A DNA stretch of 64,000 nt from Beijerinckiaceae bacterium (GTDB lineage: Bacteria; Pseudomonadota; Alphaproteobacteria; Rhizobiales; Beijerinckiaceae), in the NCBI GenBank assembly GCA_947454485.1, contig CANGJJ010000010.1, positions 1 through 64,000 on the forward strand. Reading direction: 5' to 3'. Below, one piece after another: positions 1 through 64,000 of this stretch. The first letter of the stretch is position 1, and the number at the start of each line of letters is the position of its first letter. The notes under the pieces are model-generated. The model saw only the letters and a list, made by a program, of their open reading frames with translations, had not been told where the DNA came from and did not search any database. The translations under genes and the position numbers were made by a program.

Positions 1-725
1 TCCACTTTTTTGTTGTCGGGTATGTTCAGCTTATTGATAAAATCTTTGGTCAGTTCGAAAAATAATTTCGTTTGCCTGGCACTGTTTTGCGGGATGCTAC
101 AGCCTAGGAATGTCTCATAAAAATACTGCGCAGCAGCATCGCGATTTTCTGCGGTCATCGCGTCATCATAGACAAAGGCCTTCCAGCTCTTTGTATTCAG
201 TGCTGTGACGCCAACCTCGACAAATGCTCCTATTTTGTAAAATCGAGCGTGCGGCGTTAGGAATAGGTTTCGCATGAATTCCAAAGTCATGCTCTCGCCG
301 TCCTTGAAAGTGAATCCCGACTGAAACTCGGCTTTGATTACGCCAATCATGCGTTGCGCTGGATACCCGGTGCTGCCACACCAAACCACGAGCACCCCGC
401 CGGGAATTCTTCTGCTCGTTTGAGCTTTGGCGAGTTTGTTCACCACTTCCTTGGAACCATGAACGAAGTCGGTATCATCCGCATCTATGAGTTTTCGCGA
501 AATATCTAGCATTCCGCCAGCGCCAGTATCGCTGACATTGAACTCCATACACTTGGCGACACTTCCGAGTGCCGCGATAATTCGATCATGTAATGCCGAA
601 CTGTCTGCTGGGCCCAAGATCGTGAGTGAGGTGCCATAGCGTGTTTGACCAATGTTTCGGTCCTCCGACCTTTGGAGAACTTGATGAATTACTAGCCGAG
701 AAATGGTCAGGTTTTCGAAAAGCAT
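1..725 (-). CDS. NdpA/NA37-family nucleoid-associated protein, C-terminus beyond window edge
   Basis: The minus-strand frame is open from an ATG at 725 to the left edge, giving 241 codons with no stop. A TAA sits directly before the ATG in frame and GAGGA lies about 8 bases upstream, which fixes the start. The protein begins MLFENLTISRLVIHQV. Around residues 90-150 it has the pattern DFVHGS..LAKAQ..R.IPGGVLVV..G, then VIKAEFQSGF and LFLTPHARFYKIGAF, and later AAQYFYETFLGCS. This is the pattern I associate with NA37 (PF04245) nucleoid-associated proteins, which are usually about 340 residues long. GC is clearly lower than in the genes to the right. It ends beside a tRNA 3' fragment, so it is probably cargo of an integrated element. 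Family assignment is from memory of conserved positions; DNA binding is inferred. Confidence 0.62.
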   Translation of the reverse strand, partial: MLFENLTISRLVIHQVLQRSEDRNIGQTRYGTSLTILGPADSSALHDRIIAALGSVAKCMEFNVSDTGAGGMLDISRKLIDADDTDFVHGSKEVVNKLAKAQTSRRIPGGVLVVWCGSTGYPAQRMIGVIKAEFQSGFTFKDGESMTLEFMRNLFLTPHARFYKIGAFVEVGVTALNTKSWKAFVYDDAMTAENRDAAAQYFYETFLGCSIPQNSARQTKLFFELTKDFINKLNIPDNKKV

Positions 726-831
726 TTAGTTTTCCTCAAATTGAGAAGCTCCAATGTGTTCCAAAAAATTCGATGCTTATAATGATGCCGAGTAACTACA
801 CATTTTAATTGTTCGTCAAGCGAAGTCGAAT

Positions 832-868
832 GTGGTGGGTGCGGGTTCGACCCCCGCCGTCCGCACCA
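832..868 (+). other. tRNA-Leu 3'-end fragment, probable attachment site
   Basis: Bases 841-857 form a perfect T-arm (stem GCGGG/CCCGC, loop TTCGACC). They are followed by CGTCCGC, the 3' acceptor strand of a tRNA-Leu type, then A and an encoded CCA ending at 868. The matching 5' acceptor GCGGACG, D arm and anticodon arm are absent in the 90 bases upstream, so this is not a complete tRNA. A tRNA 3' end without its 5' half is what integrases leave at the distal end of an element. It marks a boundary between low-GC DNA on the left and ordinary chromosome on the right. The intact tRNA should lie left of the window. Confidence 0.72.
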
Positions 869-872
869 AAAC

Positions 873-2069
873 TCATCCTTTATAGAGCCAGTCCACCTTC
901 GCCATGAAGCTTTGCGCGGTCAGGCTGCGCAAGGTGAGATCGCGCGCAAAGGCGAGTGGCCCGCTCATATGATAGATCGTGCCTTGTCGACGTGAGGCGA
1001 GGACGACGGCCTGTGCGCGCGCGCTGCGGGCCCGCTCATAGGCGCTGAGCGCAGCGGGCACATTTTGCGCATTGCGCATTGCTTGCCCCAAGGCGGCGGC
1101 ATCTTCGATGGCTTGCGCGGCACCTTGCGCGAAGAAAGGCAGCATTGGATGGGCTGCATCGCCGAGCAAAGCCACGCGGCCCAGACTCCAGCGGCGCATG
1201 GGATTGCGATCAAACAGCGGCCAGCGTTTCCACACGCCTACGCGCTCAACAAGCGTGCGCGCATCGCGGTGCCATTGGGCAAAGCGCGGTGCAACTTGCG
1301 TGGGCTCGCCTGAGATCGCCCATAGGTCCGCGGCTTCTTCACCGCGCCAATCATCTTCTGTAATCGCGACAATATTGACCAAGGTACCGCCGCGCAGCGG
1401 ATAATGAACGAGATGGCTTTTGGCGCCGAGCCACAGATTTGTTTCGAGCTTGCGCAAAGCTGCAGGTGCGTCATCCATTGGCAAAAGCGCGCGCCACGCG
1501 GTGCGGCCTGACCATACGGGTTGGTCATTGGAGCCGAGTGCGAGCAAAGCGCGATGTTGCGAGCGCAGACCATCTGCAGCAATCAACACATCAGCATGCA
1601 GGCGCTGTGTGTCTTCGCCGCTGCGCAAGGCCACTTCAATGCCGGTGCTATTGTCTGCAAAGCCAGCAACACTGGTGCCGGTGTTGACGGTGATATGTCG
1701 TTCGCCCGCACAAGCCTCCAGCAGAACGCGCTGCAGATCGGCGCGGTGGATCGACAGATAAGGCGCGCCCCAGCGCAGTTCAGCAACAGGGCCGAGCGGC
1801 ATACGCGCCAGCTCTTGCCCATCGCGCGCGCGTCGCAGGCGCAACAGTTCAGGCGTACTGGCGTGACGCTGCACCTGCTCCAAAATTCCAAGATCGCGCA
1901 GAACACGCGTGGCATTGGGACCAAGCTGGAGGCCAGCGCCCGCTTCTTCGAGGAGTGGTGCGCGCTCATACAGGCTCACGCGCGCGCCCGCTTTGGCCAG
2001 TGCCAGAGCCGCTGTCAGGCCGCCAATGCCGGCGCCTGCAATCACTGCATGGAGATTGCTGTCAGACAT
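873..2069 (-). CDS. FAD-dependent aromatic monooxygenase (salicylate/3-hydroxybenzoate hydroxylase-like)
   Basis: A 398-residue group A flavoprotein hydroxylase, which would use NAD(P)H and O2 to hydroxylate an aromatic acid. Visible motifs are the ADP-binding GAGIGG at residues 12-17 with acidic E35 ending the second strand, the DG motif (AADG, about 164-167), and the GD motif LLGDAAHP (about 301-308), which contacts FAD and the pyrophosphate. Length is normal for salicylate hydroxylases and 6-hydroxynicotinate 3-monooxygenases. It is 21 bases downstream of the zinc-finger gene on the same strand. A homologue lies at 16429-17616. The substrate cannot be decided from sequence. The stop lies only a few bases from the tRNA fragment. 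Confidence 0.88.
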   Translation of the reverse strand: MSDSNLHAVIAGAGIGGLTAALALAKAGARVSLYERAPLLEEAGAGLQLGPNATRVLRDLGILEQVQRHASTPELLRLRRARDGQELARMPLGPVAELRWGAPYLSIHRADLQRVLLEACAGERHITVNTGTSVAGFADNSTGIEVALRSGEDTQRLHADVLIAADGLRSQHRALLALGSNDQPVWSGRTAWRALLPMDDAPAALRKLETNLWLGAKSHLVHYPLRGGTLVNIVAITEDDWRGEEAADLWAISGEPTQVAPRFAQWHRDARTLVERVGVWKRWPLFDRNPMRRWSLGRVALLGDAAHPMLPFFAQGAAQAIEDAAALGQAMRNAQNVPAALSAYERARSARAQAVVLASRRQGTIYHMSGPLAFARDLTLRSLTAQSFMAKVDWLYKG

Positions 2070-2090
2070 AGCCCAAACCCGCCTGCGGGA

Positions 2091-2339
2091 TCAGGCCGCT
2101 GTCTCCGGGTGATATTCGCAGTCTGCGGGCTGTGCATGGCCATGCAGAGCGCCATCATAGACATAGAGGGTCGAGCAATAGGGGCAGACCGCTTCCGTGT
2201 CGTCGCCCATGTCGATGAAGATATGGGGATGATCGAAGGGCGGCAGAGCGCCAACGCACATGAACTCCTTCGCACCGACCCGCACCGAGCGGAGGCCGGG
2301 CTGGTTGTGGAAATGTGGCGTGGCGTGATCGGATGCCAT
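2091..2339 (-). CDS. zf-CHCC zinc-finger domain protein
   Basis: An 82-residue protein starting MASDHATPHF. The frame is open further upstream, but the ATG at 2339 with GGGGA just before it fits the family. The pattern is that of zf-CHCC proteins (PF10276): a first Cys in EFMCVG (C28), His in FDHPHIF, then VCPYCSTLYV (C52, C55). In mitochondria the domain occurs in the complex I subunit NDUFS6; the bacterial copies probably bind Zn and are of uncertain role. It sits between a secreted hypothetical protein and the FAD hydroxylase on the same strand. Family confident, function not known. Confidence 0.85.
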   Translation of the reverse strand: MASDHATPHFHNQPGLRSVRVGAKEFMCVGALPPFDHPHIFIDMGDDTEAVCPYCSTLYVYDGALHGHAQPADCEYHPETAA

Positions 2340-2436
2340 AGTGGTCCCCAACAGGTTCGAACGGGGCGCACCATAATGAAGGGCGGCGGCTTTGGGTAGG
2401 GGGTGGGCTGGGGCATCCACGCTTCCCCTTGGTCTC

Positions 2437-2754
2437 TCAAAAGTCCCGCTTGAGCCGCAGAAGCGATTGGGACCGCGAATGGTCCACATAAACATTGTTG
2501 GCGCCGATGCCGCCCAGCCAGACGCCGGAACCGGGTCTGTGGAACACGGTCGGTGAGCCTGTCACGGGCAAAGAGAGCGGATTGCCGCGCGGATCCAAGG
2601 CTGCGGATGGTCGCGGGGCCGGGATAGCCGGGGGGAGGTAATCGCCCACCTGCACCTCATCCTCCGTGCGGCAGGATTCGCAAGCCGACCCCTGCGCCAC
2701 CTGTGCGCAGGCAGGCGTTGAGGCCAAGAGGAGAAGGGCAAAGGCATATTTCAT
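2437..2754 (-). CDS. small exported protein of unknown function
   Basis: About 105 residues from the ATG at 2754. A TTG ten codons upstream would also be open, but the ATG places a signal peptide at the N-terminus (MKYAFALLLLASTPACAQ, probable cleavage after ACA). The mature part is rich in Pro and Gly and contains a CESC pair soon after the cleavage site. The C-terminal half reads like a short soluble segment ending LLRLKRDF. I do not recognise a family. It lies upstream of the zf-CHCC gene and diverges from the dioxygenase gene at 2865. Confidence 0.6.
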   Translation of the reverse strand: MKYAFALLLLASTPACAQVAQGSACESCRTEDEVQVGDYLPPAIPAPRPSAALDPRGNPLSLPVTGSPTVFHRPGSGVWLGGIGANNVYVDHSRSQSLLRLKRDF

Positions 2755-2864
2755 GCGGCGGAAGCTCTGCCTTAAGTCTGGCAAAATTTAGGCTGGGCAA
2801 GTTTGAGGTCGACGACTAGTTTCGCGCCATAGGCGATCACGTTTCGCCAAAGGGGAGGATATTG

Positions 2865-3758
2865 ATGATTCAGACGCTGCGTCTTGGCCACGCCACGATT
2901 GAAACGCCAGACTTGCAGAAGAGCCTCGATTATTTCGTGGGCATCAGCGGCTTTGTACTCGCCGAAAAGCAGGGCGACCGCGCTTTTCTCACCACGAAGA
3001 TCGGTCAGCTCGCGCTTATTCTCGTCAAGTCCGACCGCGCGGACTGCACGCGCCTTGCCTTCGAAGTTGCTGCTGACACTGATTTTGCGGCCGCTCAAAA
3101 CTTTCTGGCCTCGCAGGGAATCAAAAGTGAGATGCGCGGCGATCCTTTCCCCGGCACACCCAAGGCGCTGACCTTCACCGACCCCAAAGGCACGGTGATT
3201 GAGCTCTATGCCAATTGGTCTTTCCTCACCGTCAATCAGGGTGTGGCTGGCATTGGTCCGTTGAAGATTGGGCACATCGCGTTCTTCACGCCTGATGTGA
3301 AGGGCATCTGTGACTTTTACCAGCGTGTGCTCGGCTTCCGCGTGTCCGATTGGATCGGCGATTTCTTCGTCTTCATGCGCTGCAATTCAGACCATCACAC
3401 GCTGAACTTCTTTGCGGGCAAGCGCACCCATCTGCACCATCTGGCGATGGAGCTGAAGGATATGTCGCATATGCAGCAGAGCTGCGAAGTGCTGGGCGCT
3501 GCGCGTATTCCTTTGGGCTGGGGGCCGATGCGCCACGGGCCGGGACATAATATGGCGACCTATCATCGCAATCCCGATGAGCATGTGATCGAACATTATA
3601 TCGAGCTCGATCAGATGAAGTCTGAGGCGCTCGGTTATTTCGAACCGCGCCCGTGGCATATTGATCGTCCGCAGCGCCCCAAAGTGTGGGAGCCCCATAA
3701 ATGGGTCTCAGGCTGGGGTCTGCCGCCTGTGCCCGGCTTCTTGGGTGAGCGCGATTAA
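2865..3758 (+). CDS. VOC-family extradiol ring-cleavage dioxygenase-like protein
   Basis: A 297-residue two-module vicinal-oxygen-chelate protein of the size of type I extradiol dioxygenases (catechol 2,3-dioxygenase/BphC group). A TTG precedes the ATG at 2865, but AGGGGAGG about 7 bases before the ATG favours the ATG. The N-terminal module covers about 1-120 and the catalytic module about 130-260. The expected iron ligands are present: H137 in IGHIAFF, H192 in HLHHLAM and E243 in HVIEHY, so the enzyme is probably active. It would open a catechol-like ring. It is divergent from the exported-protein operon and converges on the binding-protein gene, overlapping its 3' end by 4 bases. Confidence 0.85.
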   Translation: MIQTLRLGHATIETPDLQKSLDYFVGISGFVLAEKQGDRAFLTTKIGQLALILVKSDRADCTRLAFEVAADTDFAAAQNFLASQGIKSEMRGDPFPGTPKALTFTDPKGTVIELYANWSFLTVNQGVAGIGPLKIGHIAFFTPDVKGICDFYQRVLGFRVSDWIGDFFVFMRCNSDHHTLNFFAGKRTHLHHLAMELKDMSHMQQSCEVLGAARIPLGWGPMRHGPGHNMATYHRNPDEHVIEHYIELDQMKSEALGYFEPRPWHIDRPQRPKVWEPHKWVSGWGLPPVPGFLGERD

Positions 3759-4498
3759 AAAGGCCCGCCGACGAGGCCGTGCTTTTGTTTGATGGCTTTG
3801 GTTGAAGGCGCTGCGAGAAAATCTTGCAGCGCCTTTGCTGCATCTGGCGCCGCAGATGTGGCGGGAATGGCACTGGAGAAATTGGTGTAATTTTGCACTG
3901 CCTCCGGCAGCGGGCCGAGATAAGCAATGCCGCCTTCATGCACCAATTCACTCACCTGCTGGAAGGCAAGATCAACCTCGCCCCTGCGCAAATATTCAGC
4001 TGAGGGCACGCCGGGTTTGGTTTGAACAAGGCGGTCTTTGACCTGCGCAGTCACGCCGAGTTTTTCGAACAGGACAGGGATATAGGCGCCGCTTGGTCCC
4101 GTCGAATACGCGATCTTTTTGGCATTGAGAATGGCAGCTTTCAGCCCATCGGGTGTTGAGACATCAGCGCTCATACCGCTGGTCATGCCAACACCAACGC
4201 CCACTTTGGCAAGGTCAGCGCGGCTGCCCGCTTTGGCATGATTGGTCTTGATGAACAGATCAATCTCGGGTGCGCCCACGATCACCAGATCATAGACCGC
4301 GCCACTGGGGATGATGTCTTTGATATGCACTGTGCTCGACCATGTGGTCTCGACTGTGTGGCCGGTTGTTTTTGTAAATTGCTCGACGAGCTCGACATAG
4401 GCCTCTTTTACCGCGCCTGATGAAAGAACGCGCAGGTCAGCCGCTTGTGCAGGTGAGATGAGGGCAAGAAGGCAGAGAGTCCTAGCGAAGAATTTCAT
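3755..4498 (-). CDS. ModA-like periplasmic substrate-binding protein
   Basis: A 247-residue exported protein from the ATG at 4498 (signal MKFFARTLCLLALISPAQAA). The mature part follows the molybdate-binding protein pattern: DLRVLSSGAVKEAY near the start, YDLVIVGAPE, KKIAYSTGPSGAYI and RRGEVDLAFQQVSEL, then a C-terminal lobe ending AIKQKHGL. Such proteins deliver oxyanions or small acids to an ABC permease, but no permease or ATPase gene is adjacent. Stand-alone members of this branch are common in Hyphomicrobiales, and their ligand need not be molybdate. The window encodes several molybdenum enzymes, which makes molybdate plausible but unproven. Confidence 0.8.
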   Translation of the reverse strand: MKFFARTLCLLALISPAQAADLRVLSSGAVKEAYVELVEQFTKTTGHTVETTWSSTVHIKDIIPSGAVYDLVIVGAPEIDLFIKTNHAKAGSRADLAKVGVGVGMTSGMSADVSTPDGLKAAILNAKKIAYSTGPSGAYIPVLFEKLGVTAQVKDRLVQTKPGVPSAEYLRRGEVDLAFQQVSELVHEGGIAYLGPLPEAVQNYTNFSSAIPATSAAPDAAKALQDFLAAPSTKAIKQKHGLVGGPF

Positions 4499-4556
4499 AA
4501 TGACCTGCAACGTGGATAAAAGAATATCCGCAGGCTAGGGGTGCCTTTGTAACGCG

Positions 4557-4877
4557 TCAATCGGTTTTGCGGTCTGTCACGGCCTCGCAGATGAGTGGTC
4601 CTCGCCACTGGCCATAGCGCCACGGCAAGAGCGGATGCGCATCTGTGGGCACATGATGTGGCACGGGATCGTAGCCCGATGTGCCCCAGGGTTGGCAGCG
4701 ACACAGCCGTGCGGTGCCCATCCAGCCACCTGCCCAAAAGCCATGTCTCTGGATGGCTTCATCCATATAGGAAGAGCAGGTCGGCAGATGGCGGCACCAG
4801 CGCCCGACCAAAGCTGAGATCGTCAGCTGGTAAAAGCGGATGAGGTAATGCGCGCCGCGCTGCAGGGGAGAGGCCAT
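4557..4877 (-). CDS. yidD: membrane protein insertion efficiency factor YidD
   Basis: A 106-residue protein with the YidD (PF01809) signature: an N-terminal amphipathic helix (LIRFYQLTISALVG), then CRHLPTCSSYMDEAIQRHG and a further Cys in ARLCRCQPWG followed by GYDPVP. YidD acts at the inner membrane and helps YidC-dependent insertion. Length is slightly above the usual 70-100 because of a C-terminal extension. It follows the DUF6165 gene by 6 bases and is probably cotranscribed with it and with the TPR-glycosyltransferase. This is an unusual partner set, since yidD is commonly next to rnpA and yidC. Confidence 0.93.
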   Translation of the reverse strand: MASPLQRGAHYLIRFYQLTISALVGRWCRHLPTCSSYMDEAIQRHGFWAGGWMGTARLCRCQPWGTSGYDPVPHHVPTDAHPLLPWRYGQWRGPLICEAVTDRKTD

Positions 4878-4883
4878 GGCCTC

Positions 4884-5270
4884 TCAATACGCCTTGTAGC
4901 TCTTTTCTTCCACCAATTCGGAGGAGAGCGCTGCATTGATCTGGCGCTTGACCAAAGCGCGCTCGTCATTGGTGCGATAGACGGAGCGGGCGAGCTCGAT
5001 GAAGCGATCATCGAACGACTTGGCCGCTTCCTTGTCGCGGATATCGTCCTCGATGGTCCACAAAGTCTGGTTGATCTGCGTCAGCTTGGCTTTCAGCTCT
5101 GCAATGCCACTTGTGGTCATGGCGGGCTCTGCAATCTTGCTGAGCAATTGCAGCTCATGGCTCACATTGGCGAGCGCAGCAGGATTGCTCAAGTGGCGGC
5201 TCTTGATTTCCAGAATGGTGATCTTGTCGATCAGTTCACCCCAGGAGACGGGCGCATTGGGCGTGTTCAT
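4884..5270 (-). CDS. DUF6165 family protein
   Basis: A 128-residue protein from the ATG at 5270 (MNTPNAPVSWGELIDKITIL). AAGGA lies upstream, and the ATG overlaps the stop of the TPR-glycosyltransferase as ATGA, so the two are translationally coupled. It is highly charged and helical, with IKSRHLSN and ERALVKRQIN segments, and has no membrane helix or signal peptide. I recognise it as DUF6165-like, a small alphaproteobacterial family of unknown function that I recall near TPR-linked glycosyltransferases. Coupling suggests the two products work together, for example as a complex. Confidence 0.72.
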   Translation of the reverse strand: MNTPNAPVSWGELIDKITILEIKSRHLSNPAALANVSHELQLLSKIAEPAMTTSGIAELKAKLTQINQTLWTIEDDIRDKEAAKSFDDRFIELARSVYRTNDERALVKRQINAALSSELVEEKSYKAY

Positions 5271-7081
5271 ATCGCTGTCCTTGTGTCGATCTCGCTTTGC
5301 ACAGCAGCGCTGATGCGGGCGAAGACATCGTCCCAATCGCCAAGGCTGTTCTGACGGAAGAGACGTGTGGTGGGATACCATGGGCTATCGTCGCGATCGA
5401 CGAGCCAGCGCCAGTCAGGCACATATTTCAGCGCGACCCATGTCTTGCAGGCCAGTGCGCCCGCAACATGGGCCACCGCTGTATCGGAGCTGATGATGAG
5501 ATCCATACTTTGCATGGCTGCAGCTGTATCGGCAAAAGCATCGGGGCCAGAGTCAAAATCAGCGCCAAGCGTTTCGACCTTCATGCCAGCTGGCATGTCT
5601 TGCAGCTGATCTTCGCCTTCGCCTTTATGCAGGCTGATCAAACGCACGCCGGGCAGCGCTGACAAGGGTGCGAATTTGGCGAGAGGGAAGGAGCGGCCAG
5701 CGTCAATGAGAGCTTTGCTGCCCTGCCAGCAAATGCCGATCTTGAAGCCCTCAGTTCCAATGCGCGCGCGCCAGTGTGCCACGCGCGCGGGGTCAGCCTT
5801 CAGATAAGGCACTTGCGCGGGGATGGAGGCAAGGTCAGTCCCCAAGATCTGGGGTAGATCGAGCAAGCGCACGTGATAATCAAACTGCAGCGCCTCATCA
5901 GTCTCATCGACGATCTGGATGGTCTCGCCAAGGCTGCGCATCAGACCGCGCAGGGGTTTTTGGGGCGCGAACAAAATCTGCGCACCGCGCTCAGCCAAGA
6001 GATGGGTGTAGCGGCAGAACTGAATCGTATCGCCCAAGCCTTGTTCCCAATGAATGAGCACTTTCTTGCCGGCGATGTCTTCGTGGCCGGTCCAGGCGGG
6101 CTGTTTGAAGTTGCGCTGGATGATGCCCTTCACGCGTGTCTGGTAATAGGGCCAAGCCTCTCGCAGGCGTCCGCTCAGCAACAAAGTCATGCCCTTTTGC
6201 AGGGTTGCATCGCCGTGACGTGTGTTGAGGCTGAGTGCGCGATCAAGACTCTTGAGCGCGGCATCGAACTCCTTACGCTCATGCAGCAGCGCGCCTTTGA
6301 AGGCATGGGCCTCAGGCAGAAGCGGGTCGAGTGACAGAGCGTGGTTGAGGCTTTCGAGCGCCTCTTCCTGTCGTTCAAGACAGGTCAGCACCAGACCGCG
6401 ATTGGCATGGGCGATGGCAAAGTCGGGGCGCAGCTCTACAGCGCGCACGCAATCGGCGAGCGCGCCTTCACGGTCCAGCAATTCCATGCGCACGATAGCG
6501 CGATTGGCATAGGCTTCGGCAAAGCGCGGATTTTCAAGCAGCAGGGTGTCGAGCAGCGAGCGCGCGTCTTTGAAGTCGCCCTTCTCCTTCATGGCAACGC
6601 CCAGATTGAGGCGCGCCAGAACGAAGCGGGGATTGAGATCAATGGCGCGGCGATAGGCGGCGATTGCCTCATCCTGTCGGCCCAGCGCCATCAGGGCGAT
6701 GCCTTGATTGTACCAAGCCTCCATATAGTTGGCGTCGAGCTTCAAAGCCTGATCATAGGCTGCGACAGCGGGCTCGAATTCGCGCAGGGCTGCCAGCGCC
6801 ACGCCTTTGTCGCCATAGGCATCAGCGAAAGTCGGATCGAGCGCGATGGCCTTGTCGAACGCATTGACGGCTTTGCGGAAACGGCCGAGCGAATGCTGCA
6901 CCATGCCGATGCGGTATTGAATGATCGGGGCTTTTGGGTCGGTGCGGGCGCATTTTTCCAACAGGCGCAGGGCCTCGGCAAATTCGCCGCTCTGTTCATG
7001 GAAGAGGGCCGTTTCCCACAGGCCGGCAGCCTTGTTGCTCAACATGGTCAGGGATCCGCTTCGTGCCTCAAGCCGATCCAT
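5267..7081 (-). CDS. TPR protein with C-terminal heptosyltransferase-like (GT9 fold) domain
   Basis: A 604-residue protein. About nine TPR repeats run from residue 20 to 320 (patterns such as AVNAFDKAIALDP and AIAAYRRAIDLNP). A GT-B domain of the ADP-heptose:LPS heptosyltransferase type follows, with VLIHWEQGLGDTIQFCRY, KIGICWQGS and the nucleotide-binding SSDTAVAHVAGAL near 550. A second in-frame ATG at 7045 could be the true start. Such enzymes sit in the cytosol and are thought to glycosylate proteins or surface glycans, with the TPRs holding the acceptor. It heads an operon with DUF6165 and yidD. The acceptor is unknown. Confidence 0.82.
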   Translation of the reverse strand: MDRLEARSGSLTMLSNKAAGLWETALFHEQSGEFAEALRLLEKCARTDPKAPIIQYRIGMVQHSLGRFRKAVNAFDKAIALDPTFADAYGDKGVALAALREFEPAVAAYDQALKLDANYMEAWYNQGIALMALGRQDEAIAAYRRAIDLNPRFVLARLNLGVAMKEKGDFKDARSLLDTLLLENPRFAEAYANRAIVRMELLDREGALADCVRAVELRPDFAIAHANRGLVLTCLERQEEALESLNHALSLDPLLPEAHAFKGALLHERKEFDAALKSLDRALSLNTRHGDATLQKGMTLLLSGRLREAWPYYQTRVKGIIQRNFKQPAWTGHEDIAGKKVLIHWEQGLGDTIQFCRYTHLLAERGAQILFAPQKPLRGLMRSLGETIQIVDETDEALQFDYHVRLLDLPQILGTDLASIPAQVPYLKADPARVAHWRARIGTEGFKIGICWQGSKALIDAGRSFPLAKFAPLSALPGVRLISLHKGEGEDQLQDMPAGMKVETLGADFDSGPDAFADTAAAMQSMDLIISSDTAVAHVAGALACKTWVALKYVPDWRWLVDRDDSPWYPTTRLFRQNSLGDWDDVFARISAAVQSEIDTRTAI

Positions 7082-7174
7082 CGGTTACCCTGTCCGCAAG
7101 CCAAGGTCCAGATGGGGCGCTTGCACCGGCGTGGCCAATCCGTAAGGTGCGCCCGCGCAGAAGGGACCCGATCC

Positions 7175-7942
7175 ATGCAGTTTTTCCACGGGCCGCAGGC
7201 CAAAATCGCCTTCATGGACTATGAACCGACGGGGCCTGACCTGCAGGAGCCGATCCTGCTGATTCACGGCTTTGCCTCCAATCATGCGGTCAACTGGGTC
7301 AATACGCTCTGGGTGAAGACGCTGACCCATGCGGGGCGGCGGGTGATTGCCATGGACAATCGCGGTCATGGTCAGAGCGAGAAGCTCTATGTGGCCGATG
7401 ACTACGCGACCCCCAAAATGGCTGAAGATGCCCGTGCCTTGCTCGATTGGCTGAATATCGACCGGGCCGATGTCATGGGCTATTCGATGGGCGCGCGCAT
7501 CACGGCCTTTCTGGCTGCCGCCCATCCTGAGCGCACACGCTCGATCATTTTGGGTGGACTGGGCCATCATCTCGTGGCCGGTGTTGGCCTGCCCATGGGC
7601 ATTGCTGACGCGATGGAGGCCCCTTCGCTGGAGGCCCTTACAGACCCCTTCCAGCGCATGTTCCGGGCCTTTGCCGAGCAGACCAAGAGCGACCTGCGGG
7701 CGCTGGCAGCCTGTATCCGGGGCTCGCGCCAGACCCTGAGCGAGGAGGATCTGCGCTCCCTGCTCACGCCTGCGCTGGTGGCGGTGGGGGACAAGGACGA
7801 TGTGGCGGGGGATGGCAAGCTGCTGGCCAGCATGCTCCCCAATGGCCTGTCGCTTGATATTCCGGGCCGCGATCACAACCTAGCAGTGGGCGACAAGGTC
7901 TATAAGCAGGGGGTCCTTGAGTTTCTCGCCACGCGCCCTTGA
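7175..7942 (+). CDS. alpha/beta-fold hydrolase
   Basis: A 255-residue hydrolase from the ATG at 7175, with AAGGGA 8 bases upstream. The frame is open far upstream across the antisense of the TPR gene, but that extension is a shadow. Key features are the oxyanion-hole HGFASNH (about 32-38), MDNRGHGQSEK, the nucleophile elbow GYSMG and a C-terminal GRDHN histidine. The acid residue is likely in VGDKDDV. It resembles the MhpC/3-oxoadipate enol-lactonase/esterase group, so a C-C bond hydrolase or esterase is possible. It is divergent from the TPR operon. Substrate undecided. Confidence 0.85.
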   Translation: MQFFHGPQAKIAFMDYEPTGPDLQEPILLIHGFASNHAVNWVNTLWVKTLTHAGRRVIAMDNRGHGQSEKLYVADDYATPKMAEDARALLDWLNIDRADVMGYSMGARITAFLAAAHPERTRSIILGGLGHHLVAGVGLPMGIADAMEAPSLEALTDPFQRMFRAFAEQTKSDLRALAACIRGSRQTLSEEDLRSLLTPALVAVGDKDDVAGDGKLLASMLPNGLSLDIPGRDHNLAVGDKVYKQGVLEFLATRP

Positions 7943-8014
7943 TAACCTTGTCTCTATGTCGCGTATTTCAGGCGTCACATCCTGGTGCTAGGGTGGAGCC
8001 TGAGGAGTAATTGT

Positions 8015-8836
8015 ATGGCTCAAGCTCACAGCGCCCACATCATTGATCTCGGCGATCCGATCTTTTCGCGCATCCGTTCGGAGGCGGAGGAGAGTGTTGC
8101 GCGTGAGCCTGAGTTTGCGAGCCTTCTGGTTGCGAGCGTCCTGAACCATGAGACGCTGGAAAGCGCGGTGGTGCATCGTGTCGCGACCCGCCTCGATCAT
8201 GCCGATATGTCCAGCGATCTCATTCGCCAAACCTATCTGGAGATCATCGCGCGCGACCCCTCGATTGGGGAGGCTTTCCGCGCCGACATTATCGCGGTGG
8301 CAGATCGTGATCCTGCTTGCATGCGCCTGATTGAGCCGCTGCTCTATTTCAAGGGTTTCCACGCTTTGCAGACGCATCGCCTCGCCCATGCCCTGTGGAA
8401 GGCGGGTCGTCGTGATTTTGCTCTGTGGCTGCAGAGCCGTGCCTCTGAAGTGTTCCAGACCGATATCAATCCGGCTGCTCGCATCGGCAAGGGCATTTTC
8501 CTTGATCATGCGACGGGGCTTGTCGTCGGCCAGACCTGCGTCATTGAAGATGATGTCTCGATCTTGCATGGCGTGACGCTGGGCGGCACGGGCAAAGAGC
8601 GGGGCGACCGTCATCCCAAGATCCGCAAGGGCGTCTTGATTGGCGCGGGTGCGAAGATCATCGGCAATATCGAAGTGGGCCATTGCGCGCGTATTGCGGC
8701 GGGCTCCGTCGTGCTGAGCCCGGTCCCCCATAACAAGACCGTTGCGGGCGTGCCGGCGCGGGTTGTGGGTGAGGCGGGTTGCGCTGAGCCTGCCCGCAGC
8801 ATGGACCAGATTCTGGCCGAGAAACTCGAATCCTGA
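8015..8836 (+). CDS. cysE: serine O-acetyltransferase
   Basis: A 273-residue CysE: it transfers acetyl from acetyl-CoA to L-serine, the first step of cysteine synthesis. The start is the ATG at 8015, with GGAG in TGAGGAGTAATTGT before it; an upstream GTG is less likely. The N-terminal helical domain (about 15-145) is followed by a left-handed beta-helix of hexapeptide repeats. Catalytic and substrate residues can be placed in TDINPAARIG, DHATGLVVG, ILHGVTLGGTGK and DRHPKI. The C-terminus beyond AGVPARVVG is short. The DUF3126 gene follows by 62 bases on the same strand. Confidence 0.95.
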   Translation: MAQAHSAHIIDLGDPIFSRIRSEAEESVAREPEFASLLVASVLNHETLESAVVHRVATRLDHADMSSDLIRQTYLEIIARDPSIGEAFRADIIAVADRDPACMRLIEPLLYFKGFHALQTHRLAHALWKAGRRDFALWLQSRASEVFQTDINPAARIGKGIFLDHATGLVVGQTCVIEDDVSILHGVTLGGTGKERGDRHPKIRKGVLIGAGAKIIGNIEVGHCARIAAGSVVLSPVPHNKTVAGVPARVVGEAGCAEPARSMDQILAEKLES

Positions 8837-8898
8837 TCCGCCTTGCGGCCTTGGGTCTTTTCTGGCACTCCACACGGATCCAAGGAGCGGCTTTTCAG

Positions 8899-9294
8899 AT
8901 GGACAAGATCGAACTTCGCAAGCTGCAGGAATTCCTGCGCCACGCCTTCGACAATCAGACACTGCGCGTCAGTCTCGACCCGAAGGACAGTGAAGCGGCC
9001 ATTGTGACGATGGGCGAGCGTCAGATCGCGCGTTTGACCGTCGATGATGAAGATGGTGACCGGTCTTTTGCCTTTGAGATGAAGATCCCGGTGGGACGCG
9101 AAGTGCTGCAGGAATATCTGCGCCGCCTGTTCGAGACCGATAAGCTCACCATCGTGGCCCGCGCGCGCAAGGCCGACTCGGTTGAGCTGAATTGCGGTGA
9201 GGATTTTCTCGGCGTCATCTCAGCGGATGATCCGCGCGGCAATTCCTACACGCTGCAGATCGCCATCCTCGATTTCGATCTCGACGACTTCTGA
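8899..9294 (+). CDS. DUF3126 protein, two tandem copies of the domain
   Basis: A 131-residue protein from the ATG at 8899; AAGGAG lies 11 bases upstream. The family is normally about 70-80 residues. Here residues about 6-65 and 70-131 align with each other: KLQEFLRHAFDNQTLRV with VLQEYLRRLFETDKLTI, then VDDEDGDRSFAFEMKIPV with ADDPRGNSYTLQIAILDF. The second copy is closer to what I recall of the family (GEDFLGVISADD, ending DFDLDDF). The first copy supplies the typical start MDKIELRKLQ. This looks like an internal duplication or fusion. The domain's role is unknown. It follows cysE and may be cotranscribed. Confidence 0.85.
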   Translation: MDKIELRKLQEFLRHAFDNQTLRVSLDPKDSEAAIVTMGERQIARLTVDDEDGDRSFAFEMKIPVGREVLQEYLRRLFETDKLTIVARARKADSVELNCGEDFLGVISADDPRGNSYTLQIAILDFDLDDF

Positions 9295-9933
9295 TTAGCG
9301 CGACAGGCTCGCCAGCAATTGGCTGGTGCTGACTGTGAGCTCTTCCCATCTTGTCAGATGGATCGCACTGAACCGCAACCGCAGGTCCAGTGCGCCATAG
9401 CGCATTTCGCTCAGACATATACGATGCTGTGCATCTGCCTCGCTGCTGGCTGGTGAGCAACGCGCCCAAAACAGGCGCCCCTCAGGCGGTGTCATGAAGA
9501 TCTCTTCACCCGGAAAGGGTGAGGACTGCTGAAAGCGTCGCATCACAAGACCTGCATCACCGGCAATTGTCTGCGCGTCGAGATAGCGCGCAAAGAGCCG
9601 CGCCACCTTGTCTCGCGGCTCCAGCCTGATGTCTTTGGGGCGCAGCGTGATGGTCAGCAGAGTTTCGAGCGGCAGCTGATTGGCGCGCTCTCCGGCGGGG
9701 CTGAAATCAGGCAGGGCGACCAGAAGATCAAGATCGTCATAGCTGCGGTGCAGGGGGGCTGCAGGGCTTCGCGTATAGCGCGTGTCGATCTGCAGTTGCT
9801 GCGTGCCTATGGCAACATCCGCGACGATGAAAGGAGATGGGCCGCGTGAGCTGGCGCGCATCAGCCAGACGGCTGATCCCAAGACCAGGAGCAGCGCAGC
9901 CCCAATGGCGGCGGCAAGGGTGAGAAATCGCAT
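9295..9933 (-). CDS. membrane-anchored protein of unknown function
   Basis: About 212 residues from the ATG at 9933; a TTG three codons earlier is also open. One N-terminal hydrophobic segment (residues about 3-25) is followed by RASSRG, so the rest is probably periplasmic. The soluble part has few Cys (C in RCSP and RICLS) and no motif I recognise; TLRPKDIRLEPRDKVARLFARYL is its most distinctive stretch and should be searchable. It abuts the DUF3126 stop tail to tail and diverges from the gamma-carbonic anhydrase gene. Confidence 0.6.
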   Translation of the reverse strand: MRFLTLAAAIGAALLLVLGSAVWLMRASSRGPSPFIVADVAIGTQQLQIDTRYTRSPAAPLHRSYDDLDLLVALPDFSPAGERANQLPLETLLTITLRPKDIRLEPRDKVARLFARYLDAQTIAGDAGLVMRRFQQSSPFPGEEIFMTPPEGRLFWARCSPASSEADAQHRICLSEMRYGALDLRLRFSAIHLTRWEELTVSTSQLLASLSR

Positions 9934-10035
9934 GGATGGCAATCATCGAATCAAAAAGCTGGCGCATCATGCACGTCGCGCCTCTTTGCCTGCAAGGCCC
10001 GCCATGGCATGTTGGGGTCAACAACAGGAGATCTC

Positions 10036-10566
10036 ATGCCGCTCTATTCACTGGATGGCCAAGCGCCCGATCTGCCCGCAGCGGGCCTCTATTGGATTGC
10101 ACCCGATGCACATGTGATTGGCAAGGTGCGCCTTGGCGAAGAGGTGGGCATCTGGTTCGGTTGCACATTGCGCGGTGACAATCAGTGGATCAGCATTGGC
10201 GCGCGCTCGAATGTGCAAGAGGGGACTGTGATGCACACCGATATCGGCAGCCCTTTGACCATCGGCGAGGGCTGCACCATCGGTCACAAGGCCATGCTGC
10301 ATGGCTGCACGATTGGCAACAATACGCTGATCGGTATGGGTGCGACGATCCTCAACAATGCCAAGATCGGCAACAATTGCCTTGTGGGTGCCAATGCTCT
10401 TGTGACCGAGGGCAAGGAATATCCCGATGGCAGTCTGATTGTCGGCAGTCCCGCGCGCGTCATACGCCAACTCGATGAAGCGGCTATCGCCAGACTCGGC
10501 AAATCTGCCGATGGCTATGTGCGCAACTGGAAACGCTTTGCTGCTGGTTTAAAGGTTGTGGGTTGA
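10036..10566 (+). CDS. gamma-class carbonic anhydrase family protein (hexapeptide-repeat)
   Basis: A 176-residue left-handed beta-helix protein from the ATG at 10036, with CAGGAG immediately upstream. Zn-ligand positions of the family are visible as H in VMHTD, H in IGHKAML and H in MLHGCTIG. Neighbouring hexapeptides read IGEGCTIG and IGNNTLIG. Length and the C-terminal helix match the YrdA/PaaY/CaiE group, which either hydrates CO2 or hydrolyses thioesters. It ends at the base before the GT2 stop, tail to tail. Family is sure, activity is not. Confidence 0.9.
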   Translation: MPLYSLDGQAPDLPAAGLYWIAPDAHVIGKVRLGEEVGIWFGCTLRGDNQWISIGARSNVQEGTVMHTDIGSPLTIGEGCTIGHKAMLHGCTIGNNTLIGMGATILNNAKIGNNCLVGANALVTEGKEYPDGSLIVGSPARVIRQLDEAAIARLGKSADGYVRNWKRFAAGLKVVG

Positions 10567-11415
10567 TCAAGGCGTGTCGCTTAACTCCTTTTTGAAAAGC
10601 GACAGAGCTTTATGGACAATTCCAGATTGGGTCCATGATTGGAGAGGCGCCTTGACGGAGTTCAAGGCGTCCAAAGTGTTTTTCGTTTCTTGTGCAACGC
10701 GCTCGGGCGTCAATGTCGCGCCTTCGCGCGCAAGATGGCGGTAGGTTCGGCCTTCGAGCCATTTGGCTGAGAAACAGAGTTGATCAGCGAATTTGACAGC
10801 CTCGATCGCTGGAGACGTTTCGCCCGCTGATGCTTTGAGATAGTGCTGGCAGATCGCTTTTGGGACGACATAAACTTCAAAGCCGCGCGAACGTGCTGTG
10901 AAGGAGTAATCGCAATCCGAACAGATGAACAGCATCGATTCATCTAGCAGGCCGATCTCACGCACCATGCTGGCGCGCAGCAAAAGACAAGTGCCAGTCG
11001 CCCAGAAGGTTGTGTAAGGCACTGTGGGGTGGCGCAGGTGCCCATTGTGGACGCCCCAGGGATAAGCATCGAGAGAGCCTGCCCAAGCAATCTCACCCGT
11101 CGGATTCACCTGAATGGGTGCGGCTATGCCCGCAGATGGATGCGTATCGAGGCATTTGACCAGCTCAGCCAGCGCATTCTTGTGGAGATAGGCATCTTGC
11201 GTCAGGACGAGAATATATTCGGTCTGTGAGTCATAGGCATATTTGCGCAAGCCTTCATTCACCGCGCGGGTGTAAAGAATGTTGTCATTCGTATTGTCGC
11301 GTACGAAAATCTCTGTCGCCACCCCTTCTTGTTGCGCGAGTGCAGCCAAGCAGGCTTTCAGCTCTTTTTCCTTCTTGTAGAAGGGGATGATGACGGGGAT
11401 TGTTTTGTTGGTCAT
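10567..11415 (-). CDS. family 2 glycosyltransferase
   Basis: A 282-residue GT-A fold enzyme. The N-terminus (VIIPFYKKEKELKACLAAL) and FVRDNTNDN fit the nucleotide-sugar-binding half. VLTQDAYLHKNAL holds the DxD-like position, and FWATGTCLLLRASMVREIGLLDE followed by CSDCDYSFTARSRGF is the acceptor-side ED/DCD motif of rhamnosyl- and similar transferases. No membrane helix is present, so it is cytosolic. It probably builds a surface polysaccharide or a glycan on a protein. Base composition is slightly lower in GC than the flanking genes. The donor sugar cannot be inferred. Confidence 0.87.
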   Translation of the reverse strand: MTNKTIPVIIPFYKKEKELKACLAALAQQEGVATEIFVRDNTNDNILYTRAVNEGLRKYAYDSQTEYILVLTQDAYLHKNALAELVKCLDTHPSAGIAAPIQVNPTGEIAWAGSLDAYPWGVHNGHLRHPTVPYTTFWATGTCLLLRASMVREIGLLDESMLFICSDCDYSFTARSRGFEVYVVPKAICQHYLKASAGETSPAIEAVKFADQLCFSAKWLEGRTYRHLAREGATLTPERVAQETKNTLDALNSVKAPLQSWTQSGIVHKALSLFKKELSDTP

Positions 11416-11515
11416 AGGGACCGCGCAGCCTTTTGATACTTAATTTTACTTCTCTCGAAGCTCAGTTCGATGATAGATACACTTGTAATTGTTTGCAATA
11501 TAGAGGCTTGCGTGG

Positions 11516-12289
11516 ATGGTTGACGTTATGCGCTCCCAGCCAATCATCAATGCGCCGCGCATTGTCGTCGCGCTGATTGGTGTGCTCGCGCTCATTCATG
11601 GCGTGAAGGAATATCTGCTCGACGACCCCTCCTATGCCTTCGTCTTGCAAACTTTCGCTTTCGTGCCGGCCCGTCTCAGCCTGTCATTCGATCCGGATGG
11701 TCTGGCTGATGCGATAGGGGCATTGACGCGCTATCAGGATTTGGCAGCGGCGAAATTTTTCCTCGCCGATGGGTCTTTGGCATGGTGGCAGCTCATCACA
11801 TTCGCCTTCCTGCATGTCGACTGGATGCATGTCATCATCAACAGTGTCTGGCTCTTGGCTTTTGGCGCACCGTTGGCCCAGCGTTTTGGCGAGCTGCGCT
11901 TCATCACCTTCTTTCTCATCACCAGCGCGCTTGGCATTGCCTTTCACTATGCGCTGCATCCGATGAGTTTTGTGCCGATCATTGGCGCATCTGCGGGTGT
12001 GTCGGGTCTGACAGCTGGCGCGATGTTGTTTGTGTTCCAACCCTTCGCACCTTTGGGTGATTATGCATCGCCCTCTTTTCATGAGAGGCCGCTGCGGCTG
12101 ACGCAGTTGTTCACCAACCGCCGTGTTGTCGCGTTTCTGGTCGTCTGGTTCCTGGCCAACTTCGTCTTTGGCGCTTTCTCTCAGCAGCTGGGAATCACGC
12201 AAGGGCCAGTTGCCTGGGAGGGTCACGCTGGCGGCTTTATCGCAGGTCTGCTACTCTTCAAGCTGTTCGATCCGAGACGGCACAGCTGA
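11516..12289 (+). CDS. rhomboid family intramembrane serine protease
   Basis: A 257-residue multi-pass membrane protein (about six helices). The catalytic serine is in GASAGVSG (about residues 155-162) and the catalytic histidine in WEGHAGGF near the C-terminus. HVDWMHVIINSVWLLAFG supplies the conserved His/Asn of the oxyanion region. It would cleave membrane-anchored substrates within the inner membrane. The start ATG at 11516 has GAGG upstream; a second ATG at 11528 is possible. About 100 AT-rich bases before it probably hold its promoter. It is followed by a CBS protein on the same strand. Confidence 0.92.
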   Translation: MVDVMRSQPIINAPRIVVALIGVLALIHGVKEYLLDDPSYAFVLQTFAFVPARLSLSFDPDGLADAIGALTRYQDLAAAKFFLADGSLAWWQLITFAFLHVDWMHVIINSVWLLAFGAPLAQRFGELRFITFFLITSALGIAFHYALHPMSFVPIIGASAGVSGLTAGAMLFVFQPFAPLGDYASPSFHERPLRLTQLFTNRRVVAFLVVWFLANFVFGAFSQQLGITQGPVAWEGHAGGFIAGLLLFKLFDPRRHS

Positions 12290-12349
12290 CGCCGTAAGGC
12301 CCCTGCGGCGATCAGGCACCTGATACCAACGGGGCGCAGGGAGAGACAC

Positions 12350-12781
12350 ATGACCGTTGCGCGCATCCTCGCGGTGAAGGGCCGCGATGTCATCTCAACG
12401 CAGCCCCATCGGACCTTGCGAGAAGTCGCCGCCCTGCTAAGCGAAAAGAACATTGGTGCTGTGCTGGTGAGCGGCGCTGACGGGCAGATTCTTGGCATTC
12501 TGTCTGAGCGCGATATCGTCTGCGCCATTGCGAGCGGTGGGGCAGGCGCGCTTGAAGACGCGGTCTCACGCCATATGACTGCACGAGTCACAACTGCCAC
12601 GCGCGACACTCATGTCGATGAGATCATGGAATGTATGACGCAAGGGCGCTTTCGCCATGTGCCGATTGTGGAGAAGGGCGAGCTTCTTGGCATCATCTCC
12701 ATCGGCGATGTCGTGAAACATCGCATCGCCGAAATCGAACATGAGGCCAAAGTCCTGAAGGACTATATTGCGACGGCTTAA
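12350..12781 (+). CDS. CBS-pair domain protein
   Basis: A 143-residue protein made almost entirely of two CBS repeats (about 8-62 and 75-132). The repeats show [22 protein letters not shown] and [21 protein letters not shown], each with the G(I/V)(L/I)S.(R/G)D nucleotide-binding end. Stand-alone CBS pairs bind AMP, ATP, SAM or NADH and modulate partner enzymes. It follows the rhomboid gene and overlaps the 3' end of hisI by 4 bases, convergently. No partner is evident. Confidence 0.92.
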
Positions 12782-13191
12782 GCCTTATCGTCGATGATGA
12801 GATGAGAGCCCGCCGCGTCAGTTTCGATGCGGCGGTAAAAGCAGGAGCGGCGGCCTGTATGGCAGGCCTTGCCATCGCCGCCAGCGCGCACTTTGAGCAA
12901 TACGGCGTCCTGATCGCAGTCGGTGCGAATTTCGACGACGCTTTGGGTCTGGCCGGATGTATCGCCCTTGCGCCAGAGTTCCTGGCGCGAGCGCGACCAG
13001 TAATGGGCGACGCCGGTGTCAAGCGTGAGGGCGAGGCTCTCACGATTCATATAGGCGACCATGAGGATGTCGCCGCTCTCGACTTCGGTGGTGATGCAGA
13101 CGATCAGCCCCTCGGCATCAAACTTTGGGGCGAAGGCTTTGCCTTCCTCGATCTCGGTCTTGGTGCCACGGGGCGCAAAAGTCGCTGTCAT
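12778..13191 (-). CDS. hisI: phosphoribosyl-AMP cyclohydrolase
   Basis: A 137-residue HisI opening the purine ring of phosphoribosyl-AMP in histidine synthesis. Metal-binding motifs are clear: DCDQDAVL (the D-C-D-D cluster) and [11 protein letters not shown], plus [14 protein letters not shown] for substrate. The start is the ATG at 13191, with AGGAG spaced 6 bases; the GTG just before it would be too close. HisE is not fused. It lies downstream of folE on the same strand, a gene pair I recall as common in Hyphomicrobiales. Confidence 0.95.
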
Positions 13192-13227
13192 CACAGACTC
13201 CTCTTGCGCCCTTCTAGCATATCAGGA

Positions 13228-13872
13228 TCAGCGGAAGCCACGCACCATGGAGAAGAAGCGGGCCTGCTCAGCCGGGTCATCACGGAACACGCCGGTGAAG
13301 CGGGTGGTGATGGTCGAGGCTCCTTGCTTTTGAACACCGCGCATGGACATGCACATATGTTCAGCCTCGATCAGCACGGCAATGCCGCGCGGATGAAGGG
13401 AATTGTCGATGGCCTCGGTGATCTGGGCGGTCATGGTCTCCTGCGTCTGCAGGCGGCGCGCATAGACCTCGACCACGCGGGCAAGTTTGGACAGGCCCAC
13501 GACACCCTCAGCTGGGAAATAGGCAATATGTGCCTTGCCCGTGAAGGGGACCATGTGATGTTCACAATGGGAGGTGAAGGAGATGTCCTTCACAAGCACC
13601 ATATCGTCATAGCCTTCGACCTCTTCGAACACAGTCGACAGATGGTCTTCCGGCTTCTGGCGATAGCCCTTGAAGAGCTCGTCATAGGCTTTCACGACAC
13701 GTTTGGGCGTGTCGAGCAGGCCCTCGCGCTCGGGATTGTCACCAGCCCAACGCAGCAAAACGCGCACGGCGGCTTCAGCCTCTTCGCGGCTCGGGCGGAT
13801 CACGTCAACCTGATCCACCACCGCGCTCATGCGCACGGACTTGGGGGACAAGGGCTTAACCACTGCATCCAT
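13228..13872 (-). CDS. folE: GTP cyclohydrolase I
   Basis: A 214-residue FolE producing dihydroneopterin triphosphate for tetrahydrofolate. Zn ligands appear in [11 protein letters not shown] (Cys and His) and in EHMCMSMRG (Cys). [19 protein letters not shown] and RLQTQE are typical active-site surroundings. The N-terminal 25 residues before [10 protein letters not shown] are a variable extension. It diverges from the NifU-like gene with about 220 bases between, where both promoters must lie, and reads toward hisI. Confidence 0.96.
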
Positions 13873-14093
13873 GTGGTGCCTCCTTTTGGCAATCGCTGCA
13901 CTGATGTCGTTAAGAGCTATACGGGGGTCTTGGCGACCCGGACCATGAGACGGTCCATTTTTCTTTTGGGGCTATGTTTCCTGCGTCTGGGCTCGATTTC
14001 GGGCCCTTTGCCGCAGCGGGTTCCTCTGCGGACGAACCGCACCTATATAGTAAGCATAGATCGCCCCCAAAGCGAACCGGCAGAAACAGAGCC

Positions 14094-14534
14094 ATGCTGA
14101 ACGACGTCTATAACAAGCGGATCCTGGAATTGGCGGCCGAAATCCCCCGGCAGGGGCGGCTTTCCGCCCCCGATGCCACGGCTACGGCCCATTCCAAGCT
14201 GTGCGGCTCGACCGTGACGGTCGATCTGGTGCTGCGCGATGGCAAAGTGGCCGATTTCGCCCATGACGTGAAAGCCTGTGCTCTGGGGCAGGCCTCGTCC
14301 TCCATTATGGCCCGCCATGTGGTGGGCTCGACCCCCCAAGAGCTGCGCGAGATCCGCGAGACCGTCCGCAAGATGCTGAAGGAGAACGGCACCCCGCCGG
14401 AGGGGGGCAAATGGGCGGATGTGGCGGTTCTGGAACCTGTGCGTGACTATAAGGCCCGCCACGCTTCGACCCTGCTGACTTTTGATGCGGTGGTGGATGC
14501 TATTGCCAAGATCGAGGCTGGTAGCGCCAACTAG
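14094..14534 (+). CDS. NifU/IscU-like iron-sulfur cluster assembly scaffold protein, third Cys missing
   Basis: A 146-residue NifU_N-fold protein from the ATG at 14094; the open frame upstream is not coding. SKLCGSTVTVDL and VKACALGQASSSI contain the first two cluster-ligand cysteines. The third position, normally Cys in an R..K/RxC segment, is replaced in ARHASTLL. The rest (DGKVADFAHD, MLKENGTPPEGG) resembles an alphaproteobacterial subgroup. It may still bind or pass clusters or have another role. It diverges from folE and precedes the SEC-C glycosyltransferase. Confidence 0.85.
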   Translation: MLNDVYNKRILELAAEIPRQGRLSAPDATATAHSKLCGSTVTVDLVLRDGKVADFAHDVKACALGQASSSIMARHVVGSTPQELREIRETVRKMLKENGTPPEGGKWADVAVLEPVRDYKARHASTLLTFDAVVDAIAKIEAGSAN

Positions 14535-14593
14535 GCCGCAATTGCCAATAGTTTGGATGATTATTAAACTTGGCTGCGGAGGCCGCCGGTCAC

Positions 14594-15529
14594 ATGAATT
14601 ATTCTGTCCTGATTGTTACGCCTCCCGGCTATCCACATTCCCAATGCTTCAATGAAGTCGCAGACACGATCTGCGATGGTCTGAAATCTTTGGGATATGA
14701 GGCGGCGATCACGACGGTGGTGCGGCCGGGAACGCGGCATATCGTTCTGGGCAGTCATCTTCTGGTTGATCACCCGCTCGCGCTGCCGGCAGATTCCATT
14801 CTCTACAATCTGGAACAGTTGGCGGGGAACCCCTTCTTCTCCTCGCCTGCCTTTTATGCGCTGCTGCGGCGCTATGCGGTTTGGGATTACGCACAAGACA
14901 ATCTGTCTGCCTTGGCCGCGCAAGGCGTGCGCGCGCAGGCCTTGTTGCCTATTGGCTATTACGAGGGTCTGACCCGCATTGCACCCAGCGCGACAAAAGA
15001 CATTGATGTTCTGTTTATTGGCAGCACGAATGACCGCCGCCAAAATGCGCTTGCGGCGATGGATGCGGCGGGTTTGCAGGTTGTGTCTTTGTTCAACAAA
15101 TATGGCGCTGAACGCGATGCTTTTATTGCACGCTCCAAACTGCTCCTGAATGTGCATTTCTATCCCGCCAAAATTTTGGAGCAGGTGCGCATCAGCTATT
15201 ATCTCGCCAATAAAGTCGCTGTCTTGTCAGAACTCAGCAGCAATGATGCGGTGGATACTGACTGGGGCAGGGGCATTTGCGCGGTGCCCTATGAGCAGTT
15301 GGTGACAGAGGCGGTGCGTTTGTGCCGCGATGATGTGGCGAGGGCTGATTTGTGCCGACGTGGCTTCGCCTTCATCAAAGAGCGCTCCATCGTCCCGCAT
15401 TTGAAAGCCGCGCTCGAAGCCACAACCATTCCGCAGCTCAGCGAGCCTGCAGCTTCTTTGCGCCGCAATGATCCGTGCCATTGCGGTTCGGGTAAGCGCT
15501 TCAAGCATTGCCATGGCACAGGACTGTAG
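14594..15529 (+). CDS. glycosyltransferase-like protein with C-terminal SEC-C metal-binding motif
   Basis: A 311-residue protein from the ATG at 14594 (MNYSVLIVTPPGYPHS), with GGAGG about 11 bases upstream. The body resembles GT-B transferases that lack a full N-terminal half: KDIDVLFIGSTNDRR near the middle, then NVHFYPAKILEQVRISYYLANK and a C-terminal CRRGFAFIKE. The last 25 residues are a canonical SEC-C motif (RRNDPCHCGSGKRFKHCHG), a Zn-binding tail known from SecA and from many stand-alone proteins. That pairing is uncommon in my experience. Function presumably involves a sugar transfer, with the tail for protein contact. Confidence 0.72.
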   Translation: MNYSVLIVTPPGYPHSQCFNEVADTICDGLKSLGYEAAITTVVRPGTRHIVLGSHLLVDHPLALPADSILYNLEQLAGNPFFSSPAFYALLRRYAVWDYAQDNLSALAAQGVRAQALLPIGYYEGLTRIAPSATKDIDVLFIGSTNDRRQNALAAMDAAGLQVVSLFNKYGAERDAFIARSKLLLNVHFYPAKILEQVRISYYLANKVAVLSELSSNDAVDTDWGRGICAVPYEQLVTEAVRLCRDDVARADLCRRGFAFIKERSIVPHLKAALEATTIPQLSEPAASLRRNDPCHCGSGKRFKHCHGTGL

Positions 15530-15604
15530 GTTGCAGGCTTAAGCCTCAGTGTGAACCTTTGCCCTTCAGCTTCGTTTGGGATGAGACCCAGCGGAGCTGT
15601 TTTC

Positions 15605-16417
15605 ATGCCCACATTTGTGCGCCTTCTCATCACGACCTTCATCACAGCGGCCTGCCTGGCTCCGGCTTTGGCTGCGCCCTGCAATACGGGCCATTTCGAC
15701 AGATGGTTGGAGGGCGTCCGGCAGGAGGCGGCGGCCAAGGGTGTTTCGCCGCGCGGCATCGCGCAGGGTCTGGCGGAGGTGCGGTTTGATCCGGCCATTG
15801 TGCGGCGTGATCGTGGGCAGCATGTCTTCAAACAAAGCTTCGAGGAGTTCTCCGCGCGCATGATCAATCCGCGCATGAAGTTGGCTGAGAATATGATGCG
15901 TCGCTATGCCAGCCTGTTATCGCGGATCGAGCAGCTTTATGGCGTGCCAGCACCCGTCTTGGTGGCGATCTGGGGGCTGGAGACGGGCTTTGGCTCTTTC
16001 AATGGGAGCTTCCCCACGCTGACAGCTCTGGCGAGCCTGGCCTATGACTGTCGAAGGGCAGATATGTTCCGCTCTGAATTGATCGAGGCGCTGAAGATTG
16101 TAGATCGGGGCGATATGAGGCCCGCGCAGATGAAAGGCGCTTGGGCCGGGGAAATAGGCCAGACCCAGTTCATGCCTTCGTCCTTCATCAAATATGCCGT
16201 GGACTTTGACAGTGACGGCCGCCGCGATGTCATCCACAGCACGGCTGATGCTTTGGCCTCGACGGCGAACTATCTGAAAGGCTATGGCTGGAGGGCAGGC
16301 GCTGGCTGGGAGCCGGGCGAGCCCAACTTTGCTGTGATCCAGCAATGGAACAAGGCTGATGTCTACTCCCGCACCATCGCCCGTTTTGCAACGCGCCTAT
16401 CGCAGAGCGTGAAGTAG
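15605..16417 (+). CDS. exported lytic murein transglycosylase (MltB-like)
   Basis: A 270-residue protein from the ATG at 15605 with a Sec signal (LLITTFITAACLAPALAA). The SLT/MltB domain holds the catalytic Glu in IWGLETGFGSF, followed by GEIGQTQFMPSSF and VDFDSDGRRD, a typical order for family 3 transglycosylases. Length is on the short side, with no peptidoglycan-binding domain after SVK. It would cleave glycan strands in the periplasm, producing 1,6-anhydro-muropeptides. The FAD monooxygenase GTG start follows 12 bases later. Confidence 0.93.
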   Translation: MPTFVRLLITTFITAACLAPALAAPCNTGHFDRWLEGVRQEAAAKGVSPRGIAQGLAEVRFDPAIVRRDRGQHVFKQSFEEFSARMINPRMKLAENMMRRYASLLSRIEQLYGVPAPVLVAIWGLETGFGSFNGSFPTLTALASLAYDCRRADMFRSELIEALKIVDRGDMRPAQMKGAWAGEIGQTQFMPSSFIKYAVDFDSDGRRDVIHSTADALASTANYLKGYGWRAGAGWEPGEPNFAVIQQWNKADVYSRTIARFATRLSQSVK

Positions 16418-16428
16418 GGGCAGGACTG

Positions 16429-17616
16429 GTGAACAAACTTCCAATTTATGTCGTGGGCGCGGGCCTTGGTGGTGTCGCGGCAGCCTTGGGTCTGGCCCGC
16501 AAGGGCTGGCAGGTAAAGATCATTGAAGAGGCGCCAGAGGTTGGCGTCATCGGCTATGGCATTCAGCTCGGCCCCAATGTGTTCCCCATGTTCCGGCATC
16601 TGGGTGTCGAAGAGGGCGTGCTGAAACATGCGCATTTTCCCCCGCGCGTGAAAATGCTCGATGCGATCACCTCTGAAGAGATCATCGGCGTTGATGCGGG
16701 CGCAGCTTTCCGGTCGCGCTTCAAGGATCCCTATGTGGTGATCCACCGTGTGGATCTGCATGGTGTGCTGCTCGATGCCGTGCGCAAAATGCCCAATGTT
16801 GAGATCCTGCCCTCAACGGCGCTCGCCTCTTATGAGAACAAAGATGACCATGTCGTCATCAAGACCGCAGACGGACGCAGTTTTGAAGCAGCCGCCGTGA
16901 TTGGCTCTGATGGTTTGGGCTCTGCGGTGCGCCGCCAGATGGTGGGCGAAGAAAAGCCGCGCCCCATCGGCTATGTCGCGCATCGCACCATCGTGCCGAT
17001 GGATCAGGTCTCCAAAGAAGTCGCCGTTGATGATGTGATTTTGTGGGGCGGTCCTGGTTTCCACATTGTGCAATATCCCCTGCGCGAGCGCAGTCTGTTC
17101 AATATTGTCGCCGTCTTCCGCACCGAGAATATTTATGAACGCGCGGATGAAGAGACCTATCGTCAGGTCTTGATGAAGACCTATGCGACAGCACATCCCC
17201 TGATGCATGAAATGCTGCGCACCATGGATCTCAAGCGCCGCTGGGTCATTGCTGACCGCGACCCCATCCGCAATTGGGTGGATGGTCGCGTGGCTTTGCT
17301 CGGCGATGCCGCCCATGCGACCTTGCAGTCCTTCGCACAGGGTGCCTGTATGGCGATTGAAGATGCAGTGGTGCTGGCAGACTATATGGATGGGTCGAAA
17401 GACGACCTCCACAGCGCCTTCAAAGCCTATGAGAAGGCCCGCTATCTGCGCACAGCCAGAATCGTTCTGGAGAGCCGCTCCTTGTGGGAGTTCTATCATT
17501 TGGGCGGGATCGAGGCGGAAGTGCGCAATGACGCCTGCCGCGCAAAGACAATGGACGAGATCTATCAATGTCTCGCGTGGATCTATGACGGCGTGAAGCT
17601 GCCCAAGGCGGGGTGA
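16429..17616 (+). CDS. FAD-dependent aromatic monooxygenase (3-hydroxybenzoate 6-hydroxylase-like)
   Basis: A 395-residue group A flavin hydroxylase starting with GTG, preceded by GGGG about 9 bases upstream. Motifs are GAGLGG (10-15), E34 on the second strand, SDG (160-162) and LLGDAAHAT (about 290-299). HFPPRV and VIHRVDLHGVLL are shared with 3-hydroxybenzoate 6-hydroxylases and 6-hydroxynicotinate 3-monooxygenases. It is a paralogue of the protein at 873-2069, sharing the QLGPN block. It could feed gentisate to the cupin dioxygenase at 54654, but the genes are 37 kb apart. A hairpin just downstream may terminate it. Confidence 0.9.
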   Translation: MNKLPIYVVGAGLGGVAAALGLARKGWQVKIIEEAPEVGVIGYGIQLGPNVFPMFRHLGVEEGVLKHAHFPPRVKMLDAITSEEIIGVDAGAAFRSRFKDPYVVIHRVDLHGVLLDAVRKMPNVEILPSTALASYENKDDHVVIKTADGRSFEAAAVIGSDGLGSAVRRQMVGEEKPRPIGYVAHRTIVPMDQVSKEVAVDDVILWGGPGFHIVQYPLRERSLFNIVAVFRTENIYERADEETYRQVLMKTYATAHPLMHEMLRTMDLKRRWVIADRDPIRNWVDGRVALLGDAAHATLQSFAQGACMAIEDAVVLADYMDGSKDDLHSAFKAYEKARYLRTARIVLESRSLWEFYHLGGIEAEVRNDACRAKTMDEIYQCLAWIYDGVKLPKAG

Positions 17617-17652
17617 GAATATGCTCACAATCTTGTTGTGAGAGGCGTATTC

Positions 17653-17679
17653 CCACCTTCCCCCTCAAGGGGAAGGTGG
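17653..17679. repeat. palindrome, possible terminator
   Basis: Arms CCACCTTCCCC and GGGGAAGGTGG (11 bp, perfect) enclose a 5-base loop. A T-rich stretch (TTCTTATTT) follows, so it may end transcription of the FAD monooxygenase gene. The arm is a variant of the TTCTCCC palindromes at 18950-19169. Confidence 0.6.
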
Positions 17680-17697
17680 CGTTCTTATTTCTGCAAG

Positions 17698-17724
17698 CCC
17701 GCTTCGCCCATCAGGAGAAGCGGG
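17698..17724. repeat. palindrome of the CCCGCTTC type
   Basis: Arms CCCGCTTC and GAAGCGGG, 8 bp, with an 11-base loop. The same CCCGCTTCT/AGAAGCGGG core recurs in the hairpin at 50774-50805. The stretch 17617-18124 (508 bases) has no coding frame I can support. Confidence 0.5.
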
Positions 17725-17792
17725 TGCCCCTGACGGGCGTCATTTGAGAGGCAAAGGCGCCGGCTCGCCGGCCTCGATCCGCGCCAAAATCC

Positions 17793-17821
17793 TTGACAAA
17801 ACCTCTCCAATTTGTTACTAA
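17793..17821 (+). promoter_or_regulatory. predicted sigma-70 promoter of the outer membrane barrel gene
   Basis: TTGACA at 17793-17798 and TACTAA at 17816-17821 are separated by exactly 17 bases in an AT-rich stretch that is rare in this window. The only downstream gene on this strand is the barrel protein at 18125. Transcription would begin near 17828. Confidence 0.55.
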
Positions 17822-18124
17822 ATTCGCAATGAAATTTGACGCTTCGTTTTTTTTAAAATGGATTCAAATGACTGCTCACATCGGTTGCATGCGCTGTTCT
17901 GGCTGATTGGTGCCACACCGATTCCCCCGTGTCTGTTCCCTCTCTCACTCATGCGGTTGCTCGCAAGAGCTCTTCTTTCGAGCGACACAGGTGGGGTCGG
18001 TGATGCCGTTTAGCCGGATGCTGATCCTGACGTTTTGAGCGTGATGTTTTGCAAGTTTCTGCCGTGATTTTGGCAGGACTCATTTTTTTGGCGGCGAAAG
18101 ACCCTGCGCCGTAAGGAGCTTTTG
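17822..18124 (+). other. long untranslated leader of the barrel gene
   Basis: About 300 bases without a supported coding frame. It contains a T-run near 17845-17854, a GCTCGCAAGAGC-type hairpin near 17957-17968 and, near 18058-18091, CTGCC...GGCAG followed shortly by seven T. The last could be a terminator or attenuator, which would leave a short RNA of about 260 bases. AAGGAG just before 18125 serves the barrel gene. Confidence 0.4.
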
Positions 18125-18919
18125 ATGACAAAGATTTTGCCGCTATTGGCTGTTTTGCTGTCCACTGGTCTGGCTCAGGCCGCTGATCTTCCATCTCGCG
18201 GTCTGCCTGCAAGCGTTTTGGCGCCTGAAAGCGTCGTGACATCCCCTTCATGGGCAGGCTTTTATGCAGGCCTCAATTTTGGGGCTGTGCGTGCGGATGC
18301 GCTGGAAGGTCGCGGATATTGGATAGACAAAGCTGGCACTTATGTAACGATTGGGGGCAGTGGCCGCAGCGGTGGCGCGAGTGGTGGTTTTCAGTTTGGC
18401 TATAACGCGCAGATGAATCAGATCGTCTATGGTGTTGAGCTCGATGCTTTGTTGAACTTTGTCGATGTGAATGGCCTGGCCGCGCAATATGATATCAAGA
18501 ACAATGTCGCGAGTGACCGTTTGAAATCGCGCACCAATATTCCAGCGCTGACAAGCTTGCGTGGTCGCTTGGGTTATGTTGTCGGCCAAACACTCTTTTA
18601 TGTGACAGGTGGGCCCACCGTTGGTTTGATCCGCCGCGAGGTCACGCAGGTGGATGACAACAAAGACTATCAATGGTTGGCCGCTGGCGAGCGCAACAGT
18701 TTTAGCAAAACGCGCCTGGGCTGGACTGCAGGCGCTGGCGTTGAATATCAGATGACAGGTGCCCTCTCCTTGCGCGCTCAATATCTCTTTACCGGCTTGG
18801 GCAGGCCCGCTTTTCATTACGTCGGCTATCCCTACGGTGTAATCGACCAAGGCGATCAGCATATTCGTTTGTATCAATCAGCGGTGTCACTTGGCGTGAA
18901 TTACAAATTCGGTCAGTAG
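18125..18919 (+). CDS. outer membrane beta-barrel protein (Omp25/RopB-like)
   Basis: A 264-residue protein from the ATG at 18125 (AAGGAG upstream) with signal peptide LPLLAVLLSTGLAQA and mature start ADLPSRG. The pattern SWAGFYAGLNFGAV, then GGFQFGYNAQMNQIVYGVE, RGRLGYVVGQTLFYVTGGP, LGWTAGAGVEYQMT and a terminal VSLGVNYKFGQ is the eight-stranded barrel of the Hyphomicrobiales Omp25/Omp31 group. It ends with an aromatic-containing last strand, although the final residue is Gln rather than Phe. Function is structural, in the outer membrane. A long leader suggests post-transcriptional control. Confidence 0.9.
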   Translation: MTKILPLLAVLLSTGLAQAADLPSRGLPASVLAPESVVTSPSWAGFYAGLNFGAVRADALEGRGYWIDKAGTYVTIGGSGRSGGASGGFQFGYNAQMNQIVYGVELDALLNFVDVNGLAAQYDIKNNVASDRLKSRTNIPALTSLRGRLGYVVGQTLFYVTGGPTVGLIRREVTQVDDNKDYQWLAAGERNSFSKTRLGWTAGAGVEYQMTGALSLRAQYLFTGLGRPAFHYVGYPYGVIDQGDQHIRLYQSAVSLGVNYKFGQ

Positions 18920-18949
18920 CCCCTTGTTGAGTCTGCGCGGCGGGTCTTT

Positions 18950-18981
18950 GAGCACCTTCTCCCCGTTGGGAGAAGGTGCTC
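18950..18981. repeat. intergenic palindromic repeat, copy 1
   Basis: A perfect 14-bp stem (GAGCACCTTCTCCC / GGGAGAAGGTGCTC) with loop CGTT, followed by GCAGCGCGGGCGGATGA. The same stem core and tail recur at 19149-19190. It may also end transcription of the barrel gene. Stretch 18920-19327 (408 bases) holds three such elements and no supported gene. Confidence 0.75.
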
Positions 18982-19087
18982 GCAGCGCGGGCGGATGAAG
19001 ATAGCGCGTCTTGTTTGTGAAAGGCGCGGCTTTGGTCGCGCTTTTTTCTGTCAGGCGCGATCCCCTCATCAGTCAGCTCCGCTGACA

Positions 19088-19108
19088 GCTTCTCCCACTG
19101 GGAGAAGC
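19088..19108. repeat. intergenic palindromic repeat, copy 2
   Basis: A 9-bp stem (GCTTCTCCC / GGGAGAAGC) with loop ACT. It is preceded by CGATCCCCTCATCAG, which is the reverse complement of the tail seen after copy 3 (GATGAGGGGATCG), so this copy lies in the opposite orientation. Confidence 0.7.
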
Positions 19109-19148
19109 GGGCGCCTCTTCTTTTTTGACTGTAGCAAGCGCTGATCAT

Positions 19149-19169
19149 CCTTCTCCCGGTGGGAGAAGG
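19149..19169. repeat. intergenic palindromic repeat, copy 3
   Basis: A 9-bp stem (CCTTCTCCC / GGGAGAAGG) with loop GGT. The tail GCCCGCAGCGCGGGCGGATGA matches copy 1 and continues into GGGGATCG. It lies about 160 bases before thrS. Confidence 0.72.
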
Positions 19170-19327
19170 TGCCCGCAGCGCGGGCGGATGAGGGGATCGG
19201 GTCTATCAGACAAAGGCACGGCCCCTCCCGCCACCCCCCGTTTGCCTCCCCCGCTGACGGCCGTTATACAGGCCCTCCCATTTGCTTACGCCGACTCGTA
19301 TCGGCGAGTGAGCCACAGGAGAGCGGT

Positions 19328-21262
19328 ATGATTTCCGTCACGTTTCCCGACGGCGCGCAGCGCCAGTTCGCCCCCGGCACGACCGGTTTCGACATTGCCA
19401 AATCCATTTCGCCCTCGCTCGCCAAGCGCACCGTTGCCATGGCGCTCGATGGGGCTTTGGTCGATCTCAGCGATCCCATCATCAAAGATGCCAAGATTGA
19501 GTTCGTCAGCCGCGAGGACGCCCGCGCGCTTGAGCTGATCCGCCATGACTGCGCCCATGTGCTCGCGGAAGCCGTACAGGCGCTCTATCCCGGCACACAG
19601 GTCACCATCGGCCCGGTGATTGAGAATGGCTTTTATTACGACTTCTTCCGCGAGACGCCATTCACGCCCGACGACTTCGAGGCGATTGAAAAGAAGATGC
19701 GCGAGATCATCGCGCGCGATGCACCCTTCACCAAGGAAGTGTGGACGCGCGCTGATGCCATCTCCTATTTCGAGAAGAAGGGCGAGGCCTTCAAGGTTGA
19801 GCTCGTCGAGACCATTCCCGCTGATCAAGACCTGAAAATGTATCGTCAGGGCGATTGGATGGATCTGTGCCGTGGTCCGCATATGACCTCGACCGGCAAA
19901 ATTGGTCCCGCCTTCAAGCTGATGAAAGTGGCTGGCGCTTATTGGCGCGGCGACAGCAATCGCCCGATGCTCAGCCGCATCTACGGCACGGCCTTCGCCA
20001 AGCAAGAAGATCTCGACCTCTATATCAAGCAGCTGGAAGAGGCCGAGCGCCGCGACCATCGCCGCTTGGGCCGCGAAATGGATCTCTTCCATTTTCAGGA
20101 AGAAGGTCCGGGCACTGTCTTCTGGCATCCCAAAGGCTGGACGCTGTTCCAATCGCTCATCACCTATATGCGCCGCCGCCAGCAGGAGGCGGGCTATATC
20201 GAGGTGAATACGCCGCAGGTGCTCGACCGCGCTTTGTGGGAGACCTCAGGACATTGGCAGACCTATCGCGAGAATATGTTTGTCACCCAGACCGAAGACG
20301 AGCGCGTCTTTGCTCTGAAGCCGATGAACTGCCCCGGCCATGTGCAGATCTTCAAAAATGGTCTGAAGTCCTATCGTGACCTGCCCTTGAAGATTGCCGA
20401 ATTTGGTACGGTGCATCGCTATGAGCCTTCGGGCGCGCTGCATGGCGTGATGCGCGTACGCGCCTTCACGCAAGATGATGCGCATATTTTCTGCACCGAA
20501 GATCAGATCATGGACGAGGCGATGAAGGTCAATGACCTCATCATGTCGATCTATAAGGACTTCGGCTTCGAAGATGTCGTGGTGAAATTGTCGACGCGTC
20601 CTGAAAAGCGCGTTGGCTCAGATGAGGCGTGGGACAAGGCAGAGGCCGCGCTGTCCAAAGTGCTCGATGTCTTGACCGAACGCGGTATGAAGACGGGCGT
20701 CAATCCGGGTGAGGGCGCCTTCTATGGTCCCAAGCTCGAATATACATTGCGCGATGCGATTGGCCGCGAATGGCAATGCGGCACGACGCAGGTCGACTTC
20801 AATCTGCCGAGCCGCTTTGGCGCTTTCTACATCGCCTCTGACAGCGAAAAGACCGTGCCTGTGATGATCCATCGCGCCATGTTCGGTTCGCTGGAGCGTT
20901 TCACCGGCATCCTCATTGAGCATTATGCGGGCCATCTGCCTTTGTGGCTCTCGCCTGTGCAGATCATCGTCGCCACGATCACGCAAGAAGCGGATGATTA
21001 TGCGATGGAGGTCGTGGCGCTTGCTCGCAAAATGGGTCTGCGTGTCGAGGCTGATCTGCGCAACGAGAAGATCAACTACAAAGTGCGCGAACATTCGCTC
21101 GCCAAGGCACCTGTGATGTTGGTCGTGGGCAAGAAGGAGGCTGCAGATCGCGCCGTCTCCATGCGTCGCTTGGGCTCGCAGAACCAAACCTCGATGAGCC
21201 TTGATGAGGCTTTGGCCGCATTGTCGGCAGAGGCAGTCGCGCCGGATGTGAAGCGCGGGTGA
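19328..21262 (+). CDS. thrS: threonine-tRNA ligase
   Basis: A 644-residue ThrRS. The start is the ATG at 19328, with AGGAG spaced 6 bases; the open frame upstream lies in the repeat region. Domains in order: N-terminal TGS (about 1-65), editing domain with [10 protein letters not shown] (about 75) and [15 protein letters not shown] (about 183-197), catalytic core with motif 2 ([35 protein letters not shown]), the [12 protein letters not shown] stretch, motif 3 near [11 protein letters not shown], and the C-terminal anticodon-binding domain. All expected elements are present. It probably forms an operon with the three genes that follow. Confidence 0.98.
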
Positions 21263-21287
21263 GCTTGGTATTCAGGGAGGGCAGCCG

Positions 21288-22055
21288 ATGGACTTGAACC
21301 TGCTGCAAAAGGCGAAGGGCTATCAAGAATGGCCCTTTCCTCACATCTGCATCGAGGATGCTCTGCCCGAGCGTATCTATGATGAGTTGGAGCGCAGCTT
21401 CCCCGAAGACATTGTCTGCAATACGCCCGCGCTCGATGGGGGCGTGACCTATCGCTACAAGTCCAATCCGGCTTTGACAGATATGCGCATCGCGCCGATC
21501 TGGCGTGACTTCTTTGAATTTCACACAAGCCCCGACTATTTTCAGGCCTGTGTGAAATTGTTCGAGCCGCATCTTGAGGCGCATTATCCCGGCTGGCTGG
21601 ATGCATTTTCCATTGCCAAAGTGACAACCCGCAATATCGATAATAGCGGCGATCTTGTCACCGACTGCCAATTTGTCGTGCATGAGCCCATCGGAATGGA
21701 GGGCACATCGCGCACGCCTCACCTTGATAATCCCGTCGAGATCTATGCGGGCCTTTTGTATATGCGCAACCCCGCTGACCGCAGCGAGGGGGGCAATTTC
21801 ACTCTGCATGAAGTGACGCAAGAGGTTGATGAGGTGAACAAGACGCGCGGGCGCGAGGTTGTCTCTGGCGTGCATCGACCCGTTCTGGAAGTGCCTTACA
21901 AGCGCAACTCTTTTTGCATGTTCCTCAATGTGAAGAATAGTGTGCATAGCGTGACGCCGCGCCTGCAACCGCAACTGCGCCGACGCAGTATCAATATCAT
22001 CGGTGAGTTCAACAATACCGGTGCGATGTGGCAGGTCAAAGAGGTCAGAAGCTGA
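21288..22055 (+). CDS. 2-oxoglutarate/Fe(II)-dependent oxygenase-like protein
   Basis: A 255-residue protein with the double-stranded beta-helix iron triad: H145-x-D147 in TPHLDNPVEIYAG and H220 in KNSVHSVTP. A basic cluster RRRSINI (231-237) should bind 2-oxoglutarate. The order and spacing match prolyl-hydroxylase-like 2OG oxygenases found in glycan and peptide tailoring clusters. It lies 25 bases after thrS, and its stop overlaps the ATG of the methyltransferase gene by one base, so the two are coupled. The substrate may be a sugar, lipid or protein side chain. Confidence 0.8.
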   Translation: MDLNLLQKAKGYQEWPFPHICIEDALPERIYDELERSFPEDIVCNTPALDGGVTYRYKSNPALTDMRIAPIWRDFFEFHTSPDYFQACVKLFEPHLEAHYPGWLDAFSIAKVTTRNIDNSGDLVTDCQFVVHEPIGMEGTSRTPHLDNPVEIYAGLLYMRNPADRSEGGNFTLHEVTQEVDEVNKTRGREVVSGVHRPVLEVPYKRNSFCMFLNVKNSVHSVTPRLQPQLRRRSINIIGEFNNTGAMWQVKEVRS

Positions 22056-22864
22056 TGGCTTTTAACTATGTCATGCAACTGGCAACGGCCAATGTCGTGA
22101 ACCGCCTGCCGCCATCGCCCACGGTTGTGGAATGGGGCAATCAAAGATTTCGCTACGAGCAGAAATGCGTCGATGCCTGCGCCAAAATTGCAGGCCGTCC
22201 CATTCGCGCGCCGGTGAATTTCGTTTGGGAATATTTTGAGGATCTGGGCTTCAGCAACTATCTCGCCATCGACATCAACACTGAGCTGCGCAGTGTGGCG
22301 ATGGATCTGAACTTCATCCTGAAGGACAAATATAATTATCATGAGCAGTTCGATCTTGTGACCAACAATGGCACGGGCGAGCATATTTTCGACCAGCGAA
22401 CCGTGTTCGAAAATATGCACAATCTGTGCAAGGTCGGCGGCATCATGCTCTGCGTTCTGCCCTTCGGCCCCTGGATCAATCACGGCTTTTACAATTTCAA
22501 TCCCAATCTCTTCCGCGATATCGTGGCGGCGAATGAATATGAGTGGAGCTTCTTCTGGCTCGCTCTGAATTCTGGCGTCTATATCGATATGCCAGTGAGC
22601 CTTGATGCCTGGCCCTTCTTTGAACAAAAGAAGCCGCTCAATCCGATCAGCGATTTGGAAGAAGGTTTTCACCATCTGCATAATCTTGATGGCGGCAAAC
22701 ATAATGTGAGTTTGGTGGCTGCCTATAAGAAGGTCAAAGATCAGCCATTCCGTATCCCCATGCAGGGACGTTATGTGAATGATGTGGTCGATGAGCTGAA
22801 GAGCAATTACAGCGAGACCAATATCGACCGCCGTCAAGACAATCACACGAGTGCGACCTATTAG
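22055..22864 (+). CDS. SAM-dependent methyltransferase-like protein
   Basis: A 269-residue protein whose ATG at 22055 overlaps the previous stop (TGATG). The class I fold is suggested by NYLAIDINTELRSVAMDLN (acidic end of strand 2), FDLVTNNGTGEHIFDQ and LCKVGGIMLCVLPFGPW (strand 5 region). The glycine-rich first loop is weak, so cofactor binding is inferred. Similar proteins occur in exopolysaccharide and glycosylation loci. It is coupled to the oxygenase upstream and followed 27 bases later by the glycosyltransferase-like gene. Confidence 0.72.
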   Translation: MAFNYVMQLATANVVNRLPPSPTVVEWGNQRFRYEQKCVDACAKIAGRPIRAPVNFVWEYFEDLGFSNYLAIDINTELRSVAMDLNFILKDKYNYHEQFDLVTNNGTGEHIFDQRTVFENMHNLCKVGGIMLCVLPFGPWINHGFYNFNPNLFRDIVAANEYEWSFFWLALNSGVYIDMPVSLDAWPFFEQKKPLNPISDLEEGFHHLHNLDGGKHNVSLVAAYKKVKDQPFRIPMQGRYVNDVVDELKSNYSETNIDRRQDNHTSATY

Positions 22865-22890
22865 GGTCAGCATTCGCGGAGCATGGCCCC

Positions 22891-24471
22891 ATGACCACTC
22901 TCATCACCTCGCTCAATATCAAGCTCTATGAGGAATATGGTCAGCGGATGATCGAGGGCTTCGCGCGGTTGTCGCGTGATGTGAAGCTCATCGTTGTTTT
23001 TGAAGGGGCGATCCCTGCTCATGTGCCGCGTGTCAGTGGTCCTGTGAGCGTGGTGGAACTCAAGAGCGAGGAGTTCGATCGGTTCCGCTTGTTCTTCGGC
23101 AAGCTCAACGAAGCCCATGGTCTGCAATTGATGGAGCGCCCGCAGCCCAATGGTGAGCTGCTGCTCGAGCCTGTGTGGGACTATCGCTTCAATCTCTTCC
23201 GCTTCGCCTTCAAGATTTTCTCGATTGATATCGCCCGCCGCATGATGCCGGCCGATGAGATGTTCGGCTGGCTTGATGCCGATGTCGCTTGTCTGAAGTC
23301 TTTCGGCTCTGAGGATTTGCTGCCCTTCTTCCCCGATCAGACTGAGGTCATGAGCTATCTGGGGCGAACGCATTTCCCCCCTGAGAATCCTTATTCAGAA
23401 TGCGGCTTTCTGGGCTTCAATCCGGCCAATGCGCAGGTCACAAACTTCCTCAATCGTATGAAGGCGCTCTATACGACGGGCGAGGCCTTCCGCTTTCAGG
23501 AATGGCATGACTCATGGTTGTGGGACGAGGTGCGCAAGGAGTTTGAGGCGCAAGGCTTCCGGTTCAAAAATATCTCAGGCGCGGCGTCCCATCTCGAACA
23601 TCCCTTCATCAATTGTGGGCTCGGCACTTTCTTCGATCATCTGAAGGGGCCGGAGCGCAAGCAGACGGGCAAATCTTTCGATGAGGATTATGAGGGCCGG
23701 GAGGTGAGCACGCCTGAGCTGGTCGCCTATGGTTGCGGCTCGCCCATTCGTCTGCCGGTGGTGAGTGCTTTGGCGCAGGGCTGCGGTGCGCAGCTCTTCG
23801 TGCCGGAGGCTGAGCCTACCTATAAAGGCGGCGCCTCATTGGTCTGGGGGCTTATTCGTGGTGCGCCGCAGATCATGCAGAAGACGCGTGAGGCAGGGCG
23901 CGACTTCTTCCAGATCGACAATGCCTATTTCGGGCGTGACCGCTATTTCCGCGTCACGCGCAATGCGCTGCAATTGACGCAAGTGAGCGAGGCTGATCCT
24001 TCGCGTTATGAAGCGATCTTCCGCGAGGTTGGCTATTCATTCGCGCCGTGGAAAAAGAACCGCACCGGTCCCATCGTTCTGTGTCCCTCGTCTGAATTGC
24101 TCTTCAATTTCTACGGCACAACCGTGGAGCAATGGTTGCGCAATACGGCTGCAATGCTGCGCCGTTATACAGACCGGCCCATCGTTCTGCGTGAGAAGCA
24201 ATTGGGCGGGATCGAAGAGGCGGTGGGCAATGCCTGGTGCGTTGTCACCCATGTGTCGGCGGCCGCCCTTGATGCGCTGCGCGTCGGTGTGCCGGTGATC
24301 ACGACAGCTGATTGCGCCGCGACCCCGCTGGCGACCCCGATGGAGCAAGTCGCCACGCCGCTGATCGGTATGGATCGCGCGCCCTTGTTCGCCACCTTGG
24401 CTTGGGGTCAGTTCACGCCGCAAGAAATGCAAAGCGGCTTTGCCTGGGAGCAGTTGCGCAAACAGGCGTGA
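22891..24471 (+). CDS. two-domain glycosyltransferase-like protein
   Basis: A 526-residue protein. Residues about 1-260 look like a GT-A transferase: TLITSLNIKLYEEY at the start, then WLDADVACL with a DxD at 129-131 and ECGFLGFNP. Residues about 350-526 look different: VLCPSSELLFNFYG, RPIVLREK and THVSAAALDALRVGVPVIT, the last being the sugar-nucleotide loop of KpsC/KpsS or GT-B-like transferases. So one chain may carry two transferase activities. No membrane segments are visible. It is the last gene of the thrS-linked set, followed 3 bases later by the convergent TPR gene. Function inferred only. Confidence 0.65.
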   Translation: MTTLITSLNIKLYEEYGQRMIEGFARLSRDVKLIVVFEGAIPAHVPRVSGPVSVVELKSEEFDRFRLFFGKLNEAHGLQLMERPQPNGELLLEPVWDYRFNLFRFAFKIFSIDIARRMMPADEMFGWLDADVACLKSFGSEDLLPFFPDQTEVMSYLGRTHFPPENPYSECGFLGFNPANAQVTNFLNRMKALYTTGEAFRFQEWHDSWLWDEVRKEFEAQGFRFKNISGAASHLEHPFINCGLGTFFDHLKGPERKQTGKSFDEDYEGREVSTPELVAYGCGSPIRLPVVSALAQGCGAQLFVPEAEPTYKGGASLVWGLIRGAPQIMQKTREAGRDFFQIDNAYFGRDRYFRVTRNALQLTQVSEADPSRYEAIFREVGYSFAPWKKNRTGPIVLCPSSELLFNFYGTTVEQWLRNTAAMLRRYTDRPIVLREKQLGGIEEAVGNAWCVVTHVSAAALDALRVGVPVITTADCAATPLATPMEQVATPLIGMDRAPLFATLAWGQFTPQEMQSGFAWEQLRKQA

Positions 24472-24474
24472 GTT

Positions 24475-25221
24475 TTACTGCGCCAGCTTGCGGGCCTGTT
24501 TGATCCATCTGGTCTGTGGTGAGAATGGCGCTGGCTCGTCCTGATGATGGGCTTGCAAGATGTCTTGCGCCAAAGAGCGCGCCTCTTCCTCTTCGCCCTG
24601 TCGTTTGAGAATGAGGGCTGCGCGCACCAAAGGCTCGACGCTGGGCGTGTCATAAGAGGCAACACAATAGGCATTCAGTGCCTCATCAAGACGGCCGCAT
24701 TCTTCCAGCTCTTTGGCATAGAGAAGCCTGATTTCGCTAGTTGAATATTGAGGCCATCGGCTGTGCATGAGCTGGATGGTTGCCACACTCTCCCGCGCCC
24801 GCGCCGTATGGGCCTGTGCAAAGGCAAGACCCGCATAATAAGACGGCTCGTCGCCTTGGGCGCTGCGCACCACGGTTTCATAAAGCTCGCGTGCTTCATC
24901 CCAGCGACGCAGGATCACGCATTCATGCGCGAGAGCCGCTGCCGTATGGATTGTCTCGACGAGTTGAAACTGTTTGCGCAAGCGTCTGTAGTTGCGCTTG
25001 GGGCAGAGTGCCTTCCCCCATCTGCGCAATTGGAGGGTCGCGTGCGGCGTCTCGAGCCATGCGGGAATCGCCTCGCCAATGATGTAGAGCGCCAGACCAA
25101 AGCCCGGCAACACGACAATCATGCAGAGCCAGGGCCATTGCCTTTTGGTTTCAATGGCATGGGCGAGGGCTGCGTAATGCAGCAGAAAAAGCACAATCAA
25201 AAAATACATGGCGAGGCTCAT
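24475..25221 (-). CDS. membrane-anchored TPR protein
   Basis: A 248-residue protein with two N-terminal transmembrane helices (about 5-22 and 29-50; the link ETKRQWPW and the following PGFGLALYI resemble the PLDc_N-type membrane anchor). A cytoplasmic part of TPR-like helices follows (LYETVVRSAQG, AGLAFAQAHTARA, RLDEALNAYCVASYD, ALILKRQGEEEEARSLAQ). Such proteins usually serve as scaffolds at the inner membrane. It converges with the glycosyltransferase-like gene. No enzymatic motif is visible. Confidence 0.75.
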   Translation of the reverse strand: MSLAMYFLIVLFLLHYAALAHAIETKRQWPWLCMIVVLPGFGLALYIIGEAIPAWLETPHATLQLRRWGKALCPKRNYRRLRKQFQLVETIHTAAALAHECVILRRWDEARELYETVVRSAQGDEPSYYAGLAFAQAHTARARESVATIQLMHSRWPQYSTSEIRLLYAKELEECGRLDEALNAYCVASYDTPSVEPLVRAALILKRQGEEEEARSLAQDILQAHHQDEPAPFSPQTRWIKQARKLAQ

Positions 25222-25282
25222 CGCGCTCGAAAAACAAGCGTCAGCCTAGCGCTGATCGGCGTGCTCGCCAAGCACGCAATTG

Positions 25283-25972
25283 TCAGCTGTTGCGTTGTTT
25301 GACGCTGAGCATCTCGGCGCGAGCCTGCTGCCAATCTTCAGAATAATCGCAATTTTTAAACTCATCGAAGTAAGGACCGCCGATCGTATAATGCACCATG
25401 CGTGCATTATCTTTGGCTTCGTATTCGCCAACCAGCCAATTCCAATCCAGCGGTATTTTTCCAATCTCGTGATCGCCCGCGAGCCATTTGAACTGGTGCA
25501 ATTCAAGCCCGCTTGCTGTGCTGACATAGTCCGGCGTGAGTGCTGTGCATTTGGCATTGTTAAACAGCATCATGCTCGACCAGTTTTTCTTGGCGTAGCG
25601 CGTCTGCACATTGTTGAGAAATTTGATCTCGGAGGAGGGCTCGTAATCGTGCTGGCAGACCATCACTGAAAATTGTTCGTCGGCCAGAGCGAAGAGGTCG
25701 GCAATGTCTGCGCGCGCGATGAAGTCGCAATCGACAAACATCGACCAGCCTTCATAGCCAGACAGATAGGGGACGAGAAAGCGCGAGAAGGAGAATTCGG
25801 TTGATTGCAGCGAATTACGCTCGCGCTTCAACAAATCACCCACTTGATTGAGGCAGATGGGGGTAAAGCTGACCGGCCGCGAGGCGTGGTGGATCACGCT
25901 CTGGCAGAATGTATGGAAGGCGACGATCTCGTTGCTGTCGTAGCCGACGAAAATGCGCAGCGGGTGCTTCAT
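25283..25972 (-). CDS. GT8-like glycosyltransferase
   Basis: A 229-residue protein starting MKHPLRIFVGYDSNEI, with GAGGACAGG just before the ATG. SMFVDCDFIARADIADLF carries the DxD metal-binding motif (FVDCDF), NWSSMMLFNNAKC matches the conserved NSGxxxxN-like acceptor loop, and DWNWLVGEY plus ARMVHYTIGGPY lie near the end, as in glycogenin/LgtC-type (GT8) enzymes. It would use a UDP-sugar with retention. Neighbours are a TPR membrane protein and a cytochrome. Acceptor unknown. Confidence 0.8.
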   Translation of the reverse strand: MKHPLRIFVGYDSNEIVAFHTFCQSVIHHASRPVSFTPICLNQVGDLLKRERNSLQSTEFSFSRFLVPYLSGYEGWSMFVDCDFIARADIADLFALADEQFSVMVCQHDYEPSSEIKFLNNVQTRYAKKNWSSMMLFNNAKCTALTPDYVSTASGLELHQFKWLAGDHEIGKIPLDWNWLVGEYEAKDNARMVHYTIGGPYFDEFKNCDYSEDWQQARAEMLSVKQRNS

Positions 25973-26059
25973 CCTGTCCTCGCGATGATCGCCCAGCTCA
26001 ATCCGGGTGGGCGACCGCCGCTTGCTAGACCGGTTTTCGCAGTAACGCCATAGGTAAAG

Positions 26060-26428
26060 CTAACCACGGCGAGGTTCTGGCGGGGGCGTGTCTTTTTCGA
26101 CAGGGGCCGGCCCCTGGTCGTGGCTGGGGGCGAGGCTGCGGATATAGGCCACAAGATCGGCAATCTCGTTTCGGCTAAGACCCATATCGGGCATACGCGG
26201 ATAGGGGGCCGCCAGAAAGCGGGTCAGACGGGCGCTGTCATAGCGCCGCGCGATATTCTCGAAGGAGGGACTATCGGCCTGGGCACGGGTCTGGTCAGGG
26301 CTGACGACATGACAGGCCGAGCACCAGCGCTGCGCCAGCTTCTTGCCATTGGCGACATCCGCAGCATTAGCCAGGGTCGGGGCGCTGAGCGCGGTGAGCA
26401 TAGCGAGGGCGGGCAGGTAAGGTCTCAT
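26060..26428 (-). CDS. exported c-type cytochrome
   Basis: A 122-residue protein with signal peptide (LPALAMLTALSAPTLANA), a single haem site CSACH about 12 residues into the mature part, and the likely axial Met in YPRMPDMGLS. The end is Pro-rich. It is a small class I monohaem cytochrome acting in periplasmic electron transfer. It resembles the protein at 52598-52912 in size and layout. No oxidoreductase partner is adjacent. Confidence 0.93.
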   Translation of the reverse strand: MRPYLPALAMLTALSAPTLANAADVANGKKLAQRWCSACHVVSPDQTRAQADSPSFENIARRYDSARLTRFLAAPYPRMPDMGLSRNEIADLVAYIRSLAPSHDQGPAPVEKDTPPPEPRRG

Positions 26429-26492
26429 GCGGCAGGCTCCTGTTCACCCCATCATGACGGGGTGAAATAGCTCTGCCTTGCGGAGGATCAAG

Positions 26493-28076
26493 TCACCGCG
26501 CGCTTGCCAGCCATTTGCCCCAGCAGACATCGCTCGAACTGTCGGGGGTGATGGTGCGGGTCCAGTGGTCATAATCAGTGCCGCGTGGCTTGCGCAGCAA
26601 CTGCGGCTCCTCGGGTAGGAGATCGTGCCGCCCAAAACGCAGCAAAGCAATATAGGCGGCGGCATGGGCATCGCTGGCGAAGGCCGAGCGGGGCATCCAA
26701 TTGGCAGCGAGCTTGGGCGCGAGATAGGCGGCCGGGCGTCCGATGCGGCATAGAATACGCATCAAGGCGCCAGCATTCTCATCAGGCTTTTCGCCGACCA
26801 TACGCTCAAGCAGCGGCAGCCAAGCTGCGTCTGGATCAACAATGCGATCGAGCAAAGCAGAATCAATCGTGTCGCGGCTCAGCTCTTTGGAGCGCATCAG
26901 CGCATCCTGAAGGCGCCCCTGCACGGGCACGAAGGCCTCGTCGGGCAGAGCGATCAGCAGACGCTGCAAGGTCTTGATCGTCTCCAATTGCGCGCGCGAA
27001 CTGTTCATGCGTCGGCGCATGGCGTCGATCAAGTCAGGCGCGCGCGATGCATAGAGCTGGGGCTGATCAAAAGCGCCGTCCATATCGGTTTGGCTCAGAC
27101 GCCGCTCTGGCTCGCGGATCACAAGATCAATGCGCGATTTCAGCATCGTCTCATGTGCCTTCAGCAAGCTTTCGAGAAGCGCGGGCGATGTGTTTTCGCT
27201 CGATCCATCATAGGGTTTCAGAGCAAGGCTTTGGGCGATGGCTGCCTGCAAGCTCGCGCCGCCCAAAACGCGGGAGGGCATTTTGACGAAGTTGATGAAA
27301 CATTCCCAGCGGAAGCTCACCTGACTGATCCCGCAGCCAATCTGGGGCTGTGGAACGACGGGATAGGGCTCGAGAGTGGCAATGGAGAATTGATAGGAGC
27401 GCTGATCATTGCGCAGTGTCACGGTATAGTTCGTATGGTCGCTGAACAGATTGCGCACGAGCTGCGATTGGATCTTGAGATAGAGCGGCGGCAAGGGCGG
27501 ATCGGCCGGAATATTGATGAGGCAACGGTCCTGCTGCGGGGCGGGGAGTGCCATCGCCAAAGCCCCTGTGGCGCGCAAGCGGCGATCTTGGCGCAGGCGC
27601 TCGCAAATCTCACCGCGCGCCATACGCATGGCGGTGTGCTGTGCCATACGCGCATTAGGATTGACGACATAGATCACTGGCAGATTGAAATCGCGCAACA
27701 GATTGTCGGCGTTGAATCCGTTGCTGGCTTCAAGAACGAGTGACTGGCGCGTCGGGTCAAAGCCAAAGCCAGTGTCACGATCTGTGCGCGTCAATTCATA
27801 GGCAAGCGTATCTGCTGCTTGATTGTTCTGCCAAACAAGAACCTGATAGCCGCCAAACCACATCAGTGCGATGACAGCCCAGCCTCTGCCAACCTGACCT
27901 AGAAGACTTTCGGCCAGAAGTGAGATGACGCCAAGATTGACGAGATAAATGGACCAGTTCTGTGAGTTATAGGTCGCCAACACCGTGCCTGTAGGCTGAA
28001 AGGCCTGCAGAAAAAATACGATGATCGTCGCGCCAAACCACATCAAGGAGAGCGGCACGCGCCGTGAAGACTCCAT
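26493..28076 (-). CDS. large membrane-anchored protein of unknown function
   Basis: A 527-residue protein. Three hydrophobic segments occupy about residues 8-85 (LMWFGATIIVFFLQAF, YLVNLGVISLLAESLL and WAVIALMWFGGYQVLVW), and the remaining 440 residues are soluble. The soluble part has Cys in GEICERL, DRCLINI, IGCGIS, RWECFINF and DVCWGKW, spaced as if for disulfides, so a periplasmic location is likely. I recognise no domain. No ribosome site is evident before the ATG. It lies upstream of the cytochrome gene on the same strand, with 64 bases between. Confidence 0.7.
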   Translation of the reverse strand: MESSRRVPLSLMWFGATIIVFFLQAFQPTGTVLATYNSQNWSIYLVNLGVISLLAESLLGQVGRGWAVIALMWFGGYQVLVWQNNQAADTLAYELTRTDRDTGFGFDPTRQSLVLEASNGFNADNLLRDFNLPVIYVVNPNARMAQHTAMRMARGEICERLRQDRRLRATGALAMALPAPQQDRCLINIPADPPLPPLYLKIQSQLVRNLFSDHTNYTVTLRNDQRSYQFSIATLEPYPVVPQPQIGCGISQVSFRWECFINFVKMPSRVLGGASLQAAIAQSLALKPYDGSSENTSPALLESLLKAHETMLKSRIDLVIREPERRLSQTDMDGAFDQPQLYASRAPDLIDAMRRRMNSSRAQLETIKTLQRLLIALPDEAFVPVQGRLQDALMRSKELSRDTIDSALLDRIVDPDAAWLPLLERMVGEKPDENAGALMRILCRIGRPAAYLAPKLAANWMPRSAFASDAHAAAYIALLRFGRHDLLPEEPQLLRKPRGTDYDHWTRTITPDSSSDVCWGKWLASAR

Positions 28077-28204
28077 CTGACAGCCTCAATCAATTTCAAA
28101 AATGAAAAATAGAAAAATCTCAGTACCGATATGGATGCACGGGCCCCGGCGGTCTGGCAACAAAAAAGCACAAGACCGGAGGGCGCGCGTTAGCTGTGTG
28201 CTGG

Positions 28205-28441
28205 CTAGAAGGCTTTGAACGTGATGATGGTGCGCGTGTCCACGATGCCGGGAATGGGCTGCACTTTTTCGCCCACGAAGTGGCCGATGTCGGTGTCCTT
28301 CGACACATAGAATTTGGCAAGGATGTCGTAATTGCCTGCAATGGAATAGATTTCCGAGGCAATCTCAGCTTCGGCCAACATGCGGGCCACATCATAAGTG
28401 CGGCCAAGGGCGCATTTGATCTCGACGAAGAAGGTTTGCAT
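28205..28441 (-). CDS. stand-alone Lrp/AsnC ligand-binding (RAM) domain protein
   Basis: A 78-residue protein equal to the C-terminal effector domain of Lrp/AsnC regulators without the DNA-binding part: FFVEIKCALGRTYDVARML, IYSIAGNYDILAKFYV and GIVDTRTIITFKAF. Such stand-alone domains form oligomers and bind amino acids, sometimes partnering full-length regulators. It lies just downstream of the exported protein gene (12 bases) and is probably cotranscribed with it. No full Lrp gene is present in the window. Confidence 0.9.
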   Translation of the reverse strand: MQTFFVEIKCALGRTYDVARMLAEAEIASEIYSIAGNYDILAKFYVSKDTDIGHFVGEKVQPIPGIVDTRTIITFKAF

Positions 28442-28453
28442 CTGGGGCTCCGG

Positions 28454-29404
28454 TCAGTTCGGGGTTGTTGCCAGAATTTCCTCGTCCCGATCAATGGTTG
28501 ATTGGACGATGAAGGTCTTCTGATAGGTTTTGCCATCGCGCCGCGCGATCACGACATATTCGCCATCGGCGAGAATCAGCGACGGGAAGGCGCCGATCAT
28601 TTCGCGAATGACGTCACCGCCGGGGGTCAGGACAGAAAAGCTCGTATTGGCAAGAGCCTCACCGCCGGGTGAGTTGACGAGTTTCAAGGTCAGGGTCGCT
28701 GCATTGTGGCGCAGGGTTGCTTCAGTCAGGCGGCCCGTCTGGACGCGTAGCTCGGCGCTGACAATCGAATTGGTGGCATTGGCGGGCGCGCCGGGGGCGG
28801 GCATGGAGCCCGTGCTCTCTTTGTCGAGATAAGTGGAGACCACCCGATAATTGCCCTCGGGCAGGCGCAGCAAATCGCCGGGGCGCGCATTGGAGACGAT
28901 CAGGCGCGCGTCAGCGCCGGAGCGTTCAGGCACATAGACGGCAAGGCTCACGCGGGCGGGGGCGAGGCTTGTGTCGCCCAGCACGCTTGTCACTCGCAGC
29001 ACGCCGGCATTGATCTGGACACGCTCGTTGGAGCTTTGGCTGCCAACCGAGATGCGCTTCATGGCGCTGGCGAGCCCATAGCCCACATGGACCACATAGC
29101 TGCCCTCGGGCAGGCTCATGACAGGCGCGGCGGTGGTGGTCTCGGCAACGAGCTTGTGCTTGCCGTCATCATCCGCCCGTTCGCGATAGATGCGCCAGCG
29201 CAGGCCACTGCCGATGGGGGTTGTTGAATTGCCGATGGCCGCTGTCAGCGTAACGCTGGTTTGGGCGGTGCCAGCCCCGCCACGCACCCAATTGGGATCG
29301 AGCGGGGGTATGGGGCTCTGCGCATAGGCGTCACCGGTCATGAGGCTGCCTAGGAGCGCAGCGGCAGTCATGAGGGACAAAAGGCGATGGCGCAGGCCGG
29401 GCAT
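28454..29404 (-). CDS. exported protein with repeated beta-sandwich-like segments
   Basis: A 316-residue protein with a signal peptide (LLSLMTAAALLGSLMTGDAYAQ). The mature part seems to contain three similar segments in which a short 'LPEGSYVVHVGYG', 'LPEGNYRVVSTYL' and 'LADGEYVVIARRDG' block follows a variable stretch. These resemble Ig-like or carboxypeptidase-regulatory-like beta folds. No catalytic motif is seen. It diverges from the TPR-SPINDLY gene at 29546. A surface or periplasmic binding role is possible. Confidence 0.7.
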   Translation of the reverse strand: MPGLRHRLLSLMTAAALLGSLMTGDAYAQSPIPPLDPNWVRGGAGTAQTSVTLTAAIGNSTTPIGSGLRWRIYRERADDDGKHKLVAETTTAAPVMSLPEGSYVVHVGYGLASAMKRISVGSQSSNERVQINAGVLRVTSVLGDTSLAPARVSLAVYVPERSGADARLIVSNARPGDLLRLPEGNYRVVSTYLDKESTGSMPAPGAPANATNSIVSAELRVQTGRLTEATLRHNAATLTLKLVNSPGGEALANTSFSVLTPGGDVIREMIGAFPSLILADGEYVVIARRDGKTYQKTFIVQSTIDRDEEILATTPN

Positions 29405-29545
29405 GGGTCAGGTCTACAGGGCAGGCGCGTCTGGCGCAACGGGAGGACATATGGCCCATCATGCGGGGCGAGGGGGCGGCAACGCGGCCATTTTGTTGTT
29501 TTTTCCAAGAAAGTGTATTTCTGCTGTCCGCATCGTGAGGCCCCC

Positions 29546-31831
29546 GTGAACCCCAATCCCGTCTTTATGCAGGCCGTCCAAGCCGCCAATGCCGGTCAGT
29601 TTCCGGTGGCGGAGGCCGCTTTGCGCCGCTTGCTGGCGCAGGAGGCCACTCATTTCCCCGGCCTCAATATGTTGGCGGCGATCTTGTTGATGCAGGGCAA
29701 GGCGGGCGAAGCCGAGCCTGTTCTGGCACGCGCTGTAGCGCTCAATCCGCAGGCCGAGGCGACGCTGTTCAATTATGCGCTCGCGCTCGATCAATTGAAG
29801 AAATATGAGGCCGCGCTCGAAGTCTTGGGCAAAGTGCTCGCGCTCAATGATCGGGTGGCTGAGACCTGGAGCGCACGCGGGGCGATCTTGCACCGGCTGA
29901 AACGTTATCAAGCCGCCATTGCAGATTTCGACCAAGCCCTGAAGCGCAATCCCAATCTTGCTGATGCTGTGGCGAACAAAGGTACATCCTTGTTCGATCT
30001 GCGACAGGTCGTGGAGGCCAAGAGCTGTTTTGAACGCGCCCTCGCGCTCAATCCCAATCTTCTGCCCGCCTTGATTGGGCAGGGCAATGTGCAATTGGAG
30101 GCCGGCCTTTTGAGTGAGGCCAGCGCGAGTTTTGAAAAAGCGATCGCGCTTGATCCCAATCTGGCAGAAGCCTGGCTCGGCCGCGCCAATGCGCGCATCA
30201 AAGCCAATGCTTTTGAGCTGGCTTTTGCCGATTATGATCACGCCTTGCGTCTTGCGCCGGATCTGGCTGCGGCATGGATTGGCAAGGGCCATGTGCATTT
30301 GTCTTTGGGGCAGGTGACGCCTGCGCTGGAGATGTTGCAAAAAGCGGTTGAGGCAGACCCAACAGTTGCCAAGGGCTGGTTCATGCTCGGCAATGCGCTC
30401 ACCGAGCACAAGCGCATGGGCGAGGCAGCGCAGGCCTATGACAAGGCCTTCGCGCTTGACCCTGATGTGCCAGCTCTTGAGGGCGCGCGTTTGGCCGCGC
30501 ATATGAAATGCTGCGACTGGCAGACCTATCAGCATGACAGCGATCATCTGCTCAATGCTATTCGTGCGGGGCGGCCCAATAGCGATCCTTTCGCTTTGCT
30601 CGCCATTGAGAGCACGGCGCAAGATCAGTTGCGGGCATCGCGGCTTTGGTCGCAGCTGCAATTCCCCAAGCAGGCATCTGCATCTGTCGGCGTGGCGCGC
30701 AAGCCGGGGCGCATTCGCCTTGGCTATCTGTCGGCAGATTTTTACACCCATGCGACAGCCCTTCTGGCAGCTGGATTGTTTGAAGCTCATGACCGCGCGC
30801 GTTTTGAGGTCTTTGCTTTCTCCACCGGCCCCAATGACGGCTCGCCTGTGCGGGCGCGGCTGGAGGCAGGATTTGAGCATTTTCTGGATCTGGCTTTGGA
30901 GAGCGACGACCAGATCTGTCAACGCATTCGCGATCTTGGCATTGATGTGCTGATTGATCTCAAAGGCTTCACCATGGGAGCGCGCACCGGCATTCTGGCG
31001 CAGCGCCCTGCATCCGTTCAGGTGAACTATCTTGGCTATCCCGGCACGATGGGCGCCGACTTCATCGATTATATCATCGCTGACAAAGTGCTCATTCCCC
31101 CGCAGCTGCGTGCGCATTATTCCGAGCAGGTTGTCTATATGCCCCATTCTTATCAGGTGACGGATGATCGCCGTGCGCTGCCGACAACCGGCCAGCGCCG
31201 CGCAGATCATGGCCTGCCTGAGGATGCTGTGGTGCTGTGCTGCTTCAACAATAATTACAAAATCAATCCGCAGGTCTTTGACTGCTGGGCGCAGATCATG
31301 ACGCAGCTTCCCGGCAGCGTGCTCTGGCTGTTGGCTGATAATGATCTGGCGCGCGGCAATCTATGCCGCGAAGCGCAGGCGCGGGGCATTGATCCAGCGC
31401 GTCTCATCTTCGCGCAGCGCGCCTCGATCACAGATCACATCAACCGCCATGCGCTGGCCGATCTGTTCATGGATAGCTGGCCCTATAATGCGCATACGAC
31501 CGCAAGTGATGCGCTCTGGGCGGGGCTGCCTGTTGTGACCTGTGCGGGCGAGACTTTCCCCGCGCGCGTGGCGGCCAGCCTTCTGCAGGCTGTGGGTCTG
31601 CCAGAGCTGGTGACGCAGAGCCGTGAAGCCTATGTGCAGCTCATTGTCGATCTGGCGCGCGATCCAGCGCGCAGAGCCAAGCTGAAAGACCATCTGAACA
31701 CGGCGCGCACACAATCGGCCCTGTTTGATACCAAACTCTTTGCGCGCCATCTGGAGGCGGCTGTGAGTGCCATGCACGAGCGCTTTATCAGTCAGCAAGG
31801 CGCTCAGGATATCGATGTGGCGGCTTTGTAG
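29546..31831 (+). CDS. TPR protein with SPINDLY/O-GlcNAc-transferase-like (GT41) catalytic domain
   Basis: A 761-residue protein from the GTG at 29546 (GAGG upstream; the next ATG is 21 bases later). The open frame before it overlaps the promoter region. About ten TPRs cover residues 5-340. The catalytic part (about 390-750) follows the OGT pattern: GRIRLGYLSADFYTHATALL, DVLIDLKGFTMGAR, QVNYLGYPGTMGADFIDYIIAD, CCFNNNYKINP, WLLADNDLARGN and DLFMDSWPYNAHTTASDALWAGLPVVT. It should transfer a sugar from a nucleotide donor to Ser/Thr or other protein acceptors. A second such gene lies at 35016. Confidence 0.93.
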   Translation: MNPNPVFMQAVQAANAGQFPVAEAALRRLLAQEATHFPGLNMLAAILLMQGKAGEAEPVLARAVALNPQAEATLFNYALALDQLKKYEAALEVLGKVLALNDRVAETWSARGAILHRLKRYQAAIADFDQALKRNPNLADAVANKGTSLFDLRQVVEAKSCFERALALNPNLLPALIGQGNVQLEAGLLSEASASFEKAIALDPNLAEAWLGRANARIKANAFELAFADYDHALRLAPDLAAAWIGKGHVHLSLGQVTPALEMLQKAVEADPTVAKGWFMLGNALTEHKRMGEAAQAYDKAFALDPDVPALEGARLAAHMKCCDWQTYQHDSDHLLNAIRAGRPNSDPFALLAIESTAQDQLRASRLWSQLQFPKQASASVGVARKPGRIRLGYLSADFYTHATALLAAGLFEAHDRARFEVFAFSTGPNDGSPVRARLEAGFEHFLDLALESDDQICQRIRDLGIDVLIDLKGFTMGARTGILAQRPASVQVNYLGYPGTMGADFIDYIIADKVLIPPQLRAHYSEQVVYMPHSYQVTDDRRALPTTGQRRADHGLPEDAVVLCCFNNNYKINPQVFDCWAQIMTQLPGSVLWLLADNDLARGNLCREAQARGIDPARLIFAQRASITDHINRHALADLFMDSWPYNAHTTASDALWAGLPVVTCAGETFPARVAASLLQAVGLPELVTQSREAYVQLIVDLARDPARRAKLKDHLNTARTQSALFDTKLFARHLEAAVSAMHERFISQQGAQDIDVAAL

Positions 31832-31895
31832 CTTGCCTTGGGTGGTGGCCTGTCTCTACAAGTCGCTGAATGAGTGATGAGGGTGTGGATTGCCG

Positions 31896-32462
31896 ATGAG
31901 TGACATGATCGACCTGTTGAGCAAGCGCCGCTCTGTCAGCCCTGTTGCGCTGACAGGCCCCGGGCCGTCTGCGCAAGAGCTGAAGACTTTGCTCACCCTT
32001 GCCGCGCGCGTGCCCGACCATGGCAAGCTTGCGCCCTTCCGCTTCATCGTCTTTGAAGGCGCTGCGCGCGAAAAAGCATCGGGCATTATTGTGGAGGCGT
32101 TCAAGGCCAAGACACCGCAGGCCCCCGCAGAGGTGATCGAGGCGGAACGCATGCGCTTCTTGCGCGCGCCGCTCATCATTGCGGTGGTGTCTTGTGCGGC
32201 TGCCCATCCCAAGATCCCCGAATGGGAACAGATTTTGACCAGCGGCGCTGTGTGCATGAATTTGCTGATCGGCGCGCAGGCCATGGGCTATGCTGGGTCT
32301 TGGCTGACCAATTGGCTGTCTTATGATCGCACCGTACTGACAGCTTTTGGTGTGAAGCCTGATGAGAAGATCGCGGGCTTTGTGCATCTTGGCCGCGCCA
32401 ATGCTGTGCCAGAAGATCGCGTCCGTCCCGATCTTGGGACCATCGTGACACATTTCAGTTGA
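31896..32462 (+). CDS. nitroreductase family protein (YdjA-like)
   Basis: A 188-residue FMN-dependent oxidoreductase, starting MSDMIDLLSKRRSV. RRS near the N-terminus contacts the FMN phosphate, followed by LAARVPDHGKLAPFRFIVF and, at the end, GYAGSWLTNW and EKIAGFVHLG. This arrangement matches the small YdjA branch. It would reduce nitro or quinone groups using NAD(P)H; the physiological substrate is unknown. A weak GAGGG precedes the ATG at some distance. It is followed 16 bases later by the flavin reductase-like gene, probably in one operon. Confidence 0.88.
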   Translation: MSDMIDLLSKRRSVSPVALTGPGPSAQELKTLLTLAARVPDHGKLAPFRFIVFEGAAREKASGIIVEAFKAKTPQAPAEVIEAERMRFLRAPLIIAVVSCAAAHPKIPEWEQILTSGAVCMNLLIGAQAMGYAGSWLTNWLSYDRTVLTAFGVKPDEKIAGFVHLGRANAVPEDRVRPDLGTIVTHFS

Positions 32463-32478
32463 GCTGACAGGAGCCAGT

Positions 32479-33108
32479 ATGTTTTTCGAACCGCGCTCAC
32501 GCGATAAATCACTCCTGACCTATGATCCTTTCAAGGCGCTCATTGCGCCGCGCCCGATCGGGTGGATTTCGAGCATGGATCGGTCGGGCATGGTCAATCT
32601 GGCGCCCTACAGCTTCTTCAATGCATTTTCCGGCGCGCCGCCCTTGATCGGTTTTTGCTCGGAAGGGCCGAAGGATTCCTACACATTCGCCAAAGACAGC
32701 GGCGAATTTGTCTGGAACATGGCGACCTATGATCTGCGCTTTCAGATGAGCGAGACCTCGGCACCGCTCGAGCGCGGCCAGAGCGAATTTGCTCATACGG
32801 GCTTGACCATGGTCCCCTCAAAGCTCGTGCGCGCACCGCGTGTGAAGGAGAGCCCCGCCCATCTTGAATGCAAGGTGACGGAGATTTTCCAGCTGCGCGA
32901 CATGGATGGCAATGAGACGCCGCGCTATCTGGTGATGGGGCAGGTGATTGGCATCCATATCGACGACAGCTTCATCGAAGATGGCATTGTGCAAGTGCCC
33001 AAGATGAAGCCCATCGCGCGTTGTGGCTATCAAGATTATTCGGTTCTCGACACGGTCTTTTCGATCAAGCGTCCCGATGGCGCTGGTAATCGCGAAGGCG
33101 GCGGCTAG
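32479..33108 (+). CDS. flavin reductase-like (FMN-binding split barrel) protein
   Basis: A 209-residue protein starting MFFEPRSRDKSLLTYDPFKAL. IAPRPIGWISSMDRSGMVNLAPYSFFN is the FMN-binding core of the flavin reductase/DIM6-NTAB family, with GEFVWNMATYDL further on. Members reduce flavin or act as FMN-dependent oxidoreductases on aromatic compounds. It follows the nitroreductase and overlaps by 4 bases, tail to tail, the lyase-like fragment gene on the other strand. Confidence 0.88.
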   Translation: MFFEPRSRDKSLLTYDPFKALIAPRPIGWISSMDRSGMVNLAPYSFFNAFSGAPPLIGFCSEGPKDSYTFAKDSGEFVWNMATYDLRFQMSETSAPLERGQSEFAHTGLTMVPSKLVRAPRVKESPAHLECKVTEIFQLRDMDGNETPRYLVMGQVIGIHIDDSFIEDGIVQVPKMKPIARCGYQDYSVLDTVFSIKRPDGAGNREGGG

Positions 33109-33593
33109 GCGAAGGCCTCTTCAATGATGCGGGCTTGATCGCCATCTGTGGCGATCTTGCCATCAAAGCCCAAGGCTTTGGCCTCATGGCAGCGCGCGCG
33201 CAGGCTCGCCCCATCAAGGCTGCTCTCTGCACAATCAAAAGCCAGAAGGCCGCAGCCGCGCGCGGTTAAAAGAACGAGACTGCGGGCTTGCTCCAAAGGG
33301 CTGCGCAGAGCGCCCGCCTCATCGCGCAGACTTGGCGCGTGAAGTGCCTGCGCCATCTGCGCGCCATCCCAGCCAAGGGCAAGGAGGCGCGGACTTGCCT
33401 CTTCAAATGAGGGCAGATGCAGCAGGGCGCGCGGATGAACGATCAGGGCGATGATCTTGAGGCTGCCATCGACCAGCCCCTCTTGCGCTTCGCGCACCGC
33501 CAGCGCGCCGCCAAGCTCCTGCACATCGGCCCCGCAAGTCGCGTGGCAGAGGGCGATTGTGTTGGGGAGCTGGGTCAGGATCAGGCTGCGCAT
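33105..33593 (-). CDS. truncated HpcH/HpaI (citrate lyase beta-like) protein
   Basis: A 162-residue protein whose C-terminal end (LEQARSLVLLTARGCGLLAFDCAESS, ARCHEAKALGFDGKIATDGDQ and IIEEAF) looks like the last third of HpcH/HpaI or CitE-type lyases, where the corresponding text is GF.GK..IHP.Q. The usual 270-300 residue length and N-terminal barrel strands are not present, and the IHP position reads IATDG. A good AAGAGGA lies before the ATG at 33593, so it is probably expressed. Either a decayed gene or a small derived family. Confidence 0.6.
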   Translation of the reverse strand: MRSLILTQLPNTIALCHATCGADVQELGGALAVREAQEGLVDGSLKIIALIVHPRALLHLPSFEEASPRLLALGWDGAQMAQALHAPSLRDEAGALRSPLEQARSLVLLTARGCGLLAFDCAESSLDGASLRARCHEAKALGFDGKIATDGDQARIIEEAFA

Positions 33594-33693
33594 GGAATTC
33601 CGGTCCTCTTAAGAGAGCCTTTACCATAATTGTTCAGTGTGAGGAGGAGCGTTTTGCTCCGGGGCTTTGCCCATCCTGAAGGTTTTTTGACAG

Positions 33694-34944
33694 ATGATTG
33701 TTCGCAAATTTCTTGCATGGGCGCGCGAAGCGCCTGCCGGCGAGCGGGCTCAGGCCCTGCGGGTTCTGGCGCAGGGTTGGCTGCACTCCTCCATGCCCGC
33801 GCAAATGCGCCGCGAAGCTGAAGCCGCTTTGACTGCCGCTCTGGACGATCCGTCTGCGCAGGTGCGCCGGGCTTTGGCCGAAGTCTTTGCCGCCGCGCCC
33901 GATGCGCCGCGCCATATTGTCATTGCGCTGGCTAATGACCAGTCAGATGTTGCCTGTCATGTGCTCGCCTCTTCGCCTTTGCTGAGCCATGAAGATCTCG
34001 TCGACTGCGCGACGATTGGGGATGCGCTTGCCCAAGCTGCGATCGCTGGCCGTCCGAGCCTGTCCGCTCATGTCTGTGTGACTTTGGCCGAGCGGGGCTG
34101 CCGCGATGCTTTGGTGGTGCTGGCGCGCAATCATGGGGCTGATATTCCCGATCATTCGATTTTGAAGATGATCGAGCGCCATGGCGATGATGGCGAATTG
34201 CGCGAGGCTCTGGCGGGGCGCGATTATCTGCCCGGCACAGTGCATTCTGATTTGGTGCGCGCAGCAGCCTCTTCTTTGACCGATTTTGTCACCGAATGTG
34301 GTTGGCTCTCGCGTGACCGGGCGGAGCGTGTCGCGCGTGAGAGTGCAGACCGAGCCACAACGCGGATTGTGCAAGATGTGCTGCAGGATGATCCGCTTGA
34401 TGGGGCGATTGAGCTGGTGCGCCATTTGCGCCAGCGTGGCGCCTTGTCGGTGGCTTTGTTGCTGCGGCTTTTGTTGAGTGGCGACCGGACCTTCTTCATC
34501 ACCGCTCTGGCAGATCTGTCGGGCCTGTCGCTGGAGCGGGTCGCGGGCTTTGTGCGTGTTCATGGCGGTGGTGGCTTTGCCGCGCTTTATGCGCGCGCCA
34601 AAATGCCGGCTGATCTGTTTGCGGCCTTTGTTGCCGCTCTACAGGCGCAGGATGAATATTTGCTGGAGGCGGGGAGTGGGGAGCTGCGCCTGTCGCGCTC
34701 GCTGGTTGCCTTTGTGCTCGCCCAATGTGAGCGCAGCTCGACGCCGCCCCAAGCCATGGCACTGCTGCGCCGCTTTGAGGCTGAGGCCGCCCAGGACGAG
34801 GCACGGGTGCTGACGCAGGCCTATGCCAGCCAGCCCCTACCGCAGGCCCCGCCGGAGCCAGAGCCCAGCCGGACGCCCTTCGAGACGGGCCCGCTCGATC
34901 TGGCTTCGATCCGTCGGCAACTTGCCCAGATGGCGGCGGAGTGA
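33694..34944 (+). CDS. DUF2336 domain-containing protein
   Basis: A 416-residue helical protein. The N-terminal part LTAALDDPSAQVRRALAEVFAAAPDAPRHIVIALANDQ is typical of DUF2336 (PF10098), a HEAT-like alpha-solenoid family of Alphaproteobacteria. Helices continue to about 370, and the rest is a Pro-rich linker with a short helix ending RRQLAQMAAE. Function is unknown; I recall some members being linked to development or signalling. No good ribosome site is seen. The TPR-GT41 gene follows 71 bases later. Confidence 0.85.
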   Translation: MIVRKFLAWAREAPAGERAQALRVLAQGWLHSSMPAQMRREAEAALTAALDDPSAQVRRALAEVFAAAPDAPRHIVIALANDQSDVACHVLASSPLLSHEDLVDCATIGDALAQAAIAGRPSLSAHVCVTLAERGCRDALVVLARNHGADIPDHSILKMIERHGDDGELREALAGRDYLPGTVHSDLVRAAASSLTDFVTECGWLSRDRAERVARESADRATTRIVQDVLQDDPLDGAIELVRHLRQRGALSVALLLRLLLSGDRTFFITALADLSGLSLERVAGFVRVHGGGGFAALYARAKMPADLFAAFVAALQAQDEYLLEAGSGELRLSRSLVAFVLAQCERSSTPPQAMALLRRFEAEAAQDEARVLTQAYASQPLPQAPPEPEPSRTPFETGPLDLASIRRQLAQMAAE

Positions 34945-35015
34945 GCGGTTAGCGCTTTCGCCGCTCTGGCGTTTCCGCTACGAGGAGGCCCTCGATATTC
35001 TTGTGGGGGCGCTCC

Positions 35016-37157
35016 GTGGCTGACGTACAGATGGACTTGCAAAAGGCGATGGGCCTGTTCCAGCAGGGCCAGCATGCGCGGGCCGCAGCGGCCCTGCGCG
35101 ACATCGACCGCCATGCCAAGCTGGGCATCGTCAAGCACTTGCTGGGCCTGTGCGAATTCGAGCTCTCCCATGTCAGTCGGGCGATTGAGCTGGTGCGCGC
35201 CTCCATTGAGATGGAGCCCGGCAATGTGAATTATGTCGAGAATCTCGCCAGTATGTTGTTCAAAGCGGCCCGCTTTGAAGAGGCAATTGCCACTTGCGAT
35301 GCCGTTCTGGCAACCGCGCCTGCGCAAGAAGGCATACTCTATTTGAAGGCCGTGAGCCTGCTGACCCTCAAGCGTTTTGAGGAGGCCGCGCTAACCTATG
35401 TTGAGGTGCTGCGCCTGTCGCCGCGCAACCATGTCGCGCTGAATGAATATGGTGTCTCACTCGCCTCGCTGAAGCGCTATGACGATGCCGCCGCTGTCTT
35501 CAATCAGCTGATCAATGTCGCGCCCGCTTATGCGGAAGGCTATTTCAACTTCGGCAAGATGCTGCATGAGCTGCATCAATTGCCAGAGGCGCGCCAGTGC
35601 TTTGAGCGCGCAAATGCCCTCAAGGCCGATTATGCCGATGCGCTTTTTGGTCTGGGCTCAGTGATCGAAGATCAGGGCGGTCTTGCCGAGGCAACGCCCT
35701 TCCTTGAGCGCGCCGCTGCTGTGTCGGATCAGGTCATTGTCCATTATCGTTTGGGCACGGTCTATTCGGCTCAGCGCAAACATACGGCAGCGCTCAAGGC
35801 CTTCCGCCGCGCGCAGGAGATCGACGCCTCCTTCGAGTCTTTGGCGGGCATGGTCTATCTCAACCGCTCAATGATCTGCGATTGGTCAGGCATTGAGGCC
35901 GAAGTGGCGCAGCTGGTGCGCGATATTGAGGCGGGCAAGCCCAGTGTGCAGCCGATGATCATGCTGGCCGCCACCGACTCTCTGTCGATCCATCGCAAAA
36001 GCGCTGAGATCAAGGCCAAGTGGCAGGATTGGGGGGCTGATATGGCCGCCTTGCCGCCGCTGGGCGCACGTCAGCCCGGCAAGATCCGCATTGCTTATGT
36101 CTCTGCCGATTTTGGCGATCATCCGGTGAGCTATCTCACGGCCGAGCTGTTTGAGTTGCATGACCGCAACAAATTCGAGGTGTTTGGCATTTCGTTGCGC
36201 GCGCGCAAGGGCGCGATGCGCGAGCGCCTGGAGAAGGCCTTCGATCATTTTGTTGAGGCGAGCGAGCTCAGCGATAGCGAAATCGCGCTCATGATGCGCG
36301 AGATGAAGATCGATGTTGCGGTGGATCTGGGCGGGTATACGGCGGGTGCACGTCCGGGCCTGTTCGCTTTGCGCGCTGCGCCGGTGCAGATCGGCTATGC
36401 CGGTTTTGTTGGCACGATGGGCGCAGACTTTATGGATGGGCTGATCGTCGACAAAGTGCTCATTGGCGACGCCGATGCGTCGCAGTTCCATGAGAAGCTG
36501 ATCGTCCTTCCCTCATTTCAGGTCAATGATCGCCAACGTCCGCGCCCGCAGGCGCGTACAAGCCGCGCCGCTGCAGGCTTGCCGGATCAGGGCTTTGTCT
36601 TTTGTTGCTTCAACGAAGCCTACAAGATCAATCCTGATGTCTTTGGCAGTTGGATGCGGATCTTGGGCGGCGCGCCGGGCTCGGTGCTCTGGCTCTTGGC
36701 TGATGACCAGACCGCGCGTGGCAATTTGCGCAAAGCTGCCCGCGAGGCGGGGATTGATGATCGCCGGATCATTTTTGCCGACCGCGTCTCGCGCGAGGAT
36801 TATCTCGCACGCTACCACCTGGCCGATCTCTTCCTCGACACGCGCCCCTATAATGCGGGCACGACGGCGAGCGATGCTTTGTGGATGGGCCTGCCAGTTC
36901 TCACTACCCCCGGCGAGGCTCTGCCCGCGCGCATGGGTGCAAGCCTGTTGACCGCTGTTGGCCTGCCCGAACTCATCGCCCCCACTGTGGCAGCTTATGA
37001 GGCGGCGGCAGTTGATTTTGCCCGGAACCCTGCCGCGTTGCAGGCGCTGCGCGGGCGCTTAGCCGCGACGGGCGATGGTTCGCTTTTGTTTGATTCTGCT
37101 CGCTTTACTGCGGCGCTGGAGGGGGAATTCACCCGTCTCGTGGGCGTTCTTGGTTAA
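35016..37157 (+). CDS. second TPR protein with SPINDLY/GT41-like catalytic domain
   Basis: A 713-residue protein from the GTG at 35016, preceded by GGGGG about 7 bases upstream; a TTG at 35001 is an alternative. TPRs run from about 1 to 290. The catalytic part has IRIAYVSADFGDHPVSYL, DVAVDLGGYTAGARPGL, QIGYAGFVGTMGADFMDGLIVD, CCFNEAYKINPDVFGSW, WLLADDQTARGN and DLFLDTRPYNAGTTASDALWMGLPVLT. It is paralogous to the protein at 29546 in the catalytic half but the TPR halves diverge, implying different acceptors. The porin gene follows at 37416. Confidence 0.92.
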   Translation: MADVQMDLQKAMGLFQQGQHARAAAALRDIDRHAKLGIVKHLLGLCEFELSHVSRAIELVRASIEMEPGNVNYVENLASMLFKAARFEEAIATCDAVLATAPAQEGILYLKAVSLLTLKRFEEAALTYVEVLRLSPRNHVALNEYGVSLASLKRYDDAAAVFNQLINVAPAYAEGYFNFGKMLHELHQLPEARQCFERANALKADYADALFGLGSVIEDQGGLAEATPFLERAAAVSDQVIVHYRLGTVYSAQRKHTAALKAFRRAQEIDASFESLAGMVYLNRSMICDWSGIEAEVAQLVRDIEAGKPSVQPMIMLAATDSLSIHRKSAEIKAKWQDWGADMAALPPLGARQPGKIRIAYVSADFGDHPVSYLTAELFELHDRNKFEVFGISLRARKGAMRERLEKAFDHFVEASELSDSEIALMMREMKIDVAVDLGGYTAGARPGLFALRAAPVQIGYAGFVGTMGADFMDGLIVDKVLIGDADASQFHEKLIVLPSFQVNDRQRPRPQARTSRAAAGLPDQGFVFCCFNEAYKINPDVFGSWMRILGGAPGSVLWLLADDQTARGNLRKAAREAGIDDRRIIFADRVSREDYLARYHLADLFLDTRPYNAGTTASDALWMGLPVLTTPGEALPARMGASLLTAVGLPELIAPTVAAYEAAAVDFARNPAALQALRGRLAATGDGSLLFDSARFTAALEGEFTRLVGVLG

Positions 37158-37252
37158 GCAGTTATTGCGGTTTCCCACAGTTTTGGGCCTTTGGGGCGGA
37201 AAAGTGTGCCTATAGGGCAACACTATGGCGAAAGCAGAACGATTTACCCGAT

Positions 37253-37272
37253 ATGGGCGCGTACGCCCATAA
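37253..37272. promoter_or_regulatory. perfect palindrome upstream of the porin gene
   Basis: TATGGGCG-CGTA-CGCCCATA: two perfect 8-base arms around a 4-base centre, about 145 bases before the porin ATG. It could be an operator for a dimeric regulator or a leader hairpin. The 258-base interval 37158-37415 otherwise holds no gene, and no clear -35/-10 pair is seen. Confidence 0.45.
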
Positions 37273-37415
37273 TGAACTGAAGCTCTCGGTAGTGTCCTGA
37301 CCATGCGACCGGAATCACCGGCCGCGACCAGGGTTTGTTTCGCAAGAGGCAGGTCCAGGAGGAGGCCAGTGGCAGGAAGCCACAGGTTTCCTTGGTTTCC
37401 ACACTGGAGGTATTC

Positions 37416-38846
37416 ATGACGCTCACCAAGAGCCTTCTGCTCGGTTCCGCTGCGACCCTCGTCGCAGTTGCCGGCGCCCAGGCTGCTGACCTTCCCTCGA
37501 AGAAGGCTGCTCCTGCCACCTACGTGAAGGTTTGCGACGCTTACGGCGCAGGCTTCTTCTACATCCCCGGCACCGACACTTGCTTGCATGTCGGCGGCTA
37601 CGTCCGTGCTGAGTACCAGTACACCCCCGCCGTGAACACCTATAACACGCAGGGCGTGTTGGTCACCGCGATGGCTGCTACGACCAGCGCTCCGAAGAAC
37701 CTGCAGGACACGACCGGTTACGAAGTTCGTGGCCGCATCGAAGTTGACGCCCGCACCCCCACCTCGATGGGCCCGGCTCGTACCTTCGTTCGTCTGCGCA
37801 CTGCCAGCACCTCGGGCATCCGCAGCGCCACCTACACCAACGCTGTTGGCGTCGGTCAGGGCGCAGCTGCTGCAAACGCCATCACCCTCGAAGCAGCTAT
37901 GGTCCAGTGGGCCGGCTTCACCTTCGGTAAGGCTCCCGAAAACTATGCCATGATGCCTGGCATCATGTACGGCGGCGCGGCTTGGGCCGGCTTCCCGAAC
38001 GGCATGAACCAGATCGCCTACACCCAGAACTTCGGTGGCGGCTTCTCGGCGACTGTTGCTTTGGAAGATCGTCGTGACTCGTTCGTTGCCACTGGCAGCG
38101 CCACGAACTCGACCCCCACCAACGGCATCGTCTATGTCGGCAACGTTCGCCTTGACCAGTCTTGGGGTATGGCAGCAGTTCACGGCCTCGTGTCGCCGAA
38201 CTCCTACTACACCACTGCCGCTGGCGCGCTCACTGGCTACACCGCTGGTGACTTCAACGCGGAATACAGCCTGACCTCCTCCACCACTGCTGCTTCGACC
38301 AAGAACAAGCAGGGCTGGGCGATCGGCTCGACCGTTCAGTTGAAGCTCCCGATGATCGCAGCTGGCGACCAGTTGTGGTTGACCGCGAACTATGCTGATG
38401 GCGCTATGTCGGCTCTCCTCGGCGGTTCGTCCTACGCTGCTGTGAACACTGCTTCGCAGGTTCGCCTGCTCGGCGGCCTCGTTCGCAACATCGGCAGCTT
38501 GGCTGTGACCTCGGCCACCACGGTTGATACCGTGAAGGGCTGGAACGTCGGCGGTCTGTTCACTCACTACTGGGCTGCCCAGTGGCGTTCGAACTTCGCA
38601 GCTAGCTACGTGGCCATCAAGGCTCCGACGACTGCTCTGACCACCATGCAGTGGGGCGATGCTGCGCTCCAGAACTACATGGGTTCGATCATCTACTCGC
38701 CTGCCAAGGACCTCGACATCGGTCTCGAAGTTCAGTACGCAAGCCTGAAGAACAAGGTCCAGAACGGCACCGCCGCTCTGACCGACTCGACTGGCCTGAA
38801 GTCGTCCAACTGGTCGACGAAGCTCCGCGTCGAGCGCAACTTCTGA
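37416..38846 (+). CDS. outer membrane porin (Porin_2 family)
   Basis: A 476-residue porin from the ATG at 37416, with GGAGG 6 bases upstream. Signal peptide [18 protein letters not shown]; mature start [46 protein letters not shown] is the hallmark of Hyphomicrobiales Porin_2 proteins, including the two Cys of the constriction-loop neighbourhood. It ends in the barrel-closing RVERNF. Codon use differs from neighbours (TAC and AAC dominate over TAT and AAT), consistent with very high expression. A strong terminator follows. General diffusion of small solutes. Confidence 0.96.
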
Positions 38847-38872
38847 TCTTATTGATCTAGAGTTACAGGGGA

Positions 38873-38900
38873 CCCCGGCAGAAATGCCGGGGTTCTTTGC
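38873..38900 (+). terminator. rho-independent terminator of the porin gene
   Basis: Stem ACCCCGGCA / TGCCGGGGT (9 bp) with a GAAA tetraloop at 38882-38885, followed by TCTTTGCG and TTT. It lies 27 bases after the porin stop. Confidence 0.85.
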
Positions 38901-38946
38901 GTTTGAGGACTTGCGATCAAAGCTGGAGCACTGTTGCCAGCGATAT

Positions 38947-40821
38947 TCAGGGCAAGCGCGTGCGGATCATCTGCAACAGCGGCGCGATGGATGCGCCTTC
39001 CTGGCGGCGGAACAATTCAACGCTGCCATACCAGGCCATTTGCGAGCCTTCATGGCCATAGCGCCATTCGGGTGTGGCGGGAATCAGCGTCGAACAGCCG
39101 ATCCCTAAAGCGCCGCACAGATGCACATTGGTGTTTTGCACTGTCACGACATGATCAAGGCAGGAGATGAGGGCTGCCAGATCATGCAGATCCTCGACTT
39201 GCGCGGGATCAATCAGACGCACCGCAATGCCATGGGCTTTTTCAAAGGCGCGGACTTCCTCTTCAACCTTCCCATATTGGATGCAGACGAAGCGAGAGGT
39301 CGTGTCCACCATCACAGGCAGGAGATCTTCGAGGGCGAGTGACCGGCCAGTCACATTTGTATTCACCGTGCCGCCCTTCCAGGACAGGCCGATGAGTGTC
39401 TCGCCAGTGCCAAGCCGCTCGCGCCAGAGCGCCTTTTTTTCGGGCGCGGGCTGCAAGAAAGGCGTCCGTGGAAAATCGCTCATTGCGCGGCGATAAAGAT
39501 GCCCAAGACTGCCGGTGAAGCAGAAGAGATCACCGTCTTTGATGTGCTTCGGCGTAAAAGTCTCCAGCGGCTCGATATGGAGCTGCGGAAAACTTGCGCT
39601 GAAGAGGCCGCGCAAACGCGCCTGTGCCACAAGCACAACTTCGCGCGCATCCTTGATGAGATCGGGCAGCATGCTCGCGAACATGATCGTGTCGCCGACG
39701 CCTTGCTCCTCCATCACGATCACGCGCTGGCCGCGAACCATATCGCGGGTCAGAGTTGATTTTGCGTGCGCGATAAAAGGGACTTGCGACCCCATGCTGA
39801 AACGGTGCTGGCGCTCGACCTGCAAACGATATTCGTAATCGCTCCAGCCGGTCGCAAAATCATGGCGCAGTAATTTGATGAGGCCGCGATTGAAGAAGGC
39901 CTCGCTCTGCGTCTTATCAAGCGCAATGGCTTGATCAAGATGCGTGACGGCTTGATCCAGTTCGTGGAACTCATAATGGATCAATGCGCGTGTCACATGC
40001 GCATTGGCAGCTTCTGGTTTGAGAGCAAGGGCGTGGTCACAGGCCTGCGCTGCCTCATGAGGACGATGCAATTTGTTGAGCGCAGTGGCCCTGTTGAGAT
40101 GGGCCTCAGCAATCTGCGGATTGATCGCGATTGCTTGATCTGCATGAAAAAGTGCGCGTTCGGGCTCGTTGAGATCGCACCAAGCGCCGCTCAATCCGAT
40201 ATGGGCCGCAGTGTCATTGGCATCAAGCTGAAGAGCTGTTTCAAAGGCGAGGCGCGCCTCTTCGGGTCGCACCAATTTCATCAAGGCGCCGCCGCGATTG
40301 CTATGCGCAATGACAAGATCAGGCTCGATGGCGAGCGCATCGTCAAAGCCTGCGAGCGCTGCTTCATAGTTGCGCTCTTCGCTGAGAACACGCGCGCGCA
40401 TCACATGGGTGGCGGCCATCTGCGGGGCGAGTGAGAAAGCGCGCGTCGTATCTTGGCGTGCCGCATCAATCTCACCCGCATCCAGCAAGAGACCCGCGCG
40501 AGCGAGCAGGGCTTCGACATCATCGGGGCGCAGATCAAGGCAGGTGGAAAAGGCATGGAGCGCGGCAGGGGCATCGCCCATATCGCGGCAGATGGTGGCG
40601 AGATTGAAATAGGCGGCAGCGGCCTGCGGGCGGATCTGGGTGGCGCGCTCCAGCGAGGTGCGGGCAAACGCCCATTCTTTCTGTGCGCCGGCAACTGTGC
40701 CCAAGAGATAATGGGCAGCAAAATGGTCAGGTTCAGCCGCCAGAAGGGCGCGGCAGATACTGGCGGCCTGCGCCAAATCTCCCCCTTCAAAGGCGTCAAA
40801 GGCCGCGTCCACATCCGCCAT
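38947..40821 (-). CDS. second TPR protein with heptosyltransferase-like C-terminal domain
   Basis: A 624-residue protein, with AGGAG before the ATG at 40821. About nine TPRs cover residues 5-310 (SLERATQIRPQ, AIALDKTQSEAFFNRG). The C-terminal part follows the same plan as the protein at 5267: RGQRVIVMEEQGVGDTIMFASMLP, ETLIGLSWKGGTVN, LISCLDHVVTVQNTNVHLCGAL and VELFRRQEG. The nucleotide site reads VQNTNVHLCGAL where the other has SSDTAVAHVAGAL, so the donor may differ or activity may be lost. It converges on the porin terminator. Confidence 0.8.
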   Translation of the reverse strand: MADVDAAFDAFEGGDLAQAASICRALLAAEPDHFAAHYLLGTVAGAQKEWAFARTSLERATQIRPQAAAAYFNLATICRDMGDAPAALHAFSTCLDLRPDDVEALLARAGLLLDAGEIDAARQDTTRAFSLAPQMAATHVMRARVLSEERNYEAALAGFDDALAIEPDLVIAHSNRGGALMKLVRPEEARLAFETALQLDANDTAAHIGLSGAWCDLNEPERALFHADQAIAINPQIAEAHLNRATALNKLHRPHEAAQACDHALALKPEAANAHVTRALIHYEFHELDQAVTHLDQAIALDKTQSEAFFNRGLIKLLRHDFATGWSDYEYRLQVERQHRFSMGSQVPFIAHAKSTLTRDMVRGQRVIVMEEQGVGDTIMFASMLPDLIKDAREVVLVAQARLRGLFSASFPQLHIEPLETFTPKHIKDGDLFCFTGSLGHLYRRAMSDFPRTPFLQPAPEKKALWRERLGTGETLIGLSWKGGTVNTNVTGRSLALEDLLPVMVDTTSRFVCIQYGKVEEEVRAFEKAHGIAVRLIDPAQVEDLHDLAALISCLDHVVTVQNTNVHLCGALGIGCSTLIPATPEWRYGHEGSQMAWYGSVELFRRQEGASIAPLLQMIRTRLP

Positions 40822-40991
40822 CAGCTCAGCTCCTGCGCCTTTCTTCTAGATGAGGGTCTGCAACCGGGCAATTGTGTCGCCATAAAGCAACGCTCGACCC
40901 TTATATTCGGGCAGCATCTCCCATTCATTGAAGGTCAAGCCCAAAACGGGTAAGCCTGAGATCACTGCTGCGTCGAAGCTGGAGTCTCGTT

Positions 40992-41345
40992 TTGAACGAT
41001 ATGACCGATATCATGGGCTCTGCCCGTTTCGCCTCCCGGTTTTTCCGGGTGCTGAACAGTCTGAAAACCCGTTTCGGCGTGGAATTTGACGAGATCATCA
41101 TCTTCTTTGGCCTGGGCCGGCTCAATTTCGATCCGGGGCAGGGGCCGATGATGTTCGTGAAGCCCGTGAATATCCTGTCTTTGTCGGAATTTCTGGTGAT
41201 CCCGCGCGAGACCCTGCGCCGCAAGCTCTTGCGGCTTGAGGAGAAGGAGCTCGTCCAGCGCACCAGCTATGGCTATGTGGTCAAGGATGTCGCGAGCTGG
41301 CGCCGTCTGGCCGATGTCGCGACCTCACTGGACGAGGCTCAATAG
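40992..41345 (+). CDS. small winged-helix-like protein
   Basis: A 117-residue protein. The TTG at 40992 has GGAG spaced 7 bases; ATGs at 41001 and 41010 lack one, so the TTG is kept. The C-terminal half, [40 protein letters not shown], reads as a helix-turn-helix followed by a wing: helix 2, recognition helix and beta hairpin. The N-terminal half contains a short hydrophobic stretch ([13 protein letters not shown]). A DNA-binding regulator is likely, with an unknown family. It overlaps the nadK 3' end by 7 bases, convergently. Confidence 0.55.
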
Positions 41346-42115
41346 CCAAATTGCTCGCGCAGGATGCGCTCATCGAGCGAATGGCCGGGGTCGTGCAGCA
41401 GCACAAGGCCCGTGCCATGATCCATGCGGATATCGACGCGGGCGACATCGCGGGTCTCGAAATGGTCGGCCACCGCCGCCACGGGCCGCTTGTCGGCCTC
41501 CAGAATCTCAATCGAGACTGTCGCCTTGTCAGGCAATAGCGCACCGCGCCAGCGCCGGGGGCGGAAGGCGGAGATCGGCGTCAGGGCCATCAAAGGCGCA
41601 TCCAGAGGCAGGATTGGGCCATTGGCGGACAGATTATAGGCGGTTGAGCCCGCCGGGGTCGCCACCAGAACGCCATCGGCAACCAGCTCCCCCAGCCGCT
41701 CGGTCCCATCAATCGAGATCCGCATTTTGGCGGCCTGAAAGGATTGGCGCAGCAGGGAGACTTCGTTGATCGCGCGCGCGGTCTCTTTGCGGCCATCAAC
41801 TGTGGTCGCCTCCATGATGAGAGGGCGCACGATAGAGCTCTGGGCCGCAGCGATCCGCTCGCGCAGGCCCTCTTCGTGATATTCATTCATCAGAAAGCCG
41901 ACCGAGCCACGGTTCATGCCATAGATCGGCTTATTGGCCCCCATGAAGCGATGCAGGCTCTGCAGCATCAGGCCATCGCCACCCAGCGCCACCACGACAT
42001 CAGCCCCCTCTGGGCTCGCATTGCCATAAAGGGCGCTCAGGCGCGCCAAAGCAGCCTCCGCCTCGGGCGTGCCGGAGGAGAGAAAAGCGATTGTGTCGTA
42101 GCCTTTGAGGCTCAT
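41339..42115 (-). CDS. nadK: NAD kinase
   Basis: A 258-residue NAD kinase making NADP from NAD and ATP or polyphosphate. The signature GGDG occurs in [24 protein letters not shown] holds the conserved NE, and [24 protein letters not shown] is the second hallmark. No extra domain; normal length for Alphaproteobacteria. It is convergent with the small winged-helix gene and followed upstream by the GNAT-like gene, 68 bases away on the same strand. Confidence 0.96.
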
Positions 42116-42183
42116 GGCTGCGGTTCCGTTCCGGCTGCGGGCCGGACGGTTGTTCTAGCCTGTTCAGAGCCAAGGCGGAAGAT

Positions 42184-42639
42184 CTAGAGGCGGGCGATAA
42201 AACGCTCCGGCGCAACATGGATAAAGCCATGCCGGGTCATGACATCGGGGCGCAACGCGGCAGAACTATGCGCAGTCTCCACCTGAATGGCACTGGCACC
42301 ATATTGCTGTGCTAGAGCCAGCATCTCTTGCGCCATGACATCTTGCAGATTGCGCCCGCCCAGCTGCGCCATGACGAGCTGGGAAATCATCAGCTCACTT
42401 TCGCCGTGACGCTTTTCGACACGCCAGACAAAGAAGGCATGAATATAGCCGCGCTCATCTGCAAAGACGCGCATGCCACCATCACGCGCAGCGATCGCGG
42501 TGTTCACGCGCGCCATCCAATGCGCCATATCCAATGTAGGCTCGGTCAGATGTGCAAGTGTAAAGGCGCGCTGCGCCGAAGCTGGCAGCAAAGCCTCTGC
42601 TTGAAAAAGTGGCCGTTCCCCGTGAAACAATTGGTTCAT
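42184..42639 (-). CDS. small protein with weak GNAT-like features
   Basis: A 151-residue protein. LMISQLVMAQLGGRNLQDVMAQEMLALAQQYGASAIQVET and later TRHGFIHVAPERFIARL follow the order of strand 4, coenzyme A helix and final strand of N-acetyltransferases, but the Q/RxxGxG/A loop is not exact (LGGRNLQ). So the assignment is tentative. The start ATG has a poor ribosome site. It is divergent from the fnrN-like gene, and an FNR/FixK box lies 36 bases upstream of its start, so it may belong to the oxygen-response regulon. Confidence 0.45.
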   Translation of the reverse strand: MNQLFHGERPLFQAEALLPASAQRAFTLAHLTEPTLDMAHWMARVNTAIAARDGGMRVFADERGYIHAFFVWRVEKRHGESELMISQLVMAQLGGRNLQDVMAQEMLALAQQYGASAIQVETAHSSAALRPDVMTRHGFIHVAPERFIARL

Positions 42640-42674
42640 GATCTAAGCGTGCCGGGGAAATGGCACGTGTCACA

Positions 42675-42688
42675 TTGACGCAAATCAA
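42675..42688. promoter_or_regulatory. FNR/FixK-type binding site
   Basis: TTGACGCAAATCAA fits the anaerobox pattern TTGAY-N4-RTCAA, an inverted repeat, and lies between the divergent GNAT-like and FnrN-like genes. The distance to the FnrN start is about 85 bases, which fits auto-control. Bound by the Fnr/FixK family when oxygen is low. Confidence 0.7.
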
Positions 42689-42773
42689 GCGGGCTTTTGT
42701 TTCAGGGGTCTGAGGTGCTAGACTCTCACCAAAGACAGAGAGCAGAAGGCTCCGCGCTACCAAGGGGTTTGTA

Positions 42774-43517
42774 ATGGCTGCTTTGCGGGATCCAGGTGCT
42801 CTGACGCCTTTGACCCTGTGTCCGAACGGACATGCAATCGACGAATGTTCGCATTGCAAAGTGCGCGCACTCAGCGTGTGCTCCGCTTTGGATGGCGATG
42901 AGCTCGAAGCTCTTGATCGTCTCGCGCGCCATGTTGCCTTTGATGCACGCGCCACCTTGTTCGAACAAGATGAAGCCTCCGAGGCTGTGTTCAATATCAC
43001 CGGCGGCTCGGTGCGATTGTATAAATTGCTGCCCGATGGTCGACGTCAGATTGTTGGCTTTGCATTGCCCGGCGATTTTCTCGGCCTGTCGATGAGTGAC
43101 CGCAATGCGTTTTCAGCCGACGCGCTTTCGGCTGTGTCAGCCTGCCAGTTCCCGCGTCAATTGTTCTCTGATTTGCTCGATGAGAAGCCGCATCTGTTGC
43201 GCCGTCTGCATACGATGGCCTCCCATGAGCTCAGCCTCGCGCAGGACCAGATGGTGATCCTGGGTCGACGCACGGCTGAAGAAAAAGTGGTCGCCTTCTT
43301 GATGGGCCTGCGCAAGCGCTGGTCGCGCATTGATGGCTCGACAGTCCATGTGCCTTTGCCCATGACCCGGCAGGATATTGGCGACTTCCTTGGCCTGACG
43401 GTTGAGACGGTCAGCCGGATGTTGACCAAACTGGCCCGCGAAAAGGCGCTGGTGATTGTGCCTGATGGGGTGCGCTTGCTCGATCTGCCCCGCCTTGAAG
43501 CCTTGGCCGAGTGCTGA
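42774..43517 (+). CDS. fnrN: FnrN-type Crp/Fnr oxygen-responsive transcription regulator
   Basis: A 247-residue Crp/Fnr protein. The N-terminus has C25-x2-C28-x7-C36 (CSHCKVRALSVC), plus C124 in SACQFPR, the four cysteines expected to hold an oxygen-sensitive [4Fe-4S] cluster. The cyclic-nucleotide-like barrel is about 45-150. The C-terminal helix-turn-helix is MTRQDIGDFLGLTVETVSRMLTKL, with the E..S.R recognition residues (VETVSR) of FNR. It should bind TTGAT-N4-ATCAA sites, one of which lies upstream. FnrN, AadR and FixK names are interchangeable here. Confidence 0.88.
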   Translation: MAALRDPGALTPLTLCPNGHAIDECSHCKVRALSVCSALDGDELEALDRLARHVAFDARATLFEQDEASEAVFNITGGSVRLYKLLPDGRRQIVGFALPGDFLGLSMSDRNAFSADALSAVSACQFPRQLFSDLLDEKPHLLRRLHTMASHELSLAQDQMVILGRRTAEEKVVAFLMGLRKRWSRIDGSTVHVPLPMTRQDIGDFLGLTVETVSRMLTKLAREKALVIVPDGVRLLDLPRLEALAEC

Positions 43518-43608
43518 GCACGATTGTCGCAAGCTGAAGCCGGGGGTTTGATCCTGGCGGGGGATGCCGTATCTTCTGCCCCAACCTCTATGGCTTCAGG
43601 GACGGATC

Positions 43609-45975
43609 ATGACCCTTCGCGTCGATGACGAACAGCTGGCGACCCTCAAATTTGGCGTGGGCCAGCCAGTGCTGCGCAATGAAGATCCAGCGCTGGTTCA
43701 GGGCAAGGGTCGCTATACGGACGATATCCATGCGCCCGGGCAGGTCTATATGGCCATGGTGCGTTCGTCTCAGGCGCACGGCATCATCCGCAGCATCGAC
43801 ACCGAGAGCGCGCGCGCCATGCCGGGCGTTCTGGCCATCTACACAGCGGCTGATCTGGAGGCCAAGGGCTATGGTCCTTATCCCTATCGCGTCGCGCTCA
43901 ACAATCGCGATGGCTCGCCGCTGCTGAAGCCCAAGCGCTATGCGCTGGCCAGCACCAAAGTCACATTCGTGGGTGACTCCATTGCCTGCGTTATCGCGCA
44001 AACGGCTGCGCAAGCGCAGGATGCTGCTGAAGCGGTGGTGGTCGAGATTGATGAACTGCCCGCTATCGTCGATATGCGCGATGCGGTGAAGCCAGATGCG
44101 CCGCAAATCCTTGATGATGTGCCCGGCAATGTCGCGCTCGATTATCATTTTGGTGATAGCGCTGCCGTCGAGAAGGCCTTTGCAGAAGCGGCCCATGTGG
44201 CGAAGCTGCGCCTGATTGATCAGCGTATCGTCGTCAATGCGATGGAGCCGCGCGCATGTCTTGCGCAATATGATGCTGCCAGCGAGCGCTTCACTTTGCA
44301 TGCACCCACGCAGGGCGTGACGGGTTCGCAAGCAGGCGCTGCCGAGATGATGAAAGTCCCGGCCGACAAGATCCATTTCATCGCGAAAAATGTCGGCGGC
44401 TCCTTCGGTCTCAAGGGCTCGATGTTCCCCGAATATATTTGCGCGATGCATGCGGCGCGTGAATTGAATCTGCCGATCAAATGGACGGACAAGCGTTCGG
44501 AGTCGTTCCTCTCCGACCATCATGGCCGTGCGCAGGATTTTGATTGCGAGCTTGCCCTCGACAAGGAGGGTCACTTCCTCGCCGTGCGCTGCAATGGCTT
44601 TGGCGATCTTGGCGCTTATATGACGCAGATTGGCCCGCTGTTCTCATCCTTCAACATTGTGAAGCATTTGAACGGCCCCTATCGTACGCCGCTCATTGAA
44701 GTGAATACGCGCTGCGTCATCACCAATACGGTGCCGATCACAGCCTATCGCGGCGCGGGTCGCCCGGAAGGCAACTACTATATGGAACGCCTGATTGATC
44801 TGGCCTCGCGTGAGATGGGCATTGATCCTGTCGAGATCCGCCGCCGCAATCATGTGACGCCTGACCAGTTGCCCTATAAAGGCCCGTCGGGTTCTGTTTA
44901 TGACTCAGGGGATTTCCCCAAGATCCTCGAGCGCGCTTTGTCGCTCGCCGATTGGAAGGGCTATGGCACGCGCAAGGCAGCCAGTGAGCGTCGTGGCAAA
45001 TTGCGCGGTATTGGCATTGGCCAGTTTTTGGAAGTCACAGCCCCTGTGACGGGCGAGCTGGGCAAGATCCAGTTTGAGACCGACGGCACAGTGACCATCT
45101 TCACCGGCTCACATGACCACGGGCAGGGCCATTGGACGACCTTCGCGCAGATCCTCTCAACCGAACTTGGCGTTCCCTTCGACAAGATCAAGCTGATGCA
45201 GACCGATTCTGATCAGCTGCGCATGGGCACTGGCACGGGTGGCTCCAAGTCACTGATGTGCAGCGGCACGGCGATTGTGGAAGCGAGCGAGAAGGTGATC
45301 GAAAAGGGCAAGGTCATTGCCTCGCATCTGCTCGAAGCCTCAGCTGCCGACATAACCTTCGAACAGGGCCGCTTTGCCATTGCTGGCACGGATCGCTCCA
45401 TCACCATTATGGAGATGGCCAAGAAGCTGCGCGAGGGCGTGGCTTTGCCCGCAGACGCGCCGACCTCGCTGGATGTTGACCATACGTCCAGCGCCAAGCC
45501 CGCCACTTTCCCCAATGGCTGCCATATCTGCGAAGTCGAGGTCGATCCAGACACCGGCGTCACGCAAATCATGCGTTATTCAATGGTGGGTGACTTCGGT
45601 AACATGATCAATCCCACGATTGTGAAGGGGCAGGTCATTGGCGGCGTGGTACAGGGCATTGGTCAGTGCCTCATGGAGAATACCGTCTACACATCAGACG
45701 GTCAGCTCGCCACCGGCTCGTTCATGGATTACGCGATGCCGCGTGCCGATGATGCACCGATGTTCGTGCAGGAGTTCCTGCCTTTCCCGGCCAAGACCAA
45801 TCCTCTTGGCGTGAAGGGTTGTGGTGAAGCGGGCTGCGCAGGCTCACTCACCTCCATCATGAATGCCATTGTCGATGCGCTGGCGCCTTTGGGTGTGACG
45901 CATATCGATATGCCCGCGACGCCGCTTCTCGTATGGGAGGCTATTCAGAAGGCGCGGGCTGCAAAGGCGGCGTGA
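43609..45975 (+). CDS. molybdenum hydroxylase large subunit (CoxL-like, form II), without local partners
   Basis: A 788-residue xanthine-dehydrogenase-family protein from the ATG at 43609; the frame upstream is not coding. GGSFGLKGS is the Moco-binding loop, ITAYRGAGRPEGNYYMERL is the form II active-site loop (not the AYXCSFR of true CO dehydrogenase), and KGCGEAGCAGS carries the catalytic Glu. Such enzymes hydroxylate purines, aldehydes or N-heteroaromatics. No CoxM/CoxS gene is next to it, so it may share the subunits at 60718 and 61208. It follows fnrN and ends at a terminator. Confidence 0.9.
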   Translation: MTLRVDDEQLATLKFGVGQPVLRNEDPALVQGKGRYTDDIHAPGQVYMAMVRSSQAHGIIRSIDTESARAMPGVLAIYTAADLEAKGYGPYPYRVALNNRDGSPLLKPKRYALASTKVTFVGDSIACVIAQTAAQAQDAAEAVVVEIDELPAIVDMRDAVKPDAPQILDDVPGNVALDYHFGDSAAVEKAFAEAAHVAKLRLIDQRIVVNAMEPRACLAQYDAASERFTLHAPTQGVTGSQAGAAEMMKVPADKIHFIAKNVGGSFGLKGSMFPEYICAMHAARELNLPIKWTDKRSESFLSDHHGRAQDFDCELALDKEGHFLAVRCNGFGDLGAYMTQIGPLFSSFNIVKHLNGPYRTPLIEVNTRCVITNTVPITAYRGAGRPEGNYYMERLIDLASREMGIDPVEIRRRNHVTPDQLPYKGPSGSVYDSGDFPKILERALSLADWKGYGTRKAASERRGKLRGIGIGQFLEVTAPVTGELGKIQFETDGTVTIFTGSHDHGQGHWTTFAQILSTELGVPFDKIKLMQTDSDQLRMGTGTGGSKSLMCSGTAIVEASEKVIEKGKVIASHLLEASAADITFEQGRFAIAGTDRSITIMEMAKKLREGVALPADAPTSLDVDHTSSAKPATFPNGCHICEVEVDPDTGVTQIMRYSMVGDFGNMINPTIVKGQVIGGVVQGIGQCLMENTVYTSDGQLATGSFMDYAMPRADDAPMFVQEFLPFPAKTNPLGVKGCGEAGCAGSLTSIMNAIVDALAPLGVTHIDMPATPLLVWEAIQKARAAKAA

Positions 45976-46008
45976 AGGCTTGAACTAAACTGTTTCGAAC
46001 CCATCTGA

Positions 46009-46036
46009 GGCTCCGGATCAATGTCCGGGGCCTTTT
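46009..46036 (+). terminator. rho-independent terminator after the CoxL-like gene
   Basis: Stem GGCTCCGGA / TCCGGGGCC (9 pairs, one G-T) with a 6-base loop at 46018-46023, followed by TTTT at 46033. It closes the CoxL-like transcript before the TerC gene. Confidence 0.75.
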
Positions 46037-46063
46037 CGCGCCGGGCTATTCTGGGAGGTTTTC

Positions 46064-46789
46064 ATGTCCATCTTTCTCGACCCTTCAATTTGGGCGAGCT
46101 TTCTCACGCTCACAGTTCTCGAGATCGTTCTGGGCATCGACAATCTGATTTTCATCTCCATCGTTGCAGGTCGTCTGCCGGTTGAGCAGCAGGAGAAGGC
46201 CCGCAAAGTTGGTCTGTCGCTCGCGCTCTTCATGCGTCTTGCCCTGCTGGCTTCGATCTCCTGGATCGTCAGCCTCACCAATCCGCTCTTCTCGGTCTTG
46301 GGCCAGTCTGTTTCCTGGCGTGACATCATCCTGATCGGCGGTGGTCTCTTCCTCATCTATAAGGGGACGAAGGAGATCCATGAGCTGATCGACCATGAGC
46401 ATGATGGTGGATCAGAGGATTCGCCCCGTCAGCCCAAGAAAGTGACCTTCGCGGGTGTGATCGGTCAGATCATCGTGCTCGATATCGTCTTCTCGCTCGA
46501 TAGCGTGATTACGGCGGTTGGTATGGCCGACAATTTGTGGGTCATGTCGGCAGCGGTTCTGGTCGCTGTGCTCATCATGCTCGTGGCCTCTGGTCCCGTG
46601 GCGGATTTCGTCAACAACCATCCGAGCGTGAAAATGTTGGCTCTGGCCTTCTTGCTGCTCATTGGCATGGTGTTGGTGGCCGATGGCTTTGGCTATCACG
46701 TCCCCAAGGGCTTCATCTATGCCGCTATGGGCTTCTCGGTGGTCGTGGAATCGCTGAATCTGATCGCGCGCCGCAGGCGCTCGCAGTAA
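46064..46789 (+). CDS. TerC family integral membrane protein
   Basis: A 241-residue protein with about seven membrane helices. The TerC signature is clear: EIVLGIDNLIFISI with the conserved Asp, and VLDIVFSLDSVITAVGMA. The segment between helices 3 and 4 is acidic and His-rich (HELIDHEHDGGSEDS). TerC proteins are linked to tellurite resistance and, more recently, metal export at the Sec translocon. An inverted repeat follows the gene. Confidence 0.93.
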   Translation: MSIFLDPSIWASFLTLTVLEIVLGIDNLIFISIVAGRLPVEQQEKARKVGLSLALFMRLALLASISWIVSLTNPLFSVLGQSVSWRDIILIGGGLFLIYKGTKEIHELIDHEHDGGSEDSPRQPKKVTFAGVIGQIIVLDIVFSLDSVITAVGMADNLWVMSAAVLVAVLIMLVASGPVADFVNNHPSVKMLALAFLLLIGMVLVADGFGYHVPKGFIYAAMGFSVVVESLNLIARRRRSQ

Positions 46790-46811
46790 GGCCACTGGCC
46801 ATCAACCACTT

Positions 46812-46837
46812 GGTCGGGGCACACCGTTGCCCCGACC
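46812..46837. terminator. hairpin after the TerC gene
   Basis: A perfect 10-bp stem GGTCGGGGCA / TGCCCCGACC with loop CACCGT. No T-run follows, so termination would need Rho or the hairpin may serve another role. It lies before the ThDP-enzyme gene. Confidence 0.45.
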
Positions 46838-46900
46838 GTCCCAGCCGTATAGAGCAAGGGACGAAGCGCCTTGAGGCGCGTGGTATGATGGGAGGACCCG

Positions 46901-48622
46901 GTGGCGGTCAAAAAAATCGATGGAACGGTGGCTGATGCCTATCTCGCCCTTCTGGCGGATCGCGGCATTGATTATTTGTTTGCCAATGCGGGTACGGATT
47001 TCGCGCCCCTGATCGAGGCCTATTCCAAGGCCGAGGCCAATGGCCTCAAGACCCCCAAGCCTGTCACCGTGCCGCATGAGAATGTCGCTGTCGCGATGGC
47101 GATGGGCTATTATCTCAAGACTGGCCGCCCGCAACTTGTCATGGTCCATGTGAATGTCGGCACCGCCAATGCGGTCTGCGGCGTCATGAATGCCTGGCGC
47201 GGCAATATCCCGGTTCTGTTCAGCGCTGGCCGCACGCCCTTCAGTGAAGAGGGTGGCTTGATGGGCGAGCGCTCTGGCGAGATTCACTGGCCGCAAGAAA
47301 TGCGCGACCAAGGCTCGATGGTGCGTGAATTTGTGAAATGGGATTACCAGCTGCCGAATGGCAAAGTGCTGGAGAATACCGTCGACCGCGCCATCAATAT
47401 CGCCATGAGCGAGCCCAAGGGCCCGATCTATCTCACCCTGCCGCGCGAAGTTCTCGCTGAGACGGTGCAGGGTGGCTTCAGCTATCAATCGCCGTCACGT
47501 CATCGCACACCCTCTGCGCCTTTCGCCGATCTCAATGCGATTGATGAAGCCGCTGCGATGATCGCGAAAGCGAAGAATCCGATGATCATCACATCGAGCG
47601 CTGGCCGCGATGAGGCGGATATGGCGAAGATGGCCGCGTTGGCTGAGGCTTTCGCCATTCCCGTCGTGCAGCGCAAGCCGCGCTATGTCGCGCTGCCCAC
47701 CGATCATCCGATGCATCTTGGCTTCACGCCGGAAGCTTTGATGAAGGACTCAGATTGCATCATCGTCATTGAATGCGATGTGCCGTGGATCCCTTCAAAG
47801 CGCGGCCCCAATGCGGATGCCAAGATCATTCACATCGGTGTCGATCCGCTGTTCTCGCAATATCCGATGCGCGGCTTCCCCTGCGATCTGGCGATCAGCG
47901 GTGTGCTGGGTGGTACATTGGATGCGTTGACGCAGGCGCTTGCCACGCGCGTTCCCCAAGCGCGCGATCAGGTGGAAGAGCGCCGCACGCGCCTCGCCGC
48001 CTTGCGCGCGAGCCAGCGCGAACAATGGGCCGCGACCTTGCAGAAGGCGCGCGACAGCAAGCCCATGTCGCCCGCATGGATCACCCATTGCCTTGATGAG
48101 GTGAAGGGGCAAGACGCCATCGTCATCAAGGAATCGCCTGTCACCTTCGAACATATGCGCTTCACCAAGCCCGGCACGATGTTCTCCATCGGTGCAGCCG
48201 GTGGTCTTGGCTGGGGCCTTGGCACGGCGCTGGGCGTCAAGGCTGCTTGCCCTGACAAGCTCGTCATCTGCACCGTGGGTGATGGCGCTTATATGTTCGG
48301 CAATCCGATCCCTGCGCATTATGTCTCCGCTGCTGAGAAGCTGCCGATGCTGACGGTGGTCTTCAACAATCAGATGTGGGGCGCGGTGAAGCGCAATACA
48401 CGCGAAGTCTATCCCGATGGTTATGCCGCCAAGAGCAATCGCGAGCCGCTGACCTATTTCGATCCGCAGTTGCAGTTCGACAAGGCTGTGGAAGTGGCCG
48501 GTGGTTATGGCGAGACGGTGGAAGATCCCGCCGATATGCCCAAGGCCATCGAACGCGCGATGAAGGTGGTTGAAGGCGAGAAGCGTCAGGCGCTGCTCAA
48601 TGTCATCTGCCGCGGTCCGTAA
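46901..48622 (+). CDS. thiamine-diphosphate-dependent enzyme (acetolactate synthase-like)
   Basis: A 573-residue protein starting with GTG; GGGAGGACCCG immediately before it is a strong ribosome site. The catalytic Glu that activates ThDP is in VPHENVAVAMAMGYY (about residue 60). The ThDP/Mg motif is GDGAYMFGNPIPAHYV...FNNQMWG, in the expected GDG-x25-NN layout. It lacks features of true IlvB regulation and probably belongs with benzoylformate- or phenylpyruvate-decarboxylase-like or related 2-oxo acid enzymes. It is followed 12 bases later by an MFS gene, so uptake and conversion of one substrate are likely linked. Confidence 0.85.
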   Translation: MAVKKIDGTVADAYLALLADRGIDYLFANAGTDFAPLIEAYSKAEANGLKTPKPVTVPHENVAVAMAMGYYLKTGRPQLVMVHVNVGTANAVCGVMNAWRGNIPVLFSAGRTPFSEEGGLMGERSGEIHWPQEMRDQGSMVREFVKWDYQLPNGKVLENTVDRAINIAMSEPKGPIYLTLPREVLAETVQGGFSYQSPSRHRTPSAPFADLNAIDEAAAMIAKAKNPMIITSSAGRDEADMAKMAALAEAFAIPVVQRKPRYVALPTDHPMHLGFTPEALMKDSDCIIVIECDVPWIPSKRGPNADAKIIHIGVDPLFSQYPMRGFPCDLAISGVLGGTLDALTQALATRVPQARDQVEERRTRLAALRASQREQWAATLQKARDSKPMSPAWITHCLDEVKGQDAIVIKESPVTFEHMRFTKPGTMFSIGAAGGLGWGLGTALGVKAACPDKLVICTVGDGAYMFGNPIPAHYVSAAEKLPMLTVVFNNQMWGAVKRNTREVYPDGYAAKSNREPLTYFDPQLQFDKAVEVAGGYGETVEDPADMPKAIERAMKVVEGEKRQALLNVICRGP

Positions 48623-48634
48623 GGATCGCAGCCA

Positions 48635-50065
48635 ATGGAGGACGCCGCTGCTCCCGAGCAAAAGCTGCTGACACATCGCGAGACGATGTGGATTGTGGCT
48701 GGCGTCCTGCTACCGGTCTTTCTGGGATCGATGGATCAAACATCCGTCTCGAGCGCATTGCCCTCGATTGGTCATGCGCTCGGGTCGTCCTCTTTGCTGA
48801 GCTGGGTCATGGCGGCCAATCTTTTGACCGCCACCGCCTCGACCCCGCTCTATGGCAAGATGAGTGACATCTATGGGCGGCGCTTGTCGCTGCTGTTGTC
48901 GATTGGCTTTTATATTCTGGGTGCCTTGGTCGCGGCCACCGCTGTCAACCTGCCCATGCTGATTGCCGGGCGCGCGCTGCAGGGGCTTGGGACGGGTGGC
49001 TTGATCTCCGTCCCCATGACGGTGCTCGGCGATATTGTCGCGCCCAAATATCGTGCGCGCTACTACACCTATTTTTCGGTGACCTATATCACCTCAGGTT
49101 TTGTCGGCCCCATCTATGGCGGCTTCATCTCGCAGCATCTCGATTGGTCAGTGATCTTCTGGAGCAATGTGCCTATGGGGCTCATTGCTTTTGGCCTCGT
49201 CAATCATCTGCTGAAGCGCCTGCCACGCTATGAGCGCCCGCATAAGCTTGATCTGTTGGGCGCTGCGCTCATCGTGGGTGCAAGTTCGACCTGCATGTTT
49301 GTGCTGAATATCGGCGGCAAGGCCTTTGCCTGGTCTTCGCCCGAGATCATCTGCTTGTCGGTGGCCTCGGTGCTCTTGTGGATTGGCTTTATCTGGCGCT
49401 TGCTGGCGGCCGATGAGCCGCTCATTCCGCTCTCTGTGCTACGCAACAGAATCGTCTTCTATGCCAATGCATCCAATGCAGTTGGCTGGGCGATTGTGAT
49501 GGCGCTCAATATTTTCCTGCCCATGTATCTGCAGGCCGTGCATGGGCTCAGCCCTGCCTCATCTGGCTTGCATATGGTGGGCTTTATGACGGCGGTGAAT
49601 GCGAGTGCTCTGGTGAGCGCGCAATTGGCGGGCCGTTTGACGCATTACAAATATCCTCCGCTCGTCACCTTGCTCATCTGCACTGCCGCCTCTGCCTATC
49701 TGGCCCTCCATGCAGGCACGATCGACATCATGACATTTGAGATTGTGGCTGTGTTGATTGGCATCGGCTTTGGCCCCGTCGCGCCGGTGACGACGGTCGC
49801 GGTGCAAAATGCCGTGCCGCTGCATCAGATGGGGATTGCGATCAGCACGATGGGCTTCATCCGCAGTCTGCTCGCCACATCTTTGGTCGCGATCTATGGC
49901 GTGATCGTATTGGGGCAGGGCGGTGGTGCCGGTGTGTTCGGCGACCGCCTCGTGGCGGCCGCCCATTTTCAAACGATCTTCATCGTCACTGCACTTGGCT
50001 TTGCGGTCTCTTTCATCGCGCTCGCTTTGATGGAAGAGAAGCCGTTGATCACTAAAAGAAGCTGA
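48635..50065 (+). CDS. MFS transporter (DHA2/EmrB-like)
   Basis: A 476-residue transporter with 12-14 helices. PVFLGSMDQTSVSSALPSIG is motif D1 of the DHA2 (14-TM) group, GKMSDIYGRRLS is motif A, and RALQGLGTGGLISVPMT is motif B/C-like. These act as proton-coupled exporters of drugs or small organic acids. Cotranscription with the ThDP enzyme gene (12 bases apart) suggests a shared substrate. The low-GC orphan gene at 50113 follows. Confidence 0.9.
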   Translation: MEDAAAPEQKLLTHRETMWIVAGVLLPVFLGSMDQTSVSSALPSIGHALGSSSLLSWVMAANLLTATASTPLYGKMSDIYGRRLSLLLSIGFYILGALVAATAVNLPMLIAGRALQGLGTGGLISVPMTVLGDIVAPKYRARYYTYFSVTYITSGFVGPIYGGFISQHLDWSVIFWSNVPMGLIAFGLVNHLLKRLPRYERPHKLDLLGAALIVGASSTCMFVLNIGGKAFAWSSPEIICLSVASVLLWIGFIWRLLAADEPLIPLSVLRNRIVFYANASNAVGWAIVMALNIFLPMYLQAVHGLSPASSGLHMVGFMTAVNASALVSAQLAGRLTHYKYPPLVTLLICTAASAYLALHAGTIDIMTFEIVAVLIGIGFGPVAPVTTVAVQNAVPLHQMGIAISTMGFIRSLLATSLVAIYGVIVLGQGGGAGVFGDRLVAAAHFQTIFIVTALGFAVSFIALALMEEKPLITKRS

Positions 50066-50112
50066 GTTACACTGATTTTAATTCTTTAATTTTTTTTAAT
50101 CGGAGCATCACG

Positions 50113-50769
50113 ATGTCCGTTGCCGGGTGGATCTTAATTGTGCTTGGATTTTTTATCGGCTTCGATGGACTTGCTGTTGGAAAGTCGGCTCAAGGTGGCC
50201 CACCTGTCATCAATTATTCCAAGGGAATTATAGGTTCTACATTTGCGATTTGCGGCGTTTTGCTAGTTGGTTTTGCAAGGATTTCATCGGATTTACGTAA
50301 ATCCTCTGATGCTGTGTCACATGATGCAGCAATCCAAAATCCGAAATGGCTTGCATTGGTAGAGTTTGATGAAGAAGTGAAGAGCGCGTCTGTAAAGGCA
50401 CGTTCACTAGGGCAGGGTGCCGAGGAAGAGCTGGCGAAAGCTTATTTGGTTTTAAACGATAAATCTTATCTGGATCAAATATTGATGTCCCTCGAATTAA
50501 AGAGGGTCGGTGATATCTCAGAGTTCGGGTTACTCCGACAAAAATTTGAAAACGTATATTCTTTAGACAAGCAGATCGTTGCAGCTGTTTTGCATGATGG
50601 GCGAGCGGTTGGATTTCTAAATGACCGCTATCGCCTGTTTGAGGATATAAATTCATATCGTGAGGCAATTGGTAGGCGCGAAACGTTTGGTCGTGTCACA
50701 AGCGAGCCTCACATAGCCGCCTTCGTTAAGGGTATTCCCCACCTTCACGAGCAAATCTTGCAACGGTAA
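50113..50769 (+). CDS. low-GC membrane protein of unknown function
   Basis: A 218-residue protein with GGAG before the ATG. Two hydrophobic segments occupy residues about 4-18 and 38-56 (GIIGSTFAICGVLLVGFA), then RISSDLRKSSDAVSHDAAIQNPKW and a soluble helical domain to the end. GC (about 43 percent) and codon use (AAA, GAA, TTA, ATA frequent) differ sharply from all flanking genes, suggesting transfer. I recognise no family. It sits between the MFS gene and a bidirectional hairpin. Confidence 0.65.
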   Translation: MSVAGWILIVLGFFIGFDGLAVGKSAQGGPPVINYSKGIIGSTFAICGVLLVGFARISSDLRKSSDAVSHDAAIQNPKWLALVEFDEEVKSASVKARSLGQGAEEELAKAYLVLNDKSYLDQILMSLELKRVGDISEFGLLRQKFENVYSLDKQIVAAVLHDGRAVGFLNDRYRLFEDINSYREAIGRRETFGRVTSEPHIAAFVKGIPHLHEQILQR

Positions 50770-50773
50770 GGTG

Positions 50774-50805
50774 ATTGCCCGCTTCTGCGTCGAGAAGCGG
50801 GCAAT
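50774..50805. terminator. bidirectional terminator-like hairpin
   Basis: A perfect 13-bp stem ATTGCCCGCTTCT / AGAAGCGGGCAAT around loop GCGTCG, between convergent genes. T-poor flanks leave the strength uncertain. The CCCGCTTC core also occurs at 17698. Confidence 0.7.
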
Positions 50806-50811
50806 TCTGAT

Positions 50812-51798
50812 TCACAGCCGCAGCAGCTTGGCCGCATTGCCATAGAAAATGGCGTGGCGGTCTTCGGCTGACAGATCCATGCCTGCGATCCCGTCATAGG
50901 TCTTTTTGATCGGGCCGAGCGGGGCATCTGTTGCAAAGACGATCTTGCTCGGGCCGAAGAAGTCGAGACCGCATTTGACGCCGGTGGTGGCGCCGAACAT
51001 GGCTGTGTCGCCGTAAAAGAGTTTGAAATAGTCCATATGCGGACGCTTCAATGACGGCAGAACTTGCGAATAATCTTCATCCGATGTGCGCGCACCCAAG
51101 ACGTCCAAGCCCGGACCCACGCGGCCATCAAAGAAGGGGATCATGCCACCGCAGTGATGGGTGATGATCTCGAGATCGGGGTGGCGATCAAACAGGCCAT
51201 CGAACACAAGGCGCGTCATCGCGACCGATGTGTCATAGGGCCAGCCATAGCACCACCACATTTCAAAACGCGACTTTTCTTCGGATGCATAGTCCTTCAC
51301 AGCGGCGGTGCGCGTGGGATGCAACCAGATCGGGCGCTTCAACTCGGCCATCTTCGCAAAGAAGGGACGGAAGCGCTTGTCATCGAGCGGCAGGCCCGCA
51401 ACGTGATTGTAAATCAGCACGCCCTTGGCGCCGAGTTGTGTGACGGCGCGCTCAGCCTCTTTGATCGCTGCATCGACATCGCCCATATGGACGGCAGCGG
51501 CAAAGCCGACAAAGCGGTCGGGATATTTGCGGCACAGCTCCGCCATTTCATCATTGGCAATGCGCGCCAGCTCGCCGCCCGTATCGGCGGGCCCAAGCTC
51601 TTCGAGCGAAGGATTGGGCAGGCTGATGAGCTGGCGATAATCGGGCACGGTGTCCATATCGCGGAAGCGGATGTCGAGATCAGAGATCGGCTTCACTGCG
51701 AGAAGGCGGTTGACGATATTGCCCATCTTGGGGGCCAGCACCACCATCCGGTCCAGAAAGCTGCGGGGCGCGAGGTGGGTATAGAGGTCGATAATCAT
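50812..51798 (-). CDS. amidohydrolase superfamily protein (ACMSD/decarboxylase-like), first His replaced
   Basis: A 328-residue protein, GGAGGAAGC before the ATG. Family position: IIDLYTHLAP at the start, where ACMSD-type enzymes have DxHxH; here the first His is Tyr and only the second remains. Other metal ligands are present: IWLHPTR, IITHHCGGMIPF and the FATDAPLG Asp. MDYFKLFYGDTAMFG and SEEDRHAIFYGNAAKLL are standard. Known relatives decarboxylate 2-amino-3-carboxymuconate semialdehyde, resorcylate or 3,6-dihydroxypicolinate. The Tyr is also seen in some members, so activity is possible. Confidence 0.85.
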   Translation of the reverse strand: MIIDLYTHLAPRSFLDRMVVLAPKMGNIVNRLLAVKPISDLDIRFRDMDTVPDYRQLISLPNPSLEELGPADTGGELARIANDEMAELCRKYPDRFVGFAAAVHMGDVDAAIKEAERAVTQLGAKGVLIYNHVAGLPLDDKRFRPFFAKMAELKRPIWLHPTRTAAVKDYASEEKSRFEMWWCYGWPYDTSVAMTRLVFDGLFDRHPDLEIITHHCGGMIPFFDGRVGPGLDVLGARTSDEDYSQVLPSLKRPHMDYFKLFYGDTAMFGATTGVKCGLDFFGPSKIVFATDAPLGPIKKTYDGIAGMDLSAEDRHAIFYGNAAKLLRL

Positions 51799-51947
51799 GC
51801 TTCCTCCAGAAGTTGTGGCCCTTGTTTAGCTGGTGTGCGAACAAAGCAAAAGGCCCGGCTGGCGGTCTCGACGAGCCGCCAGAGTGGTGCCAGAGTGAAC
51901 CAGTGCGCGCGTGCCGCGTAGAGAACTCGTCCTCAAGAGGTGATGTG

Positions 51948-52514
51948 ATGGATCGGCGATCTATGCTTTCGCTCTCGGCGGCCTGTCTTGCAGCGCCCGC
52001 TTTGCCTGCCCTCGCGCAGGTCAGTCAGCGCACTTGTTATACGATCTCCTTCGACAAGCTCGATGGTGGTGAGTTGCGCCTCGGCGATTATGCGGGCAAG
52101 CCCATTCTCGTCGTCAACACTGCCTCGCTCTGTGGTTTCACGCCGCAATATGCGGGCCTGCAAATGTTATGGGATCGCTTCGCTGAACAGGGGCTGATGA
52201 TCATCGGCGTGCCGTCGAATGATTTTGGCGGGCAGGAGCCTGGCGGCGAGCACGAGATCCATGCCACCGCCAATAGCTATGGCGTGAAGTTCGAGATGGC
52301 GGCCAAGGCCAAGGTGACGGGGCCAGAGGCCCATCCCTTTTATCGCTGGGCTGCGATGGAGCGCCCGCGCGACCTGCCGCGTTGGAATTTCCATAAATAT
52401 CTTGTGGGCCGCAACGGCCATATCACCGAAGTCTTCAGCACAGTCACAGATCCGGCGAGCCCGGCTGTGGTGCGCGCAGTCGAGCGCGAGTTTCGCTCGC
52501 AAATGCCAGGCTAA
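51948..52514 (+). CDS. exported glutathione peroxidase family protein
   Basis: A 188-residue protein from the ATG at 51948, AAGAGG upstream. The N-terminus MDRRSMLSLSAACLAAPALPALA has a hydrophobic core and twin Arg (DRRSM), so Tat or Sec export. The peroxidatic Cys is in NTASLCGFTPQY, with the partner Gln in NDFGGQEPG and Trp in RWNFHKYLV. It removes peroxides using a thiol donor; being periplasmic, the donor is probably not glutathione. A cytochrome c gene follows 83 bases later. Confidence 0.9.
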   Translation: MDRRSMLSLSAACLAAPALPALAQVSQRTCYTISFDKLDGGELRLGDYAGKPILVVNTASLCGFTPQYAGLQMLWDRFAEQGLMIIGVPSNDFGGQEPGGEHEIHATANSYGVKFEMAAKAKVTGPEAHPFYRWAAMERPRDLPRWNFHKYLVGRNGHITEVFSTVTDPASPAVVRAVEREFRSQMPG

Positions 52515-52597
52515 GATTGAAGCTGGCCGCATTCAGGCCTAGTTTAGTCAGGGGCGGGGGCTAGGCGCATGAAAGCGCCTCATGGAAGGATCGTGCC

Positions 52598-52912
52598 ATG
52601 GCCCGTTGTTTCGTTGCGCTCATGCTGAGTGTTGCCGCTCTCCCCGCTTTTGCCCAGCAACATGACACAGCAACAGGCCGGCGCATTGCCGAGCAAGATT
52701 GCGCCCGCTGCCATGGGATTTCGGGCGATCAGCAGAGCCCTGTTGAGCGCGCTGCGCCCTTTGCCCGCATCGCCAATATGGCCTCTACCAATGAGCTGTC
52801 CTTGCGGGTCTTTCTGCGCACCAGTCATGCGGGCATGCCCAACCTCATTTTCAAAGATGATGAGCTGGAATCGCTGATCGCCTATATCCTGTCGCAAAAG
52901 GTGGCGAAGTAA
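52598..52912 (+). CDS. exported small c-type cytochrome
   Basis: A 104-residue protein with signal peptide (CFVALMLSVAALPAFA), haem site CARCH (residues about 35-39) and likely axial Met in HAGMPNLIF. A monohaem cytochrome of the class I short type. It resembles the protein at 26060 but is shorter. Physiological partner unknown. Confidence 0.92.
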   Translation: MARCFVALMLSVAALPAFAQQHDTATGRRIAEQDCARCHGISGDQQSPVERAAPFARIANMASTNELSLRVFLRTSHAGMPNLIFKDDELESLIAYILSQKVAK

Positions 52913-52983
52913 CGGGGCTGGACAGGCCGCAGCGGAGCTTTAGACTGTCTCCCATGCCGACGCAGAGCGGCAGGGGAAACGCC

Positions 52984-53769
52984 GTGACCATCAAGCTCGA
53001 AGCCCGCGACATTTGTCTGTCCTATTACCAGCCGCGCACCAAATCGCGACTGGTCGCCCTTGATCATGTCAATGTGACCATTGCTGAGGGGGAGTTTGTC
53101 TCCATCGTCGGTCCATCAGGATGTGGCAAGACGACCTTTCTCAACATCGTCGATGGATTGCTGCGCCCGACATCGGGTCAGATCATTGTGGATGGTCACT
53201 ATGTGACGGAGCCCGGCCCTGATCGTGCGGTCGTGTTTCAGGATGCCTCTTTGCTGCCCTGGCGCACGGTGCTCGGCAATGTGACCTATGGTCTTGAGTG
53301 CCAGGCTATCGGGGCGCGAATTGCGCAAGAGCGCGCGATGCATTTCATCGACATGGTGGGGCTGAAAGGTTTCGAGCAACATTATCCGCATGAATTGTCA
53401 GGCGGCATGCAGCAGCGCGTCAATCTGGCGCGCGCTCTTGTGATGGATCCACAGCTCTTGTTGATGGATGAGCCCTTTGCTGCGCTTGATGCGCAGACGC
53501 GCGAAGCCATGCAGGAAGAGTTGATCGAGATTACGCTCAAGGCGAAGAAGACGGTTCTCTTCATCACCCATCAAATCGATGAAGCCGTGTATCTGTCAGA
53601 TCGGGTCATCGTCTTTTCAGCGCGACCGGGGCGCGTGAAGGCAGATATTGCGATTGATATCGAGCGCCCGCGCAAGCTGCGCCTCAAGCGTGATCCGCGC
53701 TTTCATGCGCTGGAAGATCAGGTTTGGTCGCTCGTTCATGATGAGCCCGTGGCAGCCACATCAGCTTGA
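52984..53769 (+). CDS. ABC transporter ATP-binding protein (nitrate/taurine type), no permease nearby
   Basis: A 261-residue ATPase from the GTG at 52984, with AGGGGA just upstream; an ATG at 52954 has no ribosome site. Walker A GPSGCGKTT, Q-loop VFQDASLLPW, signature LSGGMQQRV, Walker B LLLMDEPFAALD and H-loop THQIDEAV are intact. The VFQDASLLPWRTVLGNV stretch is the SsuB/TauB/NrtD type. Neither permease nor binding protein lies next to it; the ModA-like protein at 3755 is 49 kb away. Confidence 0.9.
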   Translation: MTIKLEARDICLSYYQPRTKSRLVALDHVNVTIAEGEFVSIVGPSGCGKTTFLNIVDGLLRPTSGQIIVDGHYVTEPGPDRAVVFQDASLLPWRTVLGNVTYGLECQAIGARIAQERAMHFIDMVGLKGFEQHYPHELSGGMQQRVNLARALVMDPQLLLMDEPFAALDAQTREAMQEELIEITLKAKKTVLFITHQIDEAVYLSDRVIVFSARPGRVKADIAIDIERPRKLRLKRDPRFHALEDQVWSLVHDEPVAATSA

Positions 53770-53896
53770 GGGCAGTGATGGCCCAGGCATGTCTTGTGAG
53801 GCTGCCTATGAAGACGCATGGCTTGCGCTATGTGAGAGCTTGCAACCGGAAGTGGCACGAGCGCGCCGCCCGTGCCTTCCGAATATGAGCGCTTGA

Positions 53897-54640
53897 TCAG
53901 CTCTTCTTCTTATATTCGAGCAGATGGCTGCAGCCAGCCTTATGCGCCCAATAGGCCATGGCGCGGAAGAGATCCTTGCCACCGGGGCCATCCGCATCGC
54001 GCACGGCGATTTCACCACGCGAGAGCGGCATATATTTACCGCCGCTCATCATCATCGCTTCTTTCTGCACTTTGGCATTCTGCGGCAGATAGATCGACGC
54101 CTTGATCACTTCGCCCAAAGTGCGCCCTGCGGCCGTAAAGCCGTGACCGCGCATGAGGGCGATGCGATTGCGATCCATGACTTTCGCCAGATCACGGCCC
54201 TGATCCATATTGGCGACGAGGAGATTGGTGTCGCCGAATGTGTCGCGAATATCCCAAACTGGAATATCAGCGCCGCATTGGCTCGCGGTATGAATGCAAG
54301 GCTCCAGCGGAACCCCTGAGATGGTGAAGGGCAGCACTTCAAGCGCATGGCTATGCACAACTGCATTGGCGTCAGGATTGTGCTCATAGACAGCCGCATG
54401 AATGAAGCGCTCGTGATAGCAGGGCGCTGTGCTCTCGATGGGCTGGCCATCCAGACCAAATTCCAGAATATCGGAATGTTCGACAAGCTCCGGGCTGCGC
54501 GAGCGCGACAGGAAGAAACGGTCAGCGCGCTCGGGATGGCGCATGCTCACATGGCCAAAGCCATCGACCACGCCATTGGCGGCCAGAATGCGGTTGGCCA
54601 GCACAAGTTCATTGATGAGTTCGTCGCGGTCGAAAGCCAT
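53897..54640 (-). CDS. class II aldolase/adducin family protein
   Basis: A 247-residue protein from the ATG at 54640 (AGAGGGGACC upstream). Class II aldolase features are GHVSMRHPE near residue 30, the metal-binding HSHALEV and a later MRGHGFTAAG (third His). It probably acts on a small hydroxy acid, as an aldolase, dehydratase or decarboxylase. It follows the cupin gene (14 bases) on the same strand, so the two are probably cotranscribed, possibly with the two genes before. Confidence 0.88.
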   Translation of the reverse strand: MAFDRDELINELVLANRILAANGVVDGFGHVSMRHPERADRFFLSRSRSPELVEHSDILEFGLDGQPIESTAPCYHERFIHAAVYEHNPDANAVVHSHALEVLPFTISGVPLEPCIHTASQCGADIPVWDIRDTFGDTNLLVANMDQGRDLAKVMDRNRIALMRGHGFTAAGRTLGEVIKASIYLPQNAKVQKEAMMMSGGKYMPLSRGEIAVRDADGPGGKDLFRAMAYWAHKAGCSHLLEYKKKS

Positions 54641-54653
54641 GATTGGTCCCCTC

Positions 54654-55616
54654 TTATTGTTCGATATCGCGCAGCCAGCCCAAGAAGCGCAACAAAGGCT
54701 CATCGCTGACGCGCAGCAAATAGCACTCTTGCTCAGCCTCAAAGCGCTGCGCGCTGCTGCTGGGCGCGGCCATCACATCGCCGCGCGCAAAGTTGAAATT
54801 TGCCTCGTCGATCATCGCGCGTCCCGTGCCCTGCATGCAGGCATAGATGCAGCTGAGCGTGGAGGGCTTCATGGTGAAAGACGCACCAGCCTCCAGACGC
54901 ACAACTGAGAGCGCGATGGTCGTCAAAGCGGGATTGCCGAGTGTGATTTCGCGATAGCCCGGGGCGATGTCTTTTTCAGCCGCCAGACGGCGCACTGTTT
55001 CAGTGAAGGCGAAACGTGCGGGCGAGTCGGGGGCGATGATGTCGCTATGTTCGACCTTCTCTTCGTGATGTTCAAAGAACATCGGCCCCAAGAGATGGGT
55101 CAGTGGCACATCGAGAAAGTCGATCCAGTAGCCGTCGGCGTGGCTCTCATTGGCGTGGCCGTGCCAGCACCAATTGGGCGTGAGCAAAACGTCATTGGGT
55201 TCCATCGGAATCTTTTTGCCATCCACCACCGTGAACATGCCGGGCTTTGTGTCGAGCACGAAGCGCAAGGCATTGGCGGTGTGGCGATGGGAGCGCGCGA
55301 CTTCGCCCGCTTTCACCATCTGATAGGCGGCCACCAAAGTCGTGACGGTGGGATAGAACACGCCGGGTGCGGGATTGTTGAGAATGAGGTTGCGGCGCTC
55401 AGCCAGTTCCGTGTTGACGAAGCGGCCGGCAGCATCAAGAGCCGCGCGGGCTTGCTTGCCATCCCAATGAGCCGCAATGAAGGCCTTCTTCGGCTTGGCA
55501 TACATGGAGGGTTCACGCTTGGCCCAGCCATTCTCAATTCCCGCGCGCGCCAGAAGAGCCAGTAGCTCTTCCATATTGCCAGCGCGTTCGAACTCCTGCG
55601 GGGAGACGGCTGCCAT
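54654..55616 (-). CDS. gentisate 1,2-dioxygenase-like cupin
   Basis: A 320-residue bicupin from the ATG at 55616 (GAGGAACCT). The first cupin binds Fe through SHRHTANALRFVLD (two His) and CWHGHANESH (third His), the signature of gentisate and 1-hydroxy-2-naphthoate dioxygenases. The second cupin has TMKPSTLSCIYACMQGTGRAMI with poor ligand conservation, as is usual. It would open a 2,5-dihydroxybenzoate-type or a related ring. Operon with the aldolase downstream; PEP-mutase-like gene 97 bases upstream. Confidence 0.87.
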   Translation of the reverse strand: MAAVSPQEFERAGNMEELLALLARAGIENGWAKREPSMYAKPKKAFIAAHWDGKQARAALDAAGRFVNTELAERRNLILNNPAPGVFYPTVTTLVAAYQMVKAGEVARSHRHTANALRFVLDTKPGMFTVVDGKKIPMEPNDVLLTPNWCWHGHANESHADGYWIDFLDVPLTHLLGPMFFEHHEEKVEHSDIIAPDSPARFAFTETVRRLAAEKDIAPGYREITLGNPALTTIALSVVRLEAGASFTMKPSTLSCIYACMQGTGRAMIDEANFNFARGDVMAAPSSSAQRFEAEQECYLLRVSDEPLLRFLGWLRDIEQ

Positions 55617-55713
55617 AGGTTCCTCCTCATATGTCTCTTCGTTGGTCTCTAGCATAGGGGCGGGAGAAGATCACCCGCGCCCGTGCCAGTCGTCTTGCGT
55701 TCGCTCACGCCGA

Positions 55714-56580
55714 TCATTGCGGCGTGAGGAAATCTTTGGTCGCAGCGCGGTAATGATCATCGCGCGTCAGGCGCTTCATCAGCTCGTCACTGGCAAGGCC
55801 GGTGAGTGCTTTGGGCTTCACACCATCGCGCAGCGCCTGCAAGGTCGCGCGCGTGGCCTCAACTGCCGCCATGATCGGCGCATGGCCGAGAAGGGCAATC
55901 GGAATGCCCTTGGAGGAGAGAAAATCGCGATCCTCGATCTCAGCGGTCAGCGTGCCAAGCACGACGGGCAATTTGGTACTCGCGGTCACAGCCTCGACCT
56001 CGGCGCGGGTTTTGACGCCTGAGAGGAAGATCGCATCAACGCCTGTCTTTTCATAAGCGGCGATGCGAATGAGCGTGTCTTCGAGACCCGTCATACCAAT
56101 CGCGCCGGTGCGGGCGAAGATGATCGTATTGGCATTGGTGCGCGCGGCAACAGCGGCCTTCATTTTGCCGATGCTTTCATCAAGCGGCAGCGGGCGGGGC
56201 TTGGCTTCACCAAAGGGGCGGGGAAGGGCGGTATCTTCGATGGTCATGCCGGCGATGCCAGCGGCCTCCAGCTCCTCGACCGTGCGCATGACATTCAGCG
56301 CATTGCCATAGCCATGATCGGCATCAGCCATGACGGGCATGGTGGAACAGGCGCGGTTGATGCGTTTGGCCTGATCGGCGAATTCGCTGAGCGTCAGCAA
56401 AATCAGGTCAGGGCCACCCAGCACGGTCAGCGAGGCGACAGAGCCCGCGAACATGCCAGCCTCAAAGCCCATATCTTCGGCCAGTCTTGCGGAGAGGGGA
56501 TCATAGACAGAGGCCGGGAAATGGCAGGTCTTGCTCGCCAACAGGGCGCGCGCGCGCTCACGGCGCTTGGTCAGATTCAT
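55714..56580 (-). CDS. isocitrate lyase/PEP mutase family protein
   Basis: A 288-residue barrel enzyme with GGGGAGAGAACC before the ATG. VMADADHGYGNALNVMRTVEELEAAG (Mg site), GMTIEDTALPRPFG and ARTGAIGMTGLEDTLIR match 2,3-dimethylmalate lyase, oxaloacetate decarboxylase and carboxy-PEP mutase. The KCGH catalytic loop of isocitrate lyase is absent (TALPRPFGEAKP), fitting the decarboxylase or dimethylmalate lyase branch. It may act on a dicarboxylic product of ring opening. IclR gene 19 bases upstream on the same strand. Confidence 0.88.
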   Translation of the reverse strand: MNLTKRRERARALLASKTCHFPASVYDPLSARLAEDMGFEAGMFAGSVASLTVLGGPDLILLTLSEFADQAKRINRACSTMPVMADADHGYGNALNVMRTVEELEAAGIAGMTIEDTALPRPFGEAKPRPLPLDESIGKMKAAVAARTNANTIIFARTGAIGMTGLEDTLIRIAAYEKTGVDAIFLSGVKTRAEVEAVTASTKLPVVLGTLTAEIEDRDFLSSKGIPIALLGHAPIMAAVEATRATLQALRDGVKPKALTGLASDELMKRLTRDDHYRAATKDFLTPQ

Positions 56581-56599
56581 GGTTCTCTCCCCAAAAGTG

Positions 56600-57400
56600 T
56601 CAGGCGGGGCTGTAGCCCAGCATCAAGGACAGGTCCATCGCGCCCTTTTTGATGGTGGCTATGCAGCTCGCCTCAAGCTGTGGCATAAAACGGTCCGAAG
56701 GCGCTGAGATGGTCAGAGCCCCGATCACCTGCGCGGTATGGTCAAAGACCGGGGCGGAGACGGCGGCTGTATCAGGCGTCATCTCGCCACTAACTTGAGC
56801 ATAGCCTTTGGTGCGGACCCCGCTGAGCTCTTGGATATAGGTGGCGACCTGCAAAAGCTTGGCGTCGCGCGCCGTGCTGCTGGTGGCCTGCGCGAAATAA
56901 TCGCCTACCTCATCTTCCGAAAGGCCGCAGAGCAGGGCGCGTCCGGCGGCCCCGATATGAAGGGGGCTCTCATAGCCATGCTGGGTGACGCGGCGGATGG
57001 CCTGCGTGCTTTCCACATAGTCGATATTGACGCGGCGCAGGCCTCGGCGAACGCATAGAATGACCGTTTCATCCACCTCATCGCGCATATGGCGCATGAT
57101 GGGCAAAGCAAGTTCGCGCAGATCAATCTGCCGGCTACGAGCATCGGCGATTTTCAGCCAGCTCAGGCCCAGTCCCCAGGTCTCGCCCAGCCCCCTGGTC
57201 TCGCCTTGCGCGCGGGCAAGGCCGTTGCGGGCGAGCGTTTCCAGTGCATGGGCGGCAAAATTGGCGGGAACCTCGGCATTTGCGGCAATTTCGGCAAGCG
57301 GGAGCGGGCCTTTGCGCAGCTCCTTGAGGAGGCGCACGGCGCGGGTCACGGCCTCAACGCGATAGCGCTGGTCGTCTCTGGCTTGGGCCTGTTCACTCAT
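56600..57400 (-). CDS. IclR family transcriptional regulator
   Basis: A 266-residue regulator. The winged helix-turn-helix is near 15-65 (VTRAVRLLKELRKGPLPLAEIAANAEVPANFAAHALETLARNGLA). The effector domain follows, with HIGAAGRALLCGLSEDE and GYAQVSGEMTPDTAAVSAPVFD typical of the family. IclR proteins commonly control aromatic degradation and bind ring-cleavage intermediates. It heads the minus-strand operon and diverges from the isochorismatase-Cox operon, so it likely controls both. The ATG at 57400 is preceded by an in-frame GTG. Confidence 0.93.
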   Translation of the reverse strand: MSEQAQARDDQRYRVEAVTRAVRLLKELRKGPLPLAEIAANAEVPANFAAHALETLARNGLARAQGETRGLGETWGLGLSWLKIADARSRQIDLRELALPIMRHMRDEVDETVILCVRRGLRRVNIDYVESTQAIRRVTQHGYESPLHIGAAGRALLCGLSEDEVGDYFAQATSSTARDAKLLQVATYIQELSGVRTKGYAQVSGEMTPDTAAVSAPVFDHTAQVIGALTISAPSDRFMPQLEASCIATIKKGAMDLSLMLGYSPA

Positions 57401-57556
57401 CACGACAATCTGGCGCAGTTGAGCCTTTGTTACCAGCCAGCGTAGATTTCATTTACACTGTCATCAACGGAAAGATGGCCGGGAGGGGGTGCGTGCGCAG
57501 AGCGGGGGCCTTGCCTCTGCATCCGCGCGCGTCCAAACTGTGCCAAGGAGATAAAA

Positions 57557-58264
57557 ATGGCATCGATCGACGAGTTTGAGAATCACTGCTGGAAAGACAT
57601 CGTCCCGGCCGACGATCTCAGGCTTTATTCGAAGTTTCGCCGGCAGACGCGGGTAGGCCCCGATGCAGCATTGCTGGTGATTGATCTTTACAATCTGTGC
57701 TTCAAAGGCGGTCCCGGCGAGCCGGTGGATCTGGAAGAGCGCTTCCCCAATAGCTGCGGCAAATATGCGCATGCGGCCATCGAGCCGACGCAAAAGCTGA
57801 TCGCTGCTGCACGTCGCGCCAAGCTGCCCATCTTCTATTGCACGCAGGATCATCGCCCCAACAACCGCCCGCCCGGCGCTATTTCCACCAAGCGCCCGCC
57901 GATTGATATTCAGCCCGGCGATTATGACATCCACGATGCCTTCAAGCCGCAGCCGCACGACATCGTGATCTACAAACAGCGCGCCAGCATTTTTCAGGGC
58001 ACCCCGCTTGCCTCTCATCTGAGCATGCTCGGCATTCGTAGTCTCATCCTGTGCGGAGAGGCGACGTCGGGCTGCGTGCGCGCGAGTGCGGTGGATGGAT
58101 ATTCGGCTGGCTATTTCATCAATATCGTCGAGGAATGCACCTTTGACCGCGCGGAATTGACCCACAAGGTCAATCTGTTCGACCTGCACCACAAATATGC
58201 AGATGTGATGCATGTGGAAGAGGTGGTGGCGCATCTCGACGGCCAGTCAGCTTCGCGCCCCTAA
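57557..58264 (+). CDS. isochorismatase-family cysteine hydrolase
   Basis: A 235-residue hydrolase, AAGGAGATAAAA before the ATG. The catalytic triad Asp-Lys-Cys appears in LLVIDLYN, IVIYKQRAS and GEATSGCVRASAVDG. This is the family of isochorismatase, nicotinamidase, maleamate amidohydrolase and related amidases. The position opposite IclR and before molybdenum hydroxylase genes suggests amide or imide hydrolysis in a ring-degradation route, for example maleamate. Substrate not decided by sequence. Confidence 0.9.
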   Translation: MASIDEFENHCWKDIVPADDLRLYSKFRRQTRVGPDAALLVIDLYNLCFKGGPGEPVDLEERFPNSCGKYAHAAIEPTQKLIAAARRAKLPIFYCTQDHRPNNRPPGAISTKRPPIDIQPGDYDIHDAFKPQPHDIVIYKQRASIFQGTPLASHLSMLGIRSLILCGEATSGCVRASAVDGYSAGYFINIVEECTFDRAELTHKVNLFDLHHKYADVMHVEEVVAHLDGQSASRP

Positions 58265-58347
58265 AGGCTTGCGAAGCGCGGCTGAACGGGCTTTATAGCG
58301 GACAAAAATGAGGACGCCCGCAAGGGCACAACTGGGACGGCAACGGT

Positions 58348-60681
58348 ATGGGCGAGTTTGGAATCGGACAGCCGGTCAGGCGCAAGGAAGATGTGCGCCT
58401 TCTGACGGGCGGTGGACAGTTCACGGATGACATTGATCTGGAGGGACAGGTCTATGCAGCTTTCGTGCGTTCGCCCCACGCAAACGCAAAAATCATCGCG
58501 ATCGATTCGTCTGCAGCGCGCTCCATGGATGGCGTGATCGCCGTCTATACGGGGCAGGACCTCGTCGACAAAGGCATTGGCCTTTTGCTGAATGATGCGA
58601 GCTATACGGATCGCTCAGGTCGCCCGATGAGCAAGCCCGAGCGTCAGGTCATGCCTGTTGCGCAGACGCGCTTTGTGGGTGAAGTGCTCGCGATGGTCGT
58701 CGCTGAGACCCCTTCGCAAGCGCGCGATGCAGCTGATGCGGTCGAGATTGATTTTGATCCCTCAGATGCGATTGCCTCAACCGCTCATGCGCTCGATCCC
58801 TCTGCCCCCAAGGTCTGGCCGCAATATGACAGCAATATGGTCGTGCATTGGGAATATGGCGACCAGAGCGATGTGGACGCCAAGCTCGCCAAGTCGCACA
58901 AGCGCGTGGCGGTCGATCTCATCAACAATCGTCTTGTCGTGAGCCCGATGGAGCCGCGCGCAGCCGCTGCCAAATGGGATGCAGCCACGCAGTCGCTCAC
59001 CGTGCATACGCCCAGCCAAGGTGGCCGTCGTTTGCAGATGGCGCTTGCCCAGCAGTTGCTGAATCTCGAACCCTCGAAAGTGCGCATCATCTCGAAGGAT
59101 ACGGGCGGTGGTTTTGGTATCCGCTCGAAAATGTATCCTGAGACGGTGATGGTCTCTTTTGCAGCGCGTGAATTGAACCGTCCTGTGAAATGGCGTGGTG
59201 ATCGCTCCGAGACCTTCGTCTCTGATTATCATGGCCGCGATCAGGTCAATCATGCTCAGATGGGCTTTGACGCTGAAGGTCGCATCACCGCCATGAAGCT
59301 TGCGACGCTGGTGAATGTCGGCGCCTATCTCTCCGAGAATGGCGTGCGTCTGCCAATGGAGGGTGGTGGCCGTATCATCCCTTGCGTCTATCATGTGCCG
59401 GACTTCTATTTCTCGGTGAAGCCTGTCTTCACCCATACGATCTGCACGGATACCTATCGCGGTGCGGGCCGCCCGGAAGCCAATTACATCATGGAACGAT
59501 TGATGGATGCAGGCGCCAAGGCCACTGGCCTGTCGCGCGAGGAAATCCGTCGTCGCAACTTCATCACGCAAGAGCAGATGCCTTACAAAACGCATCTGGG
59601 CTTCACGCTCGACTCCGGCGACTTTGCTGGCACGCTCGACATGGCGCTGAAGGCAGCTGACTGGGCGGGCTTTGATACGCGTCGCAAAGAAGCTGCTACG
59701 CGTGGCAAACATCGCGGTATCGGTGTTGCGAGCTTCATTGAAGGTGCGGGCAGCCGTCCGACTGAAGGCATGCGGCTCAGCCTTGATGAGAAGGGCGATG
59801 TGACCGTTTTTGCGGGCACCTATTCGCATGGTCAGGGCCATCTCACGGTCTATTCGCAGCTCGTGAATGAGTTTCTGGGCGTCGACTTCGACAAGGTGAA
59901 GCTTGTTGATGGCGATACATCGCTCGCACCGAAAGTCTCGGTGGGCACCTTCGGGTCGCGCTCCTCCATGGTCGGTGGTGCAGGCATCAAGATGGCCGCT
60001 GAAGCTATCATCGCCAAGGGCAAGAAGATTGCAGGCCATCTGCTGCAGACCGATGCTGAAAAGGTTGTGTTTGCGAATGGTGCGTTCCAGGCGGGTGCGA
60101 GCAGCATTTCGCTGGCTGAGGTTGCTGAAGCTGCACGCGATGCCAAGCGCATCCCGGAAGGCATGTCGCCCGGTCTTGATGAAACCGTGACGGTGGAACT
60201 CGAGAGCGAGAACTTCCCCAATGGCGCGCATGTTTGCGAAGTCGAGGTTGATGCAGAGACTGGCATTGTCGAGATCGTCAGCTATGTGGCGGTGGATGAT
60301 TGCGGCATCGTGCTCAATCCCTTCATCGTTCATGGTCAGGTCTATGGTGGTGTCGCGCAGGGTGTTGGGCAGACCTTGACCGAGAATGTCGTCTATGACG
60401 CCTCTGGTCAGTTGTTGACGGCCAGCTATATGGACTATGGCATGCCGCGTGCGGCGCATCTGTCGCATATCGAGGCCTTGTTCAACGAAGTGCCTGCCAA
60501 GACCAATCCGCTTGGTGTGAAGGGTGCTGGTGAGGCCGGTGCGACCGGTGCACCGCCCGCCATTGTCTCGGCGGTGGTGGATGCGCTGAAGCCTTTCGGT
60601 ATCGACCATATCGATATGCCGCTGACGCCTGAGCGCGTGTGGCGTTCTATTCAAAACTCAAAGCATGGACAGGCGGCATAA
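58348..60681 (+). CDS. molybdenum hydroxylase large subunit (CoxL-like), with adjacent CoxS and CoxM
   Basis: A 777-residue subunit. Moco loop GGGFGIRSKMYPE, active-site loop TDTYRGAGRPEANYIMERL, second Moco site GSRSSMVGGAG and catalytic Glu KGAGEAGATGA. A form II enzyme of the xanthine dehydrogenase family. It forms the L-S-M order with the two genes that follow (36 and 10 bases apart), thus a complete three-subunit hydroxylase. It is paralogous to the genes at 43609 and 62068. Electrons would leave via FAD to an unknown acceptor. Confidence 0.93.
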   Translation: MGEFGIGQPVRRKEDVRLLTGGGQFTDDIDLEGQVYAAFVRSPHANAKIIAIDSSAARSMDGVIAVYTGQDLVDKGIGLLLNDASYTDRSGRPMSKPERQVMPVAQTRFVGEVLAMVVAETPSQARDAADAVEIDFDPSDAIASTAHALDPSAPKVWPQYDSNMVVHWEYGDQSDVDAKLAKSHKRVAVDLINNRLVVSPMEPRAAAAKWDAATQSLTVHTPSQGGRRLQMALAQQLLNLEPSKVRIISKDTGGGFGIRSKMYPETVMVSFAARELNRPVKWRGDRSETFVSDYHGRDQVNHAQMGFDAEGRITAMKLATLVNVGAYLSENGVRLPMEGGGRIIPCVYHVPDFYFSVKPVFTHTICTDTYRGAGRPEANYIMERLMDAGAKATGLSREEIRRRNFITQEQMPYKTHLGFTLDSGDFAGTLDMALKAADWAGFDTRRKEAATRGKHRGIGVASFIEGAGSRPTEGMRLSLDEKGDVTVFAGTYSHGQGHLTVYSQLVNEFLGVDFDKVKLVDGDTSLAPKVSVGTFGSRSSMVGGAGIKMAAEAIIAKGKKIAGHLLQTDAEKVVFANGAFQAGASSISLAEVAEAARDAKRIPEGMSPGLDETVTVELESENFPNGAHVCEVEVDAETGIVEIVSYVAVDDCGIVLNPFIVHGQVYGGVAQGVGQTLTENVVYDASGQLLTASYMDYGMPRAAHLSHIEALFNEVPAKTNPLGVKGAGEAGATGAPPAIVSAVVDALKPFGIDHIDMPLTPERVWRSIQNSKHGQAA

Positions 60682-60717
60682 GCCGTCTCACTCATCTTCT
60701 ATTCGGGAGGACCGAAA

Positions 60718-61197
60718 GTGGACATTGACGTCAAGATGACCGTGAACGGCAAGGCCGTGACGGGTAAAGTTGAGCCGCGTACGCTGCTCGTTCAGTTCAT
60801 TCGTGAACATCTGCGCCTGACCGGCACACATGTGGGCTGCGACACGACCCAGTGCGGCTGCTGCGTAGTGCATGTGGATGGCGTTGCCATGAAGTCTTGC
60901 ACCATGCTCGCGGTGCAGGCTGAGGGTCGCTCGGTCACAACGATCGAGGGTCTGGCAGCTGCTGATGGCACGCTGCATCCGATGCAGGAGGCCTTCCGCG
61001 AACATCATGGTTTGCAATGCGGCTTTTGCACACCCGGCATGGTGATGATGGGCGTTGATATCGCCCGCCGTCTGCCCAATGCCGATGAGAAGACTGTGCG
61101 CCACCAGCTCGAAGGCAATATCTGCCGCTGCACGGGCTATCAGGGCATTGTCGAAGCGATCATGGACGCAAGTGCCAAGATGGCTGCGAAGGCTTAA
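60718..61197 (+). CDS. [2Fe-2S] subunit of molybdenum hydroxylase (CoxS-like)
   Basis: A 159-residue protein starting with GTG; GGGAGGACCGAAA precedes it. The plant-type cluster ligands are C in [11 protein letters not shown] (C-x4-C-x2-C arrangement) plus a Cys in MKSC. The second cluster ligands are QCGFCTPGM and ICRCTGYQ. Both clusters relay electrons from Moco to FAD. It lies 36 bases after CoxL and 10 before CoxM. Confidence 0.95.
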
Positions 61198-61207
61198 GGA
61201 GAGCGCG

Positions 61208-62005
61208 ATGCATAATTTCCAATATCACCGCGCCAGCGACGTCAATGACGCTGCCAGCAAGCTGTCTGCTTGCGATGACCCGAAGCTCTTGGCCGGTGGC
61301 ATGACTTTGCTGCCGACTTTGAAGAACCGCTTGGCTGCGCCGAGCGATCTCATCGACCTTGGCAATATCGCAGCGCTGAAGGGCATTGCGGTTGAAGGCA
61401 AAGAGGTCGTTGTGCGCGCCATGACGCCTCATGCTGTGGTGGCAGCTTCTGCTGATGTGCTCAAGGCGCTGCCGGCTTTGGCCTCGCTGGCTGGCAATAT
61501 CGGCGATCCGGCTGTGCGTCATCGCGGCACGATTGGTGGCTCGGTCGCCAATTCTGATCCTGCCGCCGATTATCCTGCGGCCTGCCTTGGTCTTGATGCA
61601 GTCATCGAGACCAACAAACGCAAAATTGCGGCCGATGATTTCTTCCTCGGCCTGTTTGAGACGGCGCTGCAAGAGGGCGAGATCATCACGGCAGTGCGCT
61701 TCAAAGTGCCGGACAATGCCGCCTATATGAAGTTCCGTCACCCGGCCTCCGGCTATGCGGTCGTCGGCGTGATGGTGGCCAAATATGGCTCCAAGGTGCG
61801 CGTGGCTGTGACGGGCGCTGGCCCGCATGCTTTCCGCGTCACCGAGATGGAGAAGGCGCTTGAGGCGAGCTTCACGCCTGCAGCCATCGCCAATATCAAG
61901 GTCTCGCCTGAGCAACTCATGGGCGACATCCATTGCAGCGCGGTCTATCGCTCGCATCTCATCAGCGTCTATGCACGGCGCGCTGTCGAGCAGATGACTA
62001 AGTAA
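61208..62005 (+). CDS. FAD-binding subunit of molybdenum hydroxylase (CoxM-like)
   Basis: A 265-residue protein from the ATG at 61208 (AAGGAGAGCGCG). FAD is held by LLAGGMTLLPTLKNRL (near 28-43) and RGTIGGSVANSDPAADYPAA (near 112-131), the two diagnostic CoxM/XdhA motifs. The C-terminal CO_deh_flav domain is complete (GYAVVGVMVAKYGSKVRVAVTGAG). It completes the L-S-M set. A terminator follows directly. Confidence 0.95.
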   Translation: MHNFQYHRASDVNDAASKLSACDDPKLLAGGMTLLPTLKNRLAAPSDLIDLGNIAALKGIAVEGKEVVVRAMTPHAVVAASADVLKALPALASLAGNIGDPAVRHRGTIGGSVANSDPAADYPAACLGLDAVIETNKRKIAADDFFLGLFETALQEGEIITAVRFKVPDNAAYMKFRHPASGYAVVGVMVAKYGSKVRVAVTGAGPHAFRVTEMEKALEASFTPAAIANIKVSPEQLMGDIHCSAVYRSHLISVYARRAVEQMTK

Positions 62006-62010
62006 GAGCG

Positions 62011-62034
62011 AGGCGGGCTGCGGCCCGCCTTTTT
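62011..62034 (+). terminator. rho-independent terminator after the CoxM-like gene
   Basis: A perfect 8-bp stem AGGCGGGC / GCCCGCCT with loop TGCG, followed by TTTT. It lies 5 bases after the CoxM stop and separates the complete hydroxylase operon from the next CoxL-like gene. Confidence 0.88.
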
Positions 62035-62067
62035 CATTTTCAAAATTTCAAGACGAGGGCAGGGCCC

Positions 62068-64000
62068 ATGGGTGAGTTTGCAATCGGTCAGCCGGTTCCA
62101 CGCTTCGAAGATCCGCGTCTGTTGCGCGGTGGCGGTCGCTATGTCGATGACATGGCTTTTCCCGGCATGCTCTATGGCTTTGTTCTGCGCTCGCCCCATG
62201 CCCATGCCAAGATCACGCGGCTTGATGTGACCCGCGCTGAAGCGGCCCCCGGTGTGGCTGCTGTTCTGACATGGAAAGATTGGGCGGCCTCCGGCTATGG
62301 CGATCTGCCAACCGCCAAGGGCAAGACCAAGCGTGATGGCTCGCCCATGTATCGGCCGAAATTTCCCGCATTGGTGAAAGACCGCGTGCGCTATGTCGGC
62401 GACCCCATCGCCTTCATTGTTGCTGACACTTATCATCAGGCACAAGACGCGGCTGAACTAATCGATATCGATTTTGAGGCACTGCCCGCCGTCACATCTT
62501 TGGCGGATGCCTCCAAGCCCGGTGCGCCGCTGGTGCATGATGATTGCGAGAACAATATCTGCTTCATCTATACCGAAGGCGACAAGGCGAAGGCTGATGC
62601 GGCTTTTACTGCAGCGCCCATCATCGTCAAGAAGCGCTTCACCATCAGCCGCGTGACCGCAGCGACGATGGAAACGCGCGGCTCGATTGGTGTCTATGAT
62701 GCGGCAGCTGATCGCTACACTTGCTACACAACCTTGCAGCGCGCTTTGAACTTCCGTGAAGAGCTTGCGCAGACTTTGCGTGTGCCGGAAAGCAAGCTGC
62801 GTGTTGTGGCGGGCGATATTGGCGGCAGCTTTGGCATGAAGTCTGGCGTCTTTAATGAGGTTGGTCTTGTGCTTCTCGGCTCCAAGATCACGGGCCGCCC
62901 GGTGAAATGGGTCTGCACGCGCTCTGAGAGTTTTGTCGCTGATGCACATGGCCGCGACAATGTCGCAGATGCGGAGCTTGCGCTCGACAGAAGCGGCAAG
63001 TTTTTGGGCCTGCGCGTGAACAATCTGGTTGCGATGGGCGCTTATACGCAGCCCGGCACAGATAGCGGCGCTTTCAGCAATGTCGGCACGATGGCCGGTG
63101 TCTATACATTCCCCGCTGGCTATGTGGATGTGACGGCGGTCTATACGCATACGAATATCATTCGCCCCTTCCGTGGCAATGGTCGACCGGAAGCTGCTTT
63201 CGTCATCGAGCGCCTCGTTGATATGGCGGCTGATGAGATTGGGATGGACGCAGCCGAGATCCGTCGCATCAATATGATCCCGCCTCAATCCATGCCCTAT
63301 CAAACCGCACTGTCATTCAAATATGATAATGGCGAATTCGAGCGGGTGCTCGACACTTCTCTTGAGATGATCGACTACAAAGGCTTTGAGGCACGTCGCG
63401 CAGAGGCGCGTCAGCGCGGCAAGCTGCGCGGCATTGGCATGAGTTACACAATCGAGAAGGCAGGCGCGCCGGGCTATGAAGGCGCCGAAGTGCGTTTTGA
63501 TCGCACGGGCTCACTGACGGTTGTGTGTGGTGCTGTCACGCAGGGCCAAGGCCATGAGACAGTGTTCAAGCAGATCGTCTCTGACACGCTCGGCATTCAT
63601 CCTGACGAGATTCATTATCTGCAGGGCGATACGGATCAGGTCTTCTTTGGTGAAGGCACGGGTGGTTCGCGCACCTCGGCGCTGGGTGGCACGGCGGTTA
63701 TGCTCGCCACCAACAAAGTGCTCGACAAGGCGCGCAAGATTGCTGCGCATATGTTGCAGGTGGATCAAGTGGATTATGCCGATGGCGTTTTCACCAATCC
63801 CAAAACCAATCGCAGCCTGACGATGAAAGATGTGGCCAAAGCCTCGCTTCACCCCAAAAATTTGCCGCAAGAAATGGAAGTCGGCCTCAACGCCAGCGCC
63901 AGCCATTATGCCAAAGTGCAGAACTATCCCAATGGCTGCCACATTGTTGAACTTGAGATCGACGAGGACACGGGTCAGGTCGAGATTGAGCGCTATGTCG
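62068..64000 (+). CDS. molybdenum hydroxylase large subunit (third CoxL-like), 3' end beyond window
   Basis: The frame is open from the ATG at 62068 (AGGG upstream) to the window edge, 644 codons. Moco loop GGSFGMKSGVFNE; active-site loop is IIRPFRGNGRPEAAFVIERL, with PFRGNGR where the two paralogues have AYRGAGR or TYRGAGR. GTGGSRTSALGG is the second Moco contact. The catalytic Glu lies beyond the edge. It begins after a terminator and so is not simply part of the preceding operon, although read-through is possible. The different loop suggests a different substrate. Confidence 0.92.
   Translation, partial: MGEFAIGQPVPRFEDPRLLRGGGRYVDDMAFPGMLYGFVLRSPHAHAKITRLDVTRAEAAPGVAAVLTWKDWAASGYGDLPTAKGKTKRDGSPMYRPKFPALVKDRVRYVGDPIAFIVADTYHQAQDAAELIDIDFEALPAVTSLADASKPGAPLVHDDCENNICFIYTEGDKAKADAAFTAAPIIVKKRFTISRVTAATMETRGSIGVYDAAADRYTCYTTLQRALNFREELAQTLRVPESKLRVVAGDIGGSFGMKSGVFNEVGLVLLGSKITGRPVKWVCTRSESFVADAHGRDNVADAELALDRSGKFLGLRVNNLVAMGAYTQPGTDSGAFSNVGTMAGVYTFPAGYVDVTAVYTHTNIIRPFRGNGRPEAAFVIERLVDMAADEIGMDAAEIRRINMIPPQSMPYQTALSFKYDNGEFERVLDTSLEMIDYKGFEARRAEARQRGKLRGIGMSYTIEKAGAPGYEGAEVRFDRTGSLTVVCGAVTQGQGHETVFKQIVSDTLGIHPDEIHYLQGDTDQVFFGEGTGGSRTSALGGTAVMLATNKVLDKARKIAAHMLQVDQVDYADGVFTNPKTNRSLTMKDVAKASLHPKNLPQEMEVGLNASASHYAKVQNYPNGCHIVELEIDEDTGQVEIERYV

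Follow-up and report, generated by a model that had tools for sequence, protein, structure and literature searches.

A small two-gene element at the 3′ end of tRNA-Leu(UAA) in a Beijerinckiaceae genome, probably an integrase-less CIME-like cassette carrying an NA37-RelA/SpoT operon

The left end of the window, the 64,000-bp stretch analysed here (bases 1-64000 of contig C10 in a 20-contig, 3.29-Mb draft genome, G000), carries the 3′ end of a tRNA-Leu-like sequence, which raises the question of whether an element was inserted at this locus and, if so, what it contains and how it moved. A sequence-only reading had recognised the tRNA-like 3′ end at 841-868, had assigned about 37 bases (832-868) to the fragment, and had taken it for the distal end of an island whose intact tRNA-Leu and integrase should lie outside to the left. 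No tRNA is found in the 64-kb window by ARAGORN. An intact tRNA-Leu(TAA) with an identical 3′ end is present on contig C6 (G000:C6:1453-1536, minus strand), in the orientation that matches the window copy, as that reading had anticipated. The identity extends over 31 bp rather than 37: positions 839-869 of the window (plus strand; GTGCGGGTTCGACCCCCGCCGTCCGCACCAA) match C6:1452-1482 at 31 of 31 bases and comprise the T-arm, acceptor 3′ strand, discriminator base and CCA of the tRNA plus one further A. The fragment is thus an exact copy of the 3′ end of the G000 tRNA-Leu(TAA), termed attR, and the expectation of finding a given 31-mer by chance in this genome is ~1e-12. The 5′ half of the tRNA is missing, as had been noted. 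The drop in base composition that the same reading had described is also seen, with a GC content of 0.467 in positions 1-838 and 0.584 to the right of the repeat, while on C6 the 1,451 bases just past the CCA end of the intact tRNA-Leu (C6:1-1451) have a GC content of 0.491 within flanks of about 0.585.

Comparison with related genomes, which the sequence-only reading had proposed as a check, reveals the corresponding empty site as a contiguous region in six genomes of the genus (G016, G005, G059, G060, G056 and G055). In all six, a xanthine phosphoribosyltransferase-like gene, (a truncated haemoglobin-like gene), an SDR gene and a KGG protein gene precede tRNA-Leu(UAA), which is followed by genes for an FAD monooxygenase and a small zinc-ribbon-like protein, and each empty site has a single tRNA 3′ end located about 33-58 bp from the monooxygenase match. 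In G000 the left neighbours of this site are on C6 and the right neighbours on C10, where the FAD-dependent monooxygenase gene (873-2069, minus strand; PF01494), found directly after tRNA-Leu(UAA) in the six relatives, and the zinc-ribbon-like gene (2091-2339, minus strand; named by eye and syntenic in relatives) form the host flank. When joined, the G000 flanks align through the tRNA into the monooxygenase gene with all six relatives. The RelA/SpoT gene carried between the flanks (see below) was sought in 50 other genomes of the genus and found in none. The repeat, the empty site and the lack of the cargo gene in the genomes searched together demonstrate that tRNA-Leu(UAA) received a lineage-specific insertion at its 3′ end, with the window fragment as the distal end of the inserted element. 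The notion that no insertion took place and that the fragment resembles a tRNA hairpin or gene end by chance alone has a negligible probability given the complete identity and matching orientation of the two copies, and the empty sites refute it.

The left edge of the window is a contig end rather than the interior of a large island. Contigs C6 and C10 both begin inside the element, whose left part is C6:1-1451 and whose right part, assigned by orientation and synteny together with its low GC content, is positions 1-838 of the window. The right part contains the 5′ portion (241 codons; 1-725, minus strand) of a gene for an NA37/YejK-like nucleoid-associated protein, identified by alignment to homologues and by matches to phrog_1974 and PF04245 (E=3.9e-11; 43.3 bits, above the cut-off of 24.6). 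The gene is cut at base 1 of the window and resumes at base 1 of C6, where its last 108 codons occupy positions 3-329 (plus strand). This short reading frame alone gives no Pfam match even at E=10, and its identity therefore derives from alignment to full-length homologues, which shows the window and C6 pieces to be the two ends of one NA37 gene. In comparison with the closest homologue, from Allorhizobium (L137), 23 nt are missing between C10 and C6, and the join is in frame (2+23+2=27 nt). A RelA/SpoT-domain gene, identified by its domain match, follows at C6:326-1309 (plus strand) and shares 4 nt (ATGA) with the end of the NA37 gene, an overlap that most homologous loci also have. The NA37 start lies 113 bp from attR, and the intervening sub-terminal region (726-838), which is delimited by position and low GC content only, presumably holds the promoter of the operon on those same grounds. 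When the element ends were compared with all collected loci only the coding parts matched convincingly, and 726-838 matched nothing. Since the two NA37 halves lack just ~23 nt, the body of the element amounts to 1451+~23+838=~2312 bp, or ~2.34 kb with one repeat, although C6 and C10 are unjoined in the assembly. The order is tRNA-Leu, RelA/SpoT gene, NA37 gene and 31-bp repeat. Hence the expectation of a tRNA and an integrase to the left holds for the tRNA, on C6, and fails for the integrase: the ~2.3 kb examined, the 23-nt gap aside, encodes no integrase, recombinase or transfer gene, while the distal 3′-end repeat and the proximal intact tRNA that characterise tRNA-integrated elements are both retained, as are the att sites of a CIME-like element. 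Both the integrase and the primase module of P4-like phage satellites are missing.

Five PF00589 matches are found in G000, all of them outside the element, with two on C2, one on C1 and two on C5. We take the two on C2, judged by eye, to be XerC/XerD-like. The sole P4-type integrase of the genome is on C1, in an island of its own of ~8 kb (G000:C1:273859-282074) at tRNA-Arg(CCG) with a 52-bp repeat. The end of C5 (285515-285663) has 149 identical bases in common with the end of C6, near tRNA-Met(CAT), and also bears a serine-recombinase-like gene and two tyrosine-recombinase-like genes. The start of C1 (G000:C1:1-7558), close to tRNA-Ser(GGA), is very AT-rich (GC is 30-37% over its first 2 kb) and looks like another cut-off island. 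Neither this region nor contig C20 yielded evidence of being a missing middle part of the element, and in a search of contig-end overlaps that might place contigs between C6 and C10, none involved the start of either.

tRNA-Leu(UAA) is an integration site in three further relatives (G022, G007 and G041), in which 3′ fragments of the gene follow its 5′ part downstream or are separated from it. The fragment in G041 is ~7.8 kb downstream, the halves in G022 are 9 kb apart, and G007 has fragments at C63:65892, 97701 and 115310; integrases are close to the fragments in G007 and G022. Most of the fragments in relatives begin in or near the anticodon loop, whereas that in the window begins in the T-arm, so the window element likely used a different class of integrase. 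The region G007:C63:65329-115364 looks like a tandem accretion: beyond the intact tRNA-Leu(UAA) come three incomplete copies of its 3′ end, spread over 50 kb, and two of these have integrases nearby. In G022 the gene is split by an element that itself seems to bring a substitute tRNA-Leu(UAA) with a group I intron inside it (positions 3910-4400 of locus L131, G022 C1:5537001-5546000), the candidate intron matching RF00028 with 32 bits, below the gathering score, and an E value of 2.4e-6 in a 601-bp search.

The predicted structures of the cargo proteins were examined with the L137 homologues. The RelA/SpoT model (pLDDT 92.9) has the fold of a small alarmone synthetase and matches RelP (Z 19.3), CapRel (7ztb; Z 13.0) and FaRel2 (8pu4; Z 8.7). 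Residues R52, K54, S58, K62, R66, D78, R83, E152 and Q154 are invariant in 23 homologues, and the residues described in FaRel2 as responsible for ATP binding and catalysis (PMC11782079) correspond to invariant columns of this alignment. The enzyme thus has a RelA/SpoT synthetase domain with an intact predicted active site, like those of toxSAS proteins. Its partner matches only NA37 (PF04245) and, in its predicted structure, YejK, rather than a known toxSAS antitoxin family, and for this reason the pair is not classed as a toxSAS system. The NA37 model (pLDDT 82.4) matches E. coli YejK (9be2) with a Z score of 14.9, in keeping with membership of the NA37/YejK family, and the next matches are three KwaB entries with middling Z scores of 5.4-5.8 that cover residues 1-210 only. 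The Kiwa system comprises both KwaA and KwaB, and the element has no further gene that could encode KwaA. PADLOC returned only a weak, candidate-level match (PDC-S33).

The two genes travel together well beyond this genome. Of the 36 loci obtained by scanning species-representative genomes, 27 have NA37 directly before RelA/SpoT, most of these with the 4-nt overlap, and among 67 RelA/SpoT homologues in viral contigs, 64 have NA37 directly upstream. The operon is also present on several plasmids, among them an Ochrobactrum and a Klebsiella plasmid with the identical 4-nt overlap. Both proteins match PHROG families without an assigned function (phrog_1974 and phrog_32462), and no named NA37 plus RelA/SpoT system was found in the literature searched. 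Several chromosomal copies belong to islands that have tRNA 3′ repeats as their boundaries, at tRNA-Met (L141 and L148), tRNA-Ser (L155), tRNA-Phe (L158) and tRNA-Arg (L161). A locus in a Neisseria gonorrhoeae record (L111) has the pair with a broken RelA/SpoT frame, and its neighbours, viewed by eye, are presumably Mu-type prophage genes. The closest homologue of the NA37-RelA/SpoT pair (62% and 58% identity) is that of Allorhizobium (L137/L181). In Allorhizobium undicola (L181) the operon lies next to tRNA-Leu(UAA), oriented as in the window element, and forms the first cargo of an island of 14.7 kb that has genes for an integrase and a P4-type primase and looks like a phage satellite. The host tRNA-Leu(UAA) there is split in the anticodon loop by the island (L181 3811-4058 and 18521-18574), which supplies a complete, different tRNA-Leu(UAA) as a replacement. 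In a Gynuella MAG (L161), 3′ repeats of tRNA-Arg(CCU) occur at 8580, 11082 and 12244, and the first unit between them contains NA37 and RelA/SpoT alone. The region (8550-12296) consists of two tandem att-bounded units, neither of them with an integrase, the second with a Phd/Doc pair and the degenerate 3′ end of a RelA/SpoT gene; beyond the units there is no integrase among the longer ORFs and ordinary genes follow. This locus is an independent parallel to the cassette of the window.

We conclude that the inserted DNA is very probably an att-flanked, integrase-less, CIME-like cassette of ~2.34 kb that contains only the NA37-RelA/SpoT operon and was inserted site-specifically at the 3′ end of tRNA-Leu(UAA). 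A site-specific recombination at this 3′ end would leave an intact tRNA on one side and the 31-bp copy on the other, and a further exchange between the two repeats would release the element as a circle of 2,343 bp and leave an empty site behind. It is quite improbable that the element is instead a complete satellite or island with its own integrase, the middle of which was inserted within NA37 or lost at the contig break. Both contigs do end inside the element, the homologous Allorhizobium island is far larger and has integrase and primase genes, and other relatives have integrases beside their tRNA-Leu fragments. However, the break falls inside a single gene with complementary, in-frame halves and just the 23 nt missing, an intervening island would need to sit inside a gene that starts 113 bp from attR, no contig-end overlap or repeat suggests an insertion within NA37, and no unassigned P4-type integrase remains in the genome. 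How a cassette without a recombinase moved is a matter we infer: either the integrase came from another element, or movement preceded the loss of the parent element's own integrase. The cassette would thus be, or have been, moved by an integrase provided in trans or by a neighbouring element, and would most likely be what was left when a larger satellite or island lost its other parts, with a phage satellite a likelier source than an ICE or IME parent. Another reading, to which we give a little less than even weight, is that only the tRNA-proximal edge of an old island has survived here, the rest having been deleted together with the integrase; the cassette would then be a dead remnant, immobile as a unit, and the repeat a fossil. 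This reading is consistent with the position of the operon as first cargo beside tRNA-Leu in Allorhizobium, with the failure to see a mobilising integrase, and with the description of CIMEs as decayed elements that keep their att sites and lack recombination or transfer genes (PMC7563491). Yet the repeat copies are identical throughout, the two genes seem undamaged except for the gap in the assembly, and the recurrence of a two-gene unit between tRNA repeats in Gynuella fits a recurrent unit at least equally well. As the remnant reading differs from that of a mobile cassette mainly in present mobility, the two are not exclusive.

An att-flanked element without an integrase at a tRNA gene is of a kind already known, and the operon, which is conserved, widespread and so far uncharacterised, is the more interesting part of the finding. 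A toxin-antitoxin or abortive defence unit is suggested by the arrangement, in which the gene of a DNA-binding-type protein comes first and overlaps that of a toxSAS-like enzyme, and by its occurrence on phages, plasmids and islands. Our best guess is a role in phage defence or addiction, in which NA37, as the DNA-binding partner, would sense or bind DNA and keep in check a toxSAS-like enzyme, either an alarmone or a tRNA pyrophosphokinase. An unlikely alternative is that NA37 serves the mobile element as a regulator of excision or transfer and RelA/SpoT is a physiology gene, with no part in defence or a toxin-antitoxin pair. A precedent is NdpA2, an NA37-type protein that reportedly takes part in the control of ICE PAPI-1 transfer (PMC8565334), but conservation of the overlapping operon extends to phages, plasmids, satellites and bare cassettes that have no transfer genes. 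Combining the preferred readings of cargo and movement, we tentatively suggest, as something that is more doubtful than probable, an undescribed two-gene immune or addiction system in which a YejK/KwaB-like DNA-binding sensor controls a toxSAS-type effector, and which occurs on phages, satellites and plasmids and as a minimal tRNA-repeat cassette moved in trans by the integrases of other elements. If so, defence cassettes that consist of a single operon and have no recombinase are housed at tRNA genes. Judged from sequence, the operon, with its 27 chromosomal loci, 64 viral contigs and several plasmids, is a probable defence or addiction cargo. The cassette shows that a unit inserted at a tRNA can be this small and yet have precise boundaries. 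Should such cassettes move in trans, they will escape island finders that depend on an integrase.

Among known systems, the cargo enzyme resembles toxSAS and CapRel proteins in its synthetase fold and in its conserved ATP-binding and catalytic residues, but its partner is NA37/YejK-like and the enzyme is overall closer to the RelP/RelQ alarmone synthetases (Z about 19). The NA37 model matches YejK/NdpA and, next, KwaB, although the resemblance to KwaB is partial and middling and the element, unlike Kiwa, has no KwaA-like gene. The Allorhizobium undicola island shares the operon, the tRNA-Leu(UAA) neighbour and the orientation, and differs in its size, integrase and P4-type primase, and in having a Vsr/Dcm cluster, a split host tRNA and a replacement tRNA. 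The Gynuella unit is closer in form, with NA37 and RelA/SpoT alone between tRNA 3′ repeats over ~2.5 kb and no integrase, but it is at another tRNA, has the opposite orientation relative to that tRNA and is followed by a second tandem att-bounded unit. In contrast to the CIMEs of streptococci and the integrase-less ssrA islands of Dehalococcoides, for which a similar interpretation has been given (PMC3146451), the window cassette stands alone and is not in tandem with an ICE, IME or island. Like them, it has att repeats at the 3′ end of a target gene and contains cargo only, and its 2.3 kb falls within the 1.2-13 kb range of CIMEs in S. salivarius (PMC7563491).
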